Source: an uncultured Fodinibius sp. (lineage in GTDB: Bacteria; Bacteroidota; Rhodothermia; Balneolales; Balneolaceae). Taken from it: 64,000 bases of DNA. The translations under genes and the position numbers were made by a program. Shown here one piece after another: positions 1 to 64,000 of the stretch. The DNA is taken from NCBI GenBank assembly GCA_913056455.1, contig CAJXMJ010000003.1:1-64000 (forward strand). Reading direction: 5' to 3'. Below the pieces are notes generated by a model that saw only the letters and a list, made by a program, of their open reading frames with translations, had not been told where the DNA came from and did no database searches. The first letter of the stretch is position 1. The number at the start of each line of letters is the position of its first letter.

Positions 1-339
1 GAAAAACGTGGGGGCTATCAGTTTTCTGGTCAGGATGTATACCTAAATATAGCGGGGGGATTAAAAGTGAACGATCCGGCTGCTGATTTAGGAGTAACCC
101 TGGCATTAGTATCAAGCTTTTTGGATAAGCCGATTTCTAATAAAGTAGCATTTTTAGGAGAAGTGGGGCTGGGAGGAGAAGTGCGGACGGTGAATAAAAT
201 TGATCACCGTCTTACCGAGATCAACAAGCTTGGATTTGGTCATGCTATCATTCCAAAATCAAATGCGGTGCAAGATAGCAAAGACCTGAAAACAAGTGGT
301 GTAGCAGATATTTCATCAGCGATAAAAAAAGCCCTTTAG
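1..339 (+). CDS. radA: DNA repair protein RadA (Sms), 3' part only
   Basis: The window opens inside this gene; 112 codons are visible. They form the Lon-protease-like C-terminal domain of RadA, recognisable from GGLKVNDPAADLGV, SSFLDKPI, the GEVGLGGEVR block and KLGFGHAIIP. RadA is a RecA-like ATPase that drives branch migration during homologous recombination. Its zinc finger and ATPase core must lie before the window. The reading frame is open from base 1, so the first ATG-like start inside the window is not the real start. It is the last clearly housekeeping gene before the defense island. Confidence 0.9.
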   Translation, partial: EKRGGYQFSGQDVYLNIAGGLKVNDPAADLGVTLALVSSFLDKPISNKVAFLGEVGLGGEVRTVNKIDHRLTEINKLGFGHAIIPKSNAVQDSKDLKTSGVADISSAIKKAL

Positions 340-357
340 CTTGAACTAAAGAGCTTT
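331..357 (+). terminator. possible radA terminator
   Basis: CTTTAG at 334-339 pairs with CTAAAG at 346-351 and is followed by a short T stretch. It overlaps the radA stop codon. The stem is short, so this is a weak call. Confidence 0.35.
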
Positions 358-466
358 TCAAAAATCGTAAAAATATTGTTAATACTGGTTTCGCTTCCGT
401 CTGCGCTGTTCACGGATGTTTTTCTTCAATGCCTGACGACATTGATACCGATTCCCAATAGCGATT

Positions 467-679
467 TTGAACAATATCCAAGAGTTTGATCTTGTGCTGG
501 GCGGGGGTTTTGTCTCTGGTTCTTTTGTAGGTACTGGTACAAGCTTGCTTGCTGCAATGTCATCAGGCAGAAATAGTATAGGCTATGAGATTGAAAAAAG
601 TTTTGCACCTATTATCCAAAATACGCTGACATCAGATGCGAGTCTTGAAATAATAAATAATGCTGTTCGTACTTGGTGA
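467..679 (+). pseudogene. C-terminal stump of a DNA methyltransferase
   Basis: About 65 codons match the end of a beta-class N4-cytosine/N6-adenine methyltransferase: the AdoMet-binding motif I core FVGTGTSLLAA followed by GRNSIGYEIEKSF. The catalytic DPPY-type motif and all upstream parts are missing. Similarity starts near 510 and the preceding bases do not look like methyltransferase coding sequence, so the 5' part was deleted. It converges on the restriction endonuclease gene with about 27 bp between the stops, as expected for a former methyltransferase-endonuclease pair. The fragment cannot methylate DNA. Confidence 0.7.
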
Positions 680-706
680 GCAAACTCTTTTCATGGAAGC
701 CGTGGA

Positions 707-1291
707 TTAGAAATCAAATTGTATCGTTATTCCACCTTTTTTCTTTTCGTAGTAAATAATATCAGCATTTATTGATTCTGATAAACTGCCTTTTGACTTA
801 TATGTTGTAGGTTTTATACTCACTGGCTCCCCATTGATATAGCCATCGATACCTTTACTCTCATCACTTTTATTAGCAAGCTGATAAGTTGTGTTTTTCA
901 TGTCAGCCACTTTTTTTAAAATAGCTTCTTGAAAACGTAGTCCGGCAAAAGTTTTGTAAAGTACTAAGTCCTCAACCCATGTTTCAATCATTTCACGGTC
1001 AATCTTTGACATAGCCTTCTTCATTTTATTGACCATTTTCTCAATTTTATCACTTGCTTTTTTACGGGCTTTAGGGTGCTTTTTCTCATACCAATTTTTC
1101 CACTCTTCAAATGTCCTACCGTCAAACTCTTGGATTAAATCGCTCATTTGCCCTACAACCTTGGGGCGTGTACCCTGAGCATTTTGGTTGGCTATATTTA
1201 TAAGTTGCGTAGTGTATTTTGGAAAGTCAGGAGATTCACCAATTACAGTTTCTTTAATTTCGTCATTGTAAATTTTTACTTTTTTACTCAT
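707..1291 (-). CDS. type II restriction endonuclease, MjaI-family-like
   Basis: A 194-residue protein. The N-terminal block FPKYTTQLINIANQNAQGTR followed by PKVVGQMSDLI matches what I remember of the MjaI endonuclease family; its prototype cuts CTAG. Near the C-terminus GIDGYI, then SIKPTTYKSKG, fits a PD-(D/E)XK-type nuclease core with Asp and Lys in place. The start overlaps the stop of the upstream controller gene by 4 nt, so the two are translationally coupled. The partner methyltransferase is only a stump, so either the nuclease is inactive, its sites are protected by another enzyme, or it is silent. The family name is from memory and should be searched. Confidence 0.65.
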   Translation of the reverse strand: MSKKVKIYNDEIKETVIGESPDFPKYTTQLINIANQNAQGTRPKVVGQMSDLIQEFDGRTFEEWKNWYEKKHPKARKKASDKIEKMVNKMKKAMSKIDREMIETWVEDLVLYKTFAGLRFQEAILKKVADMKNTTYQLANKSDESKGIDGYINGEPVSIKPTTYKSKGSLSESINADIIYYEKKKGGITIQFDF

Positions 1292-1497
1292 AAGTCCTTG
1301 AATAATCTACTTAACGAAATCCCAAAGCCTTTAGCAATTTTTTCTAAATTGACAAGAGATACGTTTCTTTTACCAAGTTCTATACTTGCTATATAGGTCC
1401 TATCTAAGCCACAGAGATGTGCGAACTCTTCTTGACTTAAATCCCGATCATGCCGAAGCTCTCGGATTCTATTTCCTATTTTAGTTTTAATATCCAT
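1288..1497 (-). CDS. restriction-modification controller protein (XRE family)
   Basis: A 69-residue single-domain helix-turn-helix protein: IRELRHDRDLSQEEFAHLCG, then the recognition helix DRTYIASIELGKRNVSL and the closing LEKIAKGFGISLSRLF. Size, domain layout and position directly before an endonuclease gene are typical of C proteins, which delay endonuclease expression until methylation is complete. A C-box-like site lies 40 bp upstream. The gene ends in a 4-nt overlap with the endonuclease start. Confidence 0.8.
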   Translation of the reverse strand: MDIKTKIGNRIRELRHDRDLSQEEFAHLCGLDRTYIASIELGKRNVSLVNLEKIAKGFGISLSRLFKDL

Positions 1498-1536
1498 TAG
1501 ATTTACAATAGCATAATTGTTGGCGATACGTCAACG

Positions 1537-1547
1537 GACTATGAGTC
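1537..1547. promoter_or_regulatory. C-box operator
   Basis: GACT ATG AGTC matches the GACT-N3-AGTC half-site pair bound by C proteins of type II systems. It lies 40 bp before the controller start. Just downstream on the minus strand is TTGACG and, 18 bases later, TATTGT, a plausible promoter that the C protein could switch on or off. Confidence 0.6.
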
Positions 1548-1693
1548 ACATTTCAAATTAGTTCTCTTGAAATATTACAGAGTTAGGCACAAGAAATTTA
1601 CCTTGAAAAAATAACAACAAAACTAATCGACCTTTGAAATAATGGATAAGTGACTTCTGGATCTTTAGCAGCATAGTTTTCCTATGCATGTAG

Positions 1694-2086
1694 GCTGCAT
1701 TCTCGAATAAAAAGTATATGGACCTGTATATACGTCCCGGTTCCAGCCGGGAGAAAAGGGAAGAGGTAATTGAAGAGTTTTATCGGAAGGAGTTAAAGAA
1801 TCAGATCCCGTCGCTGATTGATAAGTGGGAGCAAAAAATGGAAATAAAGGATTGACAATTCCTCCAAATGAAGACCAAATGGGGGTCGCGCATTACGGAG
1901 GATCAAAAGGTCATCCTCAATCTTGAGCTGGTCAAAAAGTTGACCGAGTGTCTGGAATATGTAATTGTCCATGAGATGGTGCACTTAGAAGAACGTTTGC
2001 ATAACGAGCGATTTAAGAAGCTGCTGGATAAATATATGCCCTCCTGGAGAGCACGACGCGAGCAGTTAAGTGAGCTGGTTTTTTGA
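1694..2086 (+). pseudogene. YgjP/DUF45-type M48-like metallopeptidase, truncated and with an in-frame stop
   Basis: One reading frame carries LYIRPGSSREKREEVIEEFY from 1724, then MEIKD, a TGA stop at 1853-1855, then QFLQMKTKWGSR and the zinc motif HEMVHLEERLHNERF, ending at 2086. That order matches the second half of YgjP-like metallopeptidases. The stop is in frame, with no frameshift, and sits where relatives often have Trp (TGG to TGA). The N-terminal half is missing: a TAG closes the frame at 1691. The usual GSC near the zinc site reads GSR. Such peptidases are often found beside restriction genes. Confidence 0.7.
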
Positions 2087-2247
2087 ATGTATGAGGAGAT
2101 AATTTAATGGCAGAAATTGTGAATACAGGTTCAAGATTATATTGTAGCATAAATAGTGTTTAGAGCTCGTAGCAAGTATATTGATGGTCGTGATGCTCGC
2201 AAAATCTTGATATGTCTTGACTGTTTTAGGGGTAAGAGGAAGTAACA

Positions 2248-2478
2248 TTACTCTCCTTTATGACCAATAAAACAGACTGTCCCATCAACTTTTGAAACGG
2301 AAAGGAATTTCGATGATCCAACCCTTGGTTCATCGAGCAGTGAAAAACTGATTAATATTTCATTATTGGGATTAGACCGGTATATCCTACTTGGGGGGGA
2401 TTATTCGGAATGTACTTCCAATTCAATGTTATTACTCAAGAATTTTCTGGCAAGTTTTAAGGCTTCTTTTTCATTCAT
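2248..2478 (-). pseudogene. small unknown gene interrupted by one TAA
   Basis: Reading from ATG at 2478, the frame gives MNEKEALKLARKFLSNNIEL then EVHSE, a TAA at 2401-2403, and continues in the same frame to 2248 with ILISFSLLDEPRVGSSKFLS and VDGTVCFIGHKGE. The regular protein-like composition on both sides of the stop suggests a 76-codon gene broken by a single substitution. The fold is not recognised; a small immunity-type protein is one guess without direct support. Confidence 0.45.
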
Positions 2479-2550
2479 GGAATTTATATTATTGTTTCCT
2501 TCTTGAGGATAAATAAGATTCAAAGTTTAAGCAATAATCATGTATTCCTG

Positions 2551-3417
2551 ATGAATAGGTTTTTTACCCCCATAAAAAAATATAGCTATATATTAATTGG
2601 ACTCACTTTTTTAATAGCAACATTCTTTTTACCTAATCCTGCAAATGCTCAGTCAGACTTTTCGAAATCACAGAGGGTAACTGTGATTGATAGTATGGAA
2701 GTACCTGCGAACTTAAGTAGAATGCAGGTGGAAGACGATCTTCTGAAGCAGGCGCGAAAACGAGCGGTTGAGCAGGTTACAGGGGTAAGAGTTAATGTAG
2801 CAAATGTGAGTATTGCTACAGAAAGTGGAAACGATGTGTTTGAATCATATCAAGAACTGGTTCGAAATTCGGTTTCAGGACGTATAATTCAGGAAAGTGA
2901 ACCAAAATTCTCGTGGGGGAGTAGCCAGGTCCTTTATATACACTACTCTGCTACCGTTGCCAAAGAAACTGAATCTCGGGATCAATATTTTGATGTGGAG
3001 ATGGAAATAAACAAGCCTGTATTTACTGTAGGTGGAGAAATGCAGTTAACAGTTGAACTATCAAAAGATGCTTACATAACCATCTTTTCCATAACAGAGG
3101 GTGGCAAGGTAAGTGTTCTTTTCCCAAATGCATATATGACAGAAAATTTTGTAGATGGTAGTACTCAGCGCATTATCCCGAATGATAAAGAGAAAGATAA
3201 ATTATCATTCACTCTTCAGTCTCAATCAGACAATCCTAAGTCGAAATATGCCGAACTATTGTTGTGTATAGCGACTAAGGAAAAAGTATCATATGATAAG
3301 CTTCAAACTGATATGAAGTACAATTCTAACTGGCTCGAGCTTAACCGGTGGTTAATGAAAATTCCAAGAGATCATTGGGCTCAATCTTACGTCTCCTATC
3401 AGGTATTTCCAAAGTAG
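2551..3417 (+). CDS. secreted DUF4384-domain protein
   Basis: 288 residues from ATG 2551; an upstream TTG at 2503 would add 16 residues before the signal peptide and is less likely. Residues 1-33 are a signal peptide (KKYSYILIGLTFLIATFF, then NANAQ-like cleavage). The next part, LLKQARKRAVEQVTGVRVN and NSVSGRII, resembles the N-terminal domain of FlgT/LPP20-type proteins. The C-terminal half, with VGGEMQLTVELSKDAYITIF and KVSVLFPNAY, is a DUF4384 domain. DUF4384 often occurs with caspase-like or kinase proteins, and here a caspase-domain protein starts 137 bp downstream in the same direction. The exact role is unknown. Confidence 0.75.
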   Translation: MNRFFTPIKKYSYILIGLTFLIATFFLPNPANAQSDFSKSQRVTVIDSMEVPANLSRMQVEDDLLKQARKRAVEQVTGVRVNVANVSIATESGNDVFESYQELVRNSVSGRIIQESEPKFSWGSSQVLYIHYSATVAKETESRDQYFDVEMEINKPVFTVGGEMQLTVELSKDAYITIFSITEGGKVSVLFPNAYMTENFVDGSTQRIIPNDKEKDKLSFTLQSQSDNPKSKYAELLLCIATKEKVSYDKLQTDMKYNSNWLELNRWLMKIPRDHWAQSYVSYQVFPK

Positions 3418-3554
3418 GCCAATGCGATTACAGATAAGAATAGGGAATCATAAAATGACCAAGTGAAAGGTTATTGCTAAAAAAAATACAATTAATGATT
3501 CTTAGCATCATAATTATTAGATTCTTTATTTATAAATAAATAAACATCTTAAAT

Positions 3555-6134
3555 ATGGTTTTGGGGAATAAAGCTACTCTTGTAAGAATAATAAAGTCAT
3601 GTGTGATTGCGTATTTTATCTTTTCTACTTCACCAGCTAATTCGCAAAATATTTATGAATTAGATCAACAAAATGATCTCAATGATGTTCATATTACCAA
3701 TGAAAATATTTCTTGGATGGTTGGAAGGGATGGAACAGTATTAAAGATTAATAAATCAAGTGAGCCTACAAGGATAGACTTAAAAACCAATAAGTGGTTG
3801 AAAAGTATATATTTTACTAATGCTAATGAAGGTTGGATTGTTGGGAGTGACGGAGTAGTCTACCATACAAAAGACAAAGGGGACACATGGACTAAACAAG
3901 AGTCCAATGTTGAAAAATCTCTACGTGGAGTTTATTTCTTTGGAAGTCAACATGGATGGATTGTTGGAAATGATGGCTTGATTTTATCTACAAGTAATGG
4001 AGGTAAGGACTGGAAAAAACGATATTTCAACGAAAGTATAATTCTCGAAAGTGTTTATGCTCTTGATTCAAAAAATGTATGGATTGTAGGAAATAAAGGA
4101 ACAGTTATTAATACATTTGATGGCGGTGAAACCTGGAACAAAATCAAGTACACAGGTAATTGGTTAAGATCAATTTATTTCGTTGATAATCAGCATGGAT
4201 GGATAGTTGGACAAAATGGTACAATTCTAAAAACTGATGATGGGGGTAAAACGTGGGATAAACAGGTAAGTGGAACAAAAAAATGGTTAAATGACGTTTT
4301 CTTTGTGTCGAAAAATGAAGGGTGGTGTGTTGGAGATAATGGTCTAATTCTGGAAACTAATAATGGTGGAAGTACCTGGATACCAAAAGAAAGCAACACG
4401 TCCAATTTTCTCAGAGGTATATACTATAAAGAATCTGGAATTGTGGTCGGGGAAGCGTCGATGGCATTTAATTTTTCTAAAGATGAATTAAAATATTTTG
4501 TCCCTTCTAATGACAAGAAATTAAGCGAAAAAAAATTATCGAGACCTCCTGATATAAAAGTGTCAGATCCAATTTACAGAGATTCAAATGGAGATAATCG
4601 ATTAGAAGGAAAGGAAAATGCCACGATTACTTTTGTCCTTTCTAATGAAGGAGAAGGACCAGCAAAGAATATTCAAATTAGTGGAAATACTAACTCTGCC
4701 ATTGAGGGGTTAAAAGCACAAGTCGGAAATATAAAACCTGGTGAAAAACGTAGTATTTCTCTCACCTTAAGGGGGGAGAAGCATATACAGGATGGTGAGG
4801 CTGAAATAACATTTAATTTTACAGAAGCGAGTGGGTTTGAACCAGCTCCTATTCGATTAACTATTCCTACTCTTGCCTATCGACCTCCAAATTTGAAAAT
4901 TACAGACGTAGCCGCTGAAGACGACCAGGGACGAGGTATTATTAAGCCGGGTATTGTTGTTAATATTACAGTAAGAGTTCAAAATAAAGGCGTCGGTACG
5001 GCTGAAAATGTCAAAGTTAGTCTACGTGCTGGAGATAACATTTTTATTGGTGGAAAAGAACGAGGAACATACTCAGAAACTATTGGAAAACTTGAGTCTG
5101 GAGACTGGCATGACATTTCGTTTGAAGCTTTTAGTAATAACCGAGCGGAAAGTTTTGCTATCAATGCGACCGTTGAGGAATCGAATGGTAAATATGGAGT
5201 TGCTGATCAAAGCCTTGGCCTTGAAATGGATGAGCAACAATTAACTATGCGTGAATTAGAAATAAAGGGTCAAGAAATTGAAGAAAATAGAAATCGTGAA
5301 GCTCCTTCCCTAAAGGTTGATATTGAAAATAATATCCCAAAAACTAATGACATAAATAGTGATGCCATTGCTGTTATCATTGGCAATCAAAACTATCGTG
5401 GGGATACTCCCGATGTAGCTTATGCCCTCCGTGATGTTTCTATGATGCGTGAGTATTTACAAACAACTTTCGGATTTAAGCCTGGAAACATTTTGTATTA
5501 TGAAAATGCCTCCTTGGGCGATATGAGAACATTATTTGGAACAGAATCAGGACCGGGTAGGATTCAGGATTTAGTCCATGATGGAGAAAGTGATGTATTT
5601 GTATTCTACTCTGGTCATGGGGCACCAAGTACTGATGACGGTACTGGTTATTTGATGCCCGTTGATGGCAATACCAATAATTTAGATGCAACAGGATATA
5701 AATTGGACTTGTTATATGAAAATCTTTCAAAAATTAATTCCAACTCTACAACCGTAGTAATTGATGCTTGTTTTTCTGGTGCTTCCGGGTCGGGTGAAAT
5801 GTTAATAAACAAAGCTTCACCGATTGGCATAAAAGTAAATAATCCTGCCGAAAATTTAGGGGATGATGTTGTGGTTGTGGCTGCAGCAAGTGGAAGTCAG
5901 ATAGCCAGTTGGTATACGGAAAAACGTTATGGGTTACTAACCTACTTTTTTCTAAAAGGAGTAAAAGGAAATGCAGATCTAAATGGAGATAAAAAAATTA
6001 CAGTTGGAGAACTACGAAAATATTTAACGGATTCCTCTGATGGGTTACCTTATAAGGCACGAGCTCTCTACGGTAGAGAACAAATCCCTCAGGTGTTTGG
6101 AAATGATAATAAGGTTGTTTTAGAATTGGATTGA
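3555..6134 (+). CDS. exported beta-propeller / CARDB-like / caspase-family protein
   Basis: 859 residues. A signal peptide (about 1-30) is followed by 6-7 repeats of about 42 residues, each with a W-I-V-G-x-x-G core and an xT-x-DGGxTW turn, as in Ycf48/BNR propellers (about 35-310). Two Ig-like CARDB-type domains follow (about 325-410 and 430-540), then a short charged helix. The C-terminus (about 595-859) is a caspase/metacaspase p20-type domain: AVIIGNQNYRG, catalytic His688 in YSGHG and Cys739 in DACFSG, both intact. The likely activity is a cysteine protease with Arg/Lys or Asp specificity, not determinable here. Probably exported, acting with the DUF4384 protein upstream. Confidence 0.85.
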   Translation: MVLGNKATLVRIIKSCVIAYFIFSTSPANSQNIYELDQQNDLNDVHITNENISWMVGRDGTVLKINKSSEPTRIDLKTNKWLKSIYFTNANEGWIVGSDGVVYHTKDKGDTWTKQESNVEKSLRGVYFFGSQHGWIVGNDGLILSTSNGGKDWKKRYFNESIILESVYALDSKNVWIVGNKGTVINTFDGGETWNKIKYTGNWLRSIYFVDNQHGWIVGQNGTILKTDDGGKTWDKQVSGTKKWLNDVFFVSKNEGWCVGDNGLILETNNGGSTWIPKESNTSNFLRGIYYKESGIVVGEASMAFNFSKDELKYFVPSNDKKLSEKKLSRPPDIKVSDPIYRDSNGDNRLEGKENATITFVLSNEGEGPAKNIQISGNTNSAIEGLKAQVGNIKPGEKRSISLTLRGEKHIQDGEAEITFNFTEASGFEPAPIRLTIPTLAYRPPNLKITDVAAEDDQGRGIIKPGIVVNITVRVQNKGVGTAENVKVSLRAGDNIFIGGKERGTYSETIGKLESGDWHDISFEAFSNNRAESFAINATVEESNGKYGVADQSLGLEMDEQQLTMRELEIKGQEIEENRNREAPSLKVDIENNIPKTNDINSDAIAVIIGNQNYRGDTPDVAYALRDVSMMREYLQTTFGFKPGNILYYENASLGDMRTLFGTESGPGRIQDLVHDGESDVFVFYSGHGAPSTDDGTGYLMPVDGNTNNLDATGYKLDLLYENLSKINSNSTTVVIDACFSGASGSGEMLINKASPIGIKVNNPAENLGDDVVVVAAASGSQIASWYTEKRYGLLTYFFLKGVKGNADLNGDKKITVGELRKYLTDSSDGLPYKARALYGREQIPQVFGNDNKVVLELD

Positions 6135-6184
6135 AAATACGAAGTAAATTATTTGCTTATGAAAATATCAAGAGAGTTACATTG

Positions 6185-6207
6185 AGCCTGCCTGGGAGGA
6201 GCAGGCT
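6185..6207 (+). terminator. rho-independent terminator after the caspase gene
   Basis: AGCCTGC at 6185-6191 pairs with GCAGGCT at 6201-6207, followed by a T-rich run. Confidence 0.7.
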
Positions 6208-6315
6208 TTTTCTATTGTTTTCTTATACTCAGTATATGGTATCTCGATAGTTATCTTTACTTTATTATATTCTGTTTTAAAAAAAATCATTTACATCCCC
6301 AATCAGTTGGCTTTA

Positions 6316-6546
6316 ATGCAATTAGAGAAGAAATCACTGCGAGAAACAATCAACAAGGCTTTTCTCAAGGAGACGGTGAACCGATCTACGGTTAATTATT
6401 TTAAGTCGAAACTGGGACAGCTACTGGCTAATATAGAGTTGGCGGAGAAGAAAGTGGAATATGAGGAGGAGATAAATCAGTTGATCAATGATTTGTATAA
6501 AATAAATCCTGAAGAGATGTCTATCATCGAGGAAGTTGTAGATTAA
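6316..6546 (+). pseudogene. small remnant resembling the two ends of a type IIG restriction enzyme
   Basis: 76 codons from ATG 6316; a TTG at 6307 is the alternative start. The first part (KKSLRETINKAFLKETVNRS, YFKSKLGQLLANIE) resembles the N-terminal segment of large Bacteroidota type IIG/Eco57I-like enzymes. The last 28 residues (EEEINQLINDLYKINPEEMS) resemble their C-terminal tail, where the motif reads like IN-x-LVYxLYGLTxEE. Nothing of the nuclease, methyltransferase or specificity core lies between. It may be an internally deleted enzyme that stayed in frame, or a genuine small protein. It precedes the HEPN gene by only 16 bp. Confidence 0.45.
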
Positions 6547-6562
6547 CTAATTCGTTATCGAT

Positions 6563-7924
6563 ATGAATCTATCCTTCAATTCTGATTTTACAATTAAAGG
6601 AGAGTTTTGGAGACCAGAAGCTCCTGAAAACATTGTGAATGGTAGGATTGAATATGGCTCCGACAATGAAATTAAACTGATTCTATATGGTCAGTTCTCA
6701 GGGTCTTTGGATGAAGTGAGTATAATTAACGGGACAAAAAATGGTGGGCAAGATTTAACACTGATAAATAATTTAGTTAAAAATGCTCAGGGTGGATTGG
6801 AAAAATTCACCGAAGTGACCTATTCCTGTGAATATATTTTTTATGGCAATTTATATGAAAGAGAAGAAGATATAAAGTTTGATATAATCTCATTTAGTTA
6901 TACAAATCTGGATGAATGGTTTAATCATGACTGCTTTAATTACGACGGTATATTAACGGATGATTGGAGAGTCTCGATTAGTCATTTGCCTTCTAAAGAG
7001 ATTGAGATACAAAGTGAGAAGTTTACACTTGAAACATCTTCTTCATTTAAATTAGGAACTTCTCTTGGTACTCATGTAGAAATTGACTTCTCTACTTTTT
7101 GGATTTTAAAATCTGATCAAAAGCTATCCATTGCTTATCTGGTAGACTGCATTAAACTTATACAAAATTTTTTGACTCTTTGTGTAGATACCGCCTGTTC
7201 TACCCAGTTTATTAATGCACAGAGCTTGGAAGAGGATAGGGGCTCAATACAGATTGTTAGGTCAAGAAGCTTTGATAATGACTACCAGAAAAAGATGCAC
7301 CATGATATGGTAATCACCTACCAAGATATTGAGGATAGGATAGACTTAGTGCTAAATAACTTATTTGATCTAAAAAATAGTTTTGAATCAATTGTTAATC
7401 TATTCACAGCTAATTATTACAAATCAGATACGTATCAAGAGATACGTTTTTTGAATTTAACTCAGGCCTTTGAAGCATATTTCAGGTTAACTAAAGATAC
7501 TTTATATATATCAAAGGATAGGTATGAGGAGCTTACTGATAAACTAATGAGTTGCTACCCATCAGAGAGTAATCATGCCTTAAAACAAAAGATTAATAGT
7601 ACAATCAAATATGCGAATGAATACTCATTAAGGAAGAAGCTAAAAGTCTTTATAGGTTCTTTTGAGTCCAAAACCTTGGAGTACTTCGGGATTGAAGCTT
7701 CAACATTTGTTGACACTACTGTTTCGAATCGAAATTACTATACCCATTACGACAAAGACCTTAAAGAAGATGCCCTGAAAGGAGTAGAACTATTGAAAAG
7801 GGAAATCAAGCTAAAATATCTTCTTTTGATATATCTTTTTAAAGATTTAGGATGCAGTGAAGAGCTGGTTTTGAATGGTATTAAAGAAAGTGGACATGCA
7901 AGCTTCTTCATTCAAAAGGCATAA
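6563..7924 (+). CDS. ApeA-like HEPN-domain anti-phage protein
   Basis: 453 residues. The N-terminal half (NSDFTIKGEFWRPEAPENIV, then a beta-rich region) fits the ApeA N-terminal domain. The C-terminal third is helical with a HEPN RNase motif, Arg390-x4-His395 in SNRNYYTHYDKD. HEPN proteins of this type cut RNA on phage infection and stop growth of the infected cell. The active-site pair is intact. The gene starts a compact run with mcrB (27 bp) and mcrC, so its product may be an abortive backup to the McrBC nuclease. Family assignment is from architecture and motif, not a search. Confidence 0.75.
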   Translation: MNLSFNSDFTIKGEFWRPEAPENIVNGRIEYGSDNEIKLILYGQFSGSLDEVSIINGTKNGGQDLTLINNLVKNAQGGLEKFTEVTYSCEYIFYGNLYEREEDIKFDIISFSYTNLDEWFNHDCFNYDGILTDDWRVSISHLPSKEIEIQSEKFTLETSSSFKLGTSLGTHVEIDFSTFWILKSDQKLSIAYLVDCIKLIQNFLTLCVDTACSTQFINAQSLEEDRGSIQIVRSRSFDNDYQKKMHHDMVITYQDIEDRIDLVLNNLFDLKNSFESIVNLFTANYYKSDTYQEIRFLNLTQAFEAYFRLTKDTLYISKDRYEELTDKLMSCYPSESNHALKQKINSTIKYANEYSLRKKLKVFIGSFESKTLEYFGIEASTFVDTTVSNRNYYTHYDKDLKEDALKGVELLKREIKLKYLLLIYLFKDLGCSEELVLNGIKESGHASFFIQKA

Positions 7925-7951
7925 AAGTTCTAATACAGAAGACCCATAATT

Positions 7952-10561
7952 ATGGAAAAACAATTTGAATATCTCGTAAAGCTGGCCAAGAAATATCAAA
8001 CCTATGAGGAGGATGACCAGGCATTATTTGATGCTTTGCAAAGTCTGGATCGAGATAAGCTAAACAGTATTTATGAGGAATATGGTGATCCTAATTTGGG
8101 GTATGAGCCCGTCAACATGCTTCGCGCCGAGGTTGCAGGAAAATTGTTAAATGGTGATGAGTTCAATCCAGAGACTGTTGAAATAATAAAAGGAAGCATT
8201 ATTGATAAAAAAACGAGGGAACTTGAGTATTTGCCCCAAGAGCAGTTGGATACGATCGAATCTTCCACTAAAAAAACAGATGCTTTTTCAAACTGGAAAA
8301 GATATTGGTCTTTATTTCATACCTTTTTTTATCGAGATGCTGTAAAAGAAACAGTGCGTCAATATTTAAAACAGATCAGTAATGATTTAATTATAGAATT
8401 AGATTTACCTGATTACAAAGTCCATTTTGTAGATTTTAACGGTGTCAGAAATTTGGGTAGAGATTTTTGCTGGTTAGCATTGTATCCCGCAAGTAAAGAA
8501 TCACACAAAGAAGCCTACCAATTTTTTATCAGGTTCAGCAGTGAGCCCAAGGCTGGATTAATGGCTGGTAGGACCTTAAAAGATTCATTAGATGAGGGTC
8601 AGCCAGAAGAAAAATTGGAAAATGTATCGTCTTATGCAGGAATAGTAGAGATACATCGTGAGTTAAAAGAAGAGATATTACAGCGTAATCAAGGTCCTCG
8701 TAATTATTTTAAATTTAGTCCAGGATCTCAGGCCATAGATTGGGATTGGTTTAAAGAAGAAGAAAGGATTGGGGTGGGATATAAGGATCTTGGAATGGGG
8801 GATATTTCCGATGCCAAGAGCAGGCAGGAACTCAACGAAAAGGCTGGGCTACCCACTGATAGTGAATCCAATCAAACTTGGAATACTTGGTTGTTTAAAA
8901 CGGCTAAAATAGGGGATGTTGTATTTGCCAATCAGGGTGTAAATAAAGTATTAGGGATTGGTATTATTACCGGTGAATATGAATATCATGAAGGGGATAA
9001 ATATCCCCATCAACGCAAGATGAAATGGCTTACGACTAAAGTTTATGAGTATAAGTCAGAAACCTATCAGAACTATACCAATCTGTTCCGGCCAGACACA
9101 TTCAGTCCAACTAAAACGTGGCAGTTCATTTTTAATGAGTATGTGCGTCTCTATCCTGAGTTGTCAGAAGTTTTTGATAAGCATGACTTGGACTATAGTA
9201 CAGTTGATGCTACGACCCAAGACATAGATTCTGAAATTGATGAGCAAACAGAGACTAATTATTGGTGGCTAAATGCCAATCCATCTATATGGAGCCTTAG
9301 CGATCAGAAAGTGGGAGACCGGCAAACTTATACGTCTCGTAACGAGAAGGGAAATAAACGAAGGATCTATAAGTATTTTGAGTCGGTCCAGCCTGGGGAT
9401 TTAATAATTGGATATGAGAGCAGCCCTTCAAAGCAGATTCGGGCTATCATGCAGATTACCGAAGAGCTGCATCAATCCGAAGATGAAGGGGAAGTTATTG
9501 AGTTTGAGGTTATTGAAAAACTTGAAGTACCGGTAAGCTGGAATGAGTTAAAGAGTGATCCCAGCCTCAAAGACTGTGAGGTGTTTATCAACAATCAGGG
9601 CAGCCTTTTTTCCCTGACCGAAGAGGAGTATGATATTATTCGGGCAACGATTGATCAAAAGAATATATCCGAAGAGCGAAAGTTGGAAAGCAGTACCCGG
9701 AAGCCGTACGATTTTGATGAAGATCCAGATAAACCCTTTTTGTCCAGAAGTAAGTTTGATGAGATTATCTCAATCCTACAACGCAAGAAGAACATTATCT
9801 TGCAGGGGCCTCCCGGAGTGGGTAAAACGTTTATCGCTCGGAAACTGGCTTATCAAATTATGGGATATGAAAACGATTCCCAGATTGAGGTTGTACAGTT
9901 TCATCAATCTTATAGCTATGAAGATTTTATCCAGGGACTCCGCATAACCGAAAGTGGTACGAATCTTCGCAATGGCATCTTTTATGAGTTTTGCCAAAAA
10001 GCACATACCCACAAAGAACGGGATTTCTTCATTATCATTGATGAGATTAATCGGGGTAATTTGAGTAAGATTTTTGGTGAGCTACTGATGCTTATTGAAG
10101 CTGATAAAAGAGATCCTAAATTTGCCACTAAGCTTACTTATGCTGAAGATGAAGAAGATACCTTCTACGTTCCCCCCAACCTGCACCTCATAGGGACCAT
10201 GAATACCGCGGACCGTTCGCTATCTATTATTGATTATGCTCTACGCCGCCGTTTTGCTTTCATAAGCTTAGAACCAAAATTTGAAGACAATTTTTTGGCT
10301 TTCCTTGATAGTCAGGGTATTTCCCAATCATTGAGCGGCCATATCCAGTCATCCATTAAAAAAGTAAATAAGGTTATTAAACAAGATCTGAATGAGGGAT
10401 TTCGGATCGGTCATAGTTACTTTTGTACATTCGAAAACAATCAAAGTGAGGATAAGTGGTATCAGGAAACCATTGAGTATGAGATTAAACCCTTACTTGA
10501 AGAGATCTGGTTTGATAACTCCGATCAGGTAAAAAAGATGTATGAAAAACTAAGCCGCTAA
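7952..10561 (+). CDS. mcrB: McrB-type AAA+ GTPase with EVE-like reader domains
   Basis: 869 residues. The last 270 form an McrB AAA+ motor: Walker A GPPGVGKT at 619-626, Walker B FIIIDEINRGNLSKIFGEL, and the McrB signature MNTADRSLSIIDYALRRRFA. The middle has two candidate modified-base readers: FSPGSQAIDWDWF with ARxGDVVF-like features (about 250-370) and an EVE-like domain starting NYWWLNANPSIWSL (about 430-530). The first 230 residues are not recognised. With McrC it should form a type IV restriction complex that recognises modified cytosines, translocates on GTP and triggers cutting. It is longer than the E. coli protein (about 460) because of the extra N-terminal modules. Confidence 0.92.
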   Translation: MEKQFEYLVKLAKKYQTYEEDDQALFDALQSLDRDKLNSIYEEYGDPNLGYEPVNMLRAEVAGKLLNGDEFNPETVEIIKGSIIDKKTRELEYLPQEQLDTIESSTKKTDAFSNWKRYWSLFHTFFYRDAVKETVRQYLKQISNDLIIELDLPDYKVHFVDFNGVRNLGRDFCWLALYPASKESHKEAYQFFIRFSSEPKAGLMAGRTLKDSLDEGQPEEKLENVSSYAGIVEIHRELKEEILQRNQGPRNYFKFSPGSQAIDWDWFKEEERIGVGYKDLGMGDISDAKSRQELNEKAGLPTDSESNQTWNTWLFKTAKIGDVVFANQGVNKVLGIGIITGEYEYHEGDKYPHQRKMKWLTTKVYEYKSETYQNYTNLFRPDTFSPTKTWQFIFNEYVRLYPELSEVFDKHDLDYSTVDATTQDIDSEIDEQTETNYWWLNANPSIWSLSDQKVGDRQTYTSRNEKGNKRRIYKYFESVQPGDLIIGYESSPSKQIRAIMQITEELHQSEDEGEVIEFEVIEKLEVPVSWNELKSDPSLKDCEVFINNQGSLFSLTEEEYDIIRATIDQKNISEERKLESSTRKPYDFDEDPDKPFLSRSKFDEIISILQRKKNIILQGPPGVGKTFIARKLAYQIMGYENDSQIEVVQFHQSYSYEDFIQGLRITESGTNLRNGIFYEFCQKAHTHKERDFFIIIDEINRGNLSKIFGELLMLIEADKRDPKFATKLTYAEDEEDTFYVPPNLHLIGTMNTADRSLSIIDYALRRRFAFISLEPKFEDNFLAFLDSQGISQSLSGHIQSSIKKVNKVIKQDLNEGFRIGHSYFCTFENNQSEDKWYQETIEYEIKPLLEEIWFDNSDQVKKMYEKLSR

Positions 10562-10565
10562 CTAC

Positions 10566-11594
10566 ATGCAGATACCTGTTGAAAACATATATTTTTTGCT
10601 CTGCTATGCCTGGGACAAGCTTGAGGAAAAGGATCGGGTTAATGTTTCTACTGATGGTACAAATGATCTTCTCGAATTACTTTCCCAGGTGTTAATTAAT
10701 GGATCCCGCATTCTTCTGAAGCGCGGGCTGGAACATGATTATGTGGCAGTTACCGAGGAAAATGTTGGGGTAAAAGGAAAATTGGAAGTTAGCAAATCTG
10801 TTAAACAAAATTCCTTCCAACGGCTGCGCGCCGTATGTAGCTATGATGAGTATTCGGCTGATATACTGCATAACCAGATACTTTATACAACCTTATTTAA
10901 GCTGTTGTATGCTGCTGATCTGGATGAAAGGATAAGAGATAATATCCGAAAGGTTCTACGGCGGTTCCCTCGGATCCAGATTTTAGATCTTAGTCCATTT
11001 GTGTTTGACCAAATAAAGATCCACAGGAATAATCGGTTCTATGAGTTTTTACTGAACGTCTGCCAGCTTATCTATGAAAATCAGTTGCCCAACGAAGAAG
11101 AGGGTACCTGGACCTTTTCTGATGTTACCCGTGATGAAAAGAAGATGGCTACGCTATTCGAAAAGTTTGTACTGAACTTCTATAAAGTTGAACATCCTGA
11201 GTGGGATGTCAGCGGAGAGTATATCTATTGGAGCTTCGATTCCGATGATGATACTAACCTGGAGTTCCTCCCAAGAATGGAAACCGACATTACTTTACGG
11301 AAGCCAGATGAAAAGATCATCATAGATACGAAGTATTATCAAGAGACGATGCAAAACAGTTATGAAACTGATAAGGTAAAGTCTGGAAATCTCTATCAAC
11401 TGTATAGCTACTTGATGCATCAAGAGAATGGTACTCCACGTAATTTTAAGACCAAAGGGATGCTATTGTATCCTACGATTTCAGAAGAATATAATCTGAA
11501 GTATCGATATAAAGATCATCCAATTGAGATTCGGACGGTTAATCTCAATCAGCACTGGGAGGGAATCAAGGAGCGGTTGATGGCTATTATTTAA
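10566..11594 (+). CDS. mcrC: McrC nuclease subunit of type IV restriction
   Basis: 342 residues, starting 4 bp after the mcrB stop. The opening IPVENIYFLLCYAWDKLEE and KGKLEVSKSVK are typical of McrC. The C-terminal PD-(D/E)XK nuclease site is intact: Asp241 in METDITL, then Asp254-Thr-Lys256 in IIDTKYY, and NLYQLYSYL as the closing helix. It supplies DNA cleavage to the McrB ring. No terminator is obvious; the attachment-site region follows. Confidence 0.92.
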   Translation: MQIPVENIYFLLCYAWDKLEEKDRVNVSTDGTNDLLELLSQVLINGSRILLKRGLEHDYVAVTEENVGVKGKLEVSKSVKQNSFQRLRAVCSYDEYSADILHNQILYTTLFKLLYAADLDERIRDNIRKVLRRFPRIQILDLSPFVFDQIKIHRNNRFYEFLLNVCQLIYENQLPNEEEGTWTFSDVTRDEKKMATLFEKFVLNFYKVEHPEWDVSGEYIYWSFDSDDDTNLEFLPRMETDITLRKPDEKIIIDTKYYQETMQNSYETDKVKSGNLYQLYSYLMHQENGTPRNFKTKGMLLYPTISEEYNLKYRYKDHPIEIRTVNLNQHWEGIKERLMAII

Positions 11595-11743
11595 ATAAAC
11601 TTTATCAATTTCAGGCAATCGTGATGACCTTCCATCTGGATCATATAGGAGCTAAATAATAATGATTAGAGGTAGTACACAGTATTATAGGACCCAAGTG
11701 TGACCCAAATCCAAATCTCAACTCATTATTAATCAAAACAAAA

Positions 11744-11784
11744 AAGCCTCTGAATAGGTGTAAGTTGTTGCTATTCAAAGGCTT
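11744..11784 (-). terminator. terminator of the former tRNA-Arg(ACG) gene
   Basis: Read on the minus strand, a 14-base stem (11771-11784 with 11744-11757, one mismatch) is followed by a run of T. It lies just beyond the 3' end of the tRNA fragment, so the native end of that gene was kept. Confidence 0.75.
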
Positions 11785-11793
11785 AGTAGAGAG

Positions 11794-11838
11794 TACGCCT
11801 GAGAGGATTCGAACCCCTAACCTCCTGATCCGTAATCA
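11794..11838 (-). pseudogene. 3' half of tRNA-Arg(ACG), attachment-site scar
   Basis: On the minus strand the sequence carries the anticodon loop TTACGGA (anticodon ACG), the right half of the anticodon stem TCAGG, a variable loop, a full T arm (GGGGTTCGAATCCTC) and the 3' acceptor strand CAGGCGT. The 5' half of the tRNA is absent: bases before the anticodon loop belong to the repeat described next. A break inside the anticodon loop is the usual result of tyrosine-integrase insertion into a tRNA gene. Confidence 0.75.
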
Positions 11839-11940
11839 ATGTGAGATATTGCTGTGCGTGGCACAGGCCGCGATTTTGGGGTTTCATGTAGTACTATTTG
11901 TAGTACCGAAGGGGAACTGGGGGAAATGGTTTCCCGAAAA
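11822..11940. repeat. attachment-site-like repeat, copy A
   Basis: It begins in the tRNA anticodon arm and runs about 119 bp. It contains GATATTGCTGTGCGTG, the direct pair GTAGTAC-TATTT-GTAGTAC and the palindrome GGGAAATGGTTTCCC. A diverged copy in the same orientation is at 26507-26624. Short paired motifs next to a tRNA core look like integrase core and arm sites. No integrase gene is present in the window. Confidence 0.65.
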
Positions 11941-12063
11941 TTATCCTGTGTTTATATGGCTGATTTACATTGCAAACGAATCTATTATTGTAGAAAATAT
12001 GGTAATCCTATCAGAAGTTGTTAGTTCGACAAGGAAGAGTATTCTAATTAAAGCGTATCTATT

Positions 12064-15000
12064 TTACGCATTATTTGCAGGAGGAATATCTGTAATAAAT
12101 GCATTACTTGAACCTTTTACATCTGCCTTTGTAAAGGTTAGTACGAAGTGGGTCCCTTCGCCTTTAGATTCATAGTTATATTTACCGTCTAATTGCTGAG
12201 ACAATGTGTTAATTAATTGAAGTCCCAACGAATCGGTATTCTGGGAGGCCTGAAAATCCGGTGGAAGCCCCTTTCCATTATCTGATATTCGAAGTGTGAC
12301 AATGCTATGTGCTTTTTTTATTTCCAGCTGAAGGGTTCCTTGGTCTTTATCGTCAAAGGCATGTTTGAAGACGTTCGTAACAACTTCATTAATAATAAGG
12401 GAAACCGGTACGGCTTGGTTGATATTCAGATTAATCTCCTCTAACTCATATGAAATATCTTAATCAATCTTGGGTTGAAACGTTTTAGCAATATTGGTTA
12501 CTAGTTTTCTAATATTTGTGCCGAATTCTACGCTTGAAAGACTTTTTGATTGATAGAGCAGTTCGTGGATTGTTCCCATAGTTTGAACACGGCTGACGCT
12601 GTCCGTTAATTTTTGCCTGAGCGTTGGGTCATCTTCATCAAAGGCCTGGAGTTGCATCATACTTGAGACCACGGCCAAATTGTTTTTCACTCGGTGATGT
12701 ATTTCGGCCAGGAGCGTGTCTTTTTCTTTAAGGGAATCTTGCAACGCCCGCTCATGCTGTTTTTGTTCTGTAATATCAGTCAATGTGCCGCGCACTATGA
12801 CTCCTTGTCCCCGTTCATCTCGTTCAATGACACGTCCGGTTACCGATAACCAATGTATTGAATCGTCGGGATACACTACACGGAAGTCAAAGCTATAATC
12901 ATCAGGCCCGCCCGGGGCTACAGCATTCTGAATGAAGGAATGAGAATACTCCCGGTCGTCGGGATGTGTGGAATTTAGAAATGTATTGATATCCCATTTG
13001 TCTTGCCAGTCAAGTCCATATAACTGGTCGTGATTCTTGGAGCGGCTCATGGAATTCGTATTGAAATCATATTCCCAAACGGCAATATCTGCCTGCTCGG
13101 TGGCCAGGCGCAACCGCTCCTCGCTTTCAGCTAATTTCATTTCATACCGCTTGCGATCGGTAATGTCCAAAAACGTGACAGCGCACTGTTTCGGACCAGC
13201 CGGAAAAGCAGAAATATTATAATAATTTCCTAATAGTTCCGAGCCTTCTTCAAACTGAATTGTGTTGCCGGTAAGTGCAACCTTTGCATACCTTCCAATC
13301 CAATCGGCTTCATCCTTTTCGATGCCTGGTAACACCGTTGTAAGGCGCTTGTCAATGGCATCTTTTAAGCTCAACCCGGTAGTTTTGGCAAAAGCGTTAT
13401 TGGCAGCAAGTATAAGAAGGTCAACCGGGTTGCCATCTTCGTTTAGAACCGCTTCAAAAAGCACGAACCCGGTATTCATGTTTTCGAATAGCATACGGTA
13501 CCGAGCTTCACTTTCCTCGGCTTTGTTTTGAGCTTTTATTAACTCCTGTTCTCTTGTTTTTATTTCGTCGATGTCTTGGAATACCCCATAAAGTCGCCGG
13601 CATTTTCCATCGATTATTTCCGGCTCTCCTTTCGAACGAACCCATCGTTCATTGTCATTGGCGGTCACGATCTGTAATTCCTTGTCCCAGGACGTCCCGT
13701 TTTCAATAGCTTGTTTAACCGCTTCTTTGATGGCTGTTCGACTTTCTCCTTCCTTGTAAAAATTGAGGGCTGTTTCGAAGTCCGGCTCAAAATCCGGGCC
13801 AACCTCGTGTAGCTCGTTGGTCATGGGGGACCAATACAAGGCCTCTTCTTCCAAGTCTAATTCCCACGCTCCGATGTGGGCCATACTATATGCTTGCTTA
13901 AGGAGTTGTTCCAGTTCTCGTTGCTCTGTCACGTCCCTTAGGGCGCCGATCATGCGAATGGCATCACCGTCTTCATTGCGAATGATATATCCATTTTCGA
14001 CGACAATTGCATACTCGCCATCGGCTTTCTTAAATCGGTATTCGTGTTTCCAATGATTTTTGGAGGGATCTTTTAGGACCCGATCAAACGATTCCTGAAC
14101 TTCAGTATGATCCTCTGGATGTATAAACTGGGTATAATCCTCCAAAGAATAGGTGTTTACGCCGGCGTCATGACCAAATATATCGTTGAACGCTTCCCCC
14201 AGGTAAAGCTCGTCACTGGTGATATCCCAGTCGTAAACCGCATCATTGGTAGCTTTTGTGGCATAGTGGTAACGCTCCAAGCTTTCTTGCAGTTGCTCTT
14301 CGTATCGTTTTTGCTCGGTTATATCCGTTAAAGAGCCGACGATAGCAGTTGTTTTTCCATCTTCTACTACCGGAGCCTCATTGACGCGAACCCAAATTTT
14401 ATCACCGGTTTTCTTTTCCAGCTGTAATTCATAAGGGGGTTGTGGCTGGCCGGTTTTAATAGCGTTATCGGCATATTCCTTTCCCTTTTTATTAATAGGA
14501 TGATCGGTTAAAAATTCGGTCCATTGTTGTTTTGCCTCTTCAGGGGAACACCCCAAAAACTCCTCGGACTGCGGGCTTACGTAGGTAAGCACGTGATCAG
14601 GCCCATGGCGGTAAAATAGATTGGTGCTGTGGTCAACAATATCCTGGAGTTTTTGCTCGGTTTCTTTGCGCTCAGTAATATCTCGAAAAACTATGCTGGT
14701 TCGTCGTTCTCCTTGCATATTGGTGTATACAGACGTGCTGATTTCAACAGGAATTTTGCGGCCCGAGCGGTGAATGAAGGTCAGTTCCCCGGAGAACGCT
14801 CCGGTCTGGCTGCGTCTTTCAAGTGCCTCCTGAAGTTTCTCGTCCTTATAGACGAGCCCCTCCCGGCCTAATTCGATAATTTGATCCTCCGACATCCCCA
14901 AGATTTGGCATGCCGCTTGGTTGGTCCGGTAGATTCGGCCGTCGGGGCTGGTGAGCATGATTCCATCCAGGCTGTTTTCCAGCAGCAGTTGCAGTTCCTG

Positions 15001-15360
15001 TCGATACTGGATTTTGTTTGTCACATCCTGGATGGATACCAGTTTGTACTGGTGGTTATCATGGGAAATGGGATGCGAAAGCAGGCGGACAAACAGCAGG
15101 TCCCCGTTCTTTTTTTGATGCTTCCAGATGCCCGCATTATTAAAGGTGTCAATCTGTTTTGAAACCTCCTCTTTTAATGTTGGGACCTCGCCTTGGGGAT
15201 GGAGATCTGAAATACTTATTGATAGAAATTCGCTTTCAGCGTATTCATAAAGGTCACAAGCCGCCTCATTTACTTGCTTGATGGATAAGTCCGCCGGGTC
15301 ATAGATCCACATGGGGTTGGGATTCTCAGAAAATAAAAAATCAATATTTTGGATGTCCAT
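12064..15360 (-). pseudogene. multi-PAS histidine kinase split by an in-frame TAA
   Basis: From 15360 the frame encodes about seven to eight PAS/PAC domains, then a HisKA_2-type dimerisation domain with phospho-acceptor motif EIHHRVKNNLAV. It then meets TAA at 12460-12462 after FQPKID. The same frame continues to 12064 with the missing ATPase domain: N-box LIINEVVTNVFKHAF, G1 box DNGKGLPPDF and G2 box SLGLQLINTL. A CAA to TAA change (KIDQD to KID-stop) would explain it. The full kinase would have about 1098 residues, all PAS input and no membrane segment. The truncated 966-residue product lacks its ATP-binding domain and should be catalytically dead. No dedicated response regulator is adjacent. 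Confidence 0.85.
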
Positions 15361-15558
15361 TCTTTTATCATTACCCCTGAATACCAGCCCTAATCAAAAT
15401 GTGGAATTACCGTTCTATGTATATAAATAAATGATACGTGGAAATTATATAGCCTGCAAGTAGCATTTAATACAAGGAGTAAGAGATAGTAGGGAGGGCA
15501 AATACCTGGTTTAAAAATAGTGCAGGAAATTTATCGCCGAGTAATTTCTGGCTATCTA

Positions 15559-15771
15559 TCAACAGCATTTTTTATCTTGTTGCATCGGTGGACACGGGGT
15601 GTCTCCATAGCTGCAGAACACGCAGCAGTCTCCTTGTTTGGGCTTCAAGACTTCCCGGCACTCCGGACACTCCCAAAAATACTGGCAGGAGTCAGTCGGC
15701 ATGGTCTTGTTGGACTCGTACCCACAGTCAGGACACGTGATCGTGGATTGTAGTTTTACCTGATGATTCAT
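15559..15771 (-). CDS. GDCCVxC-domain small cysteine-rich protein
   Basis: 70 residues with zinc-ribbon pairs CPDCG and CPECR, the family motif GDCCVFCSYGDTPCPP and a terminal CC. GDCCVxC proteins are found with mercury and other thiophilic-metal resistance genes and probably bind metal or take part in thiol redox. The start overlaps the merR stop by 4 nt (ATGA), so both are made together. A second copy lies at 54462-54674 in the same arrangement with a different regulator. Confidence 0.85.
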   Translation of the reverse strand: MNHQVKLQSTITCPDCGYESNKTMPTDSCQYFWECPECREVLKPKQGDCCVFCSYGDTPCPPMQQDKKCC

Positions 15772-16238
15772 CTTCTAAGTTGCCTTCCGGTTTCACTGTT
15801 GCCGTCCAAGGCTTCAAGAATCGGACAATCTCCGATAGGCCCATCTTCCGAACAGGAATCAATAAGATCAGCTAACGTCTCTTTGATCCGTTGTAGATCG
15901 TTAATCTTTTGGGCAACATCTTGGTACTTTTGCCGGGCCTCTTCCTTGATTTTTGAGCAAGATGTTTTTTCATCGACTCGTAATTCAAGTAGCTCTTTAA
16001 TCTCTGTGAGGGTAAAGCCTAACTGTTGGGCACGTTTGATGAATGTAATCTGATCAATATGTCGCTGGGTAAAGATCCGGTAGCCTGAGCGACGACGATC
16101 TGGTTGCGGAATGAGTTCCCGCTCCTCGTAGTACCGGATGGTCTCTTTGTTGACATCTGCCCGCCTGGCTACGTCACCAATTTTGTACGTGGTGATCCCG
16201 TCATATTTTTCCTCCATATCCTCAATCATAACAACCAA
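15768..16238 (-). CDS. merR: MerR-family metal-responsive regulator, Hg(II)-type
   Basis: 156 residues. The N-terminal winged helix-turn-helix is clear: YKIGDVARRADVNKETIRYY, then the SGYR turn and the FIKRAQQLGFTLTEIKELL dimer region. Three Cys in MerR-like positions, one in KTSCSKI and two in SCSEDGPIGDCPILEAL, fit the three-thiolate site of mercury MerR. It most likely represses and, with metal, activates the promoter at 16248-16274. No merA or merT is present; the partners are the GDCCVxC gene and the small gene upstream. Related thiophilic metals are possible inducers. Confidence 0.85.
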   Translation of the reverse strand: MVVMIEDMEEKYDGITTYKIGDVARRADVNKETIRYYEERELIPQPDRRRSGYRIFTQRHIDQITFIKRAQQLGFTLTEIKELLELRVDEKTSCSKIKEEARQKYQDVAQKINDLQRIKETLADLIDSCSEDGPIGDCPILEALDGNSETGRQLRR

Positions 16239-16247
16239 TAATTTGAA

Positions 16248-16274
16248 GCATCTGAGGTATTATACCCCAGATGC
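16248..16274. promoter_or_regulatory. MerR-type operator/promoter
   Basis: A 27-bp near-perfect palindrome. On the minus strand the arms are GCATCTGGGGTAT and ATACCTCAGATGC around a central A, with one mismatch. A TATAAT -10 hexamer lies at its centre. It is 10 bp before merR and just after the small Cys-rich gene. Dyads built over the promoter spacer are the rule for MerR proteins. Confidence 0.7.
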
Positions 16275-16284
16275 CTAATTACTC

Positions 16285-16431
16285 TTAATTTTTCTTGACC
16301 ATCGTTTTCCCACAGCAACAGGTCGGGTTTTGCGTCCCCGAGCAGTCGCTGGGTGCTCCTTTAGTTACGGTGACTTCGCAGCCGCAACGATCGTCGGGGC
16401 ACCGATAAACTTCTCCTTTTTTAAGTGGCAT
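16285..16431 (-). CDS. short metallothionein-like protein
   Basis: 48 residues with eight Cys: YRCPDDRCGCEVTVTKGAP, then a Cys in SDCSG, and PTCCCGKTM. The CGCEVTV...CCCGK layout resembles small bacterial metal-binding proteins found with metal resistance genes. It is encoded just upstream of merR on the same strand, and the MerR-type operator lies between the two genes. Too short for routine gene finding. Confidence 0.65.
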   Translation of the reverse strand: MPLKKGEVYRCPDDRCGCEVTVTKGAPSDCSGTQNPTCCCGKTMVKKN

Positions 16432-16603
16432 AACAATACCTCTTGTTTATTAGGGATTGCAATTCACCAGTAATATAAGGCCTGTACCATGGTCGAGAGT
16501 CAAATGGGTAAGCATGTTTGTTGAAATGAAATTAAACTTGATGAATCAAAACTCTATATTTCATTCAGAAACTATTGCTAATTACCTCCTGAGATAGTCG
16601 TAT

Positions 16604-17926
16604 ATGAAGAAGAATGTCCTGATCATAGATGATGAAGAGCGGTTCCGTGATCTTCTTGCCCGCGTAATTGGATTGGAAGGCTTTGAGGTCTTTCAAGCTA
16701 AAAACGTGCGAGAGGGATTTATTATACTTGAAAAGGAGCCGATTAGCGTAGTTGTCACAGATGTGAAACTACCGGATGGCAATGGATTAGAGGTACTGGA
16801 ACGTATTAAGAAGGAGTATCCGCTTATTGAGGTAATTGTTATTACGGCCTTCGGAACTATTCAGGATGGGGTGAATGCCATGAAGCAGGGAGCTTTTGAT
16901 TATATCACTAAGGGAGATGAAGACGATCACATCCACGTGGTTGTTGAACGAGCTGTGGAAAAAGCGCAGATGCAGTCTAAGCTCCAGCATTTGGAGCAGC
17001 GCATGGAAAGCCAATACAGTTTTGAAAACATCATCGGAGAATCTACCCCGATTATCGAGGCCAAAGAGATGGCGAAAAAGGTCGCCTCTTCTGAGATGAG
17101 TGTGCTGCTGCAGGGAGAAACAGGTACGGGGAAAGAACTTTTTGCACAGGCCATACACCAGGCCAGCGACAGAAAGAATGGTCCCTTTGTGGCACTCAAC
17201 TGTAGCGCGTTTCCCAAGGATTTGTTGGAGTCTGAACTGTTTGGTTACAAAAAAGGAGCGTTCACTGGTGCTGACCAATCAAAGAAAGGATTGATCGAAG
17301 AAGCGGATGGGGGAACCCTTTTTCTCGATGAGATTGGTGAAATGGCCCCTGGACTCCAGGCTAAACTCCTGCGCTTCTTGGAAAATAAAACCTTTACCAA
17401 GTTGGGCGACACCAAGCAGCAATCCGTTGATATTCGTGTTGTCGCGGCAACGAATAAAAACCTAAAGCAGGAAGCCGAACACGGAGCTTTTCGTGATGAC
17501 CTATACTACCGGCTTGCGGGTTTCACTATTGAGATCCCGCCACTGCGGGAACGCAAAGAGGATATCCCCATGCTGGCCAGTTTCTTCCTGCAACGGGTCA
17601 ATAATCGCGTTCGGCAGATTGATGATCAAACACTGAACCTGCTAAAAGACTATCCGTGGAAAGGAAATATCCGGGAGCTAAAAAATATTATCGAGCGGGC
17701 AGCCGTATTAGCCGATGGGGATCGCATTACAGCGGACTTGCTGCCAACGGAGTTACGCCAGAATCACGGAGCAGATATCACTGTGTCAAGTACGTTGGAT
17801 GAGGTCGAGAGAGCGCACATACAGCGCGTATTGAATGAGGTGGACGGGAACAAGACCCAAGCTGCCCAGATATTGGGGATTGGAACCAGCACGCTGTACC
17901 GAAAAATCGAAGAATATGACCTGTAA
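16604..17926 (+). CDS. NtrC-family sigma-54 response regulator
   Basis: 440 residues. Receiver domain 1-120 has the DDEE acid pocket and phospho-acceptor Asp53 in VTDVKLPDG. The AAA+ domain has Walker A GETGTGKE and the sigma-54 contact loop GAFTGA at 218-223. The Fis-type helix-turn-helix at the end reads GNKTQAAQILGIGTSTLYRK. It should activate sigma-54 promoters when phosphorylated. The partner kinase begins 177 bp downstream, and two palindromes plus a sigma-54-like promoter lie in the gap. It stands at the head of a K+ uptake cluster. Confidence 0.93.
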   Translation: MKKNVLIIDDEERFRDLLARVIGLEGFEVFQAKNVREGFIILEKEPISVVVTDVKLPDGNGLEVLERIKKEYPLIEVIVITAFGTIQDGVNAMKQGAFDYITKGDEDDHIHVVVERAVEKAQMQSKLQHLEQRMESQYSFENIIGESTPIIEAKEMAKKVASSEMSVLLQGETGTGKELFAQAIHQASDRKNGPFVALNCSAFPKDLLESELFGYKKGAFTGADQSKKGLIEEADGGTLFLDEIGEMAPGLQAKLLRFLENKTFTKLGDTKQQSVDIRVVAATNKNLKQEAEHGAFRDDLYYRLAGFTIEIPPLRERKEDIPMLASFFLQRVNNRVRQIDDQTLNLLKDYPWKGNIRELKNIIERAAVLADGDRITADLLPTELRQNHGADITVSSTLDEVERAHIQRVLNEVDGNKTQAAQILGIGTSTLYRKIEEYDL

Positions 17927-17930
17927 GCTC

Positions 17931-17965
17931 TCCCAAATTGGGATGCCGATCTTCCCAAAATGGGA
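17931..17965. promoter_or_regulatory. paired activator-binding palindromes (UAS)
   Basis: TCCCAAATTGGGA at 17931-17943 and TCCCAAAATGGGA at 17953-17965 are near-identical dyads with centres 22 bp apart, about two helix turns. They lie about 100 bp before a sigma-54-like promoter, the usual place for NtrC-type activator sites. Confidence 0.65.
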
Positions 17966-18062
17966 GACTATTACTATTTGTTTGACTCTTCATTTTTTAG
18001 GTGCCCTTTCTTATATGCTTTAAATCCCGAATATCCATTTATATTGCGTAGTGATACCCCGT

Positions 18063-18078
18063 TGGCACAATATTTTCA
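18063..18078 (+). promoter_or_regulatory. sigma-54-like (-24/-12) promoter
   Basis: TGGCAC-AATAT-TTTCA compares with consensus TGGCAC-N5-TTGCA. The -24 element is perfect; the -12 element has T in place of G. It lies 26 bp before the kinase ATG and downstream of the paired palindromes. Confidence 0.5.
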
Positions 18079-18103
18079 TTTTTTAGCAATAAAGACTCCC
18101 GCT

Positions 18104-19963
18104 ATGAATATCAGTATAAAATCAAAACTCTACGTTGGAATTGGCCTGCTGGCAGGATTTGTAATCTTGCTGTGGATTAGCGGCTCCGTATTTATTAATA
18201 CGCTTGCCGAAAATTCGGGGGCAATTATCCAAGATAACATTCGGTCGGTTAGCTACGCCCAGCAAATGGAACAAACGTTAAATGATGTATATACCTCGCA
18301 AGTTACGGCTATAAGTAGCTCAAACGCTATTGGCCTGTTGGAGAAGGAAAGTTATCAGCAATCGGTCCAACGGTTTGAAGAGCTGTTGGGCAAGCAGCTT
18401 GCCAATATTACAGAAACAGGGGAACAGGAGCTTTCGAATCATCTGCAGGAGAATTACGAGAATTTTATTGGGATTTTCGCCTCAACCATTCAATCTCCAG
18501 CCGCACCTGCACAAGTAATTAATCAACGCTTAACCTCAGCCTATCATCGTCTGCAGCAAAATTTGAGTCAGCTGACCACGATGAATGTCGATGCTATTCA
18601 CAGGAAGAATAGTATTGCCCAAGAAACGGCATCAAGTGTGACCCTTTATATGAGCGTGATAGGAGCGTTTTGTTCTGTTTTGGGTATCCTGATGCTCATT
18701 CGTTTTCCCAGCTACATTGTTGATCCTATTCATGAGCTAATCAGGCGCATTAAAGAAATTGCCAATCGAAACTATGACCAATCGCTGGAATTTCACACCG
18801 GTGATGAGTACGAAGAGCTCGCTGATGCGTTCAACAAAATGGCCCGGAAGCTGCAAGAGTACGAAAACAGCAATCTCGACCGAATCATGAGCGAGAAAAA
18901 GCGCGTGGAGACCATTATCAATCATATGGGGGATGCGGTCATAGGCTTGGATGCCGGCAATGACATTTTATTTGCCAATGACAAAGCCATTGAGCTTATC
19001 GGCCAGCCAAAAGAGGATATTGTGGGACAGTACGCCCCGGATGTAGCCTCCCGGAGTGATCTATTTCATCAAATCATGCAATCATTGTCAGGAGAAAGCC
19101 AGGATGAAGTCGGCTATCTGAAGGTTGGGGATCAAAAGGAACGTTATTATTCCATTGAGGTGGTTCCCGTTCCCCGTGATCGTAAAGCAGAGGACAGCGA
19201 CCAGGGCATGCATTTGGGAAACATCATTACCCTAAAAAATGTCACGCGTTTTCATGAGATGGATCAAGCGAAAACAAATTTTATATCCGTCGTCTCTCAT
19301 GAGCTTAAAACCCCAATCTCATCCATCAATATGAGCCTTCGCCTGCTGGGAGACGATCGCGTGGGCATGCTTAATGAGGAACAGCAGGAGTTGGTTTCCA
19401 GCATCCAAAAAGATGTTCGCCGAATGAAGCAAACCACCTCTGACCTGTTGGATCTGACCAAAATTGAGTCGGGTAATATTCAGGTCAGCACCAGCGAGAC
19501 GGTTCCCAAGGAGTTGTTGGAATATGCCTATGAGACGATGATTATGCAGGCTTCACAAAAAGATCTTTCAATGGGGATGCAGGTGAATGGGAATCTACCA
19601 AACGTACAGGCCGACTCGCAAAAGACCGTGTGGGTGCTGGTAAATCTTATCTCCAATGCCATACGATATACTGGACCTGATGGACAGATTACCCTTGAAG
19701 CTACCTTGGCAGAAGACCCGGAGTTCGTCCAGTTTGCCGTGAAAGATACGGGCGAAGGAATCGCTGCCGAGGATTTGGACAAGATCTTTGACAAGTATTA
19801 TCAGGTGGATAAGGATCAAAAAGATCGGAAGGGATCCGGACTCGGACTCTCCATTGCAAAAGAATTTATCCGGGCTCAGGGTGGCCGTATTTGGGCAGAA
19901 AGTACGCCCGGGACTGGAAGCCGTTTTTATTTCACATTACCCCAAACAAAAAAAGACAGATAG
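18104..19963 (+). CDS. membrane sensor histidine kinase (HAMP-PAS-HisKA-HATPase)
   Basis: 619 residues from ATG 18104. The frame is open to 17960, but that start would lie inside the regulatory gap and put 48 residues before the first membrane helix. Two membrane helices (about 10-32 and 180-205) flank a helical periplasmic sensor. Then HAMP (YIVDPIHELIRRIKEIANRN), a PAS domain (about 265-370), HisKA with His399 in VVSHELKTPISS, and HATPase boxes NLISNAIRYT, DTGEGIAAEDL and GSGLGLSIAKEF. The likely partner is the NtrC-type regulator upstream. The K+ transporter genes downstream suggest it senses osmotic or ionic stress; that link is inferred. Confidence 0.9.
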   Translation: MNISIKSKLYVGIGLLAGFVILLWISGSVFINTLAENSGAIIQDNIRSVSYAQQMEQTLNDVYTSQVTAISSSNAIGLLEKESYQQSVQRFEELLGKQLANITETGEQELSNHLQENYENFIGIFASTIQSPAAPAQVINQRLTSAYHRLQQNLSQLTTMNVDAIHRKNSIAQETASSVTLYMSVIGAFCSVLGILMLIRFPSYIVDPIHELIRRIKEIANRNYDQSLEFHTGDEYEELADAFNKMARKLQEYENSNLDRIMSEKKRVETIINHMGDAVIGLDAGNDILFANDKAIELIGQPKEDIVGQYAPDVASRSDLFHQIMQSLSGESQDEVGYLKVGDQKERYYSIEVVPVPRDRKAEDSDQGMHLGNIITLKNVTRFHEMDQAKTNFISVVSHELKTPISSINMSLRLLGDDRVGMLNEEQQELVSSIQKDVRRMKQTTSDLLDLTKIESGNIQVSTSETVPKELLEYAYETMIMQASQKDLSMGMQVNGNLPNVQADSQKTVWVLVNLISNAIRYTGPDGQITLEATLAEDPEFVQFAVKDTGEGIAAEDLDKIFDKYYQVDKDQKDRKGSGLGLSIAKEFIRAQGGRIWAESTPGTGSRFYFTLPQTKKDR

Positions 19964-19965
19964 TT

Positions 19966-20223
19966 ATGGAATTCTTAGGCACACATCGTGGAGCTGCACT
20001 CTACAAAGTTATGGTAGATGATGGAAGTCTGCATGGTAAGGTCATCGAAGAAAAGGTGAGGGCTGAAGCTGTACATCCGGGACAAAACAATTTAAAAGTG
20101 GACTTTGAAGCGGAAGGAACCAGCCAAAAAGAAGCCATGAAGAACCTGATTAAGAAAATTGATAACTACCTGGATGAATACGGGTTTGATGAGTTTGATC
20201 TCAGTCAACTTGAGCAGAAATAA
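19966..20223 (+). CDS. unknown small protein in the K+ uptake operon
   Basis: 85 residues, starting 2 bp after the kinase stop at ATG 19966; a longer frame from 19891 only overlaps the kinase. The sequence (FLGTHRGAALYKVMVDDGSL, HPGQNNLKVDFEAEG, then an amphipathic helix) suggests a small alpha/beta protein with an acidic tail. No signal peptide or membrane segment. Family not recognised. Tight spacing implies co-expression with the kinase. Confidence 0.7.
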   Translation: MEFLGTHRGAALYKVMVDDGSLHGKVIEEKVRAEAVHPGQNNLKVDFEAEGTSQKEAMKNLIKKIDNYLDEYGFDEFDLSQLEQK

Positions 20224-20238
20224 CCAAAGGTATTATCA

Positions 20239-20661
20239 ATGGTAACATCTATGAATAATGTCAAACAGACCGAGCATCTTCTTGCCGAAAAAGCGCAATC
20301 TATTCTTGAACATCAGCAGCAGCTGGAGTCGCTTAAAAAACAGCGTCGCAAGCTACGGCAACAGAAGCCTACAGCTTCCAAAGAACACCTTTCCTATGAA
20401 GAGTCCATCGCATTTTCGAAAGAGGTAAAGCAATATGAATCAAAGTTGAATGACCTTGACATTCGCATTCAAAAAGTAAGCAGGGAGCTTAACGGGTTAA
20501 AGAAACAGACGAAAAAGCTCCTGCCCGTTTCCAACGTGAAAGTAAAAGTGTCAACCTATCCCAGTGGTGAAGATTCCATCCATACGTATTGCGTAAAACA
20601 CATCGAGGAGGATAGCGGAGATCAATCAGAAGAGCATTTCGACATTGAGCAACTGCAATAA
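20239..20661 (+). CDS. unknown coiled-coil protein in the K+ uptake operon
   Basis: 140 residues from ATG 20239, which has AAAGG 9 nt upstream; ATG 20251 is an alternative. Residues 10-95 are a charged coiled coil (HQQQLESLKKQRRKLRQQK), the rest a short beta-rich and acidic tail. No membrane segment. Function unknown. It starts 15 bp after the previous gene and ends 43 bp before ktrB, so it probably belongs to the same transcript. Confidence 0.65.
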   Translation: MVTSMNNVKQTEHLLAEKAQSILEHQQQLESLKKQRRKLRQQKPTASKEHLSYEESIAFSKEVKQYESKLNDLDIRIQKVSRELNGLKKQTKKLLPVSNVKVKVSTYPSGEDSIHTYCVKHIEEDSGDQSEEHFDIEQLQ

Positions 20662-20704
20662 AAAAGGTATTTGTAGTCAGCTAATAAGTTAATAGGTTCG
20701 GGTT

Positions 20705-22558
20705 ATGAAATTTCCCTACAATTGGAAACAAAAGTGGATTGCGTTGCGACGGCGTTGGCGGACCTTTAAAAAGAAAATGAACCTCTTTCTGCATTTCCTG
20801 CAGGATGATATTTATGAAATCGACAAGGTTGCCCATCCGTATATACGAGCCTTTAACGTGATTCTAAGTTTGCTGGTGGTAGCCAGCATTCTTATTCCTA
20901 TTGGATTTGAGCTCACCCCAGAGTTGGTTCAGCTAAATCGCCAGATAGAGGGTTGGATCCTCTTTGGATTCGTCGCCAGCTTTCTTGCACGTTTAGTGCT
21001 GACAAGTGATCGCACTACCTACTTAAAAAAACGATGGTTTGAAGGCGTCGTCTCCATTTTTTCAGTCCTACTTCTGATAGATATCAGTATTTCGACCATT
21101 GGGATTATCGATTTCTTTGTCGGTGATGCAAGTAATCCGGAGTCTTTATTCCTACAATTGCTAAAGGGGTATTTGCTGTTTATTGTTATCGTAAAGTTTG
21201 TGCAATATCTCCCGGATCTGTTGGGCCAGCAAAAAAATACGGGCCGATTTCTGGTGTATAGTTTTTTGTCATTAATAGCAGCAGGTACTTTACTGCTGAT
21301 GTTGCCTGGTGCCACGCAGGACGGAGAAGGACTACTGTTTATTGATGCACTGTTTACATCGACGAGTGCCGTTTGTGTGACGGGACTTATTGTCGTTGAT
21401 ACCGCTACGCATTTTACGCTGTTTGGTGAACTGGTTATCCTAACCTTAATACAGCTTGGTGGAATTGGAATAGTCACCTTTGCCACTTTTCTGTTCTTGT
21501 TTATCAGCGGCGGTTTAGGCGTGGGCCAAATGAATACCCTGAAAGATGTCGTTGGGGAAAGTAACACCAGTTTGGTGACCGCTACCTTAAAACGAGTGGT
21601 CGGATTTACATTTTTGGTTGAGGCCATAGGTGCGGTGGGATATTATTTGAGCTGGGAGGTCTCCTTTCCCAGTCATGGACAAAAGATTTTGTTCTCAATA
21701 TTTCATGCGGTTTCAGCTTTCTGTAATGCCGGGTTCTCGCTATTCACGAACAGCCTTGCCGACGGGGCCAATGCAACCAGCCTGGGCATTAATATCACTA
21801 CCATGGTTCTCATTGTATTGGGTGGATTAGGCTTTACCGTTATTTGGGAGATGATTCGCAAGCGAACGAATCAGTCTCGTTGGCGGCGACGGCTTTCCAT
21901 TCATACGCGAGCAGTGCTTGTTACTACAGCCGTCCTTATTGCAGCTGGCGCTGTACTTATTTTAGCTATGGAATGGAACGGGACGTTGGCCGGATTTTCT
22001 TGGGGAAATAAGGTCATGGCTTCCCTGTTTCAGAGCATTACCACGCGAACAGCCGGATTCAATACGATTGATACTGGGGCCATCGGAATATCAGCAACGT
22101 TGGTTATGCTAACTCTTATGTTTATTGGTGGATCACCGGCTTCGACGGCAGGCGGAATCAAAACAACAACCTTTGCAGTTGTCATGCGGTCTATTGTGAT
22201 GACTATTCGGGGATATAACAAGATGGAACTATTTAAGCGAACCGTGCCGAATCGCGTGATTTTTCGTGCTATGACTGTAATTCTATTGGCGGCTTCGTGT
22301 ATCAGCGTAAGTACTATTTTATTATCGCTGGTGGAAGATCACGCCTTCATGGATCTGTTTTTTGAAGAGGTCTCGGCCTTTGCTACAGTCGGATTGTCGC
22401 GGGGTATTACCGGCGATCTAACTTCGTGGGGAAAATTTATTATTGTAGTCTCTATGTTTTTAGGCCGGGTGGGGATTCTCACGTTTATGGCCGCCTTTGC
22501 AAGTAAAGTGGATACCAATAAGTATAAGTATCCCGAAGAAGATATTATGGTATCTTAA
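20705..22558 (+). CDS. ktrB: KtrB/TrkH-type K+ uptake channel subunit with extra N-terminal membrane domain
   Basis: 617 residues, about 170 more than typical KtrB. The core has the four pore loops with their conserved Gly: SAVCVTGLIV, SAFCNAGFSLF, TRTAGFNTI and AFATVGLSRG. Before it lie about 180 residues with a basic cytosolic start and roughly four predicted membrane helices that ordinary KtrB proteins lack. It imports K+ coupled to Na+ or H+ and is gated by KtrA, encoded 24 bp downstream. The operon context points to osmotic adaptation. Confidence 0.93.
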   Translation: MKFPYNWKQKWIALRRRWRTFKKKMNLFLHFLQDDIYEIDKVAHPYIRAFNVILSLLVVASILIPIGFELTPELVQLNRQIEGWILFGFVASFLARLVLTSDRTTYLKKRWFEGVVSIFSVLLLIDISISTIGIIDFFVGDASNPESLFLQLLKGYLLFIVIVKFVQYLPDLLGQQKNTGRFLVYSFLSLIAAGTLLLMLPGATQDGEGLLFIDALFTSTSAVCVTGLIVVDTATHFTLFGELVILTLIQLGGIGIVTFATFLFLFISGGLGVGQMNTLKDVVGESNTSLVTATLKRVVGFTFLVEAIGAVGYYLSWEVSFPSHGQKILFSIFHAVSAFCNAGFSLFTNSLADGANATSLGINITTMVLIVLGGLGFTVIWEMIRKRTNQSRWRRRLSIHTRAVLVTTAVLIAAGAVLILAMEWNGTLAGFSWGNKVMASLFQSITTRTAGFNTIDTGAIGISATLVMLTLMFIGGSPASTAGGIKTTTFAVVMRSIVMTIRGYNKMELFKRTVPNRVIFRAMTVILLAASCISVSTILLSLVEDHAFMDLFFEEVSAFATVGLSRGITGDLTSWGKFIIVVSMFLGRVGILTFMAAFASKVDTNKYKYPEEDIMVS

Positions 22559-22582
22559 TTCAAATGAATAACGGTTTCTATT

Positions 22583-23284
22583 ATGAAGCAACGAAATGAA
22601 CTGCATTTTGCAATTATTGGTATTGGGGCTTTTGGAAGTGCGTTGGCGAAAAAGCTTTCCGAGGAAGGAGCCTATGTCATTGCCATCGATAATAACATGG
22701 ATCATATCAATCAGGTCAAAGAGTACGTCTCCGATGCTATCTGCTTTGATGCCACCGACCCTGAGTTGCTGGAAAGCCATGGCATTACCAATGTGGATGT
22801 TGCCATTATCTCTATTGGAGAAACCTTTGAACCGGTGGCTCTTATTGCCATGCATCTGCTTAATGCTGGCGTTAAAGAGGTGTATGGACGAGCAGGAAGC
22901 CGGATTCAAGAGCAAATACTGGAACAAATTGGCATAACTGATATTATTCATCCCGAGCGACAGGTAGCAGAGCGCATGGGCACTTCATTGGTTCGCCGAG
23001 GGATGTCGGATGTGTTTGATATTGGTGAGGGGCTGGCCATGTTTGAGGTAGAAGCACCCACCTCGATGGTTGGGTATACCCTGGCAGAGCTTGAAATACG
23101 GAAGCGTTACGAGTTAAATCTTATTACAATAAAACGACTGATTGACTTGAGTGGTGAAATTGGCCCAGAGAAGCAATATAAGCCGATTGGTATTTTGTCG
23201 GGAAAAACAACAGTTCAAGAAGGAGATCGATTTTTGCTAGTGGGGCGTAAGGAAGATGTTGACAAGCTACTTGAGACGAATTAA
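22583..23284 (+). CDS. ktrA: KtrA/TrkA-type K+ channel gating subunit
   Basis: 233 residues. The N-terminal RCK/TrkA-N Rossmann fold shows FAIIGIGAFGSALAKKL with the GxGxxG nucleotide loop and Asp of AIDNN. The C-terminal part (about 145-233) is TrkA-C. It forms the cytosolic ring that binds ATP/ADP or NAD(H) and opens KtrB. It ends the operon and converges on the permease gene, whose stop is 5 bp away. Confidence 0.93.
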   Translation: MKQRNELHFAIIGIGAFGSALAKKLSEEGAYVIAIDNNMDHINQVKEYVSDAICFDATDPELLESHGITNVDVAIISIGETFEPVALIAMHLLNAGVKEVYGRAGSRIQEQILEQIGITDIIHPERQVAERMGTSLVRRGMSDVFDIGEGLAMFEVEAPTSMVGYTLAELEIRKRYELNLITIKRLIDLSGEIGPEKQYKPIGILSGKTTVQEGDRFLLVGRKEDVDKLLETN

Positions 23285-23289
23285 TCTTA

Positions 23290-25524
23290 TTATCTTGAAA
23301 GCCGTTCGATGATGCCTTCTGTGACAGAGCGAGGCTTGTATTCTCTGTTCCGTGTTATGATCACAGTGCCATCCGAGTGTTCGCCAATCTCTTCTGGGAT
23401 GGAACCAAACAACGCTTGCCGTATGGCTGTACTTCGCGTTGCACCAATGCATACGGTGTCGTAGCTTTCAACGGCTTCCAGGAGCGTCTCGCGAACATTA
23501 TCTGATATTAGCACTTCTGACCTAAATTGTTCAGGATCCAGCCCAGCTTCCCGCGTCACCGAATGGATAAGCCCTTTTCCTTCTGATTCAGGGTCGGTGC
23601 TGCTATCTGTAGTTGGTTGCTGAACGGTTAGTAAGGTAAGAGATGCTCCCTTAGTACTGGAAACTAAATCGTAACCACGTTTTATCGCCAATATCGTGTT
23701 TGGTCCGGTCCCGATTAATACCACAATATCCTTAACCGGCTGATTGCCTGCTTTCACAAGCGTGATTTCACAGGTGGCTTCATCAACGATATGGTCGATA
23801 TTTGATCCGAGGATATGTTGATATCGCTTACGTTTGCCACTCCAGCCTAACACGAGATGCTGAGCACGTTCCTCTTTTAGTACGTTTAACACAGTTGAAC
23901 TAATGCTGTGAGCAACAATAGCCCGGGTGCGAAGGCCTAATCCAGAGTTTTGTGCAGTTTCCCGAGCACTATTTAACAGATCTTGTTGTCGGCGGACACG
24001 CTCGTCTTCATACTGAACGCTCTGCTGAAGAGAAGTTTGCTGAGGAACATCAAGAACACTAACAGCAACAATTTCTGCTTCCCCGTAGTTGGCCCCAATT
24101 GCTCCTCCAATATTGATCAGATGTTGTTCGGTTTGGGGGTTAGCCATTGGAATGACAATGCGATAACGCTCATTTGGGGCTGGCGTTTGGCTTCTGGCGG
24201 CAATGGCATCACCAACCAAGCTGGGTTTGATCGCACGACTGGCGGCGTATCCGAAGTACCAAAGGATGCCCAACAGGATAATACCTCCACCGATAATCAT
24301 GACGAGCGGACGCATTTGAGCTACGATGACCAAGCATGATATTGATCCAAGCAAGGGAATGGCGGGATATGCCCAGGAAGAAAGTTTAAAATCAGGGTTG
24401 TAATCCTCAGGTTCCGCTCGCCGCATCACAATGACGGCTATATGAACCAAGGCATAGGTGATCAGATACAGAAAACTGGCGACATCAGCCAGAGTTTCAA
24501 TGCCAACCCCAATGCCAATGAGTAGCAGAATAACCACTCCTGTAATCAGGATTGCTCGAAAGGGCGTGCGGAATTTGTCGTGAATTTTGTTGAGCCAGCT
24601 GGTAAGAATTTTATCCCGGCCCATTGCAAAATTGACCCGTGCAGCAGAGAGAATAGACGCATTCGCGCTGGATACGGTTGCCAATAATGCTCCTACCACC
24701 ATCATTAAAGCTCCAATGGTGCCAAGATACTCGCTTGCGACATCGGCTACGGGTATATTCGAACCGGCAAGTTCCGCGACCGGCAGCACGCCTGTAGAAA
24801 CCAGCATTACCAGTACATAGAATACCATAGGTGTCAGCACGGAGGCAATCATCGATAGTGGCAGGTTGCGCCCGGGATTTTTTATCTCTTCTGCGCTGGT
24901 TGCGATAACCTCAAAGCCAATAAATGATACATAGACGGTTGCTGCCGTAGAAGCCACCGCTCCCCACCCGTTGGGGTTAAAAGGTTTAAAGACGGACCAG
25001 TCAATATTAAATACCCCAAATGCCAAGAAGACGAGAATAAAACCAATTAGTAATATGACGATAAGATTCTGTAGGGCTCCGGCTTCTTTCACGCCCCGAT
25101 AGTTCACGCCAATAAGCAGAAAAGCCATTCCCAAGGCAGACCAGGCCACGGGAATATTGCCATAGAAGAACGTCAGATATTGTCCAAAGCCCAGCATATA
25201 GAATGCCGTAGCGAACATAAGACCCGCCCACATGCTCCATCCAACAATGGATCCAAAGAAGCTTCCCATCGCACGGTTCACATAGTAATAGCTTCCACCA
25301 GCCTTGGGCATGCCCGTGGCCAGCTCAGATAAAGAAAGTGCTGTGAGTAAGGAAACAACGCCACCGATGGCAAATGAAATCATACCGGCCGGCCCGGCGT
25401 TATTTGCCACGATGCCAGGGAGGACGAAGATTCCGGCGCCGATCATGGTCCCAACCCCTATGGTATATGCTTCGAGAAAGCCAAGGTCGCGAGCTAGTTC
25501 TTGGTCCCCTGCTGGTTCAGCCAT
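23290..25524 (-). CDS. APC-family amino-acid/cation permease with C-terminal Usp domains
   Basis: 744 residues. Residues 1-430 are a 12-helix APC transporter: GVGTMIGAGIFVLPGIVANN at the substrate-binding first helix and SLSELATGMPKAGGSYYYVN in helix 3. The last 280 residues contain two tandem universal-stress-protein domains (RYRIVIPMANPQTEQH, then DIVVLIGTGPNTILAIKRGY). This fusion is common in halophiles and archaea and may couple transport to nucleotide level. Substrate unknown. Confidence 0.88.
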   Translation of the reverse strand: MAEPAGDQELARDLGFLEAYTIGVGTMIGAGIFVLPGIVANNAGPAGMISFAIGGVVSLLTALSLSELATGMPKAGGSYYYVNRAMGSFFGSIVGWSMWAGLMFATAFYMLGFGQYLTFFYGNIPVAWSALGMAFLLIGVNYRGVKEAGALQNLIVILLIGFILVFLAFGVFNIDWSVFKPFNPNGWGAVASTAATVYVSFIGFEVIATSAEEIKNPGRNLPLSMIASVLTPMVFYVLVMLVSTGVLPVAELAGSNIPVADVASEYLGTIGALMMVVGALLATVSSANASILSAARVNFAMGRDKILTSWLNKIHDKFRTPFRAILITGVVILLLIGIGVGIETLADVASFLYLITYALVHIAVIVMRRAEPEDYNPDFKLSSWAYPAIPLLGSISCLVIVAQMRPLVMIIGGGIILLGILWYFGYAASRAIKPSLVGDAIAARSQTPAPNERYRIVIPMANPQTEQHLINIGGAIGANYGEAEIVAVSVLDVPQQTSLQQSVQYEDERVRRQQDLLNSARETAQNSGLGLRTRAIVAHSISSTVLNVLKEERAQHLVLGWSGKRKRYQHILGSNIDHIVDEATCEITLVKAGNQPVKDIVVLIGTGPNTILAIKRGYDLVSSTKGASLTLLTVQQPTTDSSTDPESEGKGLIHSVTREAGLDPEQFRSEVLISDNVRETLLEAVESYDTVCIGATRSTAIRQALFGSIPEEIGEHSDGTVIITRNREYKPRSVTEGIIERLSR

Positions 25525-25663
25525 ACCGCGTATCTTGTTATTATTGGAAAAGCAAGTGAGCGAAAAGGTACAAATTTATCATTAGTTCGCAATATTAATT
25601 GAAGGAATTTTAAGGGTGGGGAATTGAGATATGCTATAAGCCGATTAACCTTTTACTGCATCA

Positions 25664-25873
25664 CTACAAACCTAACAAGACAAGAAGTAAAATTAATACT
25701 ATTAATCCGAAAAGGATGAAAAGACTAACGCGAAGTGAAGGCAAATAATCGTCAATACTTTTTTTGCCCCATGACGAGCTCTCTTTTTGATCTAATGGTT
25801 GTCCACAGTTATGGCACACGTTAGCTCGTTTTGTCACGACAGTACCACATTTGGGACAGGTTGTTAGGGACAT
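25664..25873 (-). CDS. zinc-ribbon protein with C-terminal membrane anchor
   Basis: 69 residues: a CPKCG/CHNCG double zinc-knuckle (residues 6-24), a linker and a single C-terminal helix (LFILFGLIVLILLLVLLGL). Likely a tail-anchored membrane protein. Function unknown. Confidence 0.75.
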   Translation of the reverse strand: MSLTTCPKCGTVVTKRANVCHNCGQPLDQKESSSWGKKSIDDYLPSLRVSLFILFGLIVLILLLVLLGL

Positions 25874-26135
25874 AAGTACTATAGGTCAAGAACCCTACTT
25901 AAAAAGTTTTTATGATAGGGATTAAAGGTATCAAAAAGAATACATAGGTCAAGCAAATTGTAATTTGTTCAAGAAACTTATTGAGAGTTAGGGTATGGAT
26001 TTTAGTTTTTAATTGCTTGAGTTAGAGATCGGTTGAGGATGAAATTTCATGTACCATCATTTGTCACATCAGGATGGAGAAAAGATGAGCTTTCCCGTGT
26101 TTCCCCAGTTAGGATAAAATGAAACCAAAATAAAA

Positions 26136-26162
26136 AGTGCCCGCCAAGAAATGACGGGCACT
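26136..26162 (-). terminator. terminator of tRNA-Arg(TCG)
   Basis: AGTGCCCG and CGGGCACT form a stem; on the minus strand it is followed by TTTTTATTTT. It lies 10 bp past the tRNA 3' end. Confidence 0.8.
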
Positions 26163-26171
26163 GTACTTGAG

Positions 26172-26245
26172 TACGCCCGGGAAGACTCGAACTCCCAACC
26201 TTTTGGTCCGAAGCCAAACGCTCTATCCAATTGAGCTACGGGCGC
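26172..26245 (-). tRNA. tRNA-Arg, anticodon TCG
   Basis: 74 nt with a full cloverleaf on the minus strand: acceptor GCGCCCG/CGGGCGT (first pair G-U), D arm AGCTCAATTGGATAGAGC, anticodon stem TTTGG/CCAAA with loop CTTCGGA, and T arm GGGAGTTCGAGTCTTCC. CCA is not encoded. Confidence 0.92.
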
Positions 26246-26374
26246 TTATAGCGTGTGCCAGGTTATCTGCACTACTCCTGTAAGTTTGTCTGACTGAGTA
26301 AAACCAAAGAACTAAATACCAACTGTAATCCCATTCCAAGCGGCCCTTATTGCAAGCATTGCAACTGGATTGTC

Positions 26375-26480
26375 TGACTGGCCTGTTCCGAAGCCAAACT
26401 GATATGTGGCTTTATGATTCAGAAAGGCTGATTTTGGGATGTCATGTTACATCATATGTAACAACTAATATGAAAACTGG
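26375..26480. other. integration scar matching the tRNA-Arg(TCG) anticodon loop
   Basis: TCCGAAGCCAAAC at 26387-26399 repeats 13 bases of the tRNA anticodon arm (26207-26219) in the same orientation. It is followed by a stretch similar in layout to the attachment-like repeats and by the dyad TGTTACATCATATGTAACA. No gene lies between the tRNA and 26700; the region appears to be filled with such remnants. Confidence 0.45.
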
Positions 26481-26506
26481 GAAGCCAATTCATTGGAGAT
26501 ATTTGT

Positions 26507-26624
26507 CTCCTAATCCGTAATTAAAGCGTGATATTGCTGTGCGTGAAATGGCTCAGATTTGGGAATTTAGTATAGTACTATTTATAGTACCGAAAAGGAA
26601 CTATGGGAATAGATTTCCCGAAAA
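26507..26624. repeat. attachment-site-like repeat, copy B
   Basis: Diverged copy of 11822-11940 in the same orientation. It shares CTCCTAATCCGTAAT (tRNA-Arg(ACG) anticodon arm), GATATTGCTGTGCGTG, the pair ATAGTAC-TATTT-ATAGTAC and GGGAATAGATTTCCC. No tRNA T arm is attached here. Confidence 0.6.
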
Positions 26625-26715
26625 GTAGTTTGCCTTCTAAAATTATACGAGTAGCTTTTTTACATTACATGCCAAATATCTAACTTTCTTCTGCTATTTC
26701 TTATTTTATGAATTT

Positions 26716-27087
26716 ATGCAAAGCCTACTAAAAATATTACTGCTGTTGCTCGCCATTCAGCTACCGTCAAATTCTGTAGCGGAAACGGGCTCATCGCATG
26801 GCTGGGCTGCTATACAATCCACGGAAAACTCTCAGTTCCCCTTGGGTTATCCGGTCGGGTCCCCCAACTTGTATACTATCCATCATCAGGCAGAGAGTCC
26901 GGCTGAAATAACAAATCGGGAACCTCAAGTCCAATCTACTACAGAACGGAAATTTGAATCATTTAAAAGTTCTGCTCCTGAATCTGTTATAGAACAATGG
27001 TTAATTTTTTGTATCAGATTTGGAAACTTAATTGAGCCGGGCCTTACAACTAGAAAGCTTATTTTCCCTTTCCATTTCTTTTTGTAA
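26716..27087 (+). CDS. small secreted protein, unknown
   Basis: 123 residues. A signal peptide (LLKILLLLLAIQLPSNSVAE) is followed by a low-complexity polar middle and a hydrophobic, aromatic C-terminal tail (KLIFPFHFFL). No Cys pairs, no known domain. It belongs to a set of short exported proteins in this window (27573, 39008, 49502, 61608) with a similar layout. Confidence 0.5.
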   Translation: MQSLLKILLLLLAIQLPSNSVAETGSSHGWAAIQSTENSQFPLGYPVGSPNLYTIHHQAESPAEITNREPQVQSTTERKFESFKSSAPESVIEQWLIFCIRFGNLIEPGLTTRKLIFPFHFFL

Positions 27088-27213
27088 ACCGTATACCACT
27101 CAGATTTCCGCAGCGGTCTGATCGGTTGTCTGAGTTTTTTGCACTTTTTTAACGGAACTATACTAACCATCGACTTAGACGGAGCTGTATATTAATTACA
27201 AAAAAATATCGAA

Positions 27214-27315
27214 ATGGATATCGACTTAACAACTGTTATTATCAGTATTATCGCTTCTTTGTTCTTTATTATTCCAATTGCTATAGATCAGTGGAAGAAA
27301 AAAACAAAGGATTAA
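27214..27315 (+). CDS. 33-residue single-helix membrane protein
   Basis: ATG 27214 opens a 33-codon frame: acidic start, one hydrophobic helix (VIISIIASLFFIIPIAI) and a basic end (WKKKTKD). A strong terminator starts 22 bp after its stop, which supports real expression. Function unknown. Confidence 0.5.
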   Translation: MDIDLTTVIISIIASLFFIIPIAIDQWKKKTKD

Positions 27316-27336
27316 AAATAATCAAGTGTATCAGGA

Positions 27337-27367
27337 AGCAGTAGTCTCAGGAACAGAGACTACTGCT
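27337..27367 (+). terminator. strong rho-independent terminator
   Basis: AGCAGTAGTCTC at 27337-27348 pairs perfectly with GAGACTACTGCT at 27356-27367, followed by TTTTTCTTTT. Confidence 0.9.
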
Positions 27368-27572
27368 TTTTCTTTTAACTGTCTTTATAGTAAAATTATT
27401 ATATACACTTGAATAGAGCAGTAATGTATAACCGATCAAAAAAGGGAAACACTTTTATAAACAACATTGATGATATGGCCGAAAGTGGTTGTATCTCTAA
27501 CAGCAGGATTTACGTCGGGCAATGCATCCAACATTTTTGAGAGATGAAAATTAATAGCTACATTTGGGATTA

Positions 27573-28034
27573 ATGAAACGGCTTCGCCTACATATTGCGA
27601 TTCTTTCTGCTTTCGTCTTCCTACTTACGGGACCGGGAGTCTCTTTTTCGCAGGGGGTTGAAGAGAATCAGCCTACCCATTCCTATCATGCTTTCACCTC
27701 ATATGAAAACCCATTCACCCATTTTGATTCTGGGATAATACAGACACACCTTGAGCCAGAGCTATCTCCATTTCCGGAGCTTTACAGTATATCCGATCTT
27801 TTTGATAGTAAATCCCATAAGACTACAGCTGATTCGCCGACCCTGTCTTTCGTAGATTCGTCATTACCAATTTCTATTTCACCGGATGAAGATGAGACGA
27901 TTCCTCAGAATGTGCTTATTTCTCATACTGGTCATAATTATTATTCTCAGTCCCCGTCTTTCCCGTCTCAGCCCCCCGCTAAAAGGATTGCACTCTGTCC
28001 GATGGAAAGTGGCGTAGCCATTGGCGCTCCTTAA
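27573..28034 (+). CDS. small secreted protein upstream of secF, unknown
   Basis: 153 residues from ATG 27573; the TTG at 27564 is less likely. A basic N-terminus and signal peptide (LHIAILSAFVFLLTGPGVSF) are followed by a Ser/Pro/His-rich polar chain without a recognisable domain. It lies 221 bp before secF on the same strand. Confidence 0.5.
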   Translation: MKRLRLHIAILSAFVFLLTGPGVSFSQGVEENQPTHSYHAFTSYENPFTHFDSGIIQTHLEPELSPFPELYSISDLFDSKSHKTTADSPTLSFVDSSLPISISPDEDETIPQNVLISHTGHNYYSQSPSFPSQPPAKRIALCPMESGVAIGAP

Positions 28035-28255
28035 TTGTCCTTCTCTTTTCTGTCGAGGAGCTTCAGTTTTTGATACTCATGTTATAGGGCTATCAGTTTA
28101 CCGGTCGTAGACATTCTAATATGTGTCCGGTTAGACTACAACAATGGATAGGACTATTCCCGTGTTGTAGTCTAAATAAAACCTCTCGTTCCATCGACAG
28201 ATCATTCTCATCTACACCAGCCACATCAAAAAGACAAAAACAAGGATCAATAATT

Positions 28256-29167
28256 ATGCGATGGTTCGAGACACCAAATTTTAATTTTATGAGCTACAGG
28301 CGTGTGGCTTTCATCTTTTCGGGACTACTAATCCTGGCCTCCCTCATCGGCTTTTTAATAATGGGCATAGAATACGGAATCGATTTTAAAGGAGGGAAGG
28401 AGTTTGTTCTCGAATTTGAGAAACCCGTTGATGCAACAGAAATAAGAACACAGCTTACCGAATCACTGGGCAGCACGCCTGAAGTAAAGCGATTCGGTAC
28501 TGAATTAGAAATCCTTATTCGTACCGATCACTCCGGAGAGATCAATACGGTTCAGAATATCATTCTTTCCGGCATAAACAAACTGTATCCCGATACCGGC
28601 ATATCGGTTATAAAAACCGATATGGTCGGGCCCCGTTTTGCGGAAGATCTGAAGATGGGAGCACTGAATGCCATTATTTTTTCGATCATTGTAGTATCGA
28701 TCTATATTCTGATTCGATTTAAGAAATGGACGTTCTCGGCGGGGGCCATCATTGCCCTTATACATGATGTATTGATAACTCTCGGAATGATCACCCTCTT
28801 TAGAACGATCCTGCCATTCGGTATCCAGGTCGATCAGACAATTATTGCCGCATTCCTGACGATTGTGGGATACTCGTTAAATGACACGGTTGTTGTTTTT
28901 GACCGGATCCGTGAAAACCAGGTATTCCATAAAGAAATGGATTTATTGGAGCTGATGAATAAAAGTCTGAATGAAACGCTGAGTCGAACGGTCATTACTT
29001 CATTGACCACCATATTTGTTATTACCGTACTTTTTGTATTCGGTGGAGAGTCATTAAAAGGGTTTTCCTTCTCGTTATTAATCGGCCTGTGTCTGGGTAC
29101 CTACAGCTCGTTGTTTATTGCCAGCGCATCCGTACTGGAGTTTCATGAAAAATTAAGCGGGGAGTAA
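28256..29167 (+). CDS. secF: protein-export membrane protein SecF, without adjacent SecD
   Basis: 303 residues from ATG 28256; the upstream open frame to 28121 is not SecF-like. Six membrane helices with a large loop after the first, the IDFKGGKEFVLEF start of the periplasmic P4 domain, ALIHDVLITLGM and the signature TIVGYSLNDTVVVFDRIREN. SecF works with SecD to pull secreted proteins out of SecYEG using the ion gradient. Here secD is not next to it. It may be an accessory copy; a main secDF elsewhere cannot be excluded. Confidence 0.9.
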   Translation: MRWFETPNFNFMSYRRVAFIFSGLLILASLIGFLIMGIEYGIDFKGGKEFVLEFEKPVDATEIRTQLTESLGSTPEVKRFGTELEILIRTDHSGEINTVQNIILSGINKLYPDTGISVIKTDMVGPRFAEDLKMGALNAIIFSIIVVSIYILIRFKKWTFSAGAIIALIHDVLITLGMITLFRTILPFGIQVDQTIIAAFLTIVGYSLNDTVVVFDRIRENQVFHKEMDLLELMNKSLNETLSRTVITSLTTIFVITVLFVFGGESLKGFSFSLLIGLCLGTYSSLFIASASVLEFHEKLSGE

Positions 29168-29204
29168 GTCTAATTATCTATTTGAATGAGAAAAAATAAA
29201 AATT

Positions 29205-30296
29205 ATGAATGAATTTTTAGAAATCTCTCAAAGTAATATTATTTATGAAACCATTTCCTCTCTAGGAACCATACTGACGTTCGGTATTGTCGCCTTTAAA
29301 TTTCACCTTTCATCTCTTAGTTGGGCTTTTGGAATGAGTGGGATTGGTTTGGCCTTCCTAAGCTACTATACCTTCGTCCGGAAAAAAGAATGTAATAATA
29401 AGTTATCACCAGTGGTAATGGAGCAATCCCTATCCCTGCTTAATGAAAATAGCTACCGGATCCTAGTTCCTATCTCCGAGCTTGAAACAGCGGAAGAATT
29501 GATCGACTTTGCGACGCAGGCCGCATTAGTTCGTAACGCAGATCTTTTGCTGGTTCATGCAATCACCAAGTGTAAACAGTCATCTGATACTATTGAACAG
29601 CAAGACCTAAAGCGCCCCGAGAGGATCATTGAAAAATTGATGAAGAAGGCTGCCGAACGAGGTGTTAAGGTGAGTTCTATAATAAGGCTTGCACAAAAAC
29701 CATCGAAAGCCATTATTGATTCGGCAGAGGAGTATGGAGTAGATATGATCGTAATGGGGTGGAAAGGGACCTCTAGCCATCCGCTCGCAGTAATAAGTTC
29801 CAACATTGACAAAGTTATGCGTGATGCCGATTGTGATGTGTTGGTACTCCGTGGCAAAGATTTCAGAAATGTTAAAAATGTCTTTATCCCAATTGATGAT
29901 CCACAGCAAGCCCGTTTAAAGCTGGAGGTTGGCAAAATATTGGAAATATTTCAGGATTCCGATATTGACCTGCATCATATGATTTCTTCTGATCTTAATC
30001 GGAATGATAAAGCCAAACAGGAACGGTTGGCAGAGCTTTATGAGGGGTTGGTTAAATTTGGACAGGGGATGTATAATAAACAGGAGGCCCAGCATATGAT
30101 TAATTTAGAGGTCACGGATAGAATTCCACACAGCATTATGAGTTTGTCCTCATCTTATGATCTGACTATTATAGAAGCCGCTAGCGAGGGCTGGTTCCAG
30201 AATCTTGTGGTCGCGACACGGGCCGAATTGATAACTAAACGTACAAGAGGAAAATTTATACTGTTAAAAACAAGAACCAGTGATTCAATCGAGTAA
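29205..30296 (+). CDS. universal stress protein with N-terminal membrane helices
   Basis: 363 residues. Two membrane helices at the start (about 15-65), then one clear Usp domain (YRILVPISELETAEELIDFA, closing motif MGWKGTSSHPL and VLVLRG) and a second, degenerate Usp-like domain up to the end. It may be a membrane-tethered nucleotide-binding stress protein. A 41-codon frame begins in its stop codon. Confidence 0.75.
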   Translation: MNEFLEISQSNIIYETISSLGTILTFGIVAFKFHLSSLSWAFGMSGIGLAFLSYYTFVRKKECNNKLSPVVMEQSLSLLNENSYRILVPISELETAEELIDFATQAALVRNADLLLVHAITKCKQSSDTIEQQDLKRPERIIEKLMKKAAERGVKVSSIIRLAQKPSKAIIDSAEEYGVDMIVMGWKGTSSHPLAVISSNIDKVMRDADCDVLVLRGKDFRNVKNVFIPIDDPQQARLKLEVGKILEIFQDSDIDLHHMISSDLNRNDKAKQERLAELYEGLVKFGQGMYNKQEAQHMINLEVTDRIPHSIMSLSSSYDLTIIEAASEGWFQNLVVATRAELITKRTRGKFILLKTRTSDSIE

Positions 30297-30421
30297 TGGA
30301 TGTCGACGGATTTTCAGAAGTTAGGAATCCGAAATCAGATCATGAAAAAACAGATTTCATATCTTCTATAGAAGGCTTGGAGCAATATGAAGTGCTTCTT
30401 CCTGAAGAATGGGGTACATAA
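30296..30421 (+). CDS. very small ORF coupled to the stress protein gene
   Basis: ATG overlaps the preceding TAA (TAATG). It encodes 41 acidic residues (MDVDGFSEVRNPKS, GLEQYEVLLPEEWGT). No known family. It may be real or a degraded 3' extension. Confidence 0.25.
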   Translation: MDVDGFSEVRNPKSDHEKTDFISSIEGLEQYEVLLPEEWGT

Positions 30422-30494
30422 CAATTTGAAATTATAACCTCGCAATGACCGTTATGGTTCACTTCAAATAAGGGGAATCCCAAAATTTGTCGTT

Positions 30495-30730
30495 TTAGCT
30501 ATGAAAATTATCATGGTTATTAAGTCCGCCATTTTCAATTGCTTCAAAAGGCTCAAACAGAGTATTTAGAAATTCGTTGATCTTGGTTTCTTTATCCACT
30601 ATTTCAATGACGATTGCATCTCTTCAGAAAAGCCCACTATTTTGCTTTTGTGTATAATGCTCACAGCTCCATAGTATATGACCCCTTTAAGAACTGTAGC
30701 TCCGGCAAGTCTCTTATTCCGAAATACCTT
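30495..30730 (-). pseudogene. DUF190 (PII-like) gene remnant
   Basis: Read on the minus strand, NKRLAGATVLKGVIYYGAVS and IHKSKIVGFSEEM lead, after a frameshift near 30615, into AIVIEIVDKETKINEFLNTL and ENGGL. This is the DUF190 core, where relatives read GLAGATVLRG and PVVIEIVD. The N-terminus is gone and overlaps the 3' end of the APC permease gene; a stop ends the second frame at 30495. DUF190 proteins are PII-like trimers often found near ion channels. Confidence 0.7.
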
Positions 30731-31997
30731 TATATCTTGAGTGAAACCATATGTAGGCTTCCCGGCACAGCAAGAGAACGATTGAGATCCCCAGTACGAC
30801 ATAAAGTGTAGTCGGCTCGGTGGTATAAATGTCATAAAGCAGTAATCCCATCGCGGCCCCGCATCCCAGCGAACCCAGAATGGGCAGCCCTTTCTTCCAT
30901 CCCTTGAAAATCTCATGTCTGTAGCCCATATAGTTGACTATCGAGAAAACGAAGAGAAATACCAGGCTCGAAAAGGTGGTTATCTGTTCAAGATTTCCAA
31001 AGAACTGTACAACGATCGCCAGAGCCGCCATGAGCAGTGCAAAATTAACCGGGACTCCCGATCGTTTTCGGTCGGTTAGTTGATGGGGAAGCTGACCGTC
31101 GTCGGCAATACGCTTGGCCAGCCGGGAGATGGCAAAAATAGTCGCCAGTATGGCGGATGCTGTTGAAAATACAGCTGCCACAAGAACTATTACGACTCCT
31201 GGTTGCCCCAAGACAGGCTCGGCCAACATCGCCAATACCGTCTCCTTATGCTCGGCGATGGTATCTGCACTCAACGAACCCGTGAGGACAAATGCGATGA
31301 GTATATAGATACACAATACGGCCGTAATGGAAATGATGATCGCTTTCGGAAGGTTGTTTTTGTGATTTTCTATGGTATTGTAGTCGTACGTCAGCAGTTG
31401 AAAACCTTCGTAAGCTACGAATACCAGCGCCCCGGCCTGGATGGTGCTGCCGACGCCCTGGTTGACTATTGGATAGATCTTATCCGGGTGGACCGTCACA
31501 AATCCGATTCCGATCAACCCGGCCAAGATTGTTACCTTGGTATAAACAAGAATGTCTTCTGATATTCCTGATTCCCGGACACCCGATAAATTCAGAAGGG
31601 TAATGAGGGCAACCACGCCACTGCCCAACCAGAAGTTCGGGCCCGAACCAAAACCAAACAGGCGCCCGGCATAGGCTCCGAAAGTATAGGCATAGAGGCT
31701 GATTGTAAAAATATAACCCAATATCAGAAACCAGCTGATCGTTCCGGCAAACCGGATACTGGTGATATGTTCCATAAAAATGAAACTCCCGCCCGCCTCA
31801 TCGAATTTAACGGTAAGCTTGCCGTAGACAAGTCCGGTAATCAGGGCTAAAACACCACCCAAACCCAGACTGATAAAGGCGGCGTTACCTGATGTCATTA
31901 CGGCTTCTCCCAATACGGCAAAAATACCCCCACCGACCATCCCGCCGATAGCCATCCCGCAGGCATCAAACAGCGAAAGCTTGTTATTTGAAGACAT
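30714..31997 (-). CDS. APC-family amino-acid permease
   Basis: 427 residues, 12 predicted helices. Helix 1 has the APC substrate loop GMAIGGMVGGGIFAVLGEAV; helix 3 region AGGSFIFMEHI. The C-terminus (YIWFHSRYKGISE) overlaps the DUF190 remnant, so its end may be shortened or altered by that junction. Substrate unknown. Confidence 0.85.
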   Translation of the reverse strand: MSSNNKLSLFDACGMAIGGMVGGGIFAVLGEAVMTSGNAAFISLGLGGVLALITGLVYGKLTVKFDEAGGSFIFMEHITSIRFAGTISWFLILGYIFTISLYAYTFGAYAGRLFGFGSGPNFWLGSGVVALITLLNLSGVRESGISEDILVYTKVTILAGLIGIGFVTVHPDKIYPIVNQGVGSTIQAGALVFVAYEGFQLLTYDYNTIENHKNNLPKAIIISITAVLCIYILIAFVLTGSLSADTIAEHKETVLAMLAEPVLGQPGVVIVLVAAVFSTASAILATIFAISRLAKRIADDGQLPHQLTDRKRSGVPVNFALLMAALAIVVQFFGNLEQITTFSSLVFLFVFSIVNYMGYRHEIFKGWKKGLPILGSLGCGAAMGLLLYDIYTTEPTTLYVVLGISIVLLLCREAYIWFHSRYKGISE

Positions 31998-32040
31998 ATT
32001 TGATCCGAATGAATTTGATAATCAATGGGAATTAAACAGA

Positions 32041-34005
32041 TTATTCATTGGCTGCTGCCAGCCGATTGCTGTACTGCCAAAGCCCAAGGATTGCGACAAG
32101 CGTAATCAGTTGTGCCGCTAAAGTCTGCAAGGTAGGATACAGCCCGAGTAGAGGAAAATCAATAGAGGTCGAAAGGCTGATGATCCCAAGATAGCCGGCC
32201 TCTTGGAATTCATGAATTCCTTTGCCTACCAGAATTAGGGCCAAAATGGACAGGGCAAAGGAGGAATATTTAAACAGGGAGCGGACCGGAACTTTTCGGC
32301 TAACTTTCATGAGCAGGATACCGACTGCCAGCACAACCGCCCCTGCCGTTATTGTACCAAGCAATATACCTGATTTTCCTGTAGAATCGGTCTTGATGCT
32401 GATAGAAGAAAGAAAAATAACCGACTCGAAAGCCTCGCGAAACACTACAACGAATGACAAAAAAGCGAGTCCCCAGTGATTATTTTCATCCGCCAGCCGG
32501 TGAATCTTTTCCTTTATAAAGCGGGTCCATTGGGAAGCATGGGTCCGGTTGTGCAGCCAGAAACCGATATAAATCAGCAGAACCACGGCGACCAGCGAAC
32601 CGATGCCTTCCATCAATTCACGGCTTAGTGAACTCATGCCGATCAAAGCATCGGCAAAAAACCAGCTAATGACCCCGGCAATGACGGCCAGGAGCCAGCC
32701 TCCATGTATATACCGGACGGATTGTTGTGCGTCTACGGATTTCAGCACGCCCAGTATGACCATAATTACAAGAAATGCTTCCAGCCCTTCCCTCAGCAGG
32801 ATTGAACCAGCTGCTACGGCTGAAAACCAGAAGGAATATCCCTGTCGGCCGACGATATCTTGCGCCTCCCTGATGGAAGCCGAAGCTGCTTCCACTTTTT
32901 CTTTTAATGCCTCTTCCGGTTTCCCTTCTTTGATAGTTGACCTAACCGAGATCATCTGGTTCTCGATGCGGGATACCAGCGCGGGATTGGTGGCCTTGAT
33001 TTGCGCTTCCACCGGTTCTACTCCCTCCAGATACGCATTTAGTGCCAATGTACCTGCTCGTCCCGATTCTCCCTGCCTGTAGGCCTCAGCGGATTGCTTT
33101 AGAAGCTCGGTGGCATGGGCCAGGGATTGTTTTTTATCGGGACGGGTGGCTTGTTCCAGGGAAGGATCCATCGACCTCAGTACCACCATGGCCTGCGACG
33201 GATCGAAGTCCCGATTTTGCAGCCAAGTATACCACTTTTTATTCGGTATCGTCGTCAATGTCTCCAGGCTGGCCGTGTCCTTGACCGCTTCCACGATACG
33301 CTGTTGTTTATCTGAAGGCACTTCTTTGACATAATTCAGCGAATTGATATAAAAAGCCACATCCCAGGCCTCCTGCTCAGAGAGTTCCCCGAAGGCGCGC
33401 ATTCCTGTGCCGTCAATACCCAGCCGGATGGTATTATAAGCTTGCAATGGTGAGAGCTCTGCTGCCAGCGTGGAGTCATGAAAATTGGAAGGTGCCGGAG
33501 TTAAGTTTTCGGCCAGGGGTCCGTCGCCGAAGCCATCGGTACCGTGACAGGACTGGCAATGGGAAGCAAATACTTCGGCGCCATGCTCTAAATTCGGCCA
33601 GTGAGGTGGCGTTACCTCGATCAGATTCATCTCCAATATCTTTTGTCGAATATTCGAGGTTAGTTTAGAAATTGTTTCTGGCTTTTTCTTTTCTCCAATT
33701 CTCTGTTGCAGCTCTTTAAACATGGGTGATAACTGTGAAAATGAGGACCGGTCCACCTCCAGCTCAACGTTTCGGAACACCTCTAACGCCCGGCGGCTAA
33801 ATTCTTTCATTTCCCGGTATTCCTCTTGGTTAATTATCTTTCCAGCTTTAACCGCATTGGGATAATCTTTTCCCATATAATCCAACAGGTTTATCAATAC
33901 CTGGAGTTGTTTCTTTTGAGATTGTTGTTCGTCATTAGCAGCTTGGAGGGAGTTAGAAAAGAGGACTAATCCGATAAACAGGAACAATATTATCTTTGGG
34001 CGCAT
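32041..34005 (-). CDS. cytochrome c / FTR1-family high-affinity iron permease fusion
   Basis: 654 residues. A signal peptide (1-22) leads into a helical periplasmic domain, a cytochrome c heme site CQSCHG (about 155) with downstream Met, and another helical stretch. The C-terminal 270 residues are an FTR1 permease with both acidic iron motifs, LREGLEAFLV and FREAFESVIFL. FTR1 imports Fe(III) after oxidation of Fe(II); the cytochrome could carry the electron. The start is followed upstream by an iron-box-like palindrome. A broken second copy of the FTR1 tail is at 39642-40064. Confidence 0.9.
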   Translation of the reverse strand: MRPKIILFLFIGLVLFSNSLQAANDEQQSQKKQLQVLINLLDYMGKDYPNAVKAGKIINQEEYREMKEFSRRALEVFRNVELEVDRSSFSQLSPMFKELQQRIGEKKKPETISKLTSNIRQKILEMNLIEVTPPHWPNLEHGAEVFASHCQSCHGTDGFGDGPLAENLTPAPSNFHDSTLAAELSPLQAYNTIRLGIDGTGMRAFGELSEQEAWDVAFYINSLNYVKEVPSDKQQRIVEAVKDTASLETLTTIPNKKWYTWLQNRDFDPSQAMVVLRSMDPSLEQATRPDKKQSLAHATELLKQSAEAYRQGESGRAGTLALNAYLEGVEPVEAQIKATNPALVSRIENQMISVRSTIKEGKPEEALKEKVEAASASIREAQDIVGRQGYSFWFSAVAAGSILLREGLEAFLVIMVILGVLKSVDAQQSVRYIHGGWLLAVIAGVISWFFADALIGMSSLSRELMEGIGSLVAVVLLIYIGFWLHNRTHASQWTRFIKEKIHRLADENNHWGLAFLSFVVVFREAFESVIFLSSISIKTDSTGKSGILLGTITAGAVVLAVGILLMKVSRKVPVRSLFKYSSFALSILALILVGKGIHEFQEAGYLGIISLSTSIDFPLLGLYPTLQTLAAQLITLVAILGLWQYSNRLAAANE

Positions 34006-34020
34006 AGCAGGAATAAGTAT

Positions 34021-34041
34021 TATTTAGAATCGATCTAAATA
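34021..34041. promoter_or_regulatory. iron-box-like palindrome before the FTR1 gene
   Basis: TATTTAGA-ATCGA-TCTAAATA is a perfect 8-bp inverted repeat with a 5-bp spacer, 16 bp before the start codon. The TTTAGA/TCTAAA arms resemble DtxR/IdeR-type operators (TTAGG..CCTAA) more than a Fur box. Binding protein unknown. Confidence 0.5.
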
Positions 34042-34244
34042 TAATAATTAGATGGCAGGCATTCTAAACATTGCCAATTTTTAAGTGGATAAGAAATAAT
34101 AATCCGATCCATTTTTATTTACCTTATAGCGGTATGTCTTTAAACTGAAATGAAAAATATTAGAATAATTAATTTCGTTATAGTTAGCAGGTTAAATAAT
34201 GATTATGTGGTATTGCCGTTTCATGGTAACTGTCGATTTTTTAC

Positions 34245-36083
34245 TTAGGCTACTACTTTTTCAGGTTCAGCTTCTTTTTCATTATCAATCTGCTGATTAA
34301 TAACTAACTGCTGACCAATAGAAACAATATTATAAGTTAGATAATAGAGGCTGAGTCCGGCCGCAAAATTGTTGAAGATAAAAAGTAGCATAAATGGGAA
34401 TACATATTGCATAGCCTTCATATTCATACCTCCCGTCGAACTGTCCCCGCTACTTCCCGATCCCATCCCGCTGGTAAACTTACTTTGAACAAACATCGAA
34501 GCTGTCATCAGTAGTACAAATCCCGCAATATGATCTCCGAGAAATGGAATATCAAAAGGCAAGTGTACTATATAATCCGGAGCCGACAAGTCGTTGGCCC
34601 ATAAAAATTCTTGCTGGCGGCTAAGAATTGAATTTCGGAAAAAACGCCATAATGTAACCAAGATAGGCAGTTGCAACAGTCTGGGCAGACAGCCCCCCAG
34701 CGGATTTACCCCTTCTTCTTTGTACAACTTCATCGTCGCTTTCTGTTGCTTCTCGGGGTCGTCCTCGTACTTCTCTTTTATCTCTTGCATCTTAGGCTGC
34801 AGCTCTTTCATGGCTGCCATACTGCGATAGCTTTTTTTGGTCAGGGGATAAAGCACCATCTTAATAAGAACAGCAAAAAGAATAATCGCTAGGCCGTGAC
34901 CTATAAAATTATCCACAAAGCTAAAGTAGGGGATGATTAGGTATTTAACGAGTGGATATGAAAACCAACTCAACCAACTGTAGCCGGTGTCAACCATATT
35001 ATAAGCTTGGTCTTCATAATCCTTGAGTAAATGATAATCCAGCGGACCTATAAATATCTGGAAAGAAGCAGTACCTTGCTGAGAAATATCCGTGGTAATA
35101 AAAGACTGATAGCGATGTTCTGTTGTAGATAGATCAGTGGCACCTGATTGTTCTGCAACCAGCAGTGCATTTTCTGTGGGATTTTGAGTTTTAATAATCT
35201 GCGTGAAGAACTTGGTACGGGTTGCCACCCAGTCGATATCACCATTATAGATCTGTGTATCGCGTCCCGCTTGGCTGATCTTGAGCCGTTTAGTTTCATC
35301 ACCTGTATGTGCGTAGGCTGACATATAGGTGGCTTCAGTAGTTTGGGGTTTTTTTTCTGTAAAATTGAGCGGCGATTTCCATCCAAAATCAAATTCTCTG
35401 TTAACCACATTCTGTTGCAGGCCATCAAATGCTATATCGAGATCCATTTGATGGGTATCGCCATACAAGGTGTAGGTATAAACCAGCCGTTTATCCTCGC
35501 TGATATTCAGTGCATATTGTATCTGAGTAGAATCATCCTTGCCAATTGACAGTTCCTCTTCCGGCGTAAGCTGCTCAAAAACAAGCTCATCTGTTTTAAC
35601 ATTGTAATTTTCGGAGGTAAGAAATTCCAGAGAGTAGGCCGATTCGGCCGTATCCTTAATCATCTGCACCGGCTTGTGATCCCAGGTCTCATAATCTTTG
35701 AAAACAATTTTTGAAGGACCGCCGCCCACATTGGTAAATGTAGCTTCGTACAGCGGAGAGTCTACAGTAATTTTGGAGGTACCCGAGATACTTGCAGCAG
35801 AAAACATGCCCATCTCCTGCTGTTCTTCTCCTTCCTGACGCAATATTTGAGATTCTCTTTCTCCTTCTTCCGGCTCTGTTTGCTGTTCTTTATTCCCTTC
35901 TTTTTCTGATAAAGTTTCCGCAGCTCGTCCTTGGGTATCAGCTTGGGCAGCAGCAATACTATCTCGACGAGCCCGTTCCGCCTGTCGGCGCTGCAGCCCT
36001 TCTTGCGAAGGCATGGTAACATAGGCCCATGCAATCATTACAATAAATATTAATACTAATCCGGTTACGGTGTTTCGATCCAA
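34245..36083 (-). CDS. yidC: membrane protein insertase YidC
   Basis: 612 residues. N-terminal helix (TGLVLIFIVMIAWAYVTMP), a charged linker rich in Glu/Gln, a large periplasmic domain (about 110-360) and the five-helix insertase core with KSYRSMAAMKELQPKMQEIK and GCLPRLLQLPILVTLW. It inserts membrane proteins alone or with Sec. It is not in the usual rnpA-rpmH setting and sits among transporters; another copy elsewhere is possible but not shown. Confidence 0.93.
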   Translation of the reverse strand: MDRNTVTGLVLIFIVMIAWAYVTMPSQEGLQRRQAERARRDSIAAAQADTQGRAAETLSEKEGNKEQQTEPEEGERESQILRQEGEEQQEMGMFSAASISGTSKITVDSPLYEATFTNVGGGPSKIVFKDYETWDHKPVQMIKDTAESAYSLEFLTSENYNVKTDELVFEQLTPEEELSIGKDDSTQIQYALNISEDKRLVYTYTLYGDTHQMDLDIAFDGLQQNVVNREFDFGWKSPLNFTEKKPQTTEATYMSAYAHTGDETKRLKISQAGRDTQIYNGDIDWVATRTKFFTQIIKTQNPTENALLVAEQSGATDLSTTEHRYQSFITTDISQQGTASFQIFIGPLDYHLLKDYEDQAYNMVDTGYSWLSWFSYPLVKYLIIPYFSFVDNFIGHGLAIILFAVLIKMVLYPLTKKSYRSMAAMKELQPKMQEIKEKYEDDPEKQQKATMKLYKEEGVNPLGGCLPRLLQLPILVTLWRFFRNSILSRQQEFLWANDLSAPDYIVHLPFDIPFLGDHIAGFVLLMTASMFVQSKFTSGMGSGSSGDSSTGGMNMKAMQYVFPFMLLFIFNNFAAGLSLYYLTYNIVSIGQQLVINQQIDNEKEAEPEKVVA

Positions 36084-36210
36084 AAGAAAATCCTCAGTTC
36101 TAAATTCTAATTAGTTTTTTGCTTTGGAACAGAGCTTTATCTGCCTTTACTCTACCATAGACACTTTCCGATTTGTATTTGGGCGGTTTCATCCATAGTG
36201 CACATAACAG

Positions 36211-36537
36211 TTAGAATTTTGACAAAAGGTTCCTGAAAAGCCCCTTGAGTCGCCGGAAATTCTTCTTTTCAAAACGCCAGACAAAATCAAGTTGCCCCAG
36301 GATAAACCCATACAGGAGAAAGAAAATCTGATAGGAGGGGAATACAACCACCATCCAGGTAACCGCTTCTTCCCAAAAAGGAGTCTGTTGATCGAAGCCC
36401 AACCATTCGAACGCAAATTTTCGTACGTACAACGCTGTCATTCCTGTGATGGAAAAAATGAACAGGATCAATACGATCTGCCAGAAGTCTTCAACTCCCC
36501 AACGTTTTTTTAGTTTTTCAAAAAGCTTTTTCAACAT
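36211..36537 (-). CDS. DUF6787-like small membrane protein
   Basis: 108 residues with two to three membrane helices: KKRWGVEDFWQIVLILFIFS, then TWMVVVFPSYQIFFLLYGFI and a basic C-terminus. The KRWGV opening and layout match the DUF6787 family as I remember it from Bacteroidota. Function unknown. It lies between yidC and nhaA on the same strand. Confidence 0.65.
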   Translation of the reverse strand: MLKKLFEKLKKRWGVEDFWQIVLILFIFSITGMTALYVRKFAFEWLGFDQQTPFWEEAVTWMVVVFPSYQIFFLLYGFILGQLDFVWRFEKKNFRRLKGLFRNLLSKF

Positions 36538-36610
36538 GGTGATGATATTTGTATTAAGATGCTAGACAAACCTTGTTTATTAGATTAAAAGTAGTAGTGG
36601 GCATAACGCA

Positions 36611-37972
36611 TTATGTGTCATCGGGATTTTCCAAAGTAATTTGTTCCGGGACATCGTATGGTTGCTGGACTTCGGCTCCATATTCCGGGGTACGGCTTAA
36701 AAAGTAATATCCGAAAAGGCCGCTGACTATGGAACCGGTCAAGATGCCAACCTTGGAAAATTCCAGCAGCTCGAAATCGCTAAACGAAAGGTCTGCGATA
36801 AACAGCGACATCGTAAATCCAATACCTCCCAGCAGAGCCACTCCATAAACCACTTTCCATGTTTCCCTGTTATCAGCAAGCCCAGAAAAGCCCAGTTTGG
36901 TAAGTAGCCAGGTAGCTCCAAAAATTCCTAGTTGTTTCCCAAAGAACAGTCCCAGTGTGATACCCCATGCAAGCGTGGAGGTGAACGCCTTCGTCATTAC
37001 TTCAGGATTAAATACCAATCCTGCATTGGCAAAGGCGAACAGGGGCATAATGACAAAATAGACGGTGTTGTGCAGGGTATGTTCCAGCCGGTGAAGCGGC
37101 GACTGGGCGTGCACTACGGTTTTGTCCATGTGATGAAGGGCTTGCTCCCTGGTTACCGGCAAATTTTCGTCAGCGGCCTGCTTAAAAAGGTCAAATCCCT
37201 CTTGGGCATACTCTGTCAATTTTTCGATGCTCCATCCACGGCTGGCAGGAATGGCAAATCCCAGTACTACACCTGCAATGGTGGAATGTACCCCAGATTC
37301 CAGTACCGCCCACCACATCACAAAACCTACAAGCATGTAGGGAGCTAAGCTGTTTACCTTCTTATAGTTAAATGCCAGCAGAACAAGTAGACATATACAG
37401 GCTATTCCTAGGGCTCCTATATTTATCCGCGCGGTATAAAAAATAGCAATTACCAGTACGGCAAAAAGGTCATCCGCTACGGCGATAGTGGTGACAAATA
37501 CTTTGGCCCAGACAGGCACTCTTGATCCCAGTACGGCCAGTACCCCGATGACAAATGCGATATCGGTCGCCATGGGGATGGCCCATCCGTCCATATACTC
37601 CATACCACCGTTAAAGCCCCAAAAAATAAGCGCCGGTAGGGCCGCTCCGCTAAAAGCGGCAATTACCGGCAAGAGGGCCGACTGGACCGAAGATAATTCT
37701 CCATATTTCAGTTCCCGCTTAATCTCCAGTCCGACAAGCAGGAAGAAGATGGCCATTAGCCCGTCATTGATCCACTCATGAAACGAATGCTCAATCATGA
37801 GAGTGGGGAAACCGATAGCAAATTCCAGTTCCATAAGATGATGATAGGCCTCACTAAGCGGACTGTTGGCCACCAAAAGAGCGGCTATAGTGGCAAAAAG
37901 GAGCATCACACCCGCTGCCGAATCCTTTTTAAAAAAGTGGAGAATTGAACTATACAATGTTGAATTGGTCAT
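36611..37972 (-). CDS. nhaA: NhaA Na+/H+ antiporter
   Basis: 453 residues. NhaA hallmarks: HEWINDGLMAIFFLLVGLEI, AIPMATDIAFVIGVLAVLG and the paired aspartates of the ion site in TIAVADDLFAVLVIAIF. A 50-residue insert around GYAQEGFDLFKQAADENLPV and the long tail make it a little longer than E. coli NhaA. It exports Na+ in exchange for protons, fitting a saline or alkaline habitat. Confidence 0.95.
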   Translation of the reverse strand: MTNSTLYSSILHFFKKDSAAGVMLLFATIAALLVANSPLSEAYHHLMELEFAIGFPTLMIEHSFHEWINDGLMAIFFLLVGLEIKRELKYGELSSVQSALLPVIAAFSGAALPALIFWGFNGGMEYMDGWAIPMATDIAFVIGVLAVLGSRVPVWAKVFVTTIAVADDLFAVLVIAIFYTARINIGALGIACICLLVLLAFNYKKVNSLAPYMLVGFVMWWAVLESGVHSTIAGVVLGFAIPASRGWSIEKLTEYAQEGFDLFKQAADENLPVTREQALHHMDKTVVHAQSPLHRLEHTLHNTVYFVIMPLFAFANAGLVFNPEVMTKAFTSTLAWGITLGLFFGKQLGIFGATWLLTKLGFSGLADNRETWKVVYGVALLGGIGFTMSLFIADLSFSDFELLEFSKVGILTGSIVSGLFGYYFLSRTPEYGAEVQQPYDVPEQITLENPDDT

Positions 37973-38025
37973 GCTATCAGGAGTTAACCTTATGAGTGTT
38001 TATAAGTATAAGTTTAAAAATGAAG

Positions 38026-38055
38026 AGCTGCCGCTGCGGTCAGGCAGCGGCAGCT
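38026..38055 (-). terminator. hairpin terminator after the azurin-like gene
   Basis: AGCTGCCGCTG at 38026-38036 pairs with CAGCGGCAGCT at 38045-38055 around a GGTCAGG-type loop. On the minus strand a moderately T-rich stretch follows. It closely resembles the hairpin after the P-II gene at 55265-55292. Confidence 0.7.
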
Positions 38056-38139
38056 TTTCGGGATAGTGACAGGTTTTGTGCATATAAGAGCAGGTATCAC
38101 TATCTCGGTTCTGGGTCAAGGGAACGGCTGCCGTTCCTA

Positions 38140-38218
38140 TCCGGAGACGACAGCCTTCGGGGTTGTGATGGGACACGTTGGTTATCGTATGACATCGCCA
38201 TCGATTTACCCGATTTGT
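38140..38218 (-). pseudogene. 3' scar of a P-II gene and its trailer
   Basis: TCGTATGACATCG and flanking bases (38180-38218) match the last 15 codons of the P-II gene at 55318-55635, including the terminal DVIR and stop. CGGGG-TTGTGATGGGA (38157 on) matches that gene's trailer, and the hairpin at 38026-38055 matches its terminator. Only the end of the gene is left. Confidence 0.5.
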
Positions 38219-38235
38219 ATACAACATGATTAAAA

Positions 38236-38817
38236 TTACTGAACAACAAGTTTGCCTTTCATTCCCCCTGTAAAATGTCCCGGGAAGGAACACAGATAGT
38301 CGTATTCTCCGGTTTCCTCCGGGATGGTAAATGTGACTTCTACGGTTTCTCCTCCGGCAGCCAAGTCGGTATGCGTGATAATATCTCCGGTTCTGTCTTG
38401 TGGAATATAATCGTTTGTTTTTGCTTGGGTGGCTGCCTTCGAAAAATCCGCCGGATCGACACCCATCTTCAGAAGGATCCAGTTATGCGCCATGGCCGAG
38501 GATGGGAGATCGCTCACGGTAGTCAACCGGATACGTAGTTGTTCGCCCGGATCCGCCTCGATATTTTTGAGCAGCAAATACGTTTCTCCATTGGAGGTTT
38601 TGATTGTTCCGGCCGTTCCGATCAGTTCGTCCTCTTCTTTGACCACGTATTTCATCTGGTCCACGCCGATGATGTCAATAGTCCGGACATCCTCGGTTTG
38701 GGCTTGCGCCGGTTGTGTTTCCGGTTCTGTGGTTTGGGGTTCCTGTTGCTGTTGTTCTCCTCCGCCACAGGCGGATAAAAAGAGTAATATGGGAAGCAGA
38801 TAGGTAAATAAACGCAT
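38236..38817 (-). CDS. azurin/auracyanin-like blue copper lipoprotein
   Basis: 193 residues. Signal peptide with lipobox LFLSACGGG, then a Gln/Glu/Thr-rich tether (about 20-45). The cupredoxin domain shows all four copper ligands: His in SAMAHNWIL, Cys and His in YLCSFPGHF, Met in GGMKGKLVV. Expected role: periplasmic, membrane-anchored single-electron carrier, for example between cytochromes and an oxidase or in copper handling. Confidence 0.88.
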   Translation of the reverse strand: MRLFTYLLPILLFLSACGGGEQQQQEPQTTEPETQPAQAQTEDVRTIDIIGVDQMKYVVKEEDELIGTAGTIKTSNGETYLLLKNIEADPGEQLRIRLTTVSDLPSSAMAHNWILLKMGVDPADFSKAATQAKTNDYIPQDRTGDIITHTDLAAGGETVEVTFTIPEETGEYDYLCSFPGHFTGGMKGKLVVQ

Positions 38818-39007
38818 AATCAGAAGACTTTAAGGTTATTATTGTGATGTTTTGGGATTTTGATTCTTGCTAATTCTTTCTCTGGAAGTAACTCGGGCAT
38901 ATCAATTCTCAATTGTTTTTTATGACAATTGGAAATCAAATTATCAGCCGTTAGCTGAATCGGTTAGTACCAAACTGTTAGTTAAGACTGTAAGGAAAGA
39001 GAAGGGC

Positions 39008-39481
39008 CTAATTCAGAAGGACAACAGTTCGCAGATTGGAAAGAATGACATTTTCTATCGGTAATTGATAGAAAATGTCTAATGAATTGGTAAGGGTACG
39101 TGCCGGGGTAAGGGTAATAGAGAGGCGGGAGTTCAAGAGATGATTGACCTGATGGGTATCAATATCATCAACCGGCAGATCTATTGAATAGATGTCAGGT
39201 ATAGGAAGATTTCTGGTGGAGTTTCCGGGAAAATCGGAAGGCTGAGAATCATAAACTGCTGATGTTGTTAAGCGCTGTAAGTCGCCGGAACGATCTGATA
39301 CCCACGTTTCTGATTCCCCTTTACCCTGTTCTTGTTGGTATTTGCCAAAATCCGGGACAGAACTATTTTGATAAGCCGGAACACCAGATAGTTGGAAACA
39401 AAATACTATAAGGAAAGCGAAGAAAATAGCCCCAACCTTATCGTGGGTTAACTCTGGCAGTATGAAATTGTTATTTCTCAC
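39008..39481 (-). CDS. small secreted protein, unknown
   Basis: 157 residues with an N-terminal hydrophobic segment (VGAIFFAFLIVFCFQLSGV), a polar middle and a C-terminal tail ending in ILSNLRTVVLLN. The tail resembles the end of the protein at 61608-62078 (SLKTVVRILYN). No domain recognised. Upstream sequence to 39640 shows no other gene. Confidence 0.5.
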   Translation of the reverse strand: MRNNNFILPELTHDKVGAIFFAFLIVFCFQLSGVPAYQNSSVPDFGKYQQEQGKGESETWVSDRSGDLQRLTTSAVYDSQPSDFPGNSTRNLPIPDIYSIDLPVDDIDTHQVNHLLNSRLSITLTPARTLTNSLDIFYQLPIENVILSNLRTVVLLN

Positions 39482-39641
39482 AGACTAAAATATAACGACC
39501 ACATTAGTTTTTAACGTATCAGTTAATTTAAGAATTTTTGAGTTAAAAATCTTTTGCCTACTGTATTTATTTTGGCTAGAGAGGTTATAATTTCATTCGT
39601 GCCAAGAGTGTTGTTAAAACATCTAATCAGCCTGTTTAATT

Positions 39642-40064
39642 TCATCCTGCTTCCTGCAAAGCGGCCCGGTGATTGCTATACATCCAAAGACCAACGATAA
39701 TACCCGTAATGAGGAATTGTGCCCCGATGGTCTGCAGGGTGGGATAAAGACCGACGGTTGGTAGATTCCATTGCAGTGGAAATGAACTTATCCCCAGGTA
39801 TCCCGCTTCCTGAAATTCGTGTATGCCTTATCCAACCAAGATCACCGCAAGTATCACCAGGGCGACGGAAGAATACCTGAACAACGAACGAATGGGGATT
39901 TGCATAGAAAATTTTACAAGGAAGAAACCGAGGATGATCACGGCCAGGACAGATGTAAACAGCGCTGCCCGCAGAATAATATGTAAGATACGGTTTGACA
40001 TCCGTTTGGCAGATAAGAATTGCGGGATATTATTGCCAGCGGAAAGTATAGGGAGGTTAAGCAA
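39642..40064 (-). pseudogene. FTR1-family iron permease remnant with in-frame stop
   Basis: Only the last part of an FTR1 permease is present. IPIRSLFRYSSVALVILAVI aligns with VPVRSLFKYSSFALSILALI of the intact gene at 32041-34005. At 39828-39830 a TAA replaces the Lys codon before GIHEFQEAGYLG; the same frame then runs on to 39642 with GLYPTLQTIGAQF. The cytochrome domain and first iron motif are missing. Confidence 0.85.
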
Positions 40065-40344
40065 GTGAAATATAAATCAACTTGAATAACTATCGGACAA
40101 GCAACCTCCTTCTTTTAAAAGGATGAAATTAGAATTCCTTTAATCTTACTATACGGTTTGAATGACGGGAGGTCTCAAACATTTTTTCGCAGGGAAAATA
40201 AACCATTACATTTGAAGACCATAATAAAAGACATACCAATGGAATAGAGTCGATTTACAAAAAGATTTTATAATTATATTGATGATTCTGATGAAGCGAA
40301 CAAAAGACTGAAACGAGTAATTTAGGACATGACAGATCTGCCAA

Positions 40345-41616
40345 TTAGTGATTAACTGGATCTATTTTAGTTTCCGGCACTTGTGTTTGAACCAATACTA
40401 TACCCAGAACCGCCAGTCCGGCACCTACGGCAAACGGAGTTATAAAACCAAACCGGATAGTATATCCTGAGATAATAGTCCCGGCTGAGATACCTAAGCC
40501 AAAGGATACGGTCAGAACGGATAGTTGAGCCCCGGTTTGTCCCTCTTCTGTAAGGTCGCCCGCCAGCGCAAGGGCCGGAGCAAACACCATTGCTGCACTT
40601 ATTCCCTGTAGGGCGCGGGCCAGTATCATTTGCCAGGGTTCCGTTACCATTCCCTGAGCCAGGGTTATGGGTGCTAGACCTATTAAGCCCGCAACAATAA
40701 ATATCTTACGTCCATAGCAGTCACTGGCTTTTCCAACTAACGGTTGCACGATGGCAAGTGCTCCAATCAGCATACTGAATTCAACCGAAAACAGGAACGC
40801 GCCCTGAGAGAGCCGTTGGTTGACCTCCGGCTCGATGGAGGTGAGCAAAGCAAATCCCAAGCTCATAATGAATGTGGCTAACCCAAGCGTGAAAATCGGG
40901 TCGAGGACGCGGCCCGGTTCTTGCGAGCGGAACCGGATGGCCATCGACTTGGTACTGGGCTGTGTTTCCTCGGGGTCCAGCACCAACAAGGCAACAAGCA
41001 CGGTACTGAGGAATGCTCCGCCTGCAGCCACACAAAAAGCAGCCACGAAGCCGTTGATCTGACCAACCATGGGTAGCGTAAAGGGCCCGGATTCAATGAG
41101 GATTCCGCTGGCCAGCGGACCAATTCCAAAACCTATCAACCGGAAGAAGTTGTAAACGCCCATATTTCCGCCGCGATTACCGGGTAAACTCAATTCGCTG
41201 ACAAGAGCAAGGCTAGCCGTAATGGTCAAGGCAGCAGCCATCCCTTGTATTGTTCGGACAACCAGCAGAGTTAGATAATTGTGGGCCAGCACATAGGAGA
41301 AGTTGGCGATCGTAAAAAGGATTAGTCCCAACAGTACAAACAGCTGGCGCTTCCCGGCTCGGTCAGATAGTCGTCCGGCAAACGGTTGGCAGGCGCTGGT
41401 TACCAGGCCAAAGAGTCCCAATACCAAACCGGTAATCAGTGACTCAGAGAGGCCAAGAAAATTACCCGATACACTTCCGCTGGCGATGTAAAGCGGCATT
41501 ACCACAATAAGAAAGGAATTACCTAAAGCATCGGCCATTCTTGCAATCCCAAGGGCTACCACACGCCGATCTGTGCCAAAGAGTTTATTGGATTTATCTT
41601 GAGTACTTTTATTCAT
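40345..41616 (-). CDS. MFS-family drug/metabolite transporter
   Basis: 423 residues from ATG 41616; a TTG at 41676 would add 20 polar residues. Twelve helices, motif A-like GRLSDRAGKRQLFVLLG after helix 2 and GKASDCYGRKIFIVAGL in the second half. Resembles multidrug and sugar efflux MFS proteins. Substrate unknown. No operon partner. Confidence 0.85.
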   Translation of the reverse strand: MNKSTQDKSNKLFGTDRRVVALGIARMADALGNSFLIVVMPLYIASGSVSGNFLGLSESLITGLVLGLFGLVTSACQPFAGRLSDRAGKRQLFVLLGLILFTIANFSYVLAHNYLTLLVVRTIQGMAAALTITASLALVSELSLPGNRGGNMGVYNFFRLIGFGIGPLASGILIESGPFTLPMVGQINGFVAAFCVAAGGAFLSTVLVALLVLDPEETQPSTKSMAIRFRSQEPGRVLDPIFTLGLATFIMSLGFALLTSIEPEVNQRLSQGAFLFSVEFSMLIGALAIVQPLVGKASDCYGRKIFIVAGLIGLAPITLAQGMVTEPWQMILARALQGISAAMVFAPALALAGDLTEEGQTGAQLSVLTVSFGLGISAGTIISGYTIRFGFITPFAVGAGLAVLGIVLVQTQVPETKIDPVNH

Positions 41617-41740
41617 ATTTCTGGTTATCCGTTGCCTGTTATTTTCGGATGTAAAAGAGTTGGATGAGTTTGTCAAAGGCTGCTGAAATAGCAGCTGTCT
41701 AACATACAGATGACAGATCGTTTATAAAAAACGCAGGCTC

Positions 41741-42001
41741 TCACAATCTGGATTTTGGGATGAGATGAAATCCGCAATCAAGTGCCGCTTGTTCGATATC
41801 TTCAATGGGAACTATAGAAAAATCATCGGCATGAATGGTAAACTCCACGGGATAGGTCTCCGTATTTATTCCTACATCATGTACTCCATCAACCTTTAAA
41901 ACATTTTCCGCTATTTTTCGAAGTTCAGCAGGTTCTTCAGCATTAGTTCGAAATATTTTGCCTGTTTCGCCGGGTAATACATTTTCATTGAATAAGCTCA
42001 T
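41741..42001 (-). CDS. HMA-like ferredoxin-fold protein lacking CxxC
   Basis: 86 residues from ATG 42001; ATG 42046 is an alternative. ELRKIAENVLKVDGVHDVGI followed by VEFTIHADDFSIVPIEDIEQ and ALDCGFHL gives the beta-alpha-beta-beta-alpha-beta order of heavy-metal-associated domains, but the CxxC metal site is absent. It is divergent from the CcoI-type ATPase gene and may be a partner or regulator of metal transfer; this is inferred. Confidence 0.55.
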   Translation of the reverse strand: MSLFNENVLPGETGKIFRTNAEEPAELRKIAENVLKVDGVHDVGINTETYPVEFTIHADDFSIVPIEDIEQAALDCGFHLIPKSRL

Positions 42002-42206
42002 TCTAAATATGTCCTTCTTATTAGATAATACCTCATGTTTACCCAAATTAAGGATTCACTGAGTTGTAGATATTGAATATTTAGTCGGTTTAATAACGAC
42101 TTTTTAAATTTAATTGGTAAGTCCCATTATCGCAATCGTCAGAATGGATAAAGACTACTAAGCATTGTATGTTTAGAGAAAGATAAAGATCCTTTCTTCA
42201 GCTGAT

Positions 42207-44573
42207 ATGAGTGCTGATACATGTACACTATGTGATCTCCCAACCCCTGATCCTCCTGTAACAGATCCTGGCGTAGAGGGTACCTTTTGTTGCCAGGGAT
42301 GCCTACACGTGTATGAGCTTTTGCAGGAACTCGATGCCGAACAGGCAGAACGGGTTCGCCGGGAAACCATCAATCGTAAACACCGTGAGTGGGAAGCCAA
42401 AGCCGAGGAGCCGCCCGATAAAGCCGAACAGGCATTTTTGAAAGTGGACGGTATGCACTGCTCGACCTGCGAATCGTTCATCGAGGCGATGGCGCGGCGG
42501 CAGAACGGCATCTACAAAAGCGAAGCCAGTTACGCTTCCGAGATGGTAAAGGTGTACTATGATCCCGACCGCCTGAGCAAGGAAGAATTGCCTGATCTTA
42601 TTAGCAAAATGGGGTATAGGGCACACCTAAGGGGAAGTGATTTGGGGGATGAAAAATCTAATACTACTATTCGTCTGATTTTGGGGACTATCTTCAGCCT
42701 TTACGGTTTAATTGTGTACATCCTCGTACTGTATCCGCTTTATTTGACCGGAGACTTTGTTATTCCTTTCGCCCCCGAAGTCCGATACTTTTTCCTGGGT
42801 AACGTATGGGCAATGACCTCAATCGTGCTGTTTTTTACCGGCTGGCCTATTTTAAGAGGGGCCTGGGTTTCTGTCTCTGTCCTGAAACCGAATATGGATT
42901 TGCTAATCTCCATAGCAGCGTTGAGCGCCTATTTGTATAGTACTGTTGCTCTGAGCATGGGATTAAACGAGCTTTATTTTGATGTGACTATGGCCATCAT
43001 CATAGCGGTATCCTTCGGTAACTATTACGAAAACCGGATCAAAAAAGATAAAAACTCGTTGCTCAATGCGTTAATGGAAAACCGTATTAAGCAGGCTCGT
43101 GTGCGGCGAAACGGAAGCTTCGAAATGATGGAAATTGATGAACTGGTCCCTCAGGATGAAGTATTTGTTAAAGCGGGAGAACGAATTCCTGTCGATGGTA
43201 CGATTATCAAAGGTAAAGGCGTGGTGAATGAAGCGCTTATCACGGGCGAATCCCTGCCGGTTTCCAAAGAGCCGGGCGACCGAGCTATGAGCGGAACGGT
43301 GCTCACACAAAATGCCCTTACCATTCAGACGGATCAGCAGGTGCAAAGTACCATTGAAAACATGATTCGCCTGATGTGGGATATTCAAGCCAGTCGTCCG
43401 GGCAAACAGCGTCTGGCTGATAAGATTGCTGCCTGGTTTGTTCCCGGAGTTCTGCTATTAGGCTTTGTTACTTTTGTGTTTTACCTAGTAGGTGGTACCG
43501 CAGCCAGCTCAGCTCTTCTCGTGGCTCTTTCAGTACTCATTGTTTCCTGTCCATGCGCATTGGGATTGGCTACGCCGCTTGCGGTCGCCTCGGGTCTTCG
43601 GGATGCTTTTAAAAATAACATCATTTTCAAGACGGGAGCCGCTTTTGAAGAGGAAAGTGATATGGATATCCTCGCATTTGATAAAACCGGAACATTGACC
43701 ACCGGCAACATGCGCTTGCTCGACGAAGGCAATTCACCGAAAGCCTTGGAGTACGCCCGTGCCTTGGAGCAATATTCCTCGCATCCGGTAGCCGAGGCAA
43801 TCACTGGAGAATCACCTGATGCAATCAATGTGCATCAGTTCCAAAACTCGTCCCGAGGGGTAAGCGGTAAGGTAGACGAGAAAACAATGTATGTCGGCCA
43901 GCCCGAATGGCTCCAGGAGAATGGATGCCAAATTACATCTAAACAGTGGTCCCGCATTTCTCGAGCCCGACGGCAGGGATATGTTTCAACGGGTGTAGCC
44001 TGGAATGAACAGGTTCAGAGTTTGTTGGTTGTGGGAGACCAAATACGGGAAGAGGCCGAAGGTTTTATTCGATCTCTGAAACGGCAAGGCAAAAAAATTG
44101 CTATCATCACCGGTGATAGTGAAGAGGCGGCACGCCCCATCCGCCAGAAACTGCAGCCCGACTTTCTCTTTACTGAAGTGCGCCCGGAATCCAAAACGGA
44201 AATTATCAAAAACCTGAAAGAAAAGGGTTCGGTAGCGATGATCGGCGACGGAAGCAATGACGCGCTGGCTCTGGCCGATGCTGATCTGGGAATTGCTTTT
44301 GGAGATCTGACCGCCATTGCGGCCGACTCGGCCCAGGTTGTCATCCCTGAAGACAATCTGCTTAAAATAACAATGGCCTTCCGTGCGGTTGAACAGACCA
44401 AGAAACGCATTCGGCAGAATCTCGGCTGGGCGTTCCTATATAACATCACTGCGATCCCCCTGGCAATTGCCGGGCTTATCAATCCGCTGTTTGCTGCCAT
44501 AGCAATGGCTGGCAGCAGCTTGTTAGTAGTAGCAAATTCATCGCGGAAAATGAAATTTGAATCCGTTAGTTAA
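42207..44573 (+). CDS. ccoI: CcoI/FixI-type copper-transporting P1B ATPase
   Basis: 788 residues. The N-terminus has the Cys-rich domain typical of CcoI/FixI (CTLCDLPTP, FCCQGCLHVYELL), then an HMA domain with GMHCSTCESF. Eight helices follow with the copper motif SCPCALGLATP, phosphorylation site DKTGTLTTG, and hinge MIGDGSNDALALADADLGIA. CcoI supplies copper for cbb3-type oxidase assembly. The oxidase genes are not in the window; the next gene, 8 bp on, is the usual companion. Confidence 0.88.
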   Translation: MSADTCTLCDLPTPDPPVTDPGVEGTFCCQGCLHVYELLQELDAEQAERVRRETINRKHREWEAKAEEPPDKAEQAFLKVDGMHCSTCESFIEAMARRQNGIYKSEASYASEMVKVYYDPDRLSKEELPDLISKMGYRAHLRGSDLGDEKSNTTIRLILGTIFSLYGLIVYILVLYPLYLTGDFVIPFAPEVRYFFLGNVWAMTSIVLFFTGWPILRGAWVSVSVLKPNMDLLISIAALSAYLYSTVALSMGLNELYFDVTMAIIIAVSFGNYYENRIKKDKNSLLNALMENRIKQARVRRNGSFEMMEIDELVPQDEVFVKAGERIPVDGTIIKGKGVVNEALITGESLPVSKEPGDRAMSGTVLTQNALTIQTDQQVQSTIENMIRLMWDIQASRPGKQRLADKIAAWFVPGVLLLGFVTFVFYLVGGTAASSALLVALSVLIVSCPCALGLATPLAVASGLRDAFKNNIIFKTGAAFEEESDMDILAFDKTGTLTTGNMRLLDEGNSPKALEYARALEQYSSHPVAEAITGESPDAINVHQFQNSSRGVSGKVDEKTMYVGQPEWLQENGCQITSKQWSRISRARRQGYVSTGVAWNEQVQSLLVVGDQIREEAEGFIRSLKRQGKKIAIITGDSEEAARPIRQKLQPDFLFTEVRPESKTEIIKNLKEKGSVAMIGDGSNDALALADADLGIAFGDLTAIAADSAQVVIPEDNLLKITMAFRAVEQTKKRIRQNLGWAFLYNITAIPLAIAGLINPLFAAIAMAGSSLLVVANSSRKMKFESVS

Positions 44574-44581
44574 CATCTGTT

Positions 44582-45253
44582 ATGGAGTGGATCATGGCCG
44601 GTATGACATTCGGATTTTTGGGCAGCTTTCATTGCATAGGAATGTGCGGCCCGCTGGCATTGGCGCTGCCGGGAAGCGACAGAAAAACGTCTTCTTTGGT
44701 AGCATCCCGGCTGGTCTACAATGTTGGCCGGGTCATTACCTACTCCTTTTTGGGTGCTGCGGTTGGGCTGTTAAGCAAGATGATTTCCATCGGTGGTTTT
44801 CAGCAGTGGCTGTCGATAGGTGTTGGAGTATTTATTTTGCTTGGACTTTCCATTTCAAGGCTACGGAACAAACTAAACCAATTGAAAACATATCCCTCCA
44901 AGCTGATGAAAAAAGCGGGGTCTCCCATTAAATCCCTGTTTAAAAAGGGAACCACAGGATCGCTCTTTGTAATCGGTCTCCTGAACGGGCTGCTGCCCTG
45001 CGGGTTTGTCTATATGGGATTAGCCACGGCCCTAACTTCGGGCACTGTAATCAAAAGCGTTTACTTTATGATGGGATTCGGCTTTGGTACTATCCCAGCC
45101 ATGCTGGGGGTAAGCCTAGCAGGTGGGCTTATCTCGGTATCGGTGCGAAGAAAGCTCAAAAACTATTCGCCCTATTTTATTGCATTCGTTGGAATATTGC
45201 TAATCATTCGGGGGTTAAACCTGGCAATTCCCTTTTTGAGTCCGGGATTGTAG
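44582..45253 (+). CDS. SafE/TauE-like membrane protein linked to the copper ATPase
   Basis: 223 residues, about six helices. The opening GFLGSFHCIGMCGPLALALP with its His-Cys-x3-Cys motif and NGLLPCGFVYMGLATAL are typical of the sulfite-exporter-like family encoded beside CcoI. Likely role in copper or sulfur delivery for cytochrome oxidase assembly; exact substrate unknown. Co-transcribed with the ATPase gene. Confidence 0.8.
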   Translation: MEWIMAGMTFGFLGSFHCIGMCGPLALALPGSDRKTSSLVASRLVYNVGRVITYSFLGAAVGLLSKMISIGGFQQWLSIGVGVFILLGLSISRLRNKLNQLKTYPSKLMKKAGSPIKSLFKKGTTGSLFVIGLLNGLLPCGFVYMGLATALTSGTVIKSVYFMMGFGFGTIPAMLGVSLAGGLISVSVRRKLKNYSPYFIAFVGILLIIRGLNLAIPFLSPGL

Positions 45254-45407
45254 AGTACTTCATTGGATCCAGATTACAATATGATTATGAAGATTGAAAT
45301 TGATGTGCTTTGAAAAAAATTACGTAAGATATCTACCGGGAAAACTTTCTATTTAATAATGGGAAAGGTATTTCACTATTAAGTAATAACATTACACTGC
45401 AGTATTT

Positions 45408-45515
45408 ATGAAGCTCCCAAACAAAAAAGTGTTTATTACCGGCGGAAGTGCTGGAATAGGCAAGGCACTAATTGAGGAATTATCAACTTATGGTGTTGAA
45501 GAGATCGCCGTATTT
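45408..45515 (+). pseudogene. 5' end of a short-chain dehydrogenase gene
   Basis: About 36 codons, MKLPNKKVFITGGSAGIGKA then LIEELSTYGVEEIAVF, form the start of an SDR with its Gly-rich NAD(P) loop. From about 45510 the frame reads only the antisense of the tlpA-like gene. The rest of the enzyme is missing, so this is one side of a deletion junction. Confidence 0.7.
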
Positions 45516-45959
45516 ATCCATGACGGTTCTGTCGGTGTCGATGTACATAGGGTAGGTGACATCATACTTCTCTATAAAGGGACGAACTACCGATTCGCCT
45601 TGCTCATCAACCGATACCCCGAGGGTCACAAAGCCTTCGTCTTTATACTTCTCGTACAAATCCACCAGGTCGGCTGTTTCCTCTCGGCATGGGGCGCACC
45701 AAGTAGCCCAGATATTCATCAGCACGACCTTTCCCTGTTGATTGGAAAGGCGAAAGGTCTCTTCGTTCAGAAGATCCACTTCAAAATTAGTAGCCTGTGC
45801 CTCTTTTTGGGCCGGATACAACGGAGACGAAGCAGGGTCAAGCCGTTTAACAGGTTCGGTTTTCCCATCACTCTGGGCCTGCTGTTGAGGACCATTGTCT
45901 TGTTTGGCTCCACAAGCAGTGATAAATAGCAACGAAGTTAAGTAGATAACGTATTTCAT
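45483..45959 (-). CDS. TlpA-like thioredoxin lipoprotein, C-terminus cut off
   Basis: 158 residues. Lipobox LLFITACGAK, polar tether, then a TlpA/ResA fold with active site WATWCAPCREE. It ends with MDKYGDLFNTIS and a stop where relatives continue with TPTTFLID and the last strand and helix. The cis-Pro loop is therefore missing. Relatives reduce periplasmic cytochrome c apoproteins or copper-site thiols. Given the missing cis-Pro region it may be non-functional. Confidence 0.75.
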   Translation of the reverse strand: MKYVIYLTSLLFITACGAKQDNGPQQQAQSDGKTEPVKRLDPASSPLYPAQKEAQATNFEVDLLNEETFRLSNQQGKVVLMNIWATWCAPCREETADLVDLYEKYKDEGFVTLGVSVDEQGESVVRPFIEKYDVTYPMYIDTDRTVMDKYGDLFNTIS

Positions 45960-46045
45960 AGTTATATCAATCTATTGAACAATCAATTTTCTCCATATAC
46001 CCATAGTAAAGGAGCTAGATGACAAGCAGTATTGTGTTATTAGTC

Positions 46046-46333
46046 TCAAGGTTTTTGAGTTACCGAATCCGCTTGTTGAGACTTCCATTTATCCTTTAGG
46101 ACGATTTGCCCGGTTGGCGTAATTATCTCTCTGGGTCCTGGTTTCTCCATGGGGAATTTGTTGATGCCGACCCCGGAATCTCGGTTTTCAGGGACGTAAT
46201 GATTGTGTGAGCCGTGATTTACGGCTGTGTACGGTTTGGGGTTAAAAAAGCCCAGTGAGTCTGCCAGGGCAAAGCCGGCGGCAATGAGCACTCCCAGTAT
46301 AAACAGGTATTTATATTTATTTTTTGATGTCAT
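46046..46333 (-). CDS. short membrane-anchored protein, unknown
   Basis: 95 residues with one N-terminal helix (YLFILGVLIAAGFALADSLG) and a polar chain containing NHGSHNHYVPEN, a possible metal-binding His cluster. It starts 8 bp after the DUF411 stop, so the two are likely co-transcribed. Confidence 0.6.
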   Translation of the reverse strand: MTSKNKYKYLFILGVLIAAGFALADSLGFFNPKPYTAVNHGSHNHYVPENRDSGVGINKFPMEKPGPREIITPTGQIVLKDKWKSQQADSVTQKP

Positions 46334-46341
46334 AGCGTCAT

Positions 46342-46824
46342 TTATGATTTAATCTTTCCAAAATATGCGACTTGGTCGGGTCCATTAAAAAAGTATACGT
46401 CAACGGGTCCAGGCTCTTCCGCCATACCCGGGGATTGAGACGGCATGCCGGGTACAGTAATACCCTTGGTGTTGGGTTGTTTTTTAAGCAGTTCCCGAAC
46501 TGCCTTGGCCGGGACATGCCCTTCTACGATGTATCCCCCGACAACTGCCGTATGGCAGGCACTGAGTTTATCTGGAACACCTTTTTGTTTCTTAACGGAG
46601 GAAAGCGTATCCGTCGGCTGTTCGGTCACCGAAAATCCATTTTCCTCCATATAGGTAGCCCATTTGGAGCAACACTGACAGTTCGGATTTTTGTACATAG
46701 TCACATTGACTGGTTCGGCTTTTATCGACTTTGTTTTAGGCTCTTCTTCTTGAGTACAAGCTGACGTTCCAACAATTAGAAAGAGCGCCGCCAAGATATA
46801 TGATGGAAAAAGTTTGTAATTCAT
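46342..46824 (-). CDS. DUF411 metal-binding protein
   Basis: 160 residues. N-terminal lipobox-like LIVGTSACTQEEE, then the family block TMYKNPNCQCCSKWATYM, SACHTAVVGGYIVEGHVPA and a closing PVDVYFF. The CQCC pair and SACHT motif are the conserved candidate copper ligands of DUF411 proteins, which accompany copper resistance genes. Probably a periplasmic copper binder. Confidence 0.85.
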   Translation of the reverse strand: MNYKLFPSYILAALFLIVGTSACTQEEEPKTKSIKAEPVNVTMYKNPNCQCCSKWATYMEENGFSVTEQPTDTLSSVKKQKGVPDKLSACHTAVVGGYIVEGHVPAKAVRELLKKQPNTKGITVPGMPSQSPGMAEEPGPVDVYFFNGPDQVAYFGKIKS

Positions 46825-46865
46825 TTTTTAGAGAGTCTAAGGTTACAGATTTATAATTTTTGGGA

Positions 46866-49382
46866 TTATGTTGATTTTTTTCGCTCGCGATCCCAGTGGC
46901 GGAGAATAGAGACACTGAATCCGGCTATCAGCACAAAGGTGCCCAGCCATACCAGCGACACAAACGGTTTTTCTTCGGCCGTCAGCAGTATCCATTCTTC
47001 TTTAGGTTTTTCGGTGATTCCTTTGAGGGTCAGTTCAATCTTGCCGGATTCTGGAAAAACGCGGGTAAATTGGACTTCAATATCATGATTGGCAAGTTTA
47101 GCAGGTGGCGAATATACCCAGTTTTTACCTCCGTCGGAATAAAGAGCGAATAAAGGGTTAATGCGGTATGGGGTTTGGTTGGCGTCATATGTTATGTCTA
47201 CCAGCGCTCGTACAGCTATAGAGGTACTGTCGGGAAGCTGAGATTGATCTACGGAGTTGTATTCCTGAAAGGTAAACGTATAATTCCCCATCTGAACCGA
47301 GTCTCCATTTGCAAGATTGATTTTTTGTGTCGGGATCGAGTCCTGTTGTGCCTTCTCCAGTTTTTTTGAGCCTGGTTGCATTACATTTTTGCCTTTATCT
47401 TCTTGCCTTTTTCTGAATTGTTCATTCTTGTGTTCCACATAGGAGCTGCCGGCCACATAGAGATAGATATCACTGAAAAACCCTGCCATCACATCTACAT
47501 CTACCGACCAATTAATAGTGGTATCGGCCCTGCCCATAGGATATACCTGGGGAGACAAATAAAAGGTATCATCATTTCCAGGTTCGTTCAGTCGTTCAAA
47601 TTTGATCTTATATTCCTGTTGGCCGGGGCGCTCTTGATTGCTGAGGGTGTACCCTTGATAGGTAACCTTGTATTTGTTGTTCACAACTTTGGGTTCATTC
47701 AACTTCAGCTCCAAAAAATTGACCGGCTGTGTAACCATGGTTCCATCTTCGTCTGTTACCTTGCCTTGTTTTATTGCTCGATTGTATTGTCTCACGGAAT
47801 GATCTAATAAATTGCCGTCATAAGCCGAGGAGGCCAGAAAGCCCAGCAGCATGATGCCAAATCCTATATGGCTCAAGGAGCCGCCGATCAGTCGCGGCTT
47901 TTGACGGGCCAGCCGAAACATAATGGAAGCATTTCCGAACAGGGCAAACCAGGCCGAAAGCAGGTATACCATGTAGTAAAGATCGCGTACCTCGCTAATA
48001 AAAATGGTTGCCAGGGTTGCCATACATGCACCAGCAACAGGCCAGAGCAGTTCTTGGGCCAGTGACTCAGCGTCCTGCCGTTTCCAGAACAGATATTGGC
48101 CGAATACCGTAAGAATAGCAGCCAATATAGCCAGCGGCATCGTCCACTCGTTATAAAAACTGATTTCCGGCGGTGTCGGATTTTCCACAAAAAGGCGTCC
48201 GATAATCGGGGAGCTAGTGCCGAGCGCGATAACCAAACTAATTAAGAACAACACCATAGCACCGGCGAAGGTCATGAATTCCCGACTTAACAATTTGGAT
48301 TCATTTCGCTGTGATGGAAGATCCTTGTACCGATATCCCAGCATGGCAATGCCTGTTCCCAGAATGACGATCATAAAAATGATAAGCTGATTGTATAGAC
48401 CCAGGTCCACAAAACTGTGGACGGAGGAATCGGCAAGCACGCCCGACCGGGTCAGAAAAGTTTCATAAACCACGGCCACATAGGCCAGCATGGCCAGAAT
48501 GATGGACGCCTTCTGGGAGGTGGAGCTTTTCCGCTGGATGAGCATGGTATGGATGCCAGCCGTCCCGATTAGCCAGGGAATAAAAGAGGCATTTTCTACG
48601 GGGTCCCAAGCCCAATAACCGCCGAATGAGAGGGTGACGTAGGCCCAGTACCCTCCCAAGAAGATCGCGGTAAACAGCGAAAGGTTAGCCCCGAGCGTCC
48701 AGGGCAGTGCTGCGTTTACCCATCCGTGGTATTTGCGTTTCCAGAGGGCGGCCATAGCAAAGCAGTAGGGCACGGCCATCATAGAAAACCCTAAAAATAG
48801 TGCTGGAGGGTGAATGACCATCCATGGGCTTTTGAGCAGATCATTCAATCCTTTACCATCAGATGGCATAAAATCGGGATTGGACTGGATAAACGGGGCA
48901 TTGGGCATGGCTTCGGCCAGCGAGCGGAAGGGGGAAGCGCCCAGGGTAAAACTGCCAAAATCAATGCCCAGAATCATTGAAAGTAGGAACAATTGATTCA
49001 GAGTCAGAAAAAACAGTACCGGCCCGCGATACGGTTCACGCACCCACTTCATTAGGCCTAATCCCATCAGCGCCGAAAACAAAATCCACAACATAAAACT
49101 ACCTTCTTGTCCCCCCCAAAAAGCGGAGATCAGGTATTTAAGTTGCAGGCTACTGCTGGTATAGTTGTAGACATAGTAATAGTTGAACTGGTGGGTTAGG
49201 ATCAGATAAAGCAGTATCCCGGAAGCAGCCAGAACCAACAGACCTTTGAGGCCAAACAGCCAGTTAGAAATCGTCAGATATTGCGTATTCTCCTTTTGAG
49301 AATACAGAAAGTATCCGATCAGGGATAAAAATCCCAGTAGAAAAGCGGTATTGATTAGTATGTTGCCGATTGTACCAAGCAT
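46866..49382 (-). CDS. ccmF: CcmF-type cytochrome c heme lyase
   Basis: 838 residues, larger than the usual 650. About fourteen helices with SAFWGGQEGSFMLWIL, the heme-handling WWD motif GGYWAWDPVENASFIPWL, and PALFLGFSMM. The last 300 residues are a large periplasmic domain with beta-rich segments and one final helix. CcmF joins heme to apocytochrome c. No other ccm genes lie nearby. It probably serves cytochromes such as the one fused to FTR1. Confidence 0.85.
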   Translation of the reverse strand: MLGTIGNILINTAFLLGFLSLIGYFLYSQKENTQYLTISNWLFGLKGLLVLAASGILLYLILTHQFNYYYVYNYTSSSLQLKYLISAFWGGQEGSFMLWILFSALMGLGLMKWVREPYRGPVLFFLTLNQLFLLSMILGIDFGSFTLGASPFRSLAEAMPNAPFIQSNPDFMPSDGKGLNDLLKSPWMVIHPPALFLGFSMMAVPYCFAMAALWKRKYHGWVNAALPWTLGANLSLFTAIFLGGYWAYVTLSFGGYWAWDPVENASFIPWLIGTAGIHTMLIQRKSSTSQKASIILAMLAYVAVVYETFLTRSGVLADSSVHSFVDLGLYNQLIIFMIVILGTGIAMLGYRYKDLPSQRNESKLLSREFMTFAGAMVLFLISLVIALGTSSPIIGRLFVENPTPPEISFYNEWTMPLAILAAILTVFGQYLFWKRQDAESLAQELLWPVAGACMATLATIFISEVRDLYYMVYLLSAWFALFGNASIMFRLARQKPRLIGGSLSHIGFGIMLLGFLASSAYDGNLLDHSVRQYNRAIKQGKVTDEDGTMVTQPVNFLELKLNEPKVVNNKYKVTYQGYTLSNQERPGQQEYKIKFERLNEPGNDDTFYLSPQVYPMGRADTTINWSVDVDVMAGFFSDIYLYVAGSSYVEHKNEQFRKRQEDKGKNVMQPGSKKLEKAQQDSIPTQKINLANGDSVQMGNYTFTFQEYNSVDQSQLPDSTSIAVRALVDITYDANQTPYRINPLFALYSDGGKNWVYSPPAKLANHDIEVQFTRVFPESGKIELTLKGITEKPKEEWILLTAEEKPFVSLVWLGTFVLIAGFSVSILRHWDRERKKST

Positions 49383-49501
49383 GATAAATCTGAATTAGGA
49401 AATAATGATTAATGAGTAACGGATATGCAATACGAAATATGACGGAGTTATCTCGTATTGGTTGAGAGAGTAAAAAACCTGAATAAAATTCTATCTCGTG
49501 G

Positions 49502-49948
49502 CTAATTCAGAAAGGTACTATTTAACAAAAAGATAGGAGGAGTGGGATAGGGAGTGAAAGTATCCAGCGAAAGATGACTGAATGGACCCTCATCGAAAAA
49601 GGTATAGATAAATGATTGGGTCGGCCAGGTAGCCTTCGTCAAATCTTTTTCGACAGGTAGCAGAGTCTTAAGATCAATAAAAGAATGGGAGAAAGTTTGC
49701 TGGCAAACTTCCCTGAAGGTACAACTATCTATTGGGTCTGTATTAGTCGAACTATTCGCATTCTCTACGTTACTCTCTGGACAGCATTCCACAGACTCAT
49801 TAGAAACACTAGCCACAAGTTGTGGCGTGGTTTCCATTTGACAGTACAGATTAACCGCGTGAAGTACGGATGGCAAAGTTATATTTGCTGCAAACATGAT
49901 CAGCAGCAAAAGTACAGCATGACGGTATTTCCTAATATTTCTTTCCAA
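49502..49948 (-). CDS. small secreted Cys-containing protein, unknown
   Basis: 148 residues. Signal peptide (AVLLLLIMFAANITLPSVLH), six Cys (LYCQMET, ECCPES, CTFREVC), a polar middle and an aromatic Pro-rich tail ending FLLNSTFLN. No domain recognised. It lies 120 bp upstream of ccmF on the same strand. Confidence 0.5.
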   Translation of the reverse strand: MERNIRKYRHAVLLLLIMFAANITLPSVLHAVNLYCQMETTPQLVASVSNESVECCPESNVENANSSTNTDPIDSCTFREVCQQTFSHSFIDLKTLLPVEKDLTKATWPTQSFIYTFFDEGPFSHLSLDTFTPYPTPPIFLLNSTFLN

Positions 49949-50110
49949 CGGATAGTTTCAATTCTAGAATGAAAAGAAGATAAGAAATTAGGTAATCATA
50001 ATAAATTAAGAAAACAACAGGACCCAATGCTGGTCATTAGTTCAGAAGGAATTACAAACCACTATCTTCTTAATCGTTTTGTTTGCGTTCATATTGGTTG
50101 TGGTTTATTT

Positions 50111-51328
50111 CTACTCCTGAAGTATAAGTTGGTTAGATAGGAGAAAATATATCCATCCCCTAAAAATCAAGAGAACAAATAAGGGATAGATGGCAGCGGG
50201 GATGTTTTGGTGAATCAAGAAAAATGTCATGGAAATAAGTAAAACTCCGAGGATGATTAGTTCAGTAAGTCGCCATGCTTCTGAAGGGCTTTTCTTTTTA
50301 GTGGTGAATAAAAAGAAACCTACAGGTGCTATTAGTGTCCATACGATATTTGCATTCCATTTGGTGACTGGATATGCAGAGAACAGCCAAAAGAAGACAA
50401 TGAGGATTCCCACTCCGCCAACAATATTAAAGAGAATGCGATCGACCCAACTCCAGAATAATGTCTTTTCGGGGAAGGCAATTCCGAACGGAACCATAAC
50501 AAAAAACAGTGACCAGAACGCAAGTTTTGGTGTTAAAAGTGGAGGGATGAGGCCCGTGTTATTCGAGGGAGCATAAATCGTTTGGCTAGTAACCAAAGCA
50601 ACAGAAGTGTCAGTCTTTTGAATATTAGCATTGCCAAAAATCTTTTTGAGTATGTCAGGTAGAAATAACGTTTTGGGACCGGTGGGAATATCGTCTGCAG
50701 GAAGCCCTAACAATATATTGATACCTAATTTAACCCATGGAACAGGTCTAAGATAGCTGTTAATAAATTGCCGATAACTTTTTTGATCGGCGTTTAATGA
50801 TCTTTGTAATAGGAGGCTATCACCGGTTGCGGCCTTAATAGCTTTAAATATTCGAGTCGTGCAATTATCATAGAAGAACTCGTAGGAATAGTACCGGTTT
50901 TCAGGTTGGGCATTAGTCTGCAGGTAATTGTATAATCGCTTGGTTTGCTTCGAACTAAGGTTGAGTCGTTGTTCAATTACAGCACGTCCATTTCTCAGGT
51001 AATCTTTCTTTGCGTTTTCAAAAGGAGTTATCGAAAGAAAGTATTGCAAGTTACCCAGCGCGAACTTCCAATAGAAGTCATCGGTATTAAAATCGAAAGT
51101 GCCATAATTATAGGTTTGGTCAATACCAGTTACCGGATCCTTAATCCGCAATGAGGTATGCCCAAAAAGGCTAAATAGTTGATCTCCCGGTTCAATGGTA
51201 AGAAGACTTGCTTTAGCTTTGCTTGAAAGGTCCTGCAGATTTGAGGGGGAAGATCCCTTTGCAGGAGATAAACCTGTAAACAGTAATAGAATTAATAGGT
51301 TTAATCCGCAGAAGATCATCCGCCGCAT
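50111..51328 (-). CDS. DUF4105-domain membrane protein
   Basis: 405 residues. Signal peptide, then the DUF4105 domain (SLLTIEPGDQLFSLFGHTSL, YNYGTFDF, FFYDNCTTRI) with conserved His and Asp-Asn-Cys that suggest a cysteine-type hydrolase, and about five membrane helices at the C-terminus. The family is common in Bacteroidota; substrate unknown. Confidence 0.85.
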   Translation of the reverse strand: MRRMIFCGLNLLILLLFTGLSPAKGSSPSNLQDLSSKAKASLLTIEPGDQLFSLFGHTSLRIKDPVTGIDQTYNYGTFDFNTDDFYWKFALGNLQYFLSITPFENAKKDYLRNGRAVIEQRLNLSSKQTKRLYNYLQTNAQPENRYYSYEFFYDNCTTRIFKAIKAATGDSLLLQRSLNADQKSYRQFINSYLRPVPWVKLGINILLGLPADDIPTGPKTLFLPDILKKIFGNANIQKTDTSVALVTSQTIYAPSNNTGLIPPLLTPKLAFWSLFFVMVPFGIAFPEKTLFWSWVDRILFNIVGGVGILIVFFWLFSAYPVTKWNANIVWTLIAPVGFFLFTTKKKSPSEAWRLTELIILGVLLISMTFFLIHQNIPAAIYPLFVLLIFRGWIYFLLSNQLILQE

Positions 51329-51380
51329 AAATAGTCAACCGTTCCTTACATAAATAGTTATTCCTTCAGGATAAAGCTCA

Positions 51381-53897
51381 TTATTCATATCCCAACAACC
51401 GGAGAGCATTGAAAACAACCAAAATAGTAGATCCTTCGTGCCCAACCACAGCCGGTCCAATATTAAGTCCAAAGATGGTCGCCGGTACCAGAATGGCAAC
51501 CATGCCCAGGCTGATCCAGAGGTTTTGTTTAATAATAGATTTTGTTTTACGGCTGAGTCCAATCGCAAAAGGAAGTACGGAAATCTTGTCAGCCATGAGT
51601 GCTACGTCGGCGGTTTCTAGGGCTACATCAGAGCCAGCCGCGCCCATAGCGATGCCCACTGTGCTATTTGCCATAGCGGGTGCATCATTTACTCCGTCAC
51701 CCACCATGGCAACATGGCCTTCGCCTTCACGCAGTTTTTTAACAGCCTCTACCTTGTTTTCCGGCAGCAGGTTCCCCTTGGGATCATCAATTCCAATAAC
51801 TTCAGCCACCGCATTAGCTACGCGCTGGTTGTCGCCGGTAAGCATAATGAGGTGAGCGAGACCGATATTGCGCAGTTTTTGTATCACTTCTTTGGCATCA
51901 TCTCGAGGAGTATCCATCAATCCCAAAATCCCCAAGTAGCGATCACCGCTTCTAACAATCATAGTAGTTTTGCCCTCGCTTTCCAGGGTTTCAACCTGTT
52001 TTCTTAGTTCATCAGATAATTTTATACCCTCTGATTCTTCAAATAATTCCAGGTTGCCAATATGTATAAGGGAACCGTTAAGTTTGGCTTTTACGCCGCG
52101 CCCGGTGATCGACTCCAGGTCTTCAGCGTCTGGCAAATCCGGGTTATTTAATTTTTCTTTTCCATCACGAACGACCGCAGCCGCCAGTGGGTGATCGCTG
52201 AGTGTCTCTACGGCCACTGCTATGCGTAGAAGTTCGGCTTCGTTTGATCCGTTGACCGGAATTATATCGGTCATTTTAGGTTCACCTTCCGTCAGGGTCC
52301 CGGTTTTGTCAAAGGCCAGCGCTTTTAAAATACCCAGATTTTCCAGCGGACGCCCTCCTTTGATAAGAACCCCACCACGAGCCGCGCGTCCTATACCGCT
52401 GAGTACGGCACTGGGAGTAGATATTGCCAGCGCACATGGACTTGCAGCCACCAGCACTGCCATCGACCGGTAAAAACTGTCAGCATATGATTCATCAATT
52501 ACTAAGAAAGCAAAATTGAGCAAGACCACGAGGCCCAGTACGGCAGGGACAAAATATTTTTCAAATTTGTCAGTAAATTGCTGCGTTGGAGATTTTTGAG
52601 CTTCCGCTTCATTAACCAGATTTATAAGTCGTGATAATGTAGAATCCTTGGAGAGTTTGGTTACTCGGACCTCCAAGCTACCGCTTCCGTTGATTGTTCC
52701 GGCAAATACCCGGTGTTTGTCTTTGATGGATTTTGGATCCTGCTCGATAACTTCCATATCCGTATATTCATGCTTGTCAATGGGAACGCTTTCGCCAGTG
52801 ATAGGTGCTTGATTTACGTTACTTTCCCCATTAATGATGATTCCATCAGCGGAAATCTTGTTATTGGGACGCACAACAATGGTGTCACCTACCTTTAGGT
52901 CTTCGACGGGAACTTCTTTGGTTTCTCCATTCTTTTTTTTCAGGGCCGTTTTGGGAGCTAGGTCCGCTAACCCTTTGATTGCCTCTCGGGCACGTCCCAT
53001 TGCATAGTGTTCCAGAGAATGGCCGAGGCTGAATAAGAACAGCAGCAAGGATCCTTCCGCCCAAGCCCCAAGAATTGCGGCTCCTATGGCTGCTACGAGC
53101 ATCAGGAAGTCGATTTCAAAATTTTCGGCTTTTATTTCAGTGTAAGCTTCTTGAACCAGGTAATACCCACCGAAGAAGTAAGCGCCGCAATACAGGACAA
53201 GTGATAACCAGCCGGGGATACCGCTGAAAAACGAGAGTCCGAATCCCACAGTAAGCAGGCCACCGCCAATAAGCGATAAAATAAGCTCGGTTTTCTCTCC
53301 AAAGATACCGCTGTGTTGTTGATCATGTGATTCGCCATCTCCATGGGCATCATTATTATGAGTCCGTTTGTCAGCATGGTCTTTTGATGTATCATACGAT
53401 ACGTCTTTTTGTGACCCATCCTTTTCGTCAATTATTGGCTTTTTATCATTGAAACCATCTGCCTGTTGTTTTACCGACAGGTTCATGGATTTCAACATGT
53501 TCAGAATTTCCTGTTCTGTAATTTTACTTTTGTTGAACTCAATACGAATCCACCCCGTTGCTCCAGCATAGGCATCAACAATTCCTTGTAGTTCTTCCAA
53601 GCGGCGGGTAATTGAACGAGCCCGCCGAGGATGAGGAATTTCTTCCACTTCTACTAACAGGTGTCCAAATTTGTCATGGAGCTCAGCTCCAGCCTGCCGG
53701 GCAAGAGATTTAATTCGATGCAGCGTAATTATATCGGGATCAAAATGTATGCAGAGTTTGGGCTTTCCGTTACTTTTTATATGTACTCGAAGAACTCCTT
53801 CACGCCCCTCCACCATATTTATCAGCCGGGAAACACATTGATCCTCAGTATCGGGAATATCAGGCAGTAAAAGGGGAAGCTCGAGCGTTAGTTTCTC
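51381..53897 (-). CDS. P1B-4-type heavy-metal ATPase
   Basis: 838 residues from ATG 53897; a start at 53939 would overlap the preceding gene. Two HMA-like folds without CxxC at the N-terminus, a His/Asp-rich linker (NNDAHGDGESHDQQHSG), then the membrane core. The TM6 motif is SPC (AASPCALAISTP) and TM8 has HEGST, the pair that defines P1B-4 pumps for Co, Zn or Fe. Phosphorylation site DKTGTLTEG and hinge MVGDGVNDAPAM are intact. Exports divalent metal. Confidence 0.9.
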   Translation of the reverse strand, partial: EKLTLELPLLLPDIPDTEDQCVSRLINMVEGREGVLRVHIKSNGKPKLCIHFDPDIITLHRIKSLARQAGAELHDKFGHLLVEVEEIPHPRRARSITRRLEELQGIVDAYAGATGWIRIEFNKSKITEQEILNMLKSMNLSVKQQADGFNDKKPIIDEKDGSQKDVSYDTSKDHADKRTHNNDAHGDGESHDQQHSGIFGEKTELILSLIGGGLLTVGFGLSFFSGIPGWLSLVLYCGAYFFGGYYLVQEAYTEIKAENFEIDFLMLVAAIGAAILGAWAEGSLLLFLFSLGHSLEHYAMGRAREAIKGLADLAPKTALKKKNGETKEVPVEDLKVGDTIVVRPNNKISADGIIINGESNVNQAPITGESVPIDKHEYTDMEVIEQDPKSIKDKHRVFAGTINGSGSLEVRVTKLSKDSTLSRLINLVNEAEAQKSPTQQFTDKFEKYFVPAVLGLVVLLNFAFLVIDESYADSFYRSMAVLVAASPCALAISTPSAVLSGIGRAARGGVLIKGGRPLENLGILKALAFDKTGTLTEGEPKMTDIIPVNGSNEAELLRIAVAVETLSDHPLAAAVVRDGKEKLNNPDLPDAEDLESITGRGVKAKLNGSLIHIGNLELFEESEGIKLSDELRKQVETLESEGKTTMIVRSGDRYLGILGLMDTPRDDAKEVIQKLRNIGLAHLIMLTGDNQRVANAVAEVIGIDDPKGNLLPENKVEAVKKLREGEGHVAMVGDGVNDAPAMANSTVGIAMGAAGSDVALETADVALMADKISVLPFAIGLSRKTKSIIKQNLWISLGMVAILVPATIFGLNIGPAVVGHEGSTILVVFNALRLLGYE

Positions 53898-53911
53898 CAT
53901 GGCATTTCTTG

Positions 53912-54277
53912 TTAATGTTCTTCTCGGGTCCATTTCCACGCGTCTCCAGCCCGGTCGATAGGAAAGAATTTAAGTTCCTCTTTTGTAATAGGGTCCATAA
54001 GCTGGGTGCCCCACTGTTGCCATTTCTTTTCGCCAACAATGGCTATACGATCAAAATAACCCATGTATTCGGCATCAAGCTGCAGGTCTTTCCAAAACGA
54101 TGCAGTATCGTGCCATCCCCCAAAATCTTCCAGAATCATAATTAAATGGGGGTCATCAGATGCAGTTGTAAATTTGTTTAAAGCCGGTTCGAGGTCATCC
54201 AGGTCTTCCTTCGAAAGTGTTCCGGATGCTTTAATGGCAAGAATATCGTCATCAGTATGGGCATTCACTTCAATCAT
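53912..54277 (-). CDS. SpoIIAA-like (STAS/SEC14-type) protein
   Basis: 121 residues from ATG 54277; ATG 54337 adds 20 residues. ILAIKASGTLSKEDLDDLEP, LIMILEDFGGWHD, FDRIAIVGEKKWQQW and FFPIDRAGDAWKW match the SpoIIAA-like family. Cytosolic, with an unknown ligand. It ends 14 bp before the P1B-4 ATPase start, so the two are likely co-expressed. Confidence 0.8.
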   Translation of the reverse strand: MIEVNAHTDDDILAIKASGTLSKEDLDDLEPALNKFTTASDDPHLIMILEDFGGWHDTASFWKDLQLDAEYMGYFDRIAIVGEKKWQQWGTQLMDPITKEELKFFPIDRAGDAWKWTREEH

Positions 54278-54461
54278 AATACTCTGTGGTTTTCTTCGAC
54301 CTTTAATTTCTACTCCCAAAATAACTTCCGGCACCAAGAGGCTCTTGCATCTTTTTGTTATTCTTGTGCAAAATTATGAGGAAAATGATCCGGGACAGCG
54401 TGTTATAAGGCATCATGCAGTCAGCAGACTTGTTAGTGATTGATAGAAAAGTGGATTCCTG

Positions 54462-54674
54462 CTAACAGCAATGTTGCTCTTCCTGTTGAACAGGAGGACA
54501 GGGCGTATCACCAAACGAACAAAACACGCAACAATCACCTTTGTTGGGCTTAAGTAGGGTACCACAGCTGGGGCATTCCCAAAAATATTGGCAGGAATCG
54601 GTCGGCATGGTTTCAGTCAGTTCTTCTCTGCATTCAGGACAGGTAATTGTTGACTTTAACTGCAGATTGTTCAT
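54462..54674 (-). CDS. GDCCVxC-domain small protein, second copy
   Basis: 70 residues, closely similar to 15559-15771 (shared TMPTDSCQYFWECP and GDCCVFCSFGDTPCPP). Zinc-knuckle pairs CPECR and CPSCG and a CC end are kept. The start overlaps the regulator stop by 4 nt, as in the MerR pair. Probably thiophilic metal binding. Confidence 0.88.
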   Translation of the reverse strand: MNNLQLKSTITCPECREELTETMPTDSCQYFWECPSCGTLLKPNKGDCCVFCSFGDTPCPPVQQEEQHCC

Positions 54675-55237
54675 AATCGATCAATTGAATTTCGTTTATT
54701 TTCCTTGATCTCTTTGAAATGCGACGGCGACAACCCGGTTTCTTTTTTGAACTGCCGGGAAAAATGTTGCTGGCTGCTGTAGTCGAGTTCCAGGGCGATC
54801 TGGCTTAGTGGTTTTTCACCGTACACGATGAGTTCTTTGGCCCGTTCAATTTTCTGCAGGATAAAGTAACGCTCGATAGACTTGCCTTCGACTCCGGAAA
54901 ACAGGCGGCTGAGGTGTTGGTAGTCTTTGTGAATGTTCTCAGAGAGATAATCTGACAAGTTCTTTTCCAATGGTTCATCTGATCGAACTTGTCGGATAAT
55001 GAGCTGCTTAATCTGTTCTACAATACGGCTGTTTTCATCATCGATAATGTCAAAGCCATTATTGCGAATAATAGATACCAATCGCTCATAATCTTTCTCG
55101 CTAACAGCTTCGGAAAGATATAGCTCACCAAGTTCAATCTTTTGGACATCGAAACCGGCATCGGTGAGTTTTTCCTGCAGAACTTCAGCACAATGGCTGC
55201 ACACCATGTTTTTGATATGAAAATGTTTGTTATCCAT
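54671..55237 (-). CDS. HMA-domain fused AraC-family regulator
   Basis: 188 residues. The N-terminal 70 form an HMA domain with metal site NMVCSHCAEVLQEKL. The C-terminal 110 are an AraC DNA-binding domain: LSRLFSGVEGKSIERYFILQ, then LDYSSQQHFSRQFKKETGLS. It probably senses a soft or divalent metal directly and regulates the cus and GDCCVxC genes. It lacks a classical AraC ligand domain. Confidence 0.85.
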   Translation of the reverse strand: MDNKHFHIKNMVCSHCAEVLQEKLTDAGFDVQKIELGELYLSEAVSEKDYERLVSIIRNNGFDIIDDENSRIVEQIKQLIIRQVRSDEPLEKNLSDYLSENIHKDYQHLSRLFSGVEGKSIERYFILQKIERAKELIVYGEKPLSQIALELDYSSQQHFSRQFKKETGLSPSHFKEIKENKRNSIDRL

Positions 55238-55264
55238 AGACTAAAAGTATGATAATTTGAGAAA

Positions 55265-55292
55265 ACTGCCACTGCGGTCAAGCAGTGACAGT
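55265..55292 (-). terminator. terminator after the P-II gene
   Basis: ACTGCCACTGC and GCAGTGACAGT form a hairpin (one mismatch) and on the minus strand TTTTCTC follows. It separates the cusCBA/P-II unit from the regulator unit and resembles the hairpin at 38026-38055. Confidence 0.75.
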
Positions 55293-55317
55293 CTCGGGGA
55301 TGGTCATGGGATTTTGG

Positions 55318-55635
55318 TCATCGTATGACATCGTCATCAGTTTCCCCGGTTCGGATTCGTACGGCTTTTTCAATATTGGATACGAAAATTTTTCCGTCCC
55401 CGTAATTACCGGTCTGCCCTTCCTCAACGATCACAGAGATTATTTCTTCTACTCGCTCTGTCGGGATCACAGTTTCCAGCTTGACCATTTCAACTAATTT
55501 TGCCGGTCCCTCTTTGGGATGTCCCCAGCCGCGCACGTCACTCAGGGTAATACCGGGAGCGTCTTCAAGAGATTCCAGTGCATCCACGACATATCTAATC
55601 ATATTTGGTTTAATAAATGCTTTTAGTTCTTTCAT
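55318..55635 (-). CDS. P-II family protein associated with a metal efflux pump
   Basis: 105 residues. MKELKAFIKPNMIRYVVDAL, the GITLSDVRGWGHPKEGP turn, a T-loop lacking the usual uridylylated Tyr context, VEEIISVIVEEGQTGNYGDG and IFVSNIEKAVRIRTGE give a P-II fold. It follows cusA by 66 bp in the same unit, not amtB or glnA. P-II proteins of this kind beside heavy-metal RND pumps form a known side group; their ligand in such systems is not clear to me. Confidence 0.85.
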   Translation of the reverse strand: MKELKAFIKPNMIRYVVDALESLEDAPGITLSDVRGWGHPKEGPAKLVEMVKLETVIPTERVEEIISVIVEEGQTGNYGDGKIFVSNIEKAVRIRTGETDDDVIR

Positions 55636-55701
55636 AGCAGTAAAGGTTTAATTAAGACCTGCCAGGTTTCCCAAAACCGACAGGTCTATCTAATTGGAAA
55701 T

Positions 55702-58700
55702 TTACAGTTCAACTTCTGTCTTCGTCTCGGCAAACCACCGATAAATTGATGGCAACACGACCAGCGTTAGCAACGTGGAGGTAAACAAGCCGCCGACTAC
55801 CACGGCCGCGAGTGGTCGCTGCACGTTGGAGCCGATATCATTCGCCAGCAGCAAGGGAATAAGCCCCAATATGGCTACGGTAGCCGTCATCAGTACGGGG
55901 CGCAATCGGTGTTCGGCGCCTGTTTTTACCGCCTCCATCATCTCCATGCCGCGATCGCGCAGCTCATTGATGTAATCAACCATGACCACACCGTTGAGTA
56001 CGGCCACACCGAATACGGCGATAAAGCCAACGGCGGCAGGTACCGACAGGTAAAGTCCGCTAACGAATAGCGCAACAATACCGCCAATAACGGCAAACGG
56101 GACGTTGAAATAAATGAGCAGCGCATATCGCAGGCTGCCGAACGCCAGGAATAGCATGAGAAAAATAAGTCCCATCGTGATCGGAACTACGACATAAAGC
56201 CGGTTCATGGCTCGGCGCTGGTTTTCAAACTGCCCTCCGTATTCCATAAAATAGCCGGGCGGCAGATCCACTTGTGCTTTAACTTTTTGTTGTATCTCGT
56301 TTACCACGCTACCCATATCGCGTCCGCGGACGTTCATCTGCACATAGGTACGCCTGCTGGCCTTGTTACGCGAGATGGTTTTCGGCCCGGTGAATGTTTC
56401 TACATCAGCCAGTTGAGAAAGCGGGACTAGGGCTCCTTTAGCCGTACGAATAGGTAGCTCTCGGATTTGTTCAATACGAGAGCGTTGTCCTTCTTGAAGT
56501 CGCAGGAATACATTGAACCGCCGGATACCTTCAAACACCTGTCCAGCAACGGATCCGCCAATGCCGGTTTCAACCGTGCTCAGGAAATTATCTATGCTGA
56601 TGCCCAATCGGGCTAATTGATCGCGGTCAGGCCGTACTAGGATCTGCGGTTTACCGCCCTGTTGTTGGGCACGAACATCCACCGCTCCAGGCACCGTTTG
56701 GATAACTTCTTTGATTCGCTGTGCTTTTTGAGCCAGCGTATCCAAGTCCTCTCCATACAGGCTGGCAACAACTTGGGCGCGCACGCCGCTGAGCATCTCG
56801 TCGGTACGCAGCTGAATGGGCTGGGAAAAGTTGGAGGATACGCCCGGCAGATCGGCAGAAAGCTTTTCGGCCATGGCCGACTGCAGCTCTTCGTAATCTC
56901 GTCCAGATTCCCATTGGCCTAATGGTTTTAAGTTTACAATGTTAAAAGCCACATTAACCGGCTCGGGGTCGCCGCCTACTTCGGCACGACCTACGCGAGA
57001 ATACACGCCGGTAACCTCTGGAAATATTTCCATCGACTTCTGCATACGCTTCGTGTATTCTTTGGTTGTAGGTAAGTTGGCACCTGGCGGCAGCACCGAC
57101 CGAACGGCAAAGGTGCCTTCCCTAAGCGTGGGAACAAACTCGGAACCCAAAAAAGGCGTCAGAGCCAGGCTTGCAACGAGCATCACTACCGCACCACTTA
57201 CCACGCTAACGGGATGTTGTACCACCTTGTCAACAAGGGGTCGATATTTGTCCTTCAGCCACTCTACCAATTTTGGTTCCGATACTTTTGTAGTCTTGGT
57301 AAAAACAAAACTTGCCACAACCGGAACATAGGTTAGTGCCAGAATCAAGGCTCCCAGCAGTGCAAATGATATCGTATAGGCCATCGGTGAAAACAGCTTG
57401 CCTTCGACCCCCTGAAGCGTAAACAGTGGTAGGAATACAGTAATGATGATGCTAATAGCAAAAACCACCGGGCGGCCAACCTCCCGCGTGGCCTCTCCAA
57501 CCAAGCGAACCATAGAGATGCCCTCCTCTTCGAGGTCCCGTTCCTCAAGGTGCCTAAAGATGTTTTCGACGACCACCACGGCCCCATCAACCATCATGCC
57601 GATGCCAATGGCCAAGCCCCCCAGACTCATCAGGTTACCGGACAGGCCAATCCAGTTCATTCCGATAAAGGCCACAAGGACTGACATCGGCAGGGTAAGA
57701 ATGACAATGATGGTAGATCGAATATTACCCAAAAACAGGTAGAGAAAAATGAGTACCAGGAAAATACCTTCAAGCAAAGCACTTTGGACCGTACTCATCG
57801 CTTTTTCTACCAATTGCCCCTGGGAATAAAAGGGCTCAACAGTCATTCCTTCCGGCAGAGCTTCGTTGATCGATGATATTTTTTGATTGACTTCTGTTAA
57901 CAGCTCCTGAGTGTTCGTGCCAATTAATTTCAGAATGAATCCTCCTACAGATTCTTCCTGGTTGGCAATCATCGTACCTCTTTTTATTTCGGATCCGAAC
58001 TCGATTTTAGCAACGTCACGCACATAAACAGGTGTACCATTATGATTTCCAATAATCACATTTTTGATATCTTTCAATCCCTGTTTGTCCGGGCGGAACC
58101 AACCGTAGCCACGAACGAGATATTCTTCTCCGCCGCGCTCAAGAAAAGAACCTCCGACATTTTTGTTGTTTGTGCCTAGCGCCTTCTTTACGTCTTTGAG
58201 AGTAAGTCCCCGGGATACCAGCGCATTCATATCCACATTGACTTGGTATTGACGTACATCTCCTCCAAGAGAAAGGACGCCTGTCACACCTTGAACGGTT
58301 CGTAGTTGAGGTTTAACGAGCCAGTCTTGCGCCGTCCGCAAATCCATCAAAGAATTGTCAGCTCCTTTCTTGTTTTTGACCTGGTACATCATCACATTAC
58401 CCAAACCGGTTGTAAGTGGACCAAGCTGGGGATCCCCAAGACCAGAGGGAATTTTATTCTCTGCTTTGGCAAGCCGTTCGTTAACCAGCCGTCGGGCAAA
58501 ATAGATATCGGTTCCTTCTTCAAAATAAATATTCACCCGAGAGAGCCCGAAAATAGAGGTGCTTTGGACCCGCTTTAGCTTGGGGATTCCATACATCGAA
58601 ATTTCAATGGGGTAGCTGATTTGCTTTTCTACATCCACCGGCGAAAGTCCGGGACTCACGGTAAATACCTGTACCATGGGAGGCGTCACATCCGGGTAAG

Positions 58701-58812
58701 AATCGGTCGGAACTTCCTGGAATGACCAGTATCCCGCACCGATCAGGGCAACCAGTCCAATGGTGACCAGCAATCGATTCTTCAGTGCGTAATCAATTAA
58801 CTTGTTAATCAT
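55702..58812 (-). CDS. cusA: CusA/CzcA-type heavy-metal RND pump
   Basis: 1036 residues, complete. Twelve helices and two large periplasmic loops. The TM4 proton-relay motif reads AIGIGMMVDGAVVVVENIF: the Asp and Glu of HME pumps are present but the first Asp of Zn/Co CzcA proteins is replaced by Gly. Specificity, Cu/Ag versus divalent, is therefore open. It pumps metal through CusB and CusC across the outer membrane. Order in the unit is cusC, cusB, cusA, P-II. Confidence 0.92.
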   Translation of the reverse strand: MINKLIDYALKNRLLVTIGLVALIGAGYWSFQEVPTDSYPDVTPPMVQVFTVSPGLSPVDVEKQISYPIEISMYGIPKLKRVQSTSIFGLSRVNIYFEEGTDIYFARRLVNERLAKAENKIPSGLGDPQLGPLTTGLGNVMMYQVKNKKGADNSLMDLRTAQDWLVKPQLRTVQGVTGVLSLGGDVRQYQVNVDMNALVSRGLTLKDVKKALGTNNKNVGGSFLERGGEEYLVRGYGWFRPDKQGLKDIKNVIIGNHNGTPVYVRDVAKIEFGSEIKRGTMIANQEESVGGFILKLIGTNTQELLTEVNQKISSINEALPEGMTVEPFYSQGQLVEKAMSTVQSALLEGIFLVLIFLYLFLGNIRSTIIVILTLPMSVLVAFIGMNWIGLSGNLMSLGGLAIGIGMMVDGAVVVVENIFRHLEERDLEEEGISMVRLVGEATREVGRPVVFAISIIITVFLPLFTLQGVEGKLFSPMAYTISFALLGALILALTYVPVVASFVFTKTTKVSEPKLVEWLKDKYRPLVDKVVQHPVSVVSGAVVMLVASLALTPFLGSEFVPTLREGTFAVRSVLPPGANLPTTKEYTKRMQKSMEIFPEVTGVYSRVGRAEVGGDPEPVNVAFNIVNLKPLGQWESGRDYEELQSAMAEKLSADLPGVSSNFSQPIQLRTDEMLSGVRAQVVASLYGEDLDTLAQKAQRIKEVIQTVPGAVDVRAQQQGGKPQILVRPDRDQLARLGISIDNFLSTVETGIGGSVAGQVFEGIRRFNVFLRLQEGQRSRIEQIRELPIRTAKGALVPLSQLADVETFTGPKTISRNKASRRTYVQMNVRGRDMGSVVNEIQQKVKAQVDLPPGYFMEYGGQFENQRRAMNRLYVVVPITMGLIFLMLFLAFGSLRYALLIYFNVPFAVIGGIVALFVSGLYLSVPAAVGFIAVFGVAVLNGVVMVDYINELRDRGMEMMEAVKTGAEHRLRPVLMTATVAILGLIPLLLANDIGSNVQRPLAAVVVGGLFTSTLLTLVVLPSIYRWFAETKTEVEL

Positions 58813-58880
58813 AGTTGGTTAAATAGTTTTGAAATTCTTGAAAAAATAATGCAATGCGTTTTTCAAATGGTTTGTCTTTT

Positions 58881-60092
58881 TTAATGAGCAGCACTACGGC
58901 TTTGTGAAGTAAGAGCAGATTTCAAATCAAAAGCTCCTGCTATAACAGCCTGATCACCGGGTTGCAAGCCAGAGGCAACTTCAACATAGCCTTCATTTTC
59001 GTTGCCTAACATAACCTCAACTGGTTTATAGCTGCCGTCTTCTTTGCCGGGTACAAACACCATCTTGTTACTGTTGATGGTTTGTACCGCATCCACTGGA
59101 ATCATGGCTACGTTGCGTTCTTTCCCTGTTGATATGCGAGCAGTACCGAACATCCCAGCCCTCAGTTTTCGATTCGGGTTTTCAACAACCGCGCGAACCG
59201 GCATAGTGCGTGTCTGTTCTTCAAGGCTATAAGAGACCCAGTCTGTTGTTCCCTCAAAGGTTTCTCCGGGGATGCTTCGGACCGAGAGGCTTACGCTTTG
59301 TCCTTTGCTCAAATACCGGATATCCTGCTCGTAGGCATTAATCATCACCCACATTTTGGAAAGGTTCGCTACGTGGATGGGGGTCTCACTGGGACTGATG
59401 GTTTGTCCGGGCGAAATATCCCGCTCCTGGATCACCCCGTCGAGTGGACTCGTTAGGTAAAAGTGAGATAAGGGCTGATCGCTGCCTGCCTGAATATTTT
59501 CGATGTCCTTTTGTGACATACCGTACAGCCGCAGAGCTTCAGCCGCAGAATTCAATTCAGCTTTAGCCTCCTGGTAGTTGGCCTCAGCATCCAGCAGTTC
59601 GGCCTGTGAGGATATTTCCTGCTTATACAGCGACTGCTCGCGTTCATAGCGCGCCTGTTCGGCCTTCAGCTGTGCCCTCAACCGAATGTAGTCGGCCTTG
59701 GCTTTGCCTAGTTTCACGCTGCTCATCAGGGCAATGGGCCTTTCCTTTTGGACGCGTTCGCCCAAATCTTTCATGACTTTTACCACTTTTGCCTCAATAC
59801 GCGGGCCAACCTTGGCAATCTGATCCAGATCGTACATCACGCTGGCCGGCCGCGAAATAGTTGAAGAAGCGCTGCCGCCCGTTAGCGTTTCCACTTTAAT
59901 GCCCAGGCTATTTTCCTGCTTCTGCGTTAGGTGTACTTCTTGAGCATGCTGTTCGGTTTCTTCATTGTGTTGCGATTCCTGTTGATGTTGTTCGGTTTGC
60001 GTGTTGGCCTGGGAATCGGAATTAGATCCACAGCCTGTCAAAAGACTTCCTAATAGAAGTCCGATAAGTGATAATACCGTTAGATTCTTCAT
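58881..60092 (-). CDS. cusB: CusB-type periplasmic adaptor lipoprotein
   Basis: 403 residues. Lipobox LLTGCGSN, then a His/Glu/Gln-rich stretch (about 28-52) that could bind metal. A coiled-coil hairpin (about 120-200), lipoyl half-motifs (VVKVMKDLGERVQKERPIAL, PLDGVIQERDISPGQTISP) and beta-barrel end follow. It links CusA to CusC. Starts 28 bp after the cusC stop. Confidence 0.92.
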   Translation of the reverse strand: MKNLTVLSLIGLLLGSLLTGCGSNSDSQANTQTEQHQQESQHNEETEQHAQEVHLTQKQENSLGIKVETLTGGSASSTISRPASVMYDLDQIAKVGPRIEAKVVKVMKDLGERVQKERPIALMSSVKLGKAKADYIRLRAQLKAEQARYEREQSLYKQEISSQAELLDAEANYQEAKAELNSAAEALRLYGMSQKDIENIQAGSDQPLSHFYLTSPLDGVIQERDISPGQTISPSETPIHVANLSKMWVMINAYEQDIRYLSKGQSVSLSVRSIPGETFEGTTDWVSYSLEEQTRTMPVRAVVENPNRKLRAGMFGTARISTGKERNVAMIPVDAVQTINSNKMVFVPGKEDGSYKPVEVMLGNENEGYVEVASGLQPGDQAVIAGAFDLKSALTSQSRSAAH

Positions 60093-60120
60093 AATTGGTG
60101 GTGCTATATTCGTTCAAAAA

Positions 60121-61485
60121 TTAGTTTGCAGAAATTTCAGAGAGCGGTGTGCCGATGAGGCGTTCAACTTCGGCCACGGCACGATTGTATTCGGCCAGCG
60201 CCTGTATGTATCGGGTTTCGGTGGAGAAGAGCGTGCGTTGCGCATCCAGCACTTCCAGGTAGTCAAACTTTCCCTGTCGGTAGCCGGTCTGGGCTGCCTC
60301 GAATGCCGTTTTAGCACCAGGCAGTACCTGCTCTTGCAGCTGGTTTACTTCGTGCGCTGCTGCTTCAAGCTGATTGTATGCCGTTTGCAAAGCCTTATAG
60401 GTTTGCGAAATGGCGCCTTCTCGCTGCGTCTCCAGCCGATTTAAATTGTACCTGGCCGCCCTGACATTTCCCTGGTTGCGATCAAAGAACGGCAGTGGGA
60501 TGGAAACGCCTACAATGGCAGCACTGGCGCCCAAATCCTCAGCGCGTTTGTATCCTCCGCTAAGCGTGATATCAGGGATGCCTTTGGCTTTCGCCAGGTC
60601 AAGCGCCGATTCGCGCTGCTGCAGTTCGGCAGCCCAGCGTGCCACATCAGGATTCCGCTGAATATACTGTCGCACGCTTGCATATTCGGGAACTGCAGAC
60701 GGCATGCTCAGCTGGCCTTCCAGGCGTTGAAACTGCGGCTGCTTATTTCCCCAGTAGGAAGCCAGCGTGCTTCTTGCCGATTGCAGGCGACTGCGTGCGT
60801 TCTCCAGATCAATCCTGGCGCGGGAAAGCTCAACCTGCGCCTTCGTCTGCGCCAGCTTCGATACCTTTCCAGCCTTAACTTGTGCAGAGACGGAGTTATA
60901 GAGGTTCTCCGCAACACCCACCAGCTCTTTCTGCTGTTGCCACTGCCGCTGGGCTTCCAAGGCAGAAATATACGCCTTGGTAACACCGGTAAGCACATCA
61001 AGCCGTTGAGCTTCATAATTCCATCCGGCCAGCTCTTTGGTGGCACCGGCCAAACGTTTGCGCTTGAGGCGATCAGCACCAAGCAGGATCTTCTGTCCCA
61101 GCTTTATTTTGATTTCCCGGGCATCGTATCCTTCAAACGGACCTGTGCCGCCGAAGTTTTCCATTTCGGCATTCAGTTGCGGGTTGGGAAGCAGGGAAGC
61201 CTGAATGCGTTCTGCTTCTTTCACCCGCACCTGCCAGCCGTAGCTTTGCAGCTGGGGATTTTCGAGTAGGGCTTTGGACAGCGCATCCGAGAATGTCAAC
61301 GTATCTGAAATGGTGACCTGGGATGCCGCATCTTGAGGGTTCACATTCTGATTTAAGGCGGGAGACGCCTCATAGGTTTTATCTCCCAGTGTGCTTTCTG
61401 AAGGTGGTTCGATAAGGGTTTCTTCTGTGGCGCAACCGGCAGCAAGCATGAGCATGCCGAGAGCCAGTAATGGTCTTAATAATTT
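60121..61485 (-). CDS. cusC: CusC/TolC-family outer-membrane efflux lipoprotein
   Basis: 454 residues from ATG 61485, which places the lipobox MLAAGCATEE at the right distance; ATG 61524 adds 13 residues. Two outer-membrane-efflux repeats (TFSDALSKALLENPQLQSYG and YASVRQYIQRNPDVARWAAE) with long helical arms. Forms the exit duct for CusAB. Confidence 0.92.
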   Translation of the reverse strand, partial: KLLRPLLALGMLMLAAGCATEETLIEPPSESTLGDKTYEASPALNQNVNPQDAASQVTISDTLTFSDALSKALLENPQLQSYGWQVRVKEAERIQASLLPNPQLNAEMENFGGTGPFEGYDAREIKIKLGQKILLGADRLKRKRLAGATKELAGWNYEAQRLDVLTGVTKAYISALEAQRQWQQQKELVGVAENLYNSVSAQVKAGKVSKLAQTKAQVELSRARIDLENARSRLQSARSTLASYWGNKQPQFQRLEGQLSMPSAVPEYASVRQYIQRNPDVARWAAELQQRESALDLAKAKGIPDITLSGGYKRAEDLGASAAIVGVSIPLPFFDRNQGNVRAARYNLNRLETQREGAISQTYKALQTAYNQLEAAAHEVNQLQEQVLPGAKTAFEAAQTGYRQGKFDYLEVLDAQRTLFSTETRYIQALAEYNRAVAEVERLIGTPLSEISAN

Positions 61486-61607
61486 CATATAGTCCAGCCA
61501 ATTTTTGCTGTTATAAAGGAGCAAGCAGAACCGGCAGGATATAACTGTTCCTCACCTGATTACATTACTTGCAAATGAAATAGCGATATGGAAAGGGCTG
61601 GAACTAC

Positions 61608-62078
61608 TTAGTTGTAGAGAATGCGGACAACTGTTTTGAGCGAAGCTGTTATGGTATCCTCAATTAAAGGAGGGGAGTAAGAAACAAGTTGAAAGATTCG
61701 TGATTGCGGGAGGCTTTCAACCTTAGTGTAAAGAATACTATCAAGAAACTTGAGCGTGCGTTCCTGATCAAAACGGGTTGTTTGTTGTTCTTTAGTACAG
61801 TTCAGCGACAACGGTATATCGTTATGATTGTCCAGATTCGCCTTAAGAGTAGGGGTAGTATGTTGATGTGTATCTTTAGCATGTATCACATCTTCCGCGG
61901 GGATGGAGAAAATGCTGCCGGCCTCAGACTCGATATTGATCTGCCCGTCTTCTTCAAAACAATAGACAAGACTATCAACAAACCCGTGAATGCTTAGAAA
62001 ATGCAGTCCAAACAGGAAAAGAAGGGCAAGGGTTATGCCCTTCAGGCTTTTCTTGTATGTGGATTTAATCTTCTGCAT
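61608..62078 (-). CDS. small secreted protein at the head of the cus operon
   Basis: 156 residues. Signal peptide (GITLALLFLFGLHFLSIHGF), then polar sequence with His-rich IHAKDTHQHTTPTLK and a tail ending SLKTVVRILYN. It precedes cusC by 122 bp on the same strand. The His cluster hints at metal contact. Same type as 39008-39481. Confidence 0.6.
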   Translation of the reverse strand: MQKIKSTYKKSLKGITLALLFLFGLHFLSIHGFVDSLVYCFEEDGQINIESEAGSIFSIPAEDVIHAKDTHQHTTPTLKANLDNHNDIPLSLNCTKEQQTTRFDQERTLKFLDSILYTKVESLPQSRIFQLVSYSPPLIEDTITASLKTVVRILYN

Positions 62079-62141
62079 TTGAAATGCTTTATTAGATCGA
62101 ACCCAAAGTTAGGGAATAGCTGGAAGGGAAAAAAACTAAAA

Positions 62142-62169
62142 AGGCAGTCTTTGTTTATTAGAACTGCCT
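62142..62169. terminator. bidirectional terminator
   Basis: AGGCAGT at 62142-62148 pairs with ACTGCCT at 62163-62169; T runs on both strands. It closes the phage-type cassette to its right. Confidence 0.75.
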
Positions 62170-62189
62170 CTTTTAAAAAGCATATATGC

Positions 62190-62555
62190 TTATCCAAAAA
62201 GTTTATTAAATACCTTTCGGACGAATCCACCAACTCGAATTAAAATACGTCCACCGAACTGATCGATTACAATCCGCAGTTCATGCAAGAAAAGATCCAA
62301 CAGTCGCTCCTTTTCTTGGGGAGAGAGCTTTCTACCTTTTTCGCTATTGGGATTGGTGTATTGCCCGTACAGGCGAAGAATATCTTGGGCTTTTTCAAAC
62401 AGAGTTCGGATTTGTAAGGATGCAGAAAGGGTAACCATTCCGAGTATAACCACGCCGATCTCAGCCAGGTTATTCGGAGCTAGCAGGCTGGTTATCCATT
62501 CACGGGTGGTAAGTAGCAGGATAGTGGTAAATAAAAATGTTAAGAAAATAGTCAT
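62190..62555 (-). CDS. small membrane protein of the lysis cassette
   Basis: 121 residues with two helices (IFLTFLFTTILLLTTREWIT, AEIGVVILGMVTLSASLQI) and an amphipathic C-terminal half with KLSPQEKERLLDLFLHEL. Start overlaps the next gene's stop by 4 nt. Position suggests a holin-like or accessory membrane role; no family recognised. Confidence 0.6.
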   Translation of the reverse strand: MTIFLTFLFTTILLLTTREWITSLLAPNNLAEIGVVILGMVTLSASLQIRTLFEKAQDILRLYGQYTNPNSEKGRKLSPQEKERLLDLFLHELRIVIDQFGGRILIRVGGFVRKVFNKLFG

Positions 62556-63019
62556 CGGTTGTTCGGTTTTGAGTTTTGGGTTTTATAATGGGAAATATTC
62601 ATGGCTTCGACTTGGAGGTCGGAGCGGTCGTCATCAAATAAGGAGTTTCCTGGCAGCTTTTGATATTGGTTCTTCCGGATGTGGTTGAGCCACTGCCGTC
62701 CCAGGGCTTTTGCCTGTTTGTTTTGTAGGCCTTCTCCCTTGCCTTCAAGTAGTTGGTCTATCCCGTTGGTTTGAGCAGAACCGGAAGAAACAGCTACCAT
62801 TCCGTACAAATACCCCAGGGTTTCCAAGATGGACAGGACGATCAGTAGGGTTCCGTCAATTCCCGATGTAGAAAGCTTTCCAGTGGAGATAAGTCCAGCT
62901 ATGGAAAGGCTAGCCACCCCGCTTGTTACGATTCCCTTTCCTTGGTCGGGAGTCTTACTTTTGAACAAACTAATCAAGGACGGTACTGCTTTAATGATGA
63001 TGCGTATGATCTTTGGCAT
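62552..63019 (-). CDS. membrane protein of the lysis cassette
   Basis: 155 residues from ATG 63019; an open frame to 63139 overlaps the neighbour and looks non-coding. Two or three hydrophobic segments (VTSGVASLSIAGLISTG, GTLLIVLSILETLGYLYGM), then a charged tail with AKALGRQWLNHIRKNQYQKL. Layout resembles phage holins. Family not recognised. Confidence 0.6.
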   Translation of the reverse strand: MPKIIRIIIKAVPSLISLFKSKTPDQGKGIVTSGVASLSIAGLISTGKLSTSGIDGTLLIVLSILETLGYLYGMVAVSSGSAQTNGIDQLLEGKGEGLQNKQAKALGRQWLNHIRKNQYQKLPGNSLFDDDRSDLQVEAMNISHYKTQNSKPNNR

Positions 63020-63350
63020 GGGAGGTGTCTTGGGTTGAAGGGAAGGTGTTTGAGGGTGGTTTGTATGGAAGGACTTCAAATTCGATGGTTCGAATTCGCT
63101 TGTTATGGTTGTTGAAACGATCATCCGTCCGTTGGACATGCGTTTCCAAGCTTTCTTCCAATTTACTCAGGTTATTAGCGTGCACTTTGACCTTTTCATT
63201 GATGCCAATCATCAGCTGGTACCACTTCTTTATTTCAGCGGTCTGGTTGTTGATGGAATCGTAGATACCGGTCAGAAACAGGCAGATGATCGTGGTAACG
63301 ATCAGCTCCTTATACTTTTGGAAGAAGCCATCAGTTTGTGGGTTGTTCAT
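62991..63350 (-). CDS. small membrane-anchored coiled-coil protein
   Basis: 119 residues: one helix (LIVTTIICLFLTGIYDSI), a coiled coil (KVHANNLSKLEESLETHVQR) and a His-rich end (AKDHTHHH). Overlaps its neighbours, so part of one transcript. Resembles phage lysis accessory proteins in layout only. Confidence 0.6.
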   Translation of the reverse strand: MNNPQTDGFFQKYKELIVTTIICLFLTGIYDSINNQTAEIKKWYQLMIGINEKVKVHANNLSKLEESLETHVQRTDDRFNNHNKRIRTIEFEVLPYKPPSNTFPSTQDTSHAKDHTHHH

Positions 63351-63880
63351 GGCCCGTACCTCTTGATTGCCTCATCCAGCGTGATGGATTGCTTGTTTGA
63401 TTTGCAATAAAAGTGGCCACCGGTTAGCGATTGGTAATAGTACTGGCCGTCGAGTCGGAGCCACCGGAGCGGGCGTTCGGAATGGGTGTTTCCAGACCAT
63501 CCGTCGACATGGAGGCCAATGGCAGGTACTTTGGCGCCTTCTTCAGGGGTGTATTTCCAATCAAAGTACAAGCCCACGCCCTGGAATCCCCAGGTTGTGG
63601 CCAGGAGCCAGTGCTGGAGCGCAGACGGTTGGCTAACTAGCCACTGGTTAAACAACAGCACGTCCACGGCCAACCCTTGGCCGTGGGATTTGGGATCTCC
63701 TTTGCGCCAAGCCGAGGAAATCATAGTCGGGAGGCCATGCCACTGTCGCCAGGCCAAAAAGGAGCGCAAAAATCCGATGTCCATACGGTTAATCGTTCCG
63801 GGTCCCTGGACTTCCAGTTCGGACAGTGAGAAGTGATTGCCATAGCTGTCTAAGAGGGCTGTAAAATCTTCGGTTTTCAT
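63347..63880 (-). CDS. M15-family peptidase / endolysin-like protein
   Basis: 177 residues. Zinc-site motifs of the M15 group: His and Asp in KSHGQGLAVDVLL and a second His in IGLHVDGW. No signal peptide. Likely cuts peptidoglycan peptides and acts as an endolysin once the adjacent membrane proteins open the inner membrane. Confidence 0.75.
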   Translation of the reverse strand: MKTEDFTALLDSYGNHFSLSELEVQGPGTINRMDIGFLRSFLAWRQWHGLPTMISSAWRKGDPKSHGQGLAVDVLLFNQWLVSQPSALQHWLLATTWGFQGVGLYFDWKYTPEEGAKVPAIGLHVDGWSGNTHSERPLRWLRLDGQYYYQSLTGGHFYCKSNKQSITLDEAIKRYGP

Positions 63881-63881
63881 A

Positions 63882-64000
63882 TTAGCGGCCTCGCCTTTTT
63901 GCTACTAAAAGTAGTCCGATGACTCCAATGCCTGCTGCCACTTTTACTTTGGTTGGGATTTCTCCGTTAATATATTTTTTGGCTTCCGTAATGAGGTCCT
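63882..64000 (-). CDS. partial small membrane protein at the window edge
   Basis: The last 38 codons of a gene that begins beyond the window: KKYINGEIPTKVKVAAG, a hydrophobic segment IGVIGLLLVA and a basic KRRGR end. It precedes the peptidase gene closely. Family cannot be named. Confidence 0.5.
   Translation of the reverse strand, partial: DLITEAKKYINGEIPTKVKVAAGIGVIGLLLVAKRRGR

Follow-up and report, generated by a model that had tools for sequence, protein, structure and literature searches.

A secreted-type orthocaspase and its DUF4384 partner in a Fodinibius defence island: a candidate module for surface-protein processing

Two adjoining genes at positions 2551 to 6134 of the window, the 64,000-nucleotide stretch of an uncultured Fodinibius sp. 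contig that was analyzed here, encode a DUF4384 protein and a propeller-CARDB-CARDB-caspase protein, and we consider it an even call that together they form an envelope orthocaspase module acting on exported surface proteins, either to process them or to turn them over, with the DUF4384 protein as its dedicated partner. A surface-protein processing protease had been the alternative reading of the first-pass annotation, which located both genes at these positions, and our results support it at that strength; the module looks more like such a system than like phage defence, despite its defence-gene surroundings. Bacterial caspases are discussed mostly as enzymes of death and defence. A widespread caspase subfamily with signal-like N-termini, a partner that keeps recurring and ties to secreted giants would suggest work at the cell surface unrelated to death, would supply a well-defined pair for a substrate search, and would illustrate how two genes without a defensive role of their own may be housed in a defence island.

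Domain architecture and catalytic residues

The DUF4384 gene (2551..3417, plus strand) starts at an ATG at 2551, the mechanically called reading frame opening 48 nt upstream at a TTG, and encodes 288 amino acids comprising a signal-peptide-like N-terminus (aa 1-34), an alpha/beta domain (about aa 38-142) and an Ig-like beta-sandwich (about aa 142-288) that carries the Pfam DUF4384 match (59.1 bits against a cut-off of 27; with E values up to 1 allowed, every one of the 15 family members matches). A Foldseek search with the model of this protein returned no match at E 0.001 or better; a second structural comparison pointed to an Ig-like sandwich, its best matches being complement domains (Z 9.4, rmsd 2.0, 94 residues), a common arrangement that is taken only as a fold. 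The FlgT/LPP20-like N-terminus first ascribed to this protein could not be taken as established: FlgT_N and LPP20 each reach only E of about 0.03 in one of the 15 family members, comparing profiles with the LPP20-type lipoproteins of the neighbourhood puts the probability at 1.8%, and the N-terminal fold was barely probed.

The second gene (3555..6134, plus strand) encodes 859 amino acids, again with a signal-peptide-like N-terminus, followed on the same strand by a seven-bladed Ycf48-like beta-propeller (aa 38-306; 3666..4472), an Ig/CARDB-like domain with a DxNxD acidic loop at its opening (aa 334-440; 4554..4874), a second such domain (aa 447-553; 4893..5213) and a caspase (C14) domain (aa 600-858; 5352..6128). 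The combination of propeller, Ig-like linkers and caspase beside a DUF4384 gene thus holds as first described, with Pfam matches above their cut-offs for Peptidase_C14 (53.9 against 21.4 bits) and CARDB (31.6 against 22.7 bits) in the 859-aa protein. The signal-like segments of both proteins, read by eye, suggest an exported, envelope-located pair, in keeping with the earlier proposal, and the two proteins would presumably leave the cytoplasm through the Sec pathway; by a crude count, a hydrophobic N-terminus is present in 42 of 45 aligned caspase rows. These rows are what is left of an alignment of 51 after exclusion of six shorter than 200 residues. Promoter and terminator counts do not rise above those of shuffled sequence.

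The histidine/cysteine dyad reported at the outset is indeed intact, as H688 (codon cat, 5616..5618, plus strand) and C739 (codon tgt, 5769..5771, plus strand), and is kept in 42 of the 45 rows; the catalytic cysteine is missing from three Flammeovirga homologues. Orthocaspases and metacaspases, which prefer a basic P1 residue, have a pair of S1-pocket aspartates, named in PMC6426788 as Asp95 and Asp211 of TbMCA2. At the positions taken as equivalent, the putative S1 acids are D627, which aligns with an Asp of metacaspase-9 and occurs in 44 of 45 rows, and D737, two residues before the catalytic cysteine and present in 43 of 45 (Glu in the other two). The window protein is probably an envelope orthocaspase, and its conserved S1 acids predict a caspase domain that would cut after Arg/Lys. 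An EF-hand-like acidic loop, DLNGDKKITVGEL (aa 808-820; 5976..6014, plus strand), is a possible Ca2+ site whose E819 is kept in 43 of 45 rows, and the domain probably takes up Ca2+ in the periplasm or extracellularly. In the processing module that we favor, the propeller would bind a client or a docking partner, the two Ig domains would space it from the protease, and the DUF4384 protein may serve the caspase as a dedicated adaptor, chaperone or regulator.

Among the closest known systems are the orthocaspases, which, as far as the relevant passages go, share the C14 domain, the dyad, the two conserved S1 acids and an association with DUF4384, fused to the caspase there, as reported for Cyanobacteria and Alphaproteobacteria (PMC8283722, PMC6426788), and encoded by an adjacent gene here; they differ in that the window caspase is C-terminal, behind a signal-like N-terminus, a Ycf48-like propeller and two CARDB domains, with DUF4384 as a separate protein. 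The joining of a propeller to a caspase is also found in WD40-caspase fusions, and two relatives, L046 and L054, have signal-like N-termini, an N-terminal WD40-type propeller and a C-terminal caspase; theirs is, however, a different propeller family, and no CARDB match was found in either by profile.

The propeller itself belongs to the same sequence family as the photosystem II assembly factor Ycf48/HCF136 and shares its seven blades, which are seen in the structure model: the PSII_BNR/Ycf48 match scores 124.8 bits against a cut-off of 27, phmmer aligns it to the Ycf48 structure 2XBG at E 7e-29, and the best four Foldseek rows for the window model are Ycf48. Structural re-ranking of the caspase-protein model listed, in its 50 rows, only propellers, of many families, with other seven-bladed ones on top (best Z 29.5) and no Ycf48, so that, judged by the modelled fold alone, the domain is a generic propeller. 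Ycf48 binds D1 through an arginine patch whose positions are named in PMC10403576; in an alignment read against these positions the window propeller, which is also fused to a protease, has arginine at none of the six and lysine at two, and its identification as a functional Ycf48 was rejected.

Conservation and linkage of the pair

The first-pass annotation held that lack of conserved linkage would count against a two-gene system; what we find is strong linkage. Among 392 genomes of the phylum, the caspase occurs in 9, the DUF4384 protein in 8 and both in 7, and the genes lie less than 1 kb apart in 6 of those 7; the hypergeometric p for co-occurrence is 1e-12, 8e-8 without the three query genomes and 5e-5 when counted by genus without the query genera. 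The full-length protein as query in genome contigs gave no confirmed relative, and relatives there were found with the domain alignment: in that survey 10 of 37 loci, drawn from at least four phyla, have a DUF4384 gene no more than 3 kb from the caspase. On the caspase tree the same holds for 18 of 45 rows, a label that needs 10 changes, at least 7 of them forced. The linkage at L045, whose caspase is not in the tree, comes from the contig survey, and the apparent DUF4384 neighbour at L091, which turned out to be a TPR protein that the profile hit weakly (E 4.5e-4), was excluded from the count of 18. Ten plasmid records have a caspase match and none a DUF4384 match, and among 10 proteins of the matching Methylobacterium plasmid no Pfam DUF4384 was found at E 0.001.

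These figures bear on the best-surviving alternative, which is nonetheless unlikely, namely that the caspase is a secreted or periplasmic general protease, for nutrition or autolysis, with an incidental DUF4384 neighbour. Its signal-like N-terminus and intact catalytic residues would suit such an enzyme, and in 27 of the 45 tree rows DUF4384 is absent inside 3 kb, many contigs ending near the gene; against it stand the co-occurrence above chance, the adjacency, the recurrence across several phyla and an elaborate propeller/CARDB architecture.

Neighbourhoods of the relatives

In the nearest relatives, G022 and G026, the module has metabolic genes around it, and the pair members, divergently transcribed, are separated by two small genes of lipoprotein-like type. 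A propeller protein encoded by a separate gene follows the caspase in seven loci, which makes the window protein look like the product of a fusion between linked genes. At several loci in Bacteroidota, a giant protein that ends in a T9SS sorting tail adjoins the module. The window propeller matches only two of the giants directly, the others requiring an iterated profile. NCBIfam confirmed a type A tail in all eight giant neighbours, which were picked after the motif had been seen by eye, and a profile of the giants' tails, run on 588 genes from 49 loci, recovered these eight alone, each at the module edge and on the strand of the module. Genes with such tails abound in those genomes, with 6 observed in ten survey loci, several of them related, where their density predicts about 4.0, so that what is unusual is only where they lie. 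The giant of L048 runs off its locus and that of L043 is truncated by the contig end; at L032, two large neighbours are SecD/SecF-like and the motif is absent. A few loci show a possible FGE-sulfatase or reverse-transcriptase link.

Another comparison is with PorU and PorZ of the type IX secretion system, PorU being a peptidase of family C25. The likeness is one of manner of working only: passages of PMC5121618 describe PorU as a surface cysteine peptidase (sortase) that works on exported proteins together with PorZ, a propeller protein. The window caspase, by contrast, is of family C14, no T9SS-tail match was found in the C-terminal 150 aa of either window protein at E 0.01, and the host genome has no PorU match, whence the T9SS link is not directly transferable; that genome also has only 7 T9SS-tail matches and the pair adjoins no tailed protein, so that the client to which other loci point may not be the one here. 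We give only a slim chance to a bolder version of our reading, whereby the module would be a second, C14-based surface-protein maturation system and a PorU/PorZ counterpart, the propeller capturing the exported giant, the caspase trimming it at a basic site, and DUF4384 and the small lipoproteins forming an envelope scaffold, while in the window lineage the fused propeller-caspase could act alone.

The defence-island setting

The island recognized at the outset is borne out: within a low-GC region the pair sits between a gene for an MjaI-type restriction endonuclease (707..1291, minus strand) and plus-strand genes for an ApeA-like HEPN protein (ApeA NTD and HEPN; PADLOC PDC-S58; 6563..7924), an EVE-AAA McrB-like protein (7952..10561) and a McrC-like protein (10566..11594). 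The left edge is the contig start, with a copy of the radA 3' end (1..443, plus strand) that shares 86% identity with its syntenic counterpart on contig C7, and the right edge is a 49-bp copy of a tRNA-Arg(ACG) 3' end (11790..11838, minus strand), an att-like remnant. A search of 11 further genomes of the genus did not find the pair. We infer that it is cargo of a variable or mobile defence island and entered this genome that way.

This setting suits envelope-sensing defence, in which the propeller would sense phage adsorption or envelope damage, the released caspase would kill or block the cell and DUF4384 would restrain it. The place between MjaI and ApeA/McrBC genes, the low GC with its radA and tRNA-Arg fragments, the failure to find the pair in the 11 further genomes searched and a relative, L094, that adjoins a CRISPR I-E operon all speak for such a role, which we nevertheless regard as quite improbable. 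The L094 caspase lacks DUF4384; of the PADLOC curated defence models only a weak generic caspase model matches the window caspase (20.2 bits, E 7e-5) and none matches the DUF4384 protein at E 0.01; and neither phage records nor, by pattern scan, viral contigs gave a match. The neighbour proteins screened with PADLOC and Pfam numbered 231 out of 277, the screen passing over giants and a number of short ones; the 277 themselves exclude nine loci (the window, near-copies, fragments), ORFs below 100 aa and ORFs with unknown residues. Defence content is low in the PADLOC families displayed for them, which are the 25 most frequent out of 71 and out of 99, with single matches to a methylase, PDC-S19 and UzuA untraced to a locus. 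Whether the pair is found mostly outside defence islands, which had been named as a check, thus leans toward yes on a count that covers those commonest families, and the death or defence role has so far not been sustained, the nearest relatives lying among metabolic genes and other Bacteroidota ones beside T9SS-tailed proteins.

Least probable, and indeed very unlikely, is an exported polymorphic-toxin-like caspase with DUF4384 as its periplasmic immunity protein: caspase domains, as releasing peptidases or toxins, and propeller repeats are known in that class from passages of PMC3482391 and the presence of the pair is patchy, but a single conserved partner family recurs from phylum to phylum in place of a changing immunity set, the caspase domain is conserved across the same range, and the pair genes of G022 and G026 point in opposite directions.

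Anatomy and genomic linkage of the pair

The window opens contig C3, at its left-hand end, in a 3.28-Mb genome (G000); here the DUF4384 gene (2551-3417, + strand) is followed, after a gap of 137 bases, by the caspase gene (3555-6134, + strand). The AlphaFold model of the caspase protein displays four clear modules (mean pLDDT 82), namely a seven-bladed propeller (residues 38-306), two Ig/CARDB domains (334-440 and 447-553) and the caspase domain (600-858), with uncertain mutual placement (pTM 0.45). Confidence is lower for the DUF4384 model (pLDDT 71), whose second half forms an Ig-like sandwich. All four Ycf48-family matches in the genome at E 1e-5 fall within the caspase gene. For the caspase domain, the nearest solved sequence is, weakly, the plant-type metacaspase-9 (E 0.0025).

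A genome survey of the kind proposed in the first-pass annotation bears out the co-occurrence of the two families. In a phylum sample of 392 genomes, assumed identical for both searches and counted at thresholds of our own setting, the caspase occurs in 9 genomes, DUF4384 in 8 and both in 7, and in six of these seven the genes lie less than 1 kb apart with 0-2 small genes between them (in G331 they occupy separate contigs). The chance of such an overlap is 1e-12 for all genomes, 8e-8 minus the three query genomes and 5e-5 by genus minus the query genera, values computed over genomes that are not independent. Beyond G000, the close caspase and the close DUF4384 in the family sample (92 genomes) both occur in G022 and G026 and nowhere else, with identities of 51% over the caspase domain and 38-39% for DUF4384; there the two genes are divergent and ~0.95 kb apart, with two small lipoprotein-like genes in between. 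The remaining 11 genomes of the genus yielded neither a DUF4384 relative (E 1e-5) nor a close caspase; in three of them the propeller or a degenerate caspase paralogue was matched at E 1e-20. The linkage also recurs across phyla: a caspase alignment search of genome_contigs gave 37 loci, at least 10 of them with a DUF4384 gene within 3 kb (a lower bound, because many contigs stop near the gene), and the linked loci include Desulfobacteraceae, Nitrospirota, Kryptoniota, other Bacteroidota and Magnetovibrio. On a caspase-domain tree of 45 rows (18 DUF4384-linked, 27 unlinked), 10 label changes are needed, at least 7 of them forced by well-supported branches.

Caspase-DUF4384 fusions are published for Cyanobacteria and Alphaproteobacteria (PMC8283722, PMC6426788, PMC7475262), and the accessible text of a metacaspase operon survey mentions cell-surface operons and names no DUF and no CARDB (PMC3501461). 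In the titles and abstract openings of the open-access literature, with few subscription papers, we recognised no account of the adjacent gene pair, of a Ycf48-CARDB-caspase protein or of a T9SS link.

Caspase relatives and separate propellers

At seven loci (G128, two in G320, L040, L043, L045 and L048) the gene order is DUF4384, a ~190-aa protein, caspase and propeller protein, with DUF4384 absent at one of the two G320 loci and the L043 propeller protein cut by the contig end. Since the propeller protein is there a separate neighbour of the caspase, the window protein appears to be one chain joining genes that are neighbours elsewhere. By direct phmmer the window propeller matches two of these propeller giants (E 3e-15 and 7e-13) and the others via an iterated profile only, propellers being common in the genomes of these loci. 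The ~190-aa protein has no Pfam match in the single member checked. LPP20-type lipoproteins belong to the module clusters at four loci, identified by Pfam at L040 and by sequence cluster at L045, L060 and L087. A second propeller-caspase architecture occurs on L046 and L054, where the caspases begin with a signal-like segment and carry a WD40-type propeller in their N-terminal part.

CARDB-caspases with a signal-like N-terminus recur in Nitrospirota, deltaproteobacterial, Spirochaetota, Ignavibacteria/Kryptoniota-like and other lineages, and a crude count finds a hydrophobic N-terminus in 42 of 45 rows, two of the three exceptions starting near a contig end. The catalytic dyad is intact in 42 of 45 rows, the others being three Flammeovirga proteins with Ser for Cys; of the two S1 acids, one is conserved in 44 rows and the other in 43 (the remaining two rows have Glu there), and in the EF-hand-like loop D808 is conserved in 39 and E819 in 43. 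That the caspase, with a DUF4384 partner recurring beside it, is a general protease seems unlikely.

The Flammeovirga caspases (L032, L033, L035 and L038, three of the four with the Ser replacement) lie upstream of SecD/SecF-type genes. G000 itself carries a second caspase-like gene (C1, ~951150-952900; L031:6152-7906) of 584 aa with a lipoprotein-like start, preceded by a gene that resembles an outer-membrane barrel. In its dyad region GYG and SDID replace GHG and DACF, which suggests a pseudo-caspase; a comparable gene, followed by the same neighbour, is present in G015 (L017).

A putative role at the envelope

We give about even odds to the reading that the pair processes envelope proteins. 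An exported, Ca2+-loaded orthocaspase would cleave after Arg/Lys, the propeller would act as a receptor for the client or for docking, the Ig domains would be a spacer and DUF4384 would be a dedicated partner. Metacaspases take Arg/Lys at P1 and many require Ca2+ (PMC4357240), so basic specificity and Ca2+ binding can reasonably be inferred for the window caspase. The Ycf48 propeller is able to hold the unfolded C-terminal tail of a client (PMC10403576), although the Ycf48 Arg patch is missing from the window propeller. The T9SS offers a system that works alike, in which the sortase PorU acts with a propeller protein, PorZ (PMC5121618).

The C-termini of eight out of eight large neighbours, picked after the motif was seen by eye (L040, L045, L087, L088, L089, L091, L092 and L094), match TIGR04183, the T9SS type A sorting domain, and a profile built from these tails, which may miss divergent ones, recovers exactly these eight when run over the 588 genes of 49 loci. 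All eight tailed genes stand at the module edge on the strand of the module, adjoining the caspase at five loci (at L040 with a short opposite-strand ORF in between), DUF4384 at L089 and L092 (no caspase was seen at L092) and the ~190-aa gene at L091 (no DUF4384 was found there). The chance of this edge position comes to roughly 2e-5 if each of the eight loci offers two edge places and its other genes of at least 100 aa are counted, an underestimate since five of the eight loci are related. In the genomes behind the survey loci the number of tail matches ranges from 34 up to 150 or more, and therefore the 6 tail genes observed in ten survey loci are close to the 4.0 that tail density predicts; it is where they stand, not how many there are, that is unusual. 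This density check slightly lowers our estimate that the caspase-DUF4384 module is a second, C14-based surface-protein maturation system, the counterpart of PorU/PorZ, which we hold to be unlikely. Neither protein of the window pair bears a T9SS tail. In G000, whose assembly is 96% complete, there are 7 tail matches and, at E 1e-10, none to PorU, which exceeds the cut-off in six of six other genomes tested; hence the T9SS link is one seen in other lineages and is not directly transferable to the window.

The low-GC island and the defence question

Positions 1-12000 have a GC content of 37.0%, versus 45.3% in the remainder. On the left this region starts with 443 bp that repeat the 3' end of radA and share 86% identity with the radA end found in conserved synteny on contig C7; across 1-529 this copy is followed by a short radA P-loop-like stretch and an apparent DNA-methylase tail, an arrangement suggesting rearrangement or element insertion at radA. 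At the right edge (11790-11838), 49 bp are identical to the 3' end of tRNA-Arg(ACG), fragments of which also occur at C6:6552 and C6:79608, with the intact gene at C3:100369; the three fragments are att-like remnants of integrated elements. Between the edges lie an MjaI endonuclease gene (707-1291) without an intact methyltransferase neighbour, a short ORF (1288-1497) that we take to be HTH-like, the pair, genes for ApeA-like HEPN, McrB-like and McrC proteins, and remnants at ~540-660 (presumably a DNA methylase tail, recognised also by eye, and the sole methylase-like trace beside MjaI), 1718-2086 (presumably YgjP-like) and 6307-6546 (presumably the N-terminus of an Eco57I-type restriction enzyme). 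Given the low GC, the edge copies and the defence genes and remnants, the region looks like a mobile, decaying defence island, of which the pair may simply be cargo.

The defence-island setting described in the first-pass annotation thus stands for the window, whereas the relatives lean toward a pair found mostly outside such islands, which that annotation named as a refuting outcome. PADLOC, over 231 of 277 neighbour proteins, gave reverse transcriptases, DUF4143-type ATPases, cyclases and kinase-like mad2 matches among the displayed families (46 and 74 further families lie beyond), with single matches to a type II methylase, PDC-S19, UzuA and CRISPR I-E Cas3 and Cas8e in the pooled neighbours; the CRISPR I-E genes adjoin a caspase without DUF4384 (L094). 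The G022 and G026 pairs have metabolic neighbours, the caspase was found in no phage record and, by pattern scan, in no viral contig, and plasmids hold remote caspases only, none with DUF4384. That the pair is a defence system is improbable, and a toxin-immunity pair is more improbable still.

Caspase genes lie near reverse-transcriptase genes on L041 and L042, and by eye the stretch before the L042 reverse transcriptase resembles a diversity-generating retroelement target.
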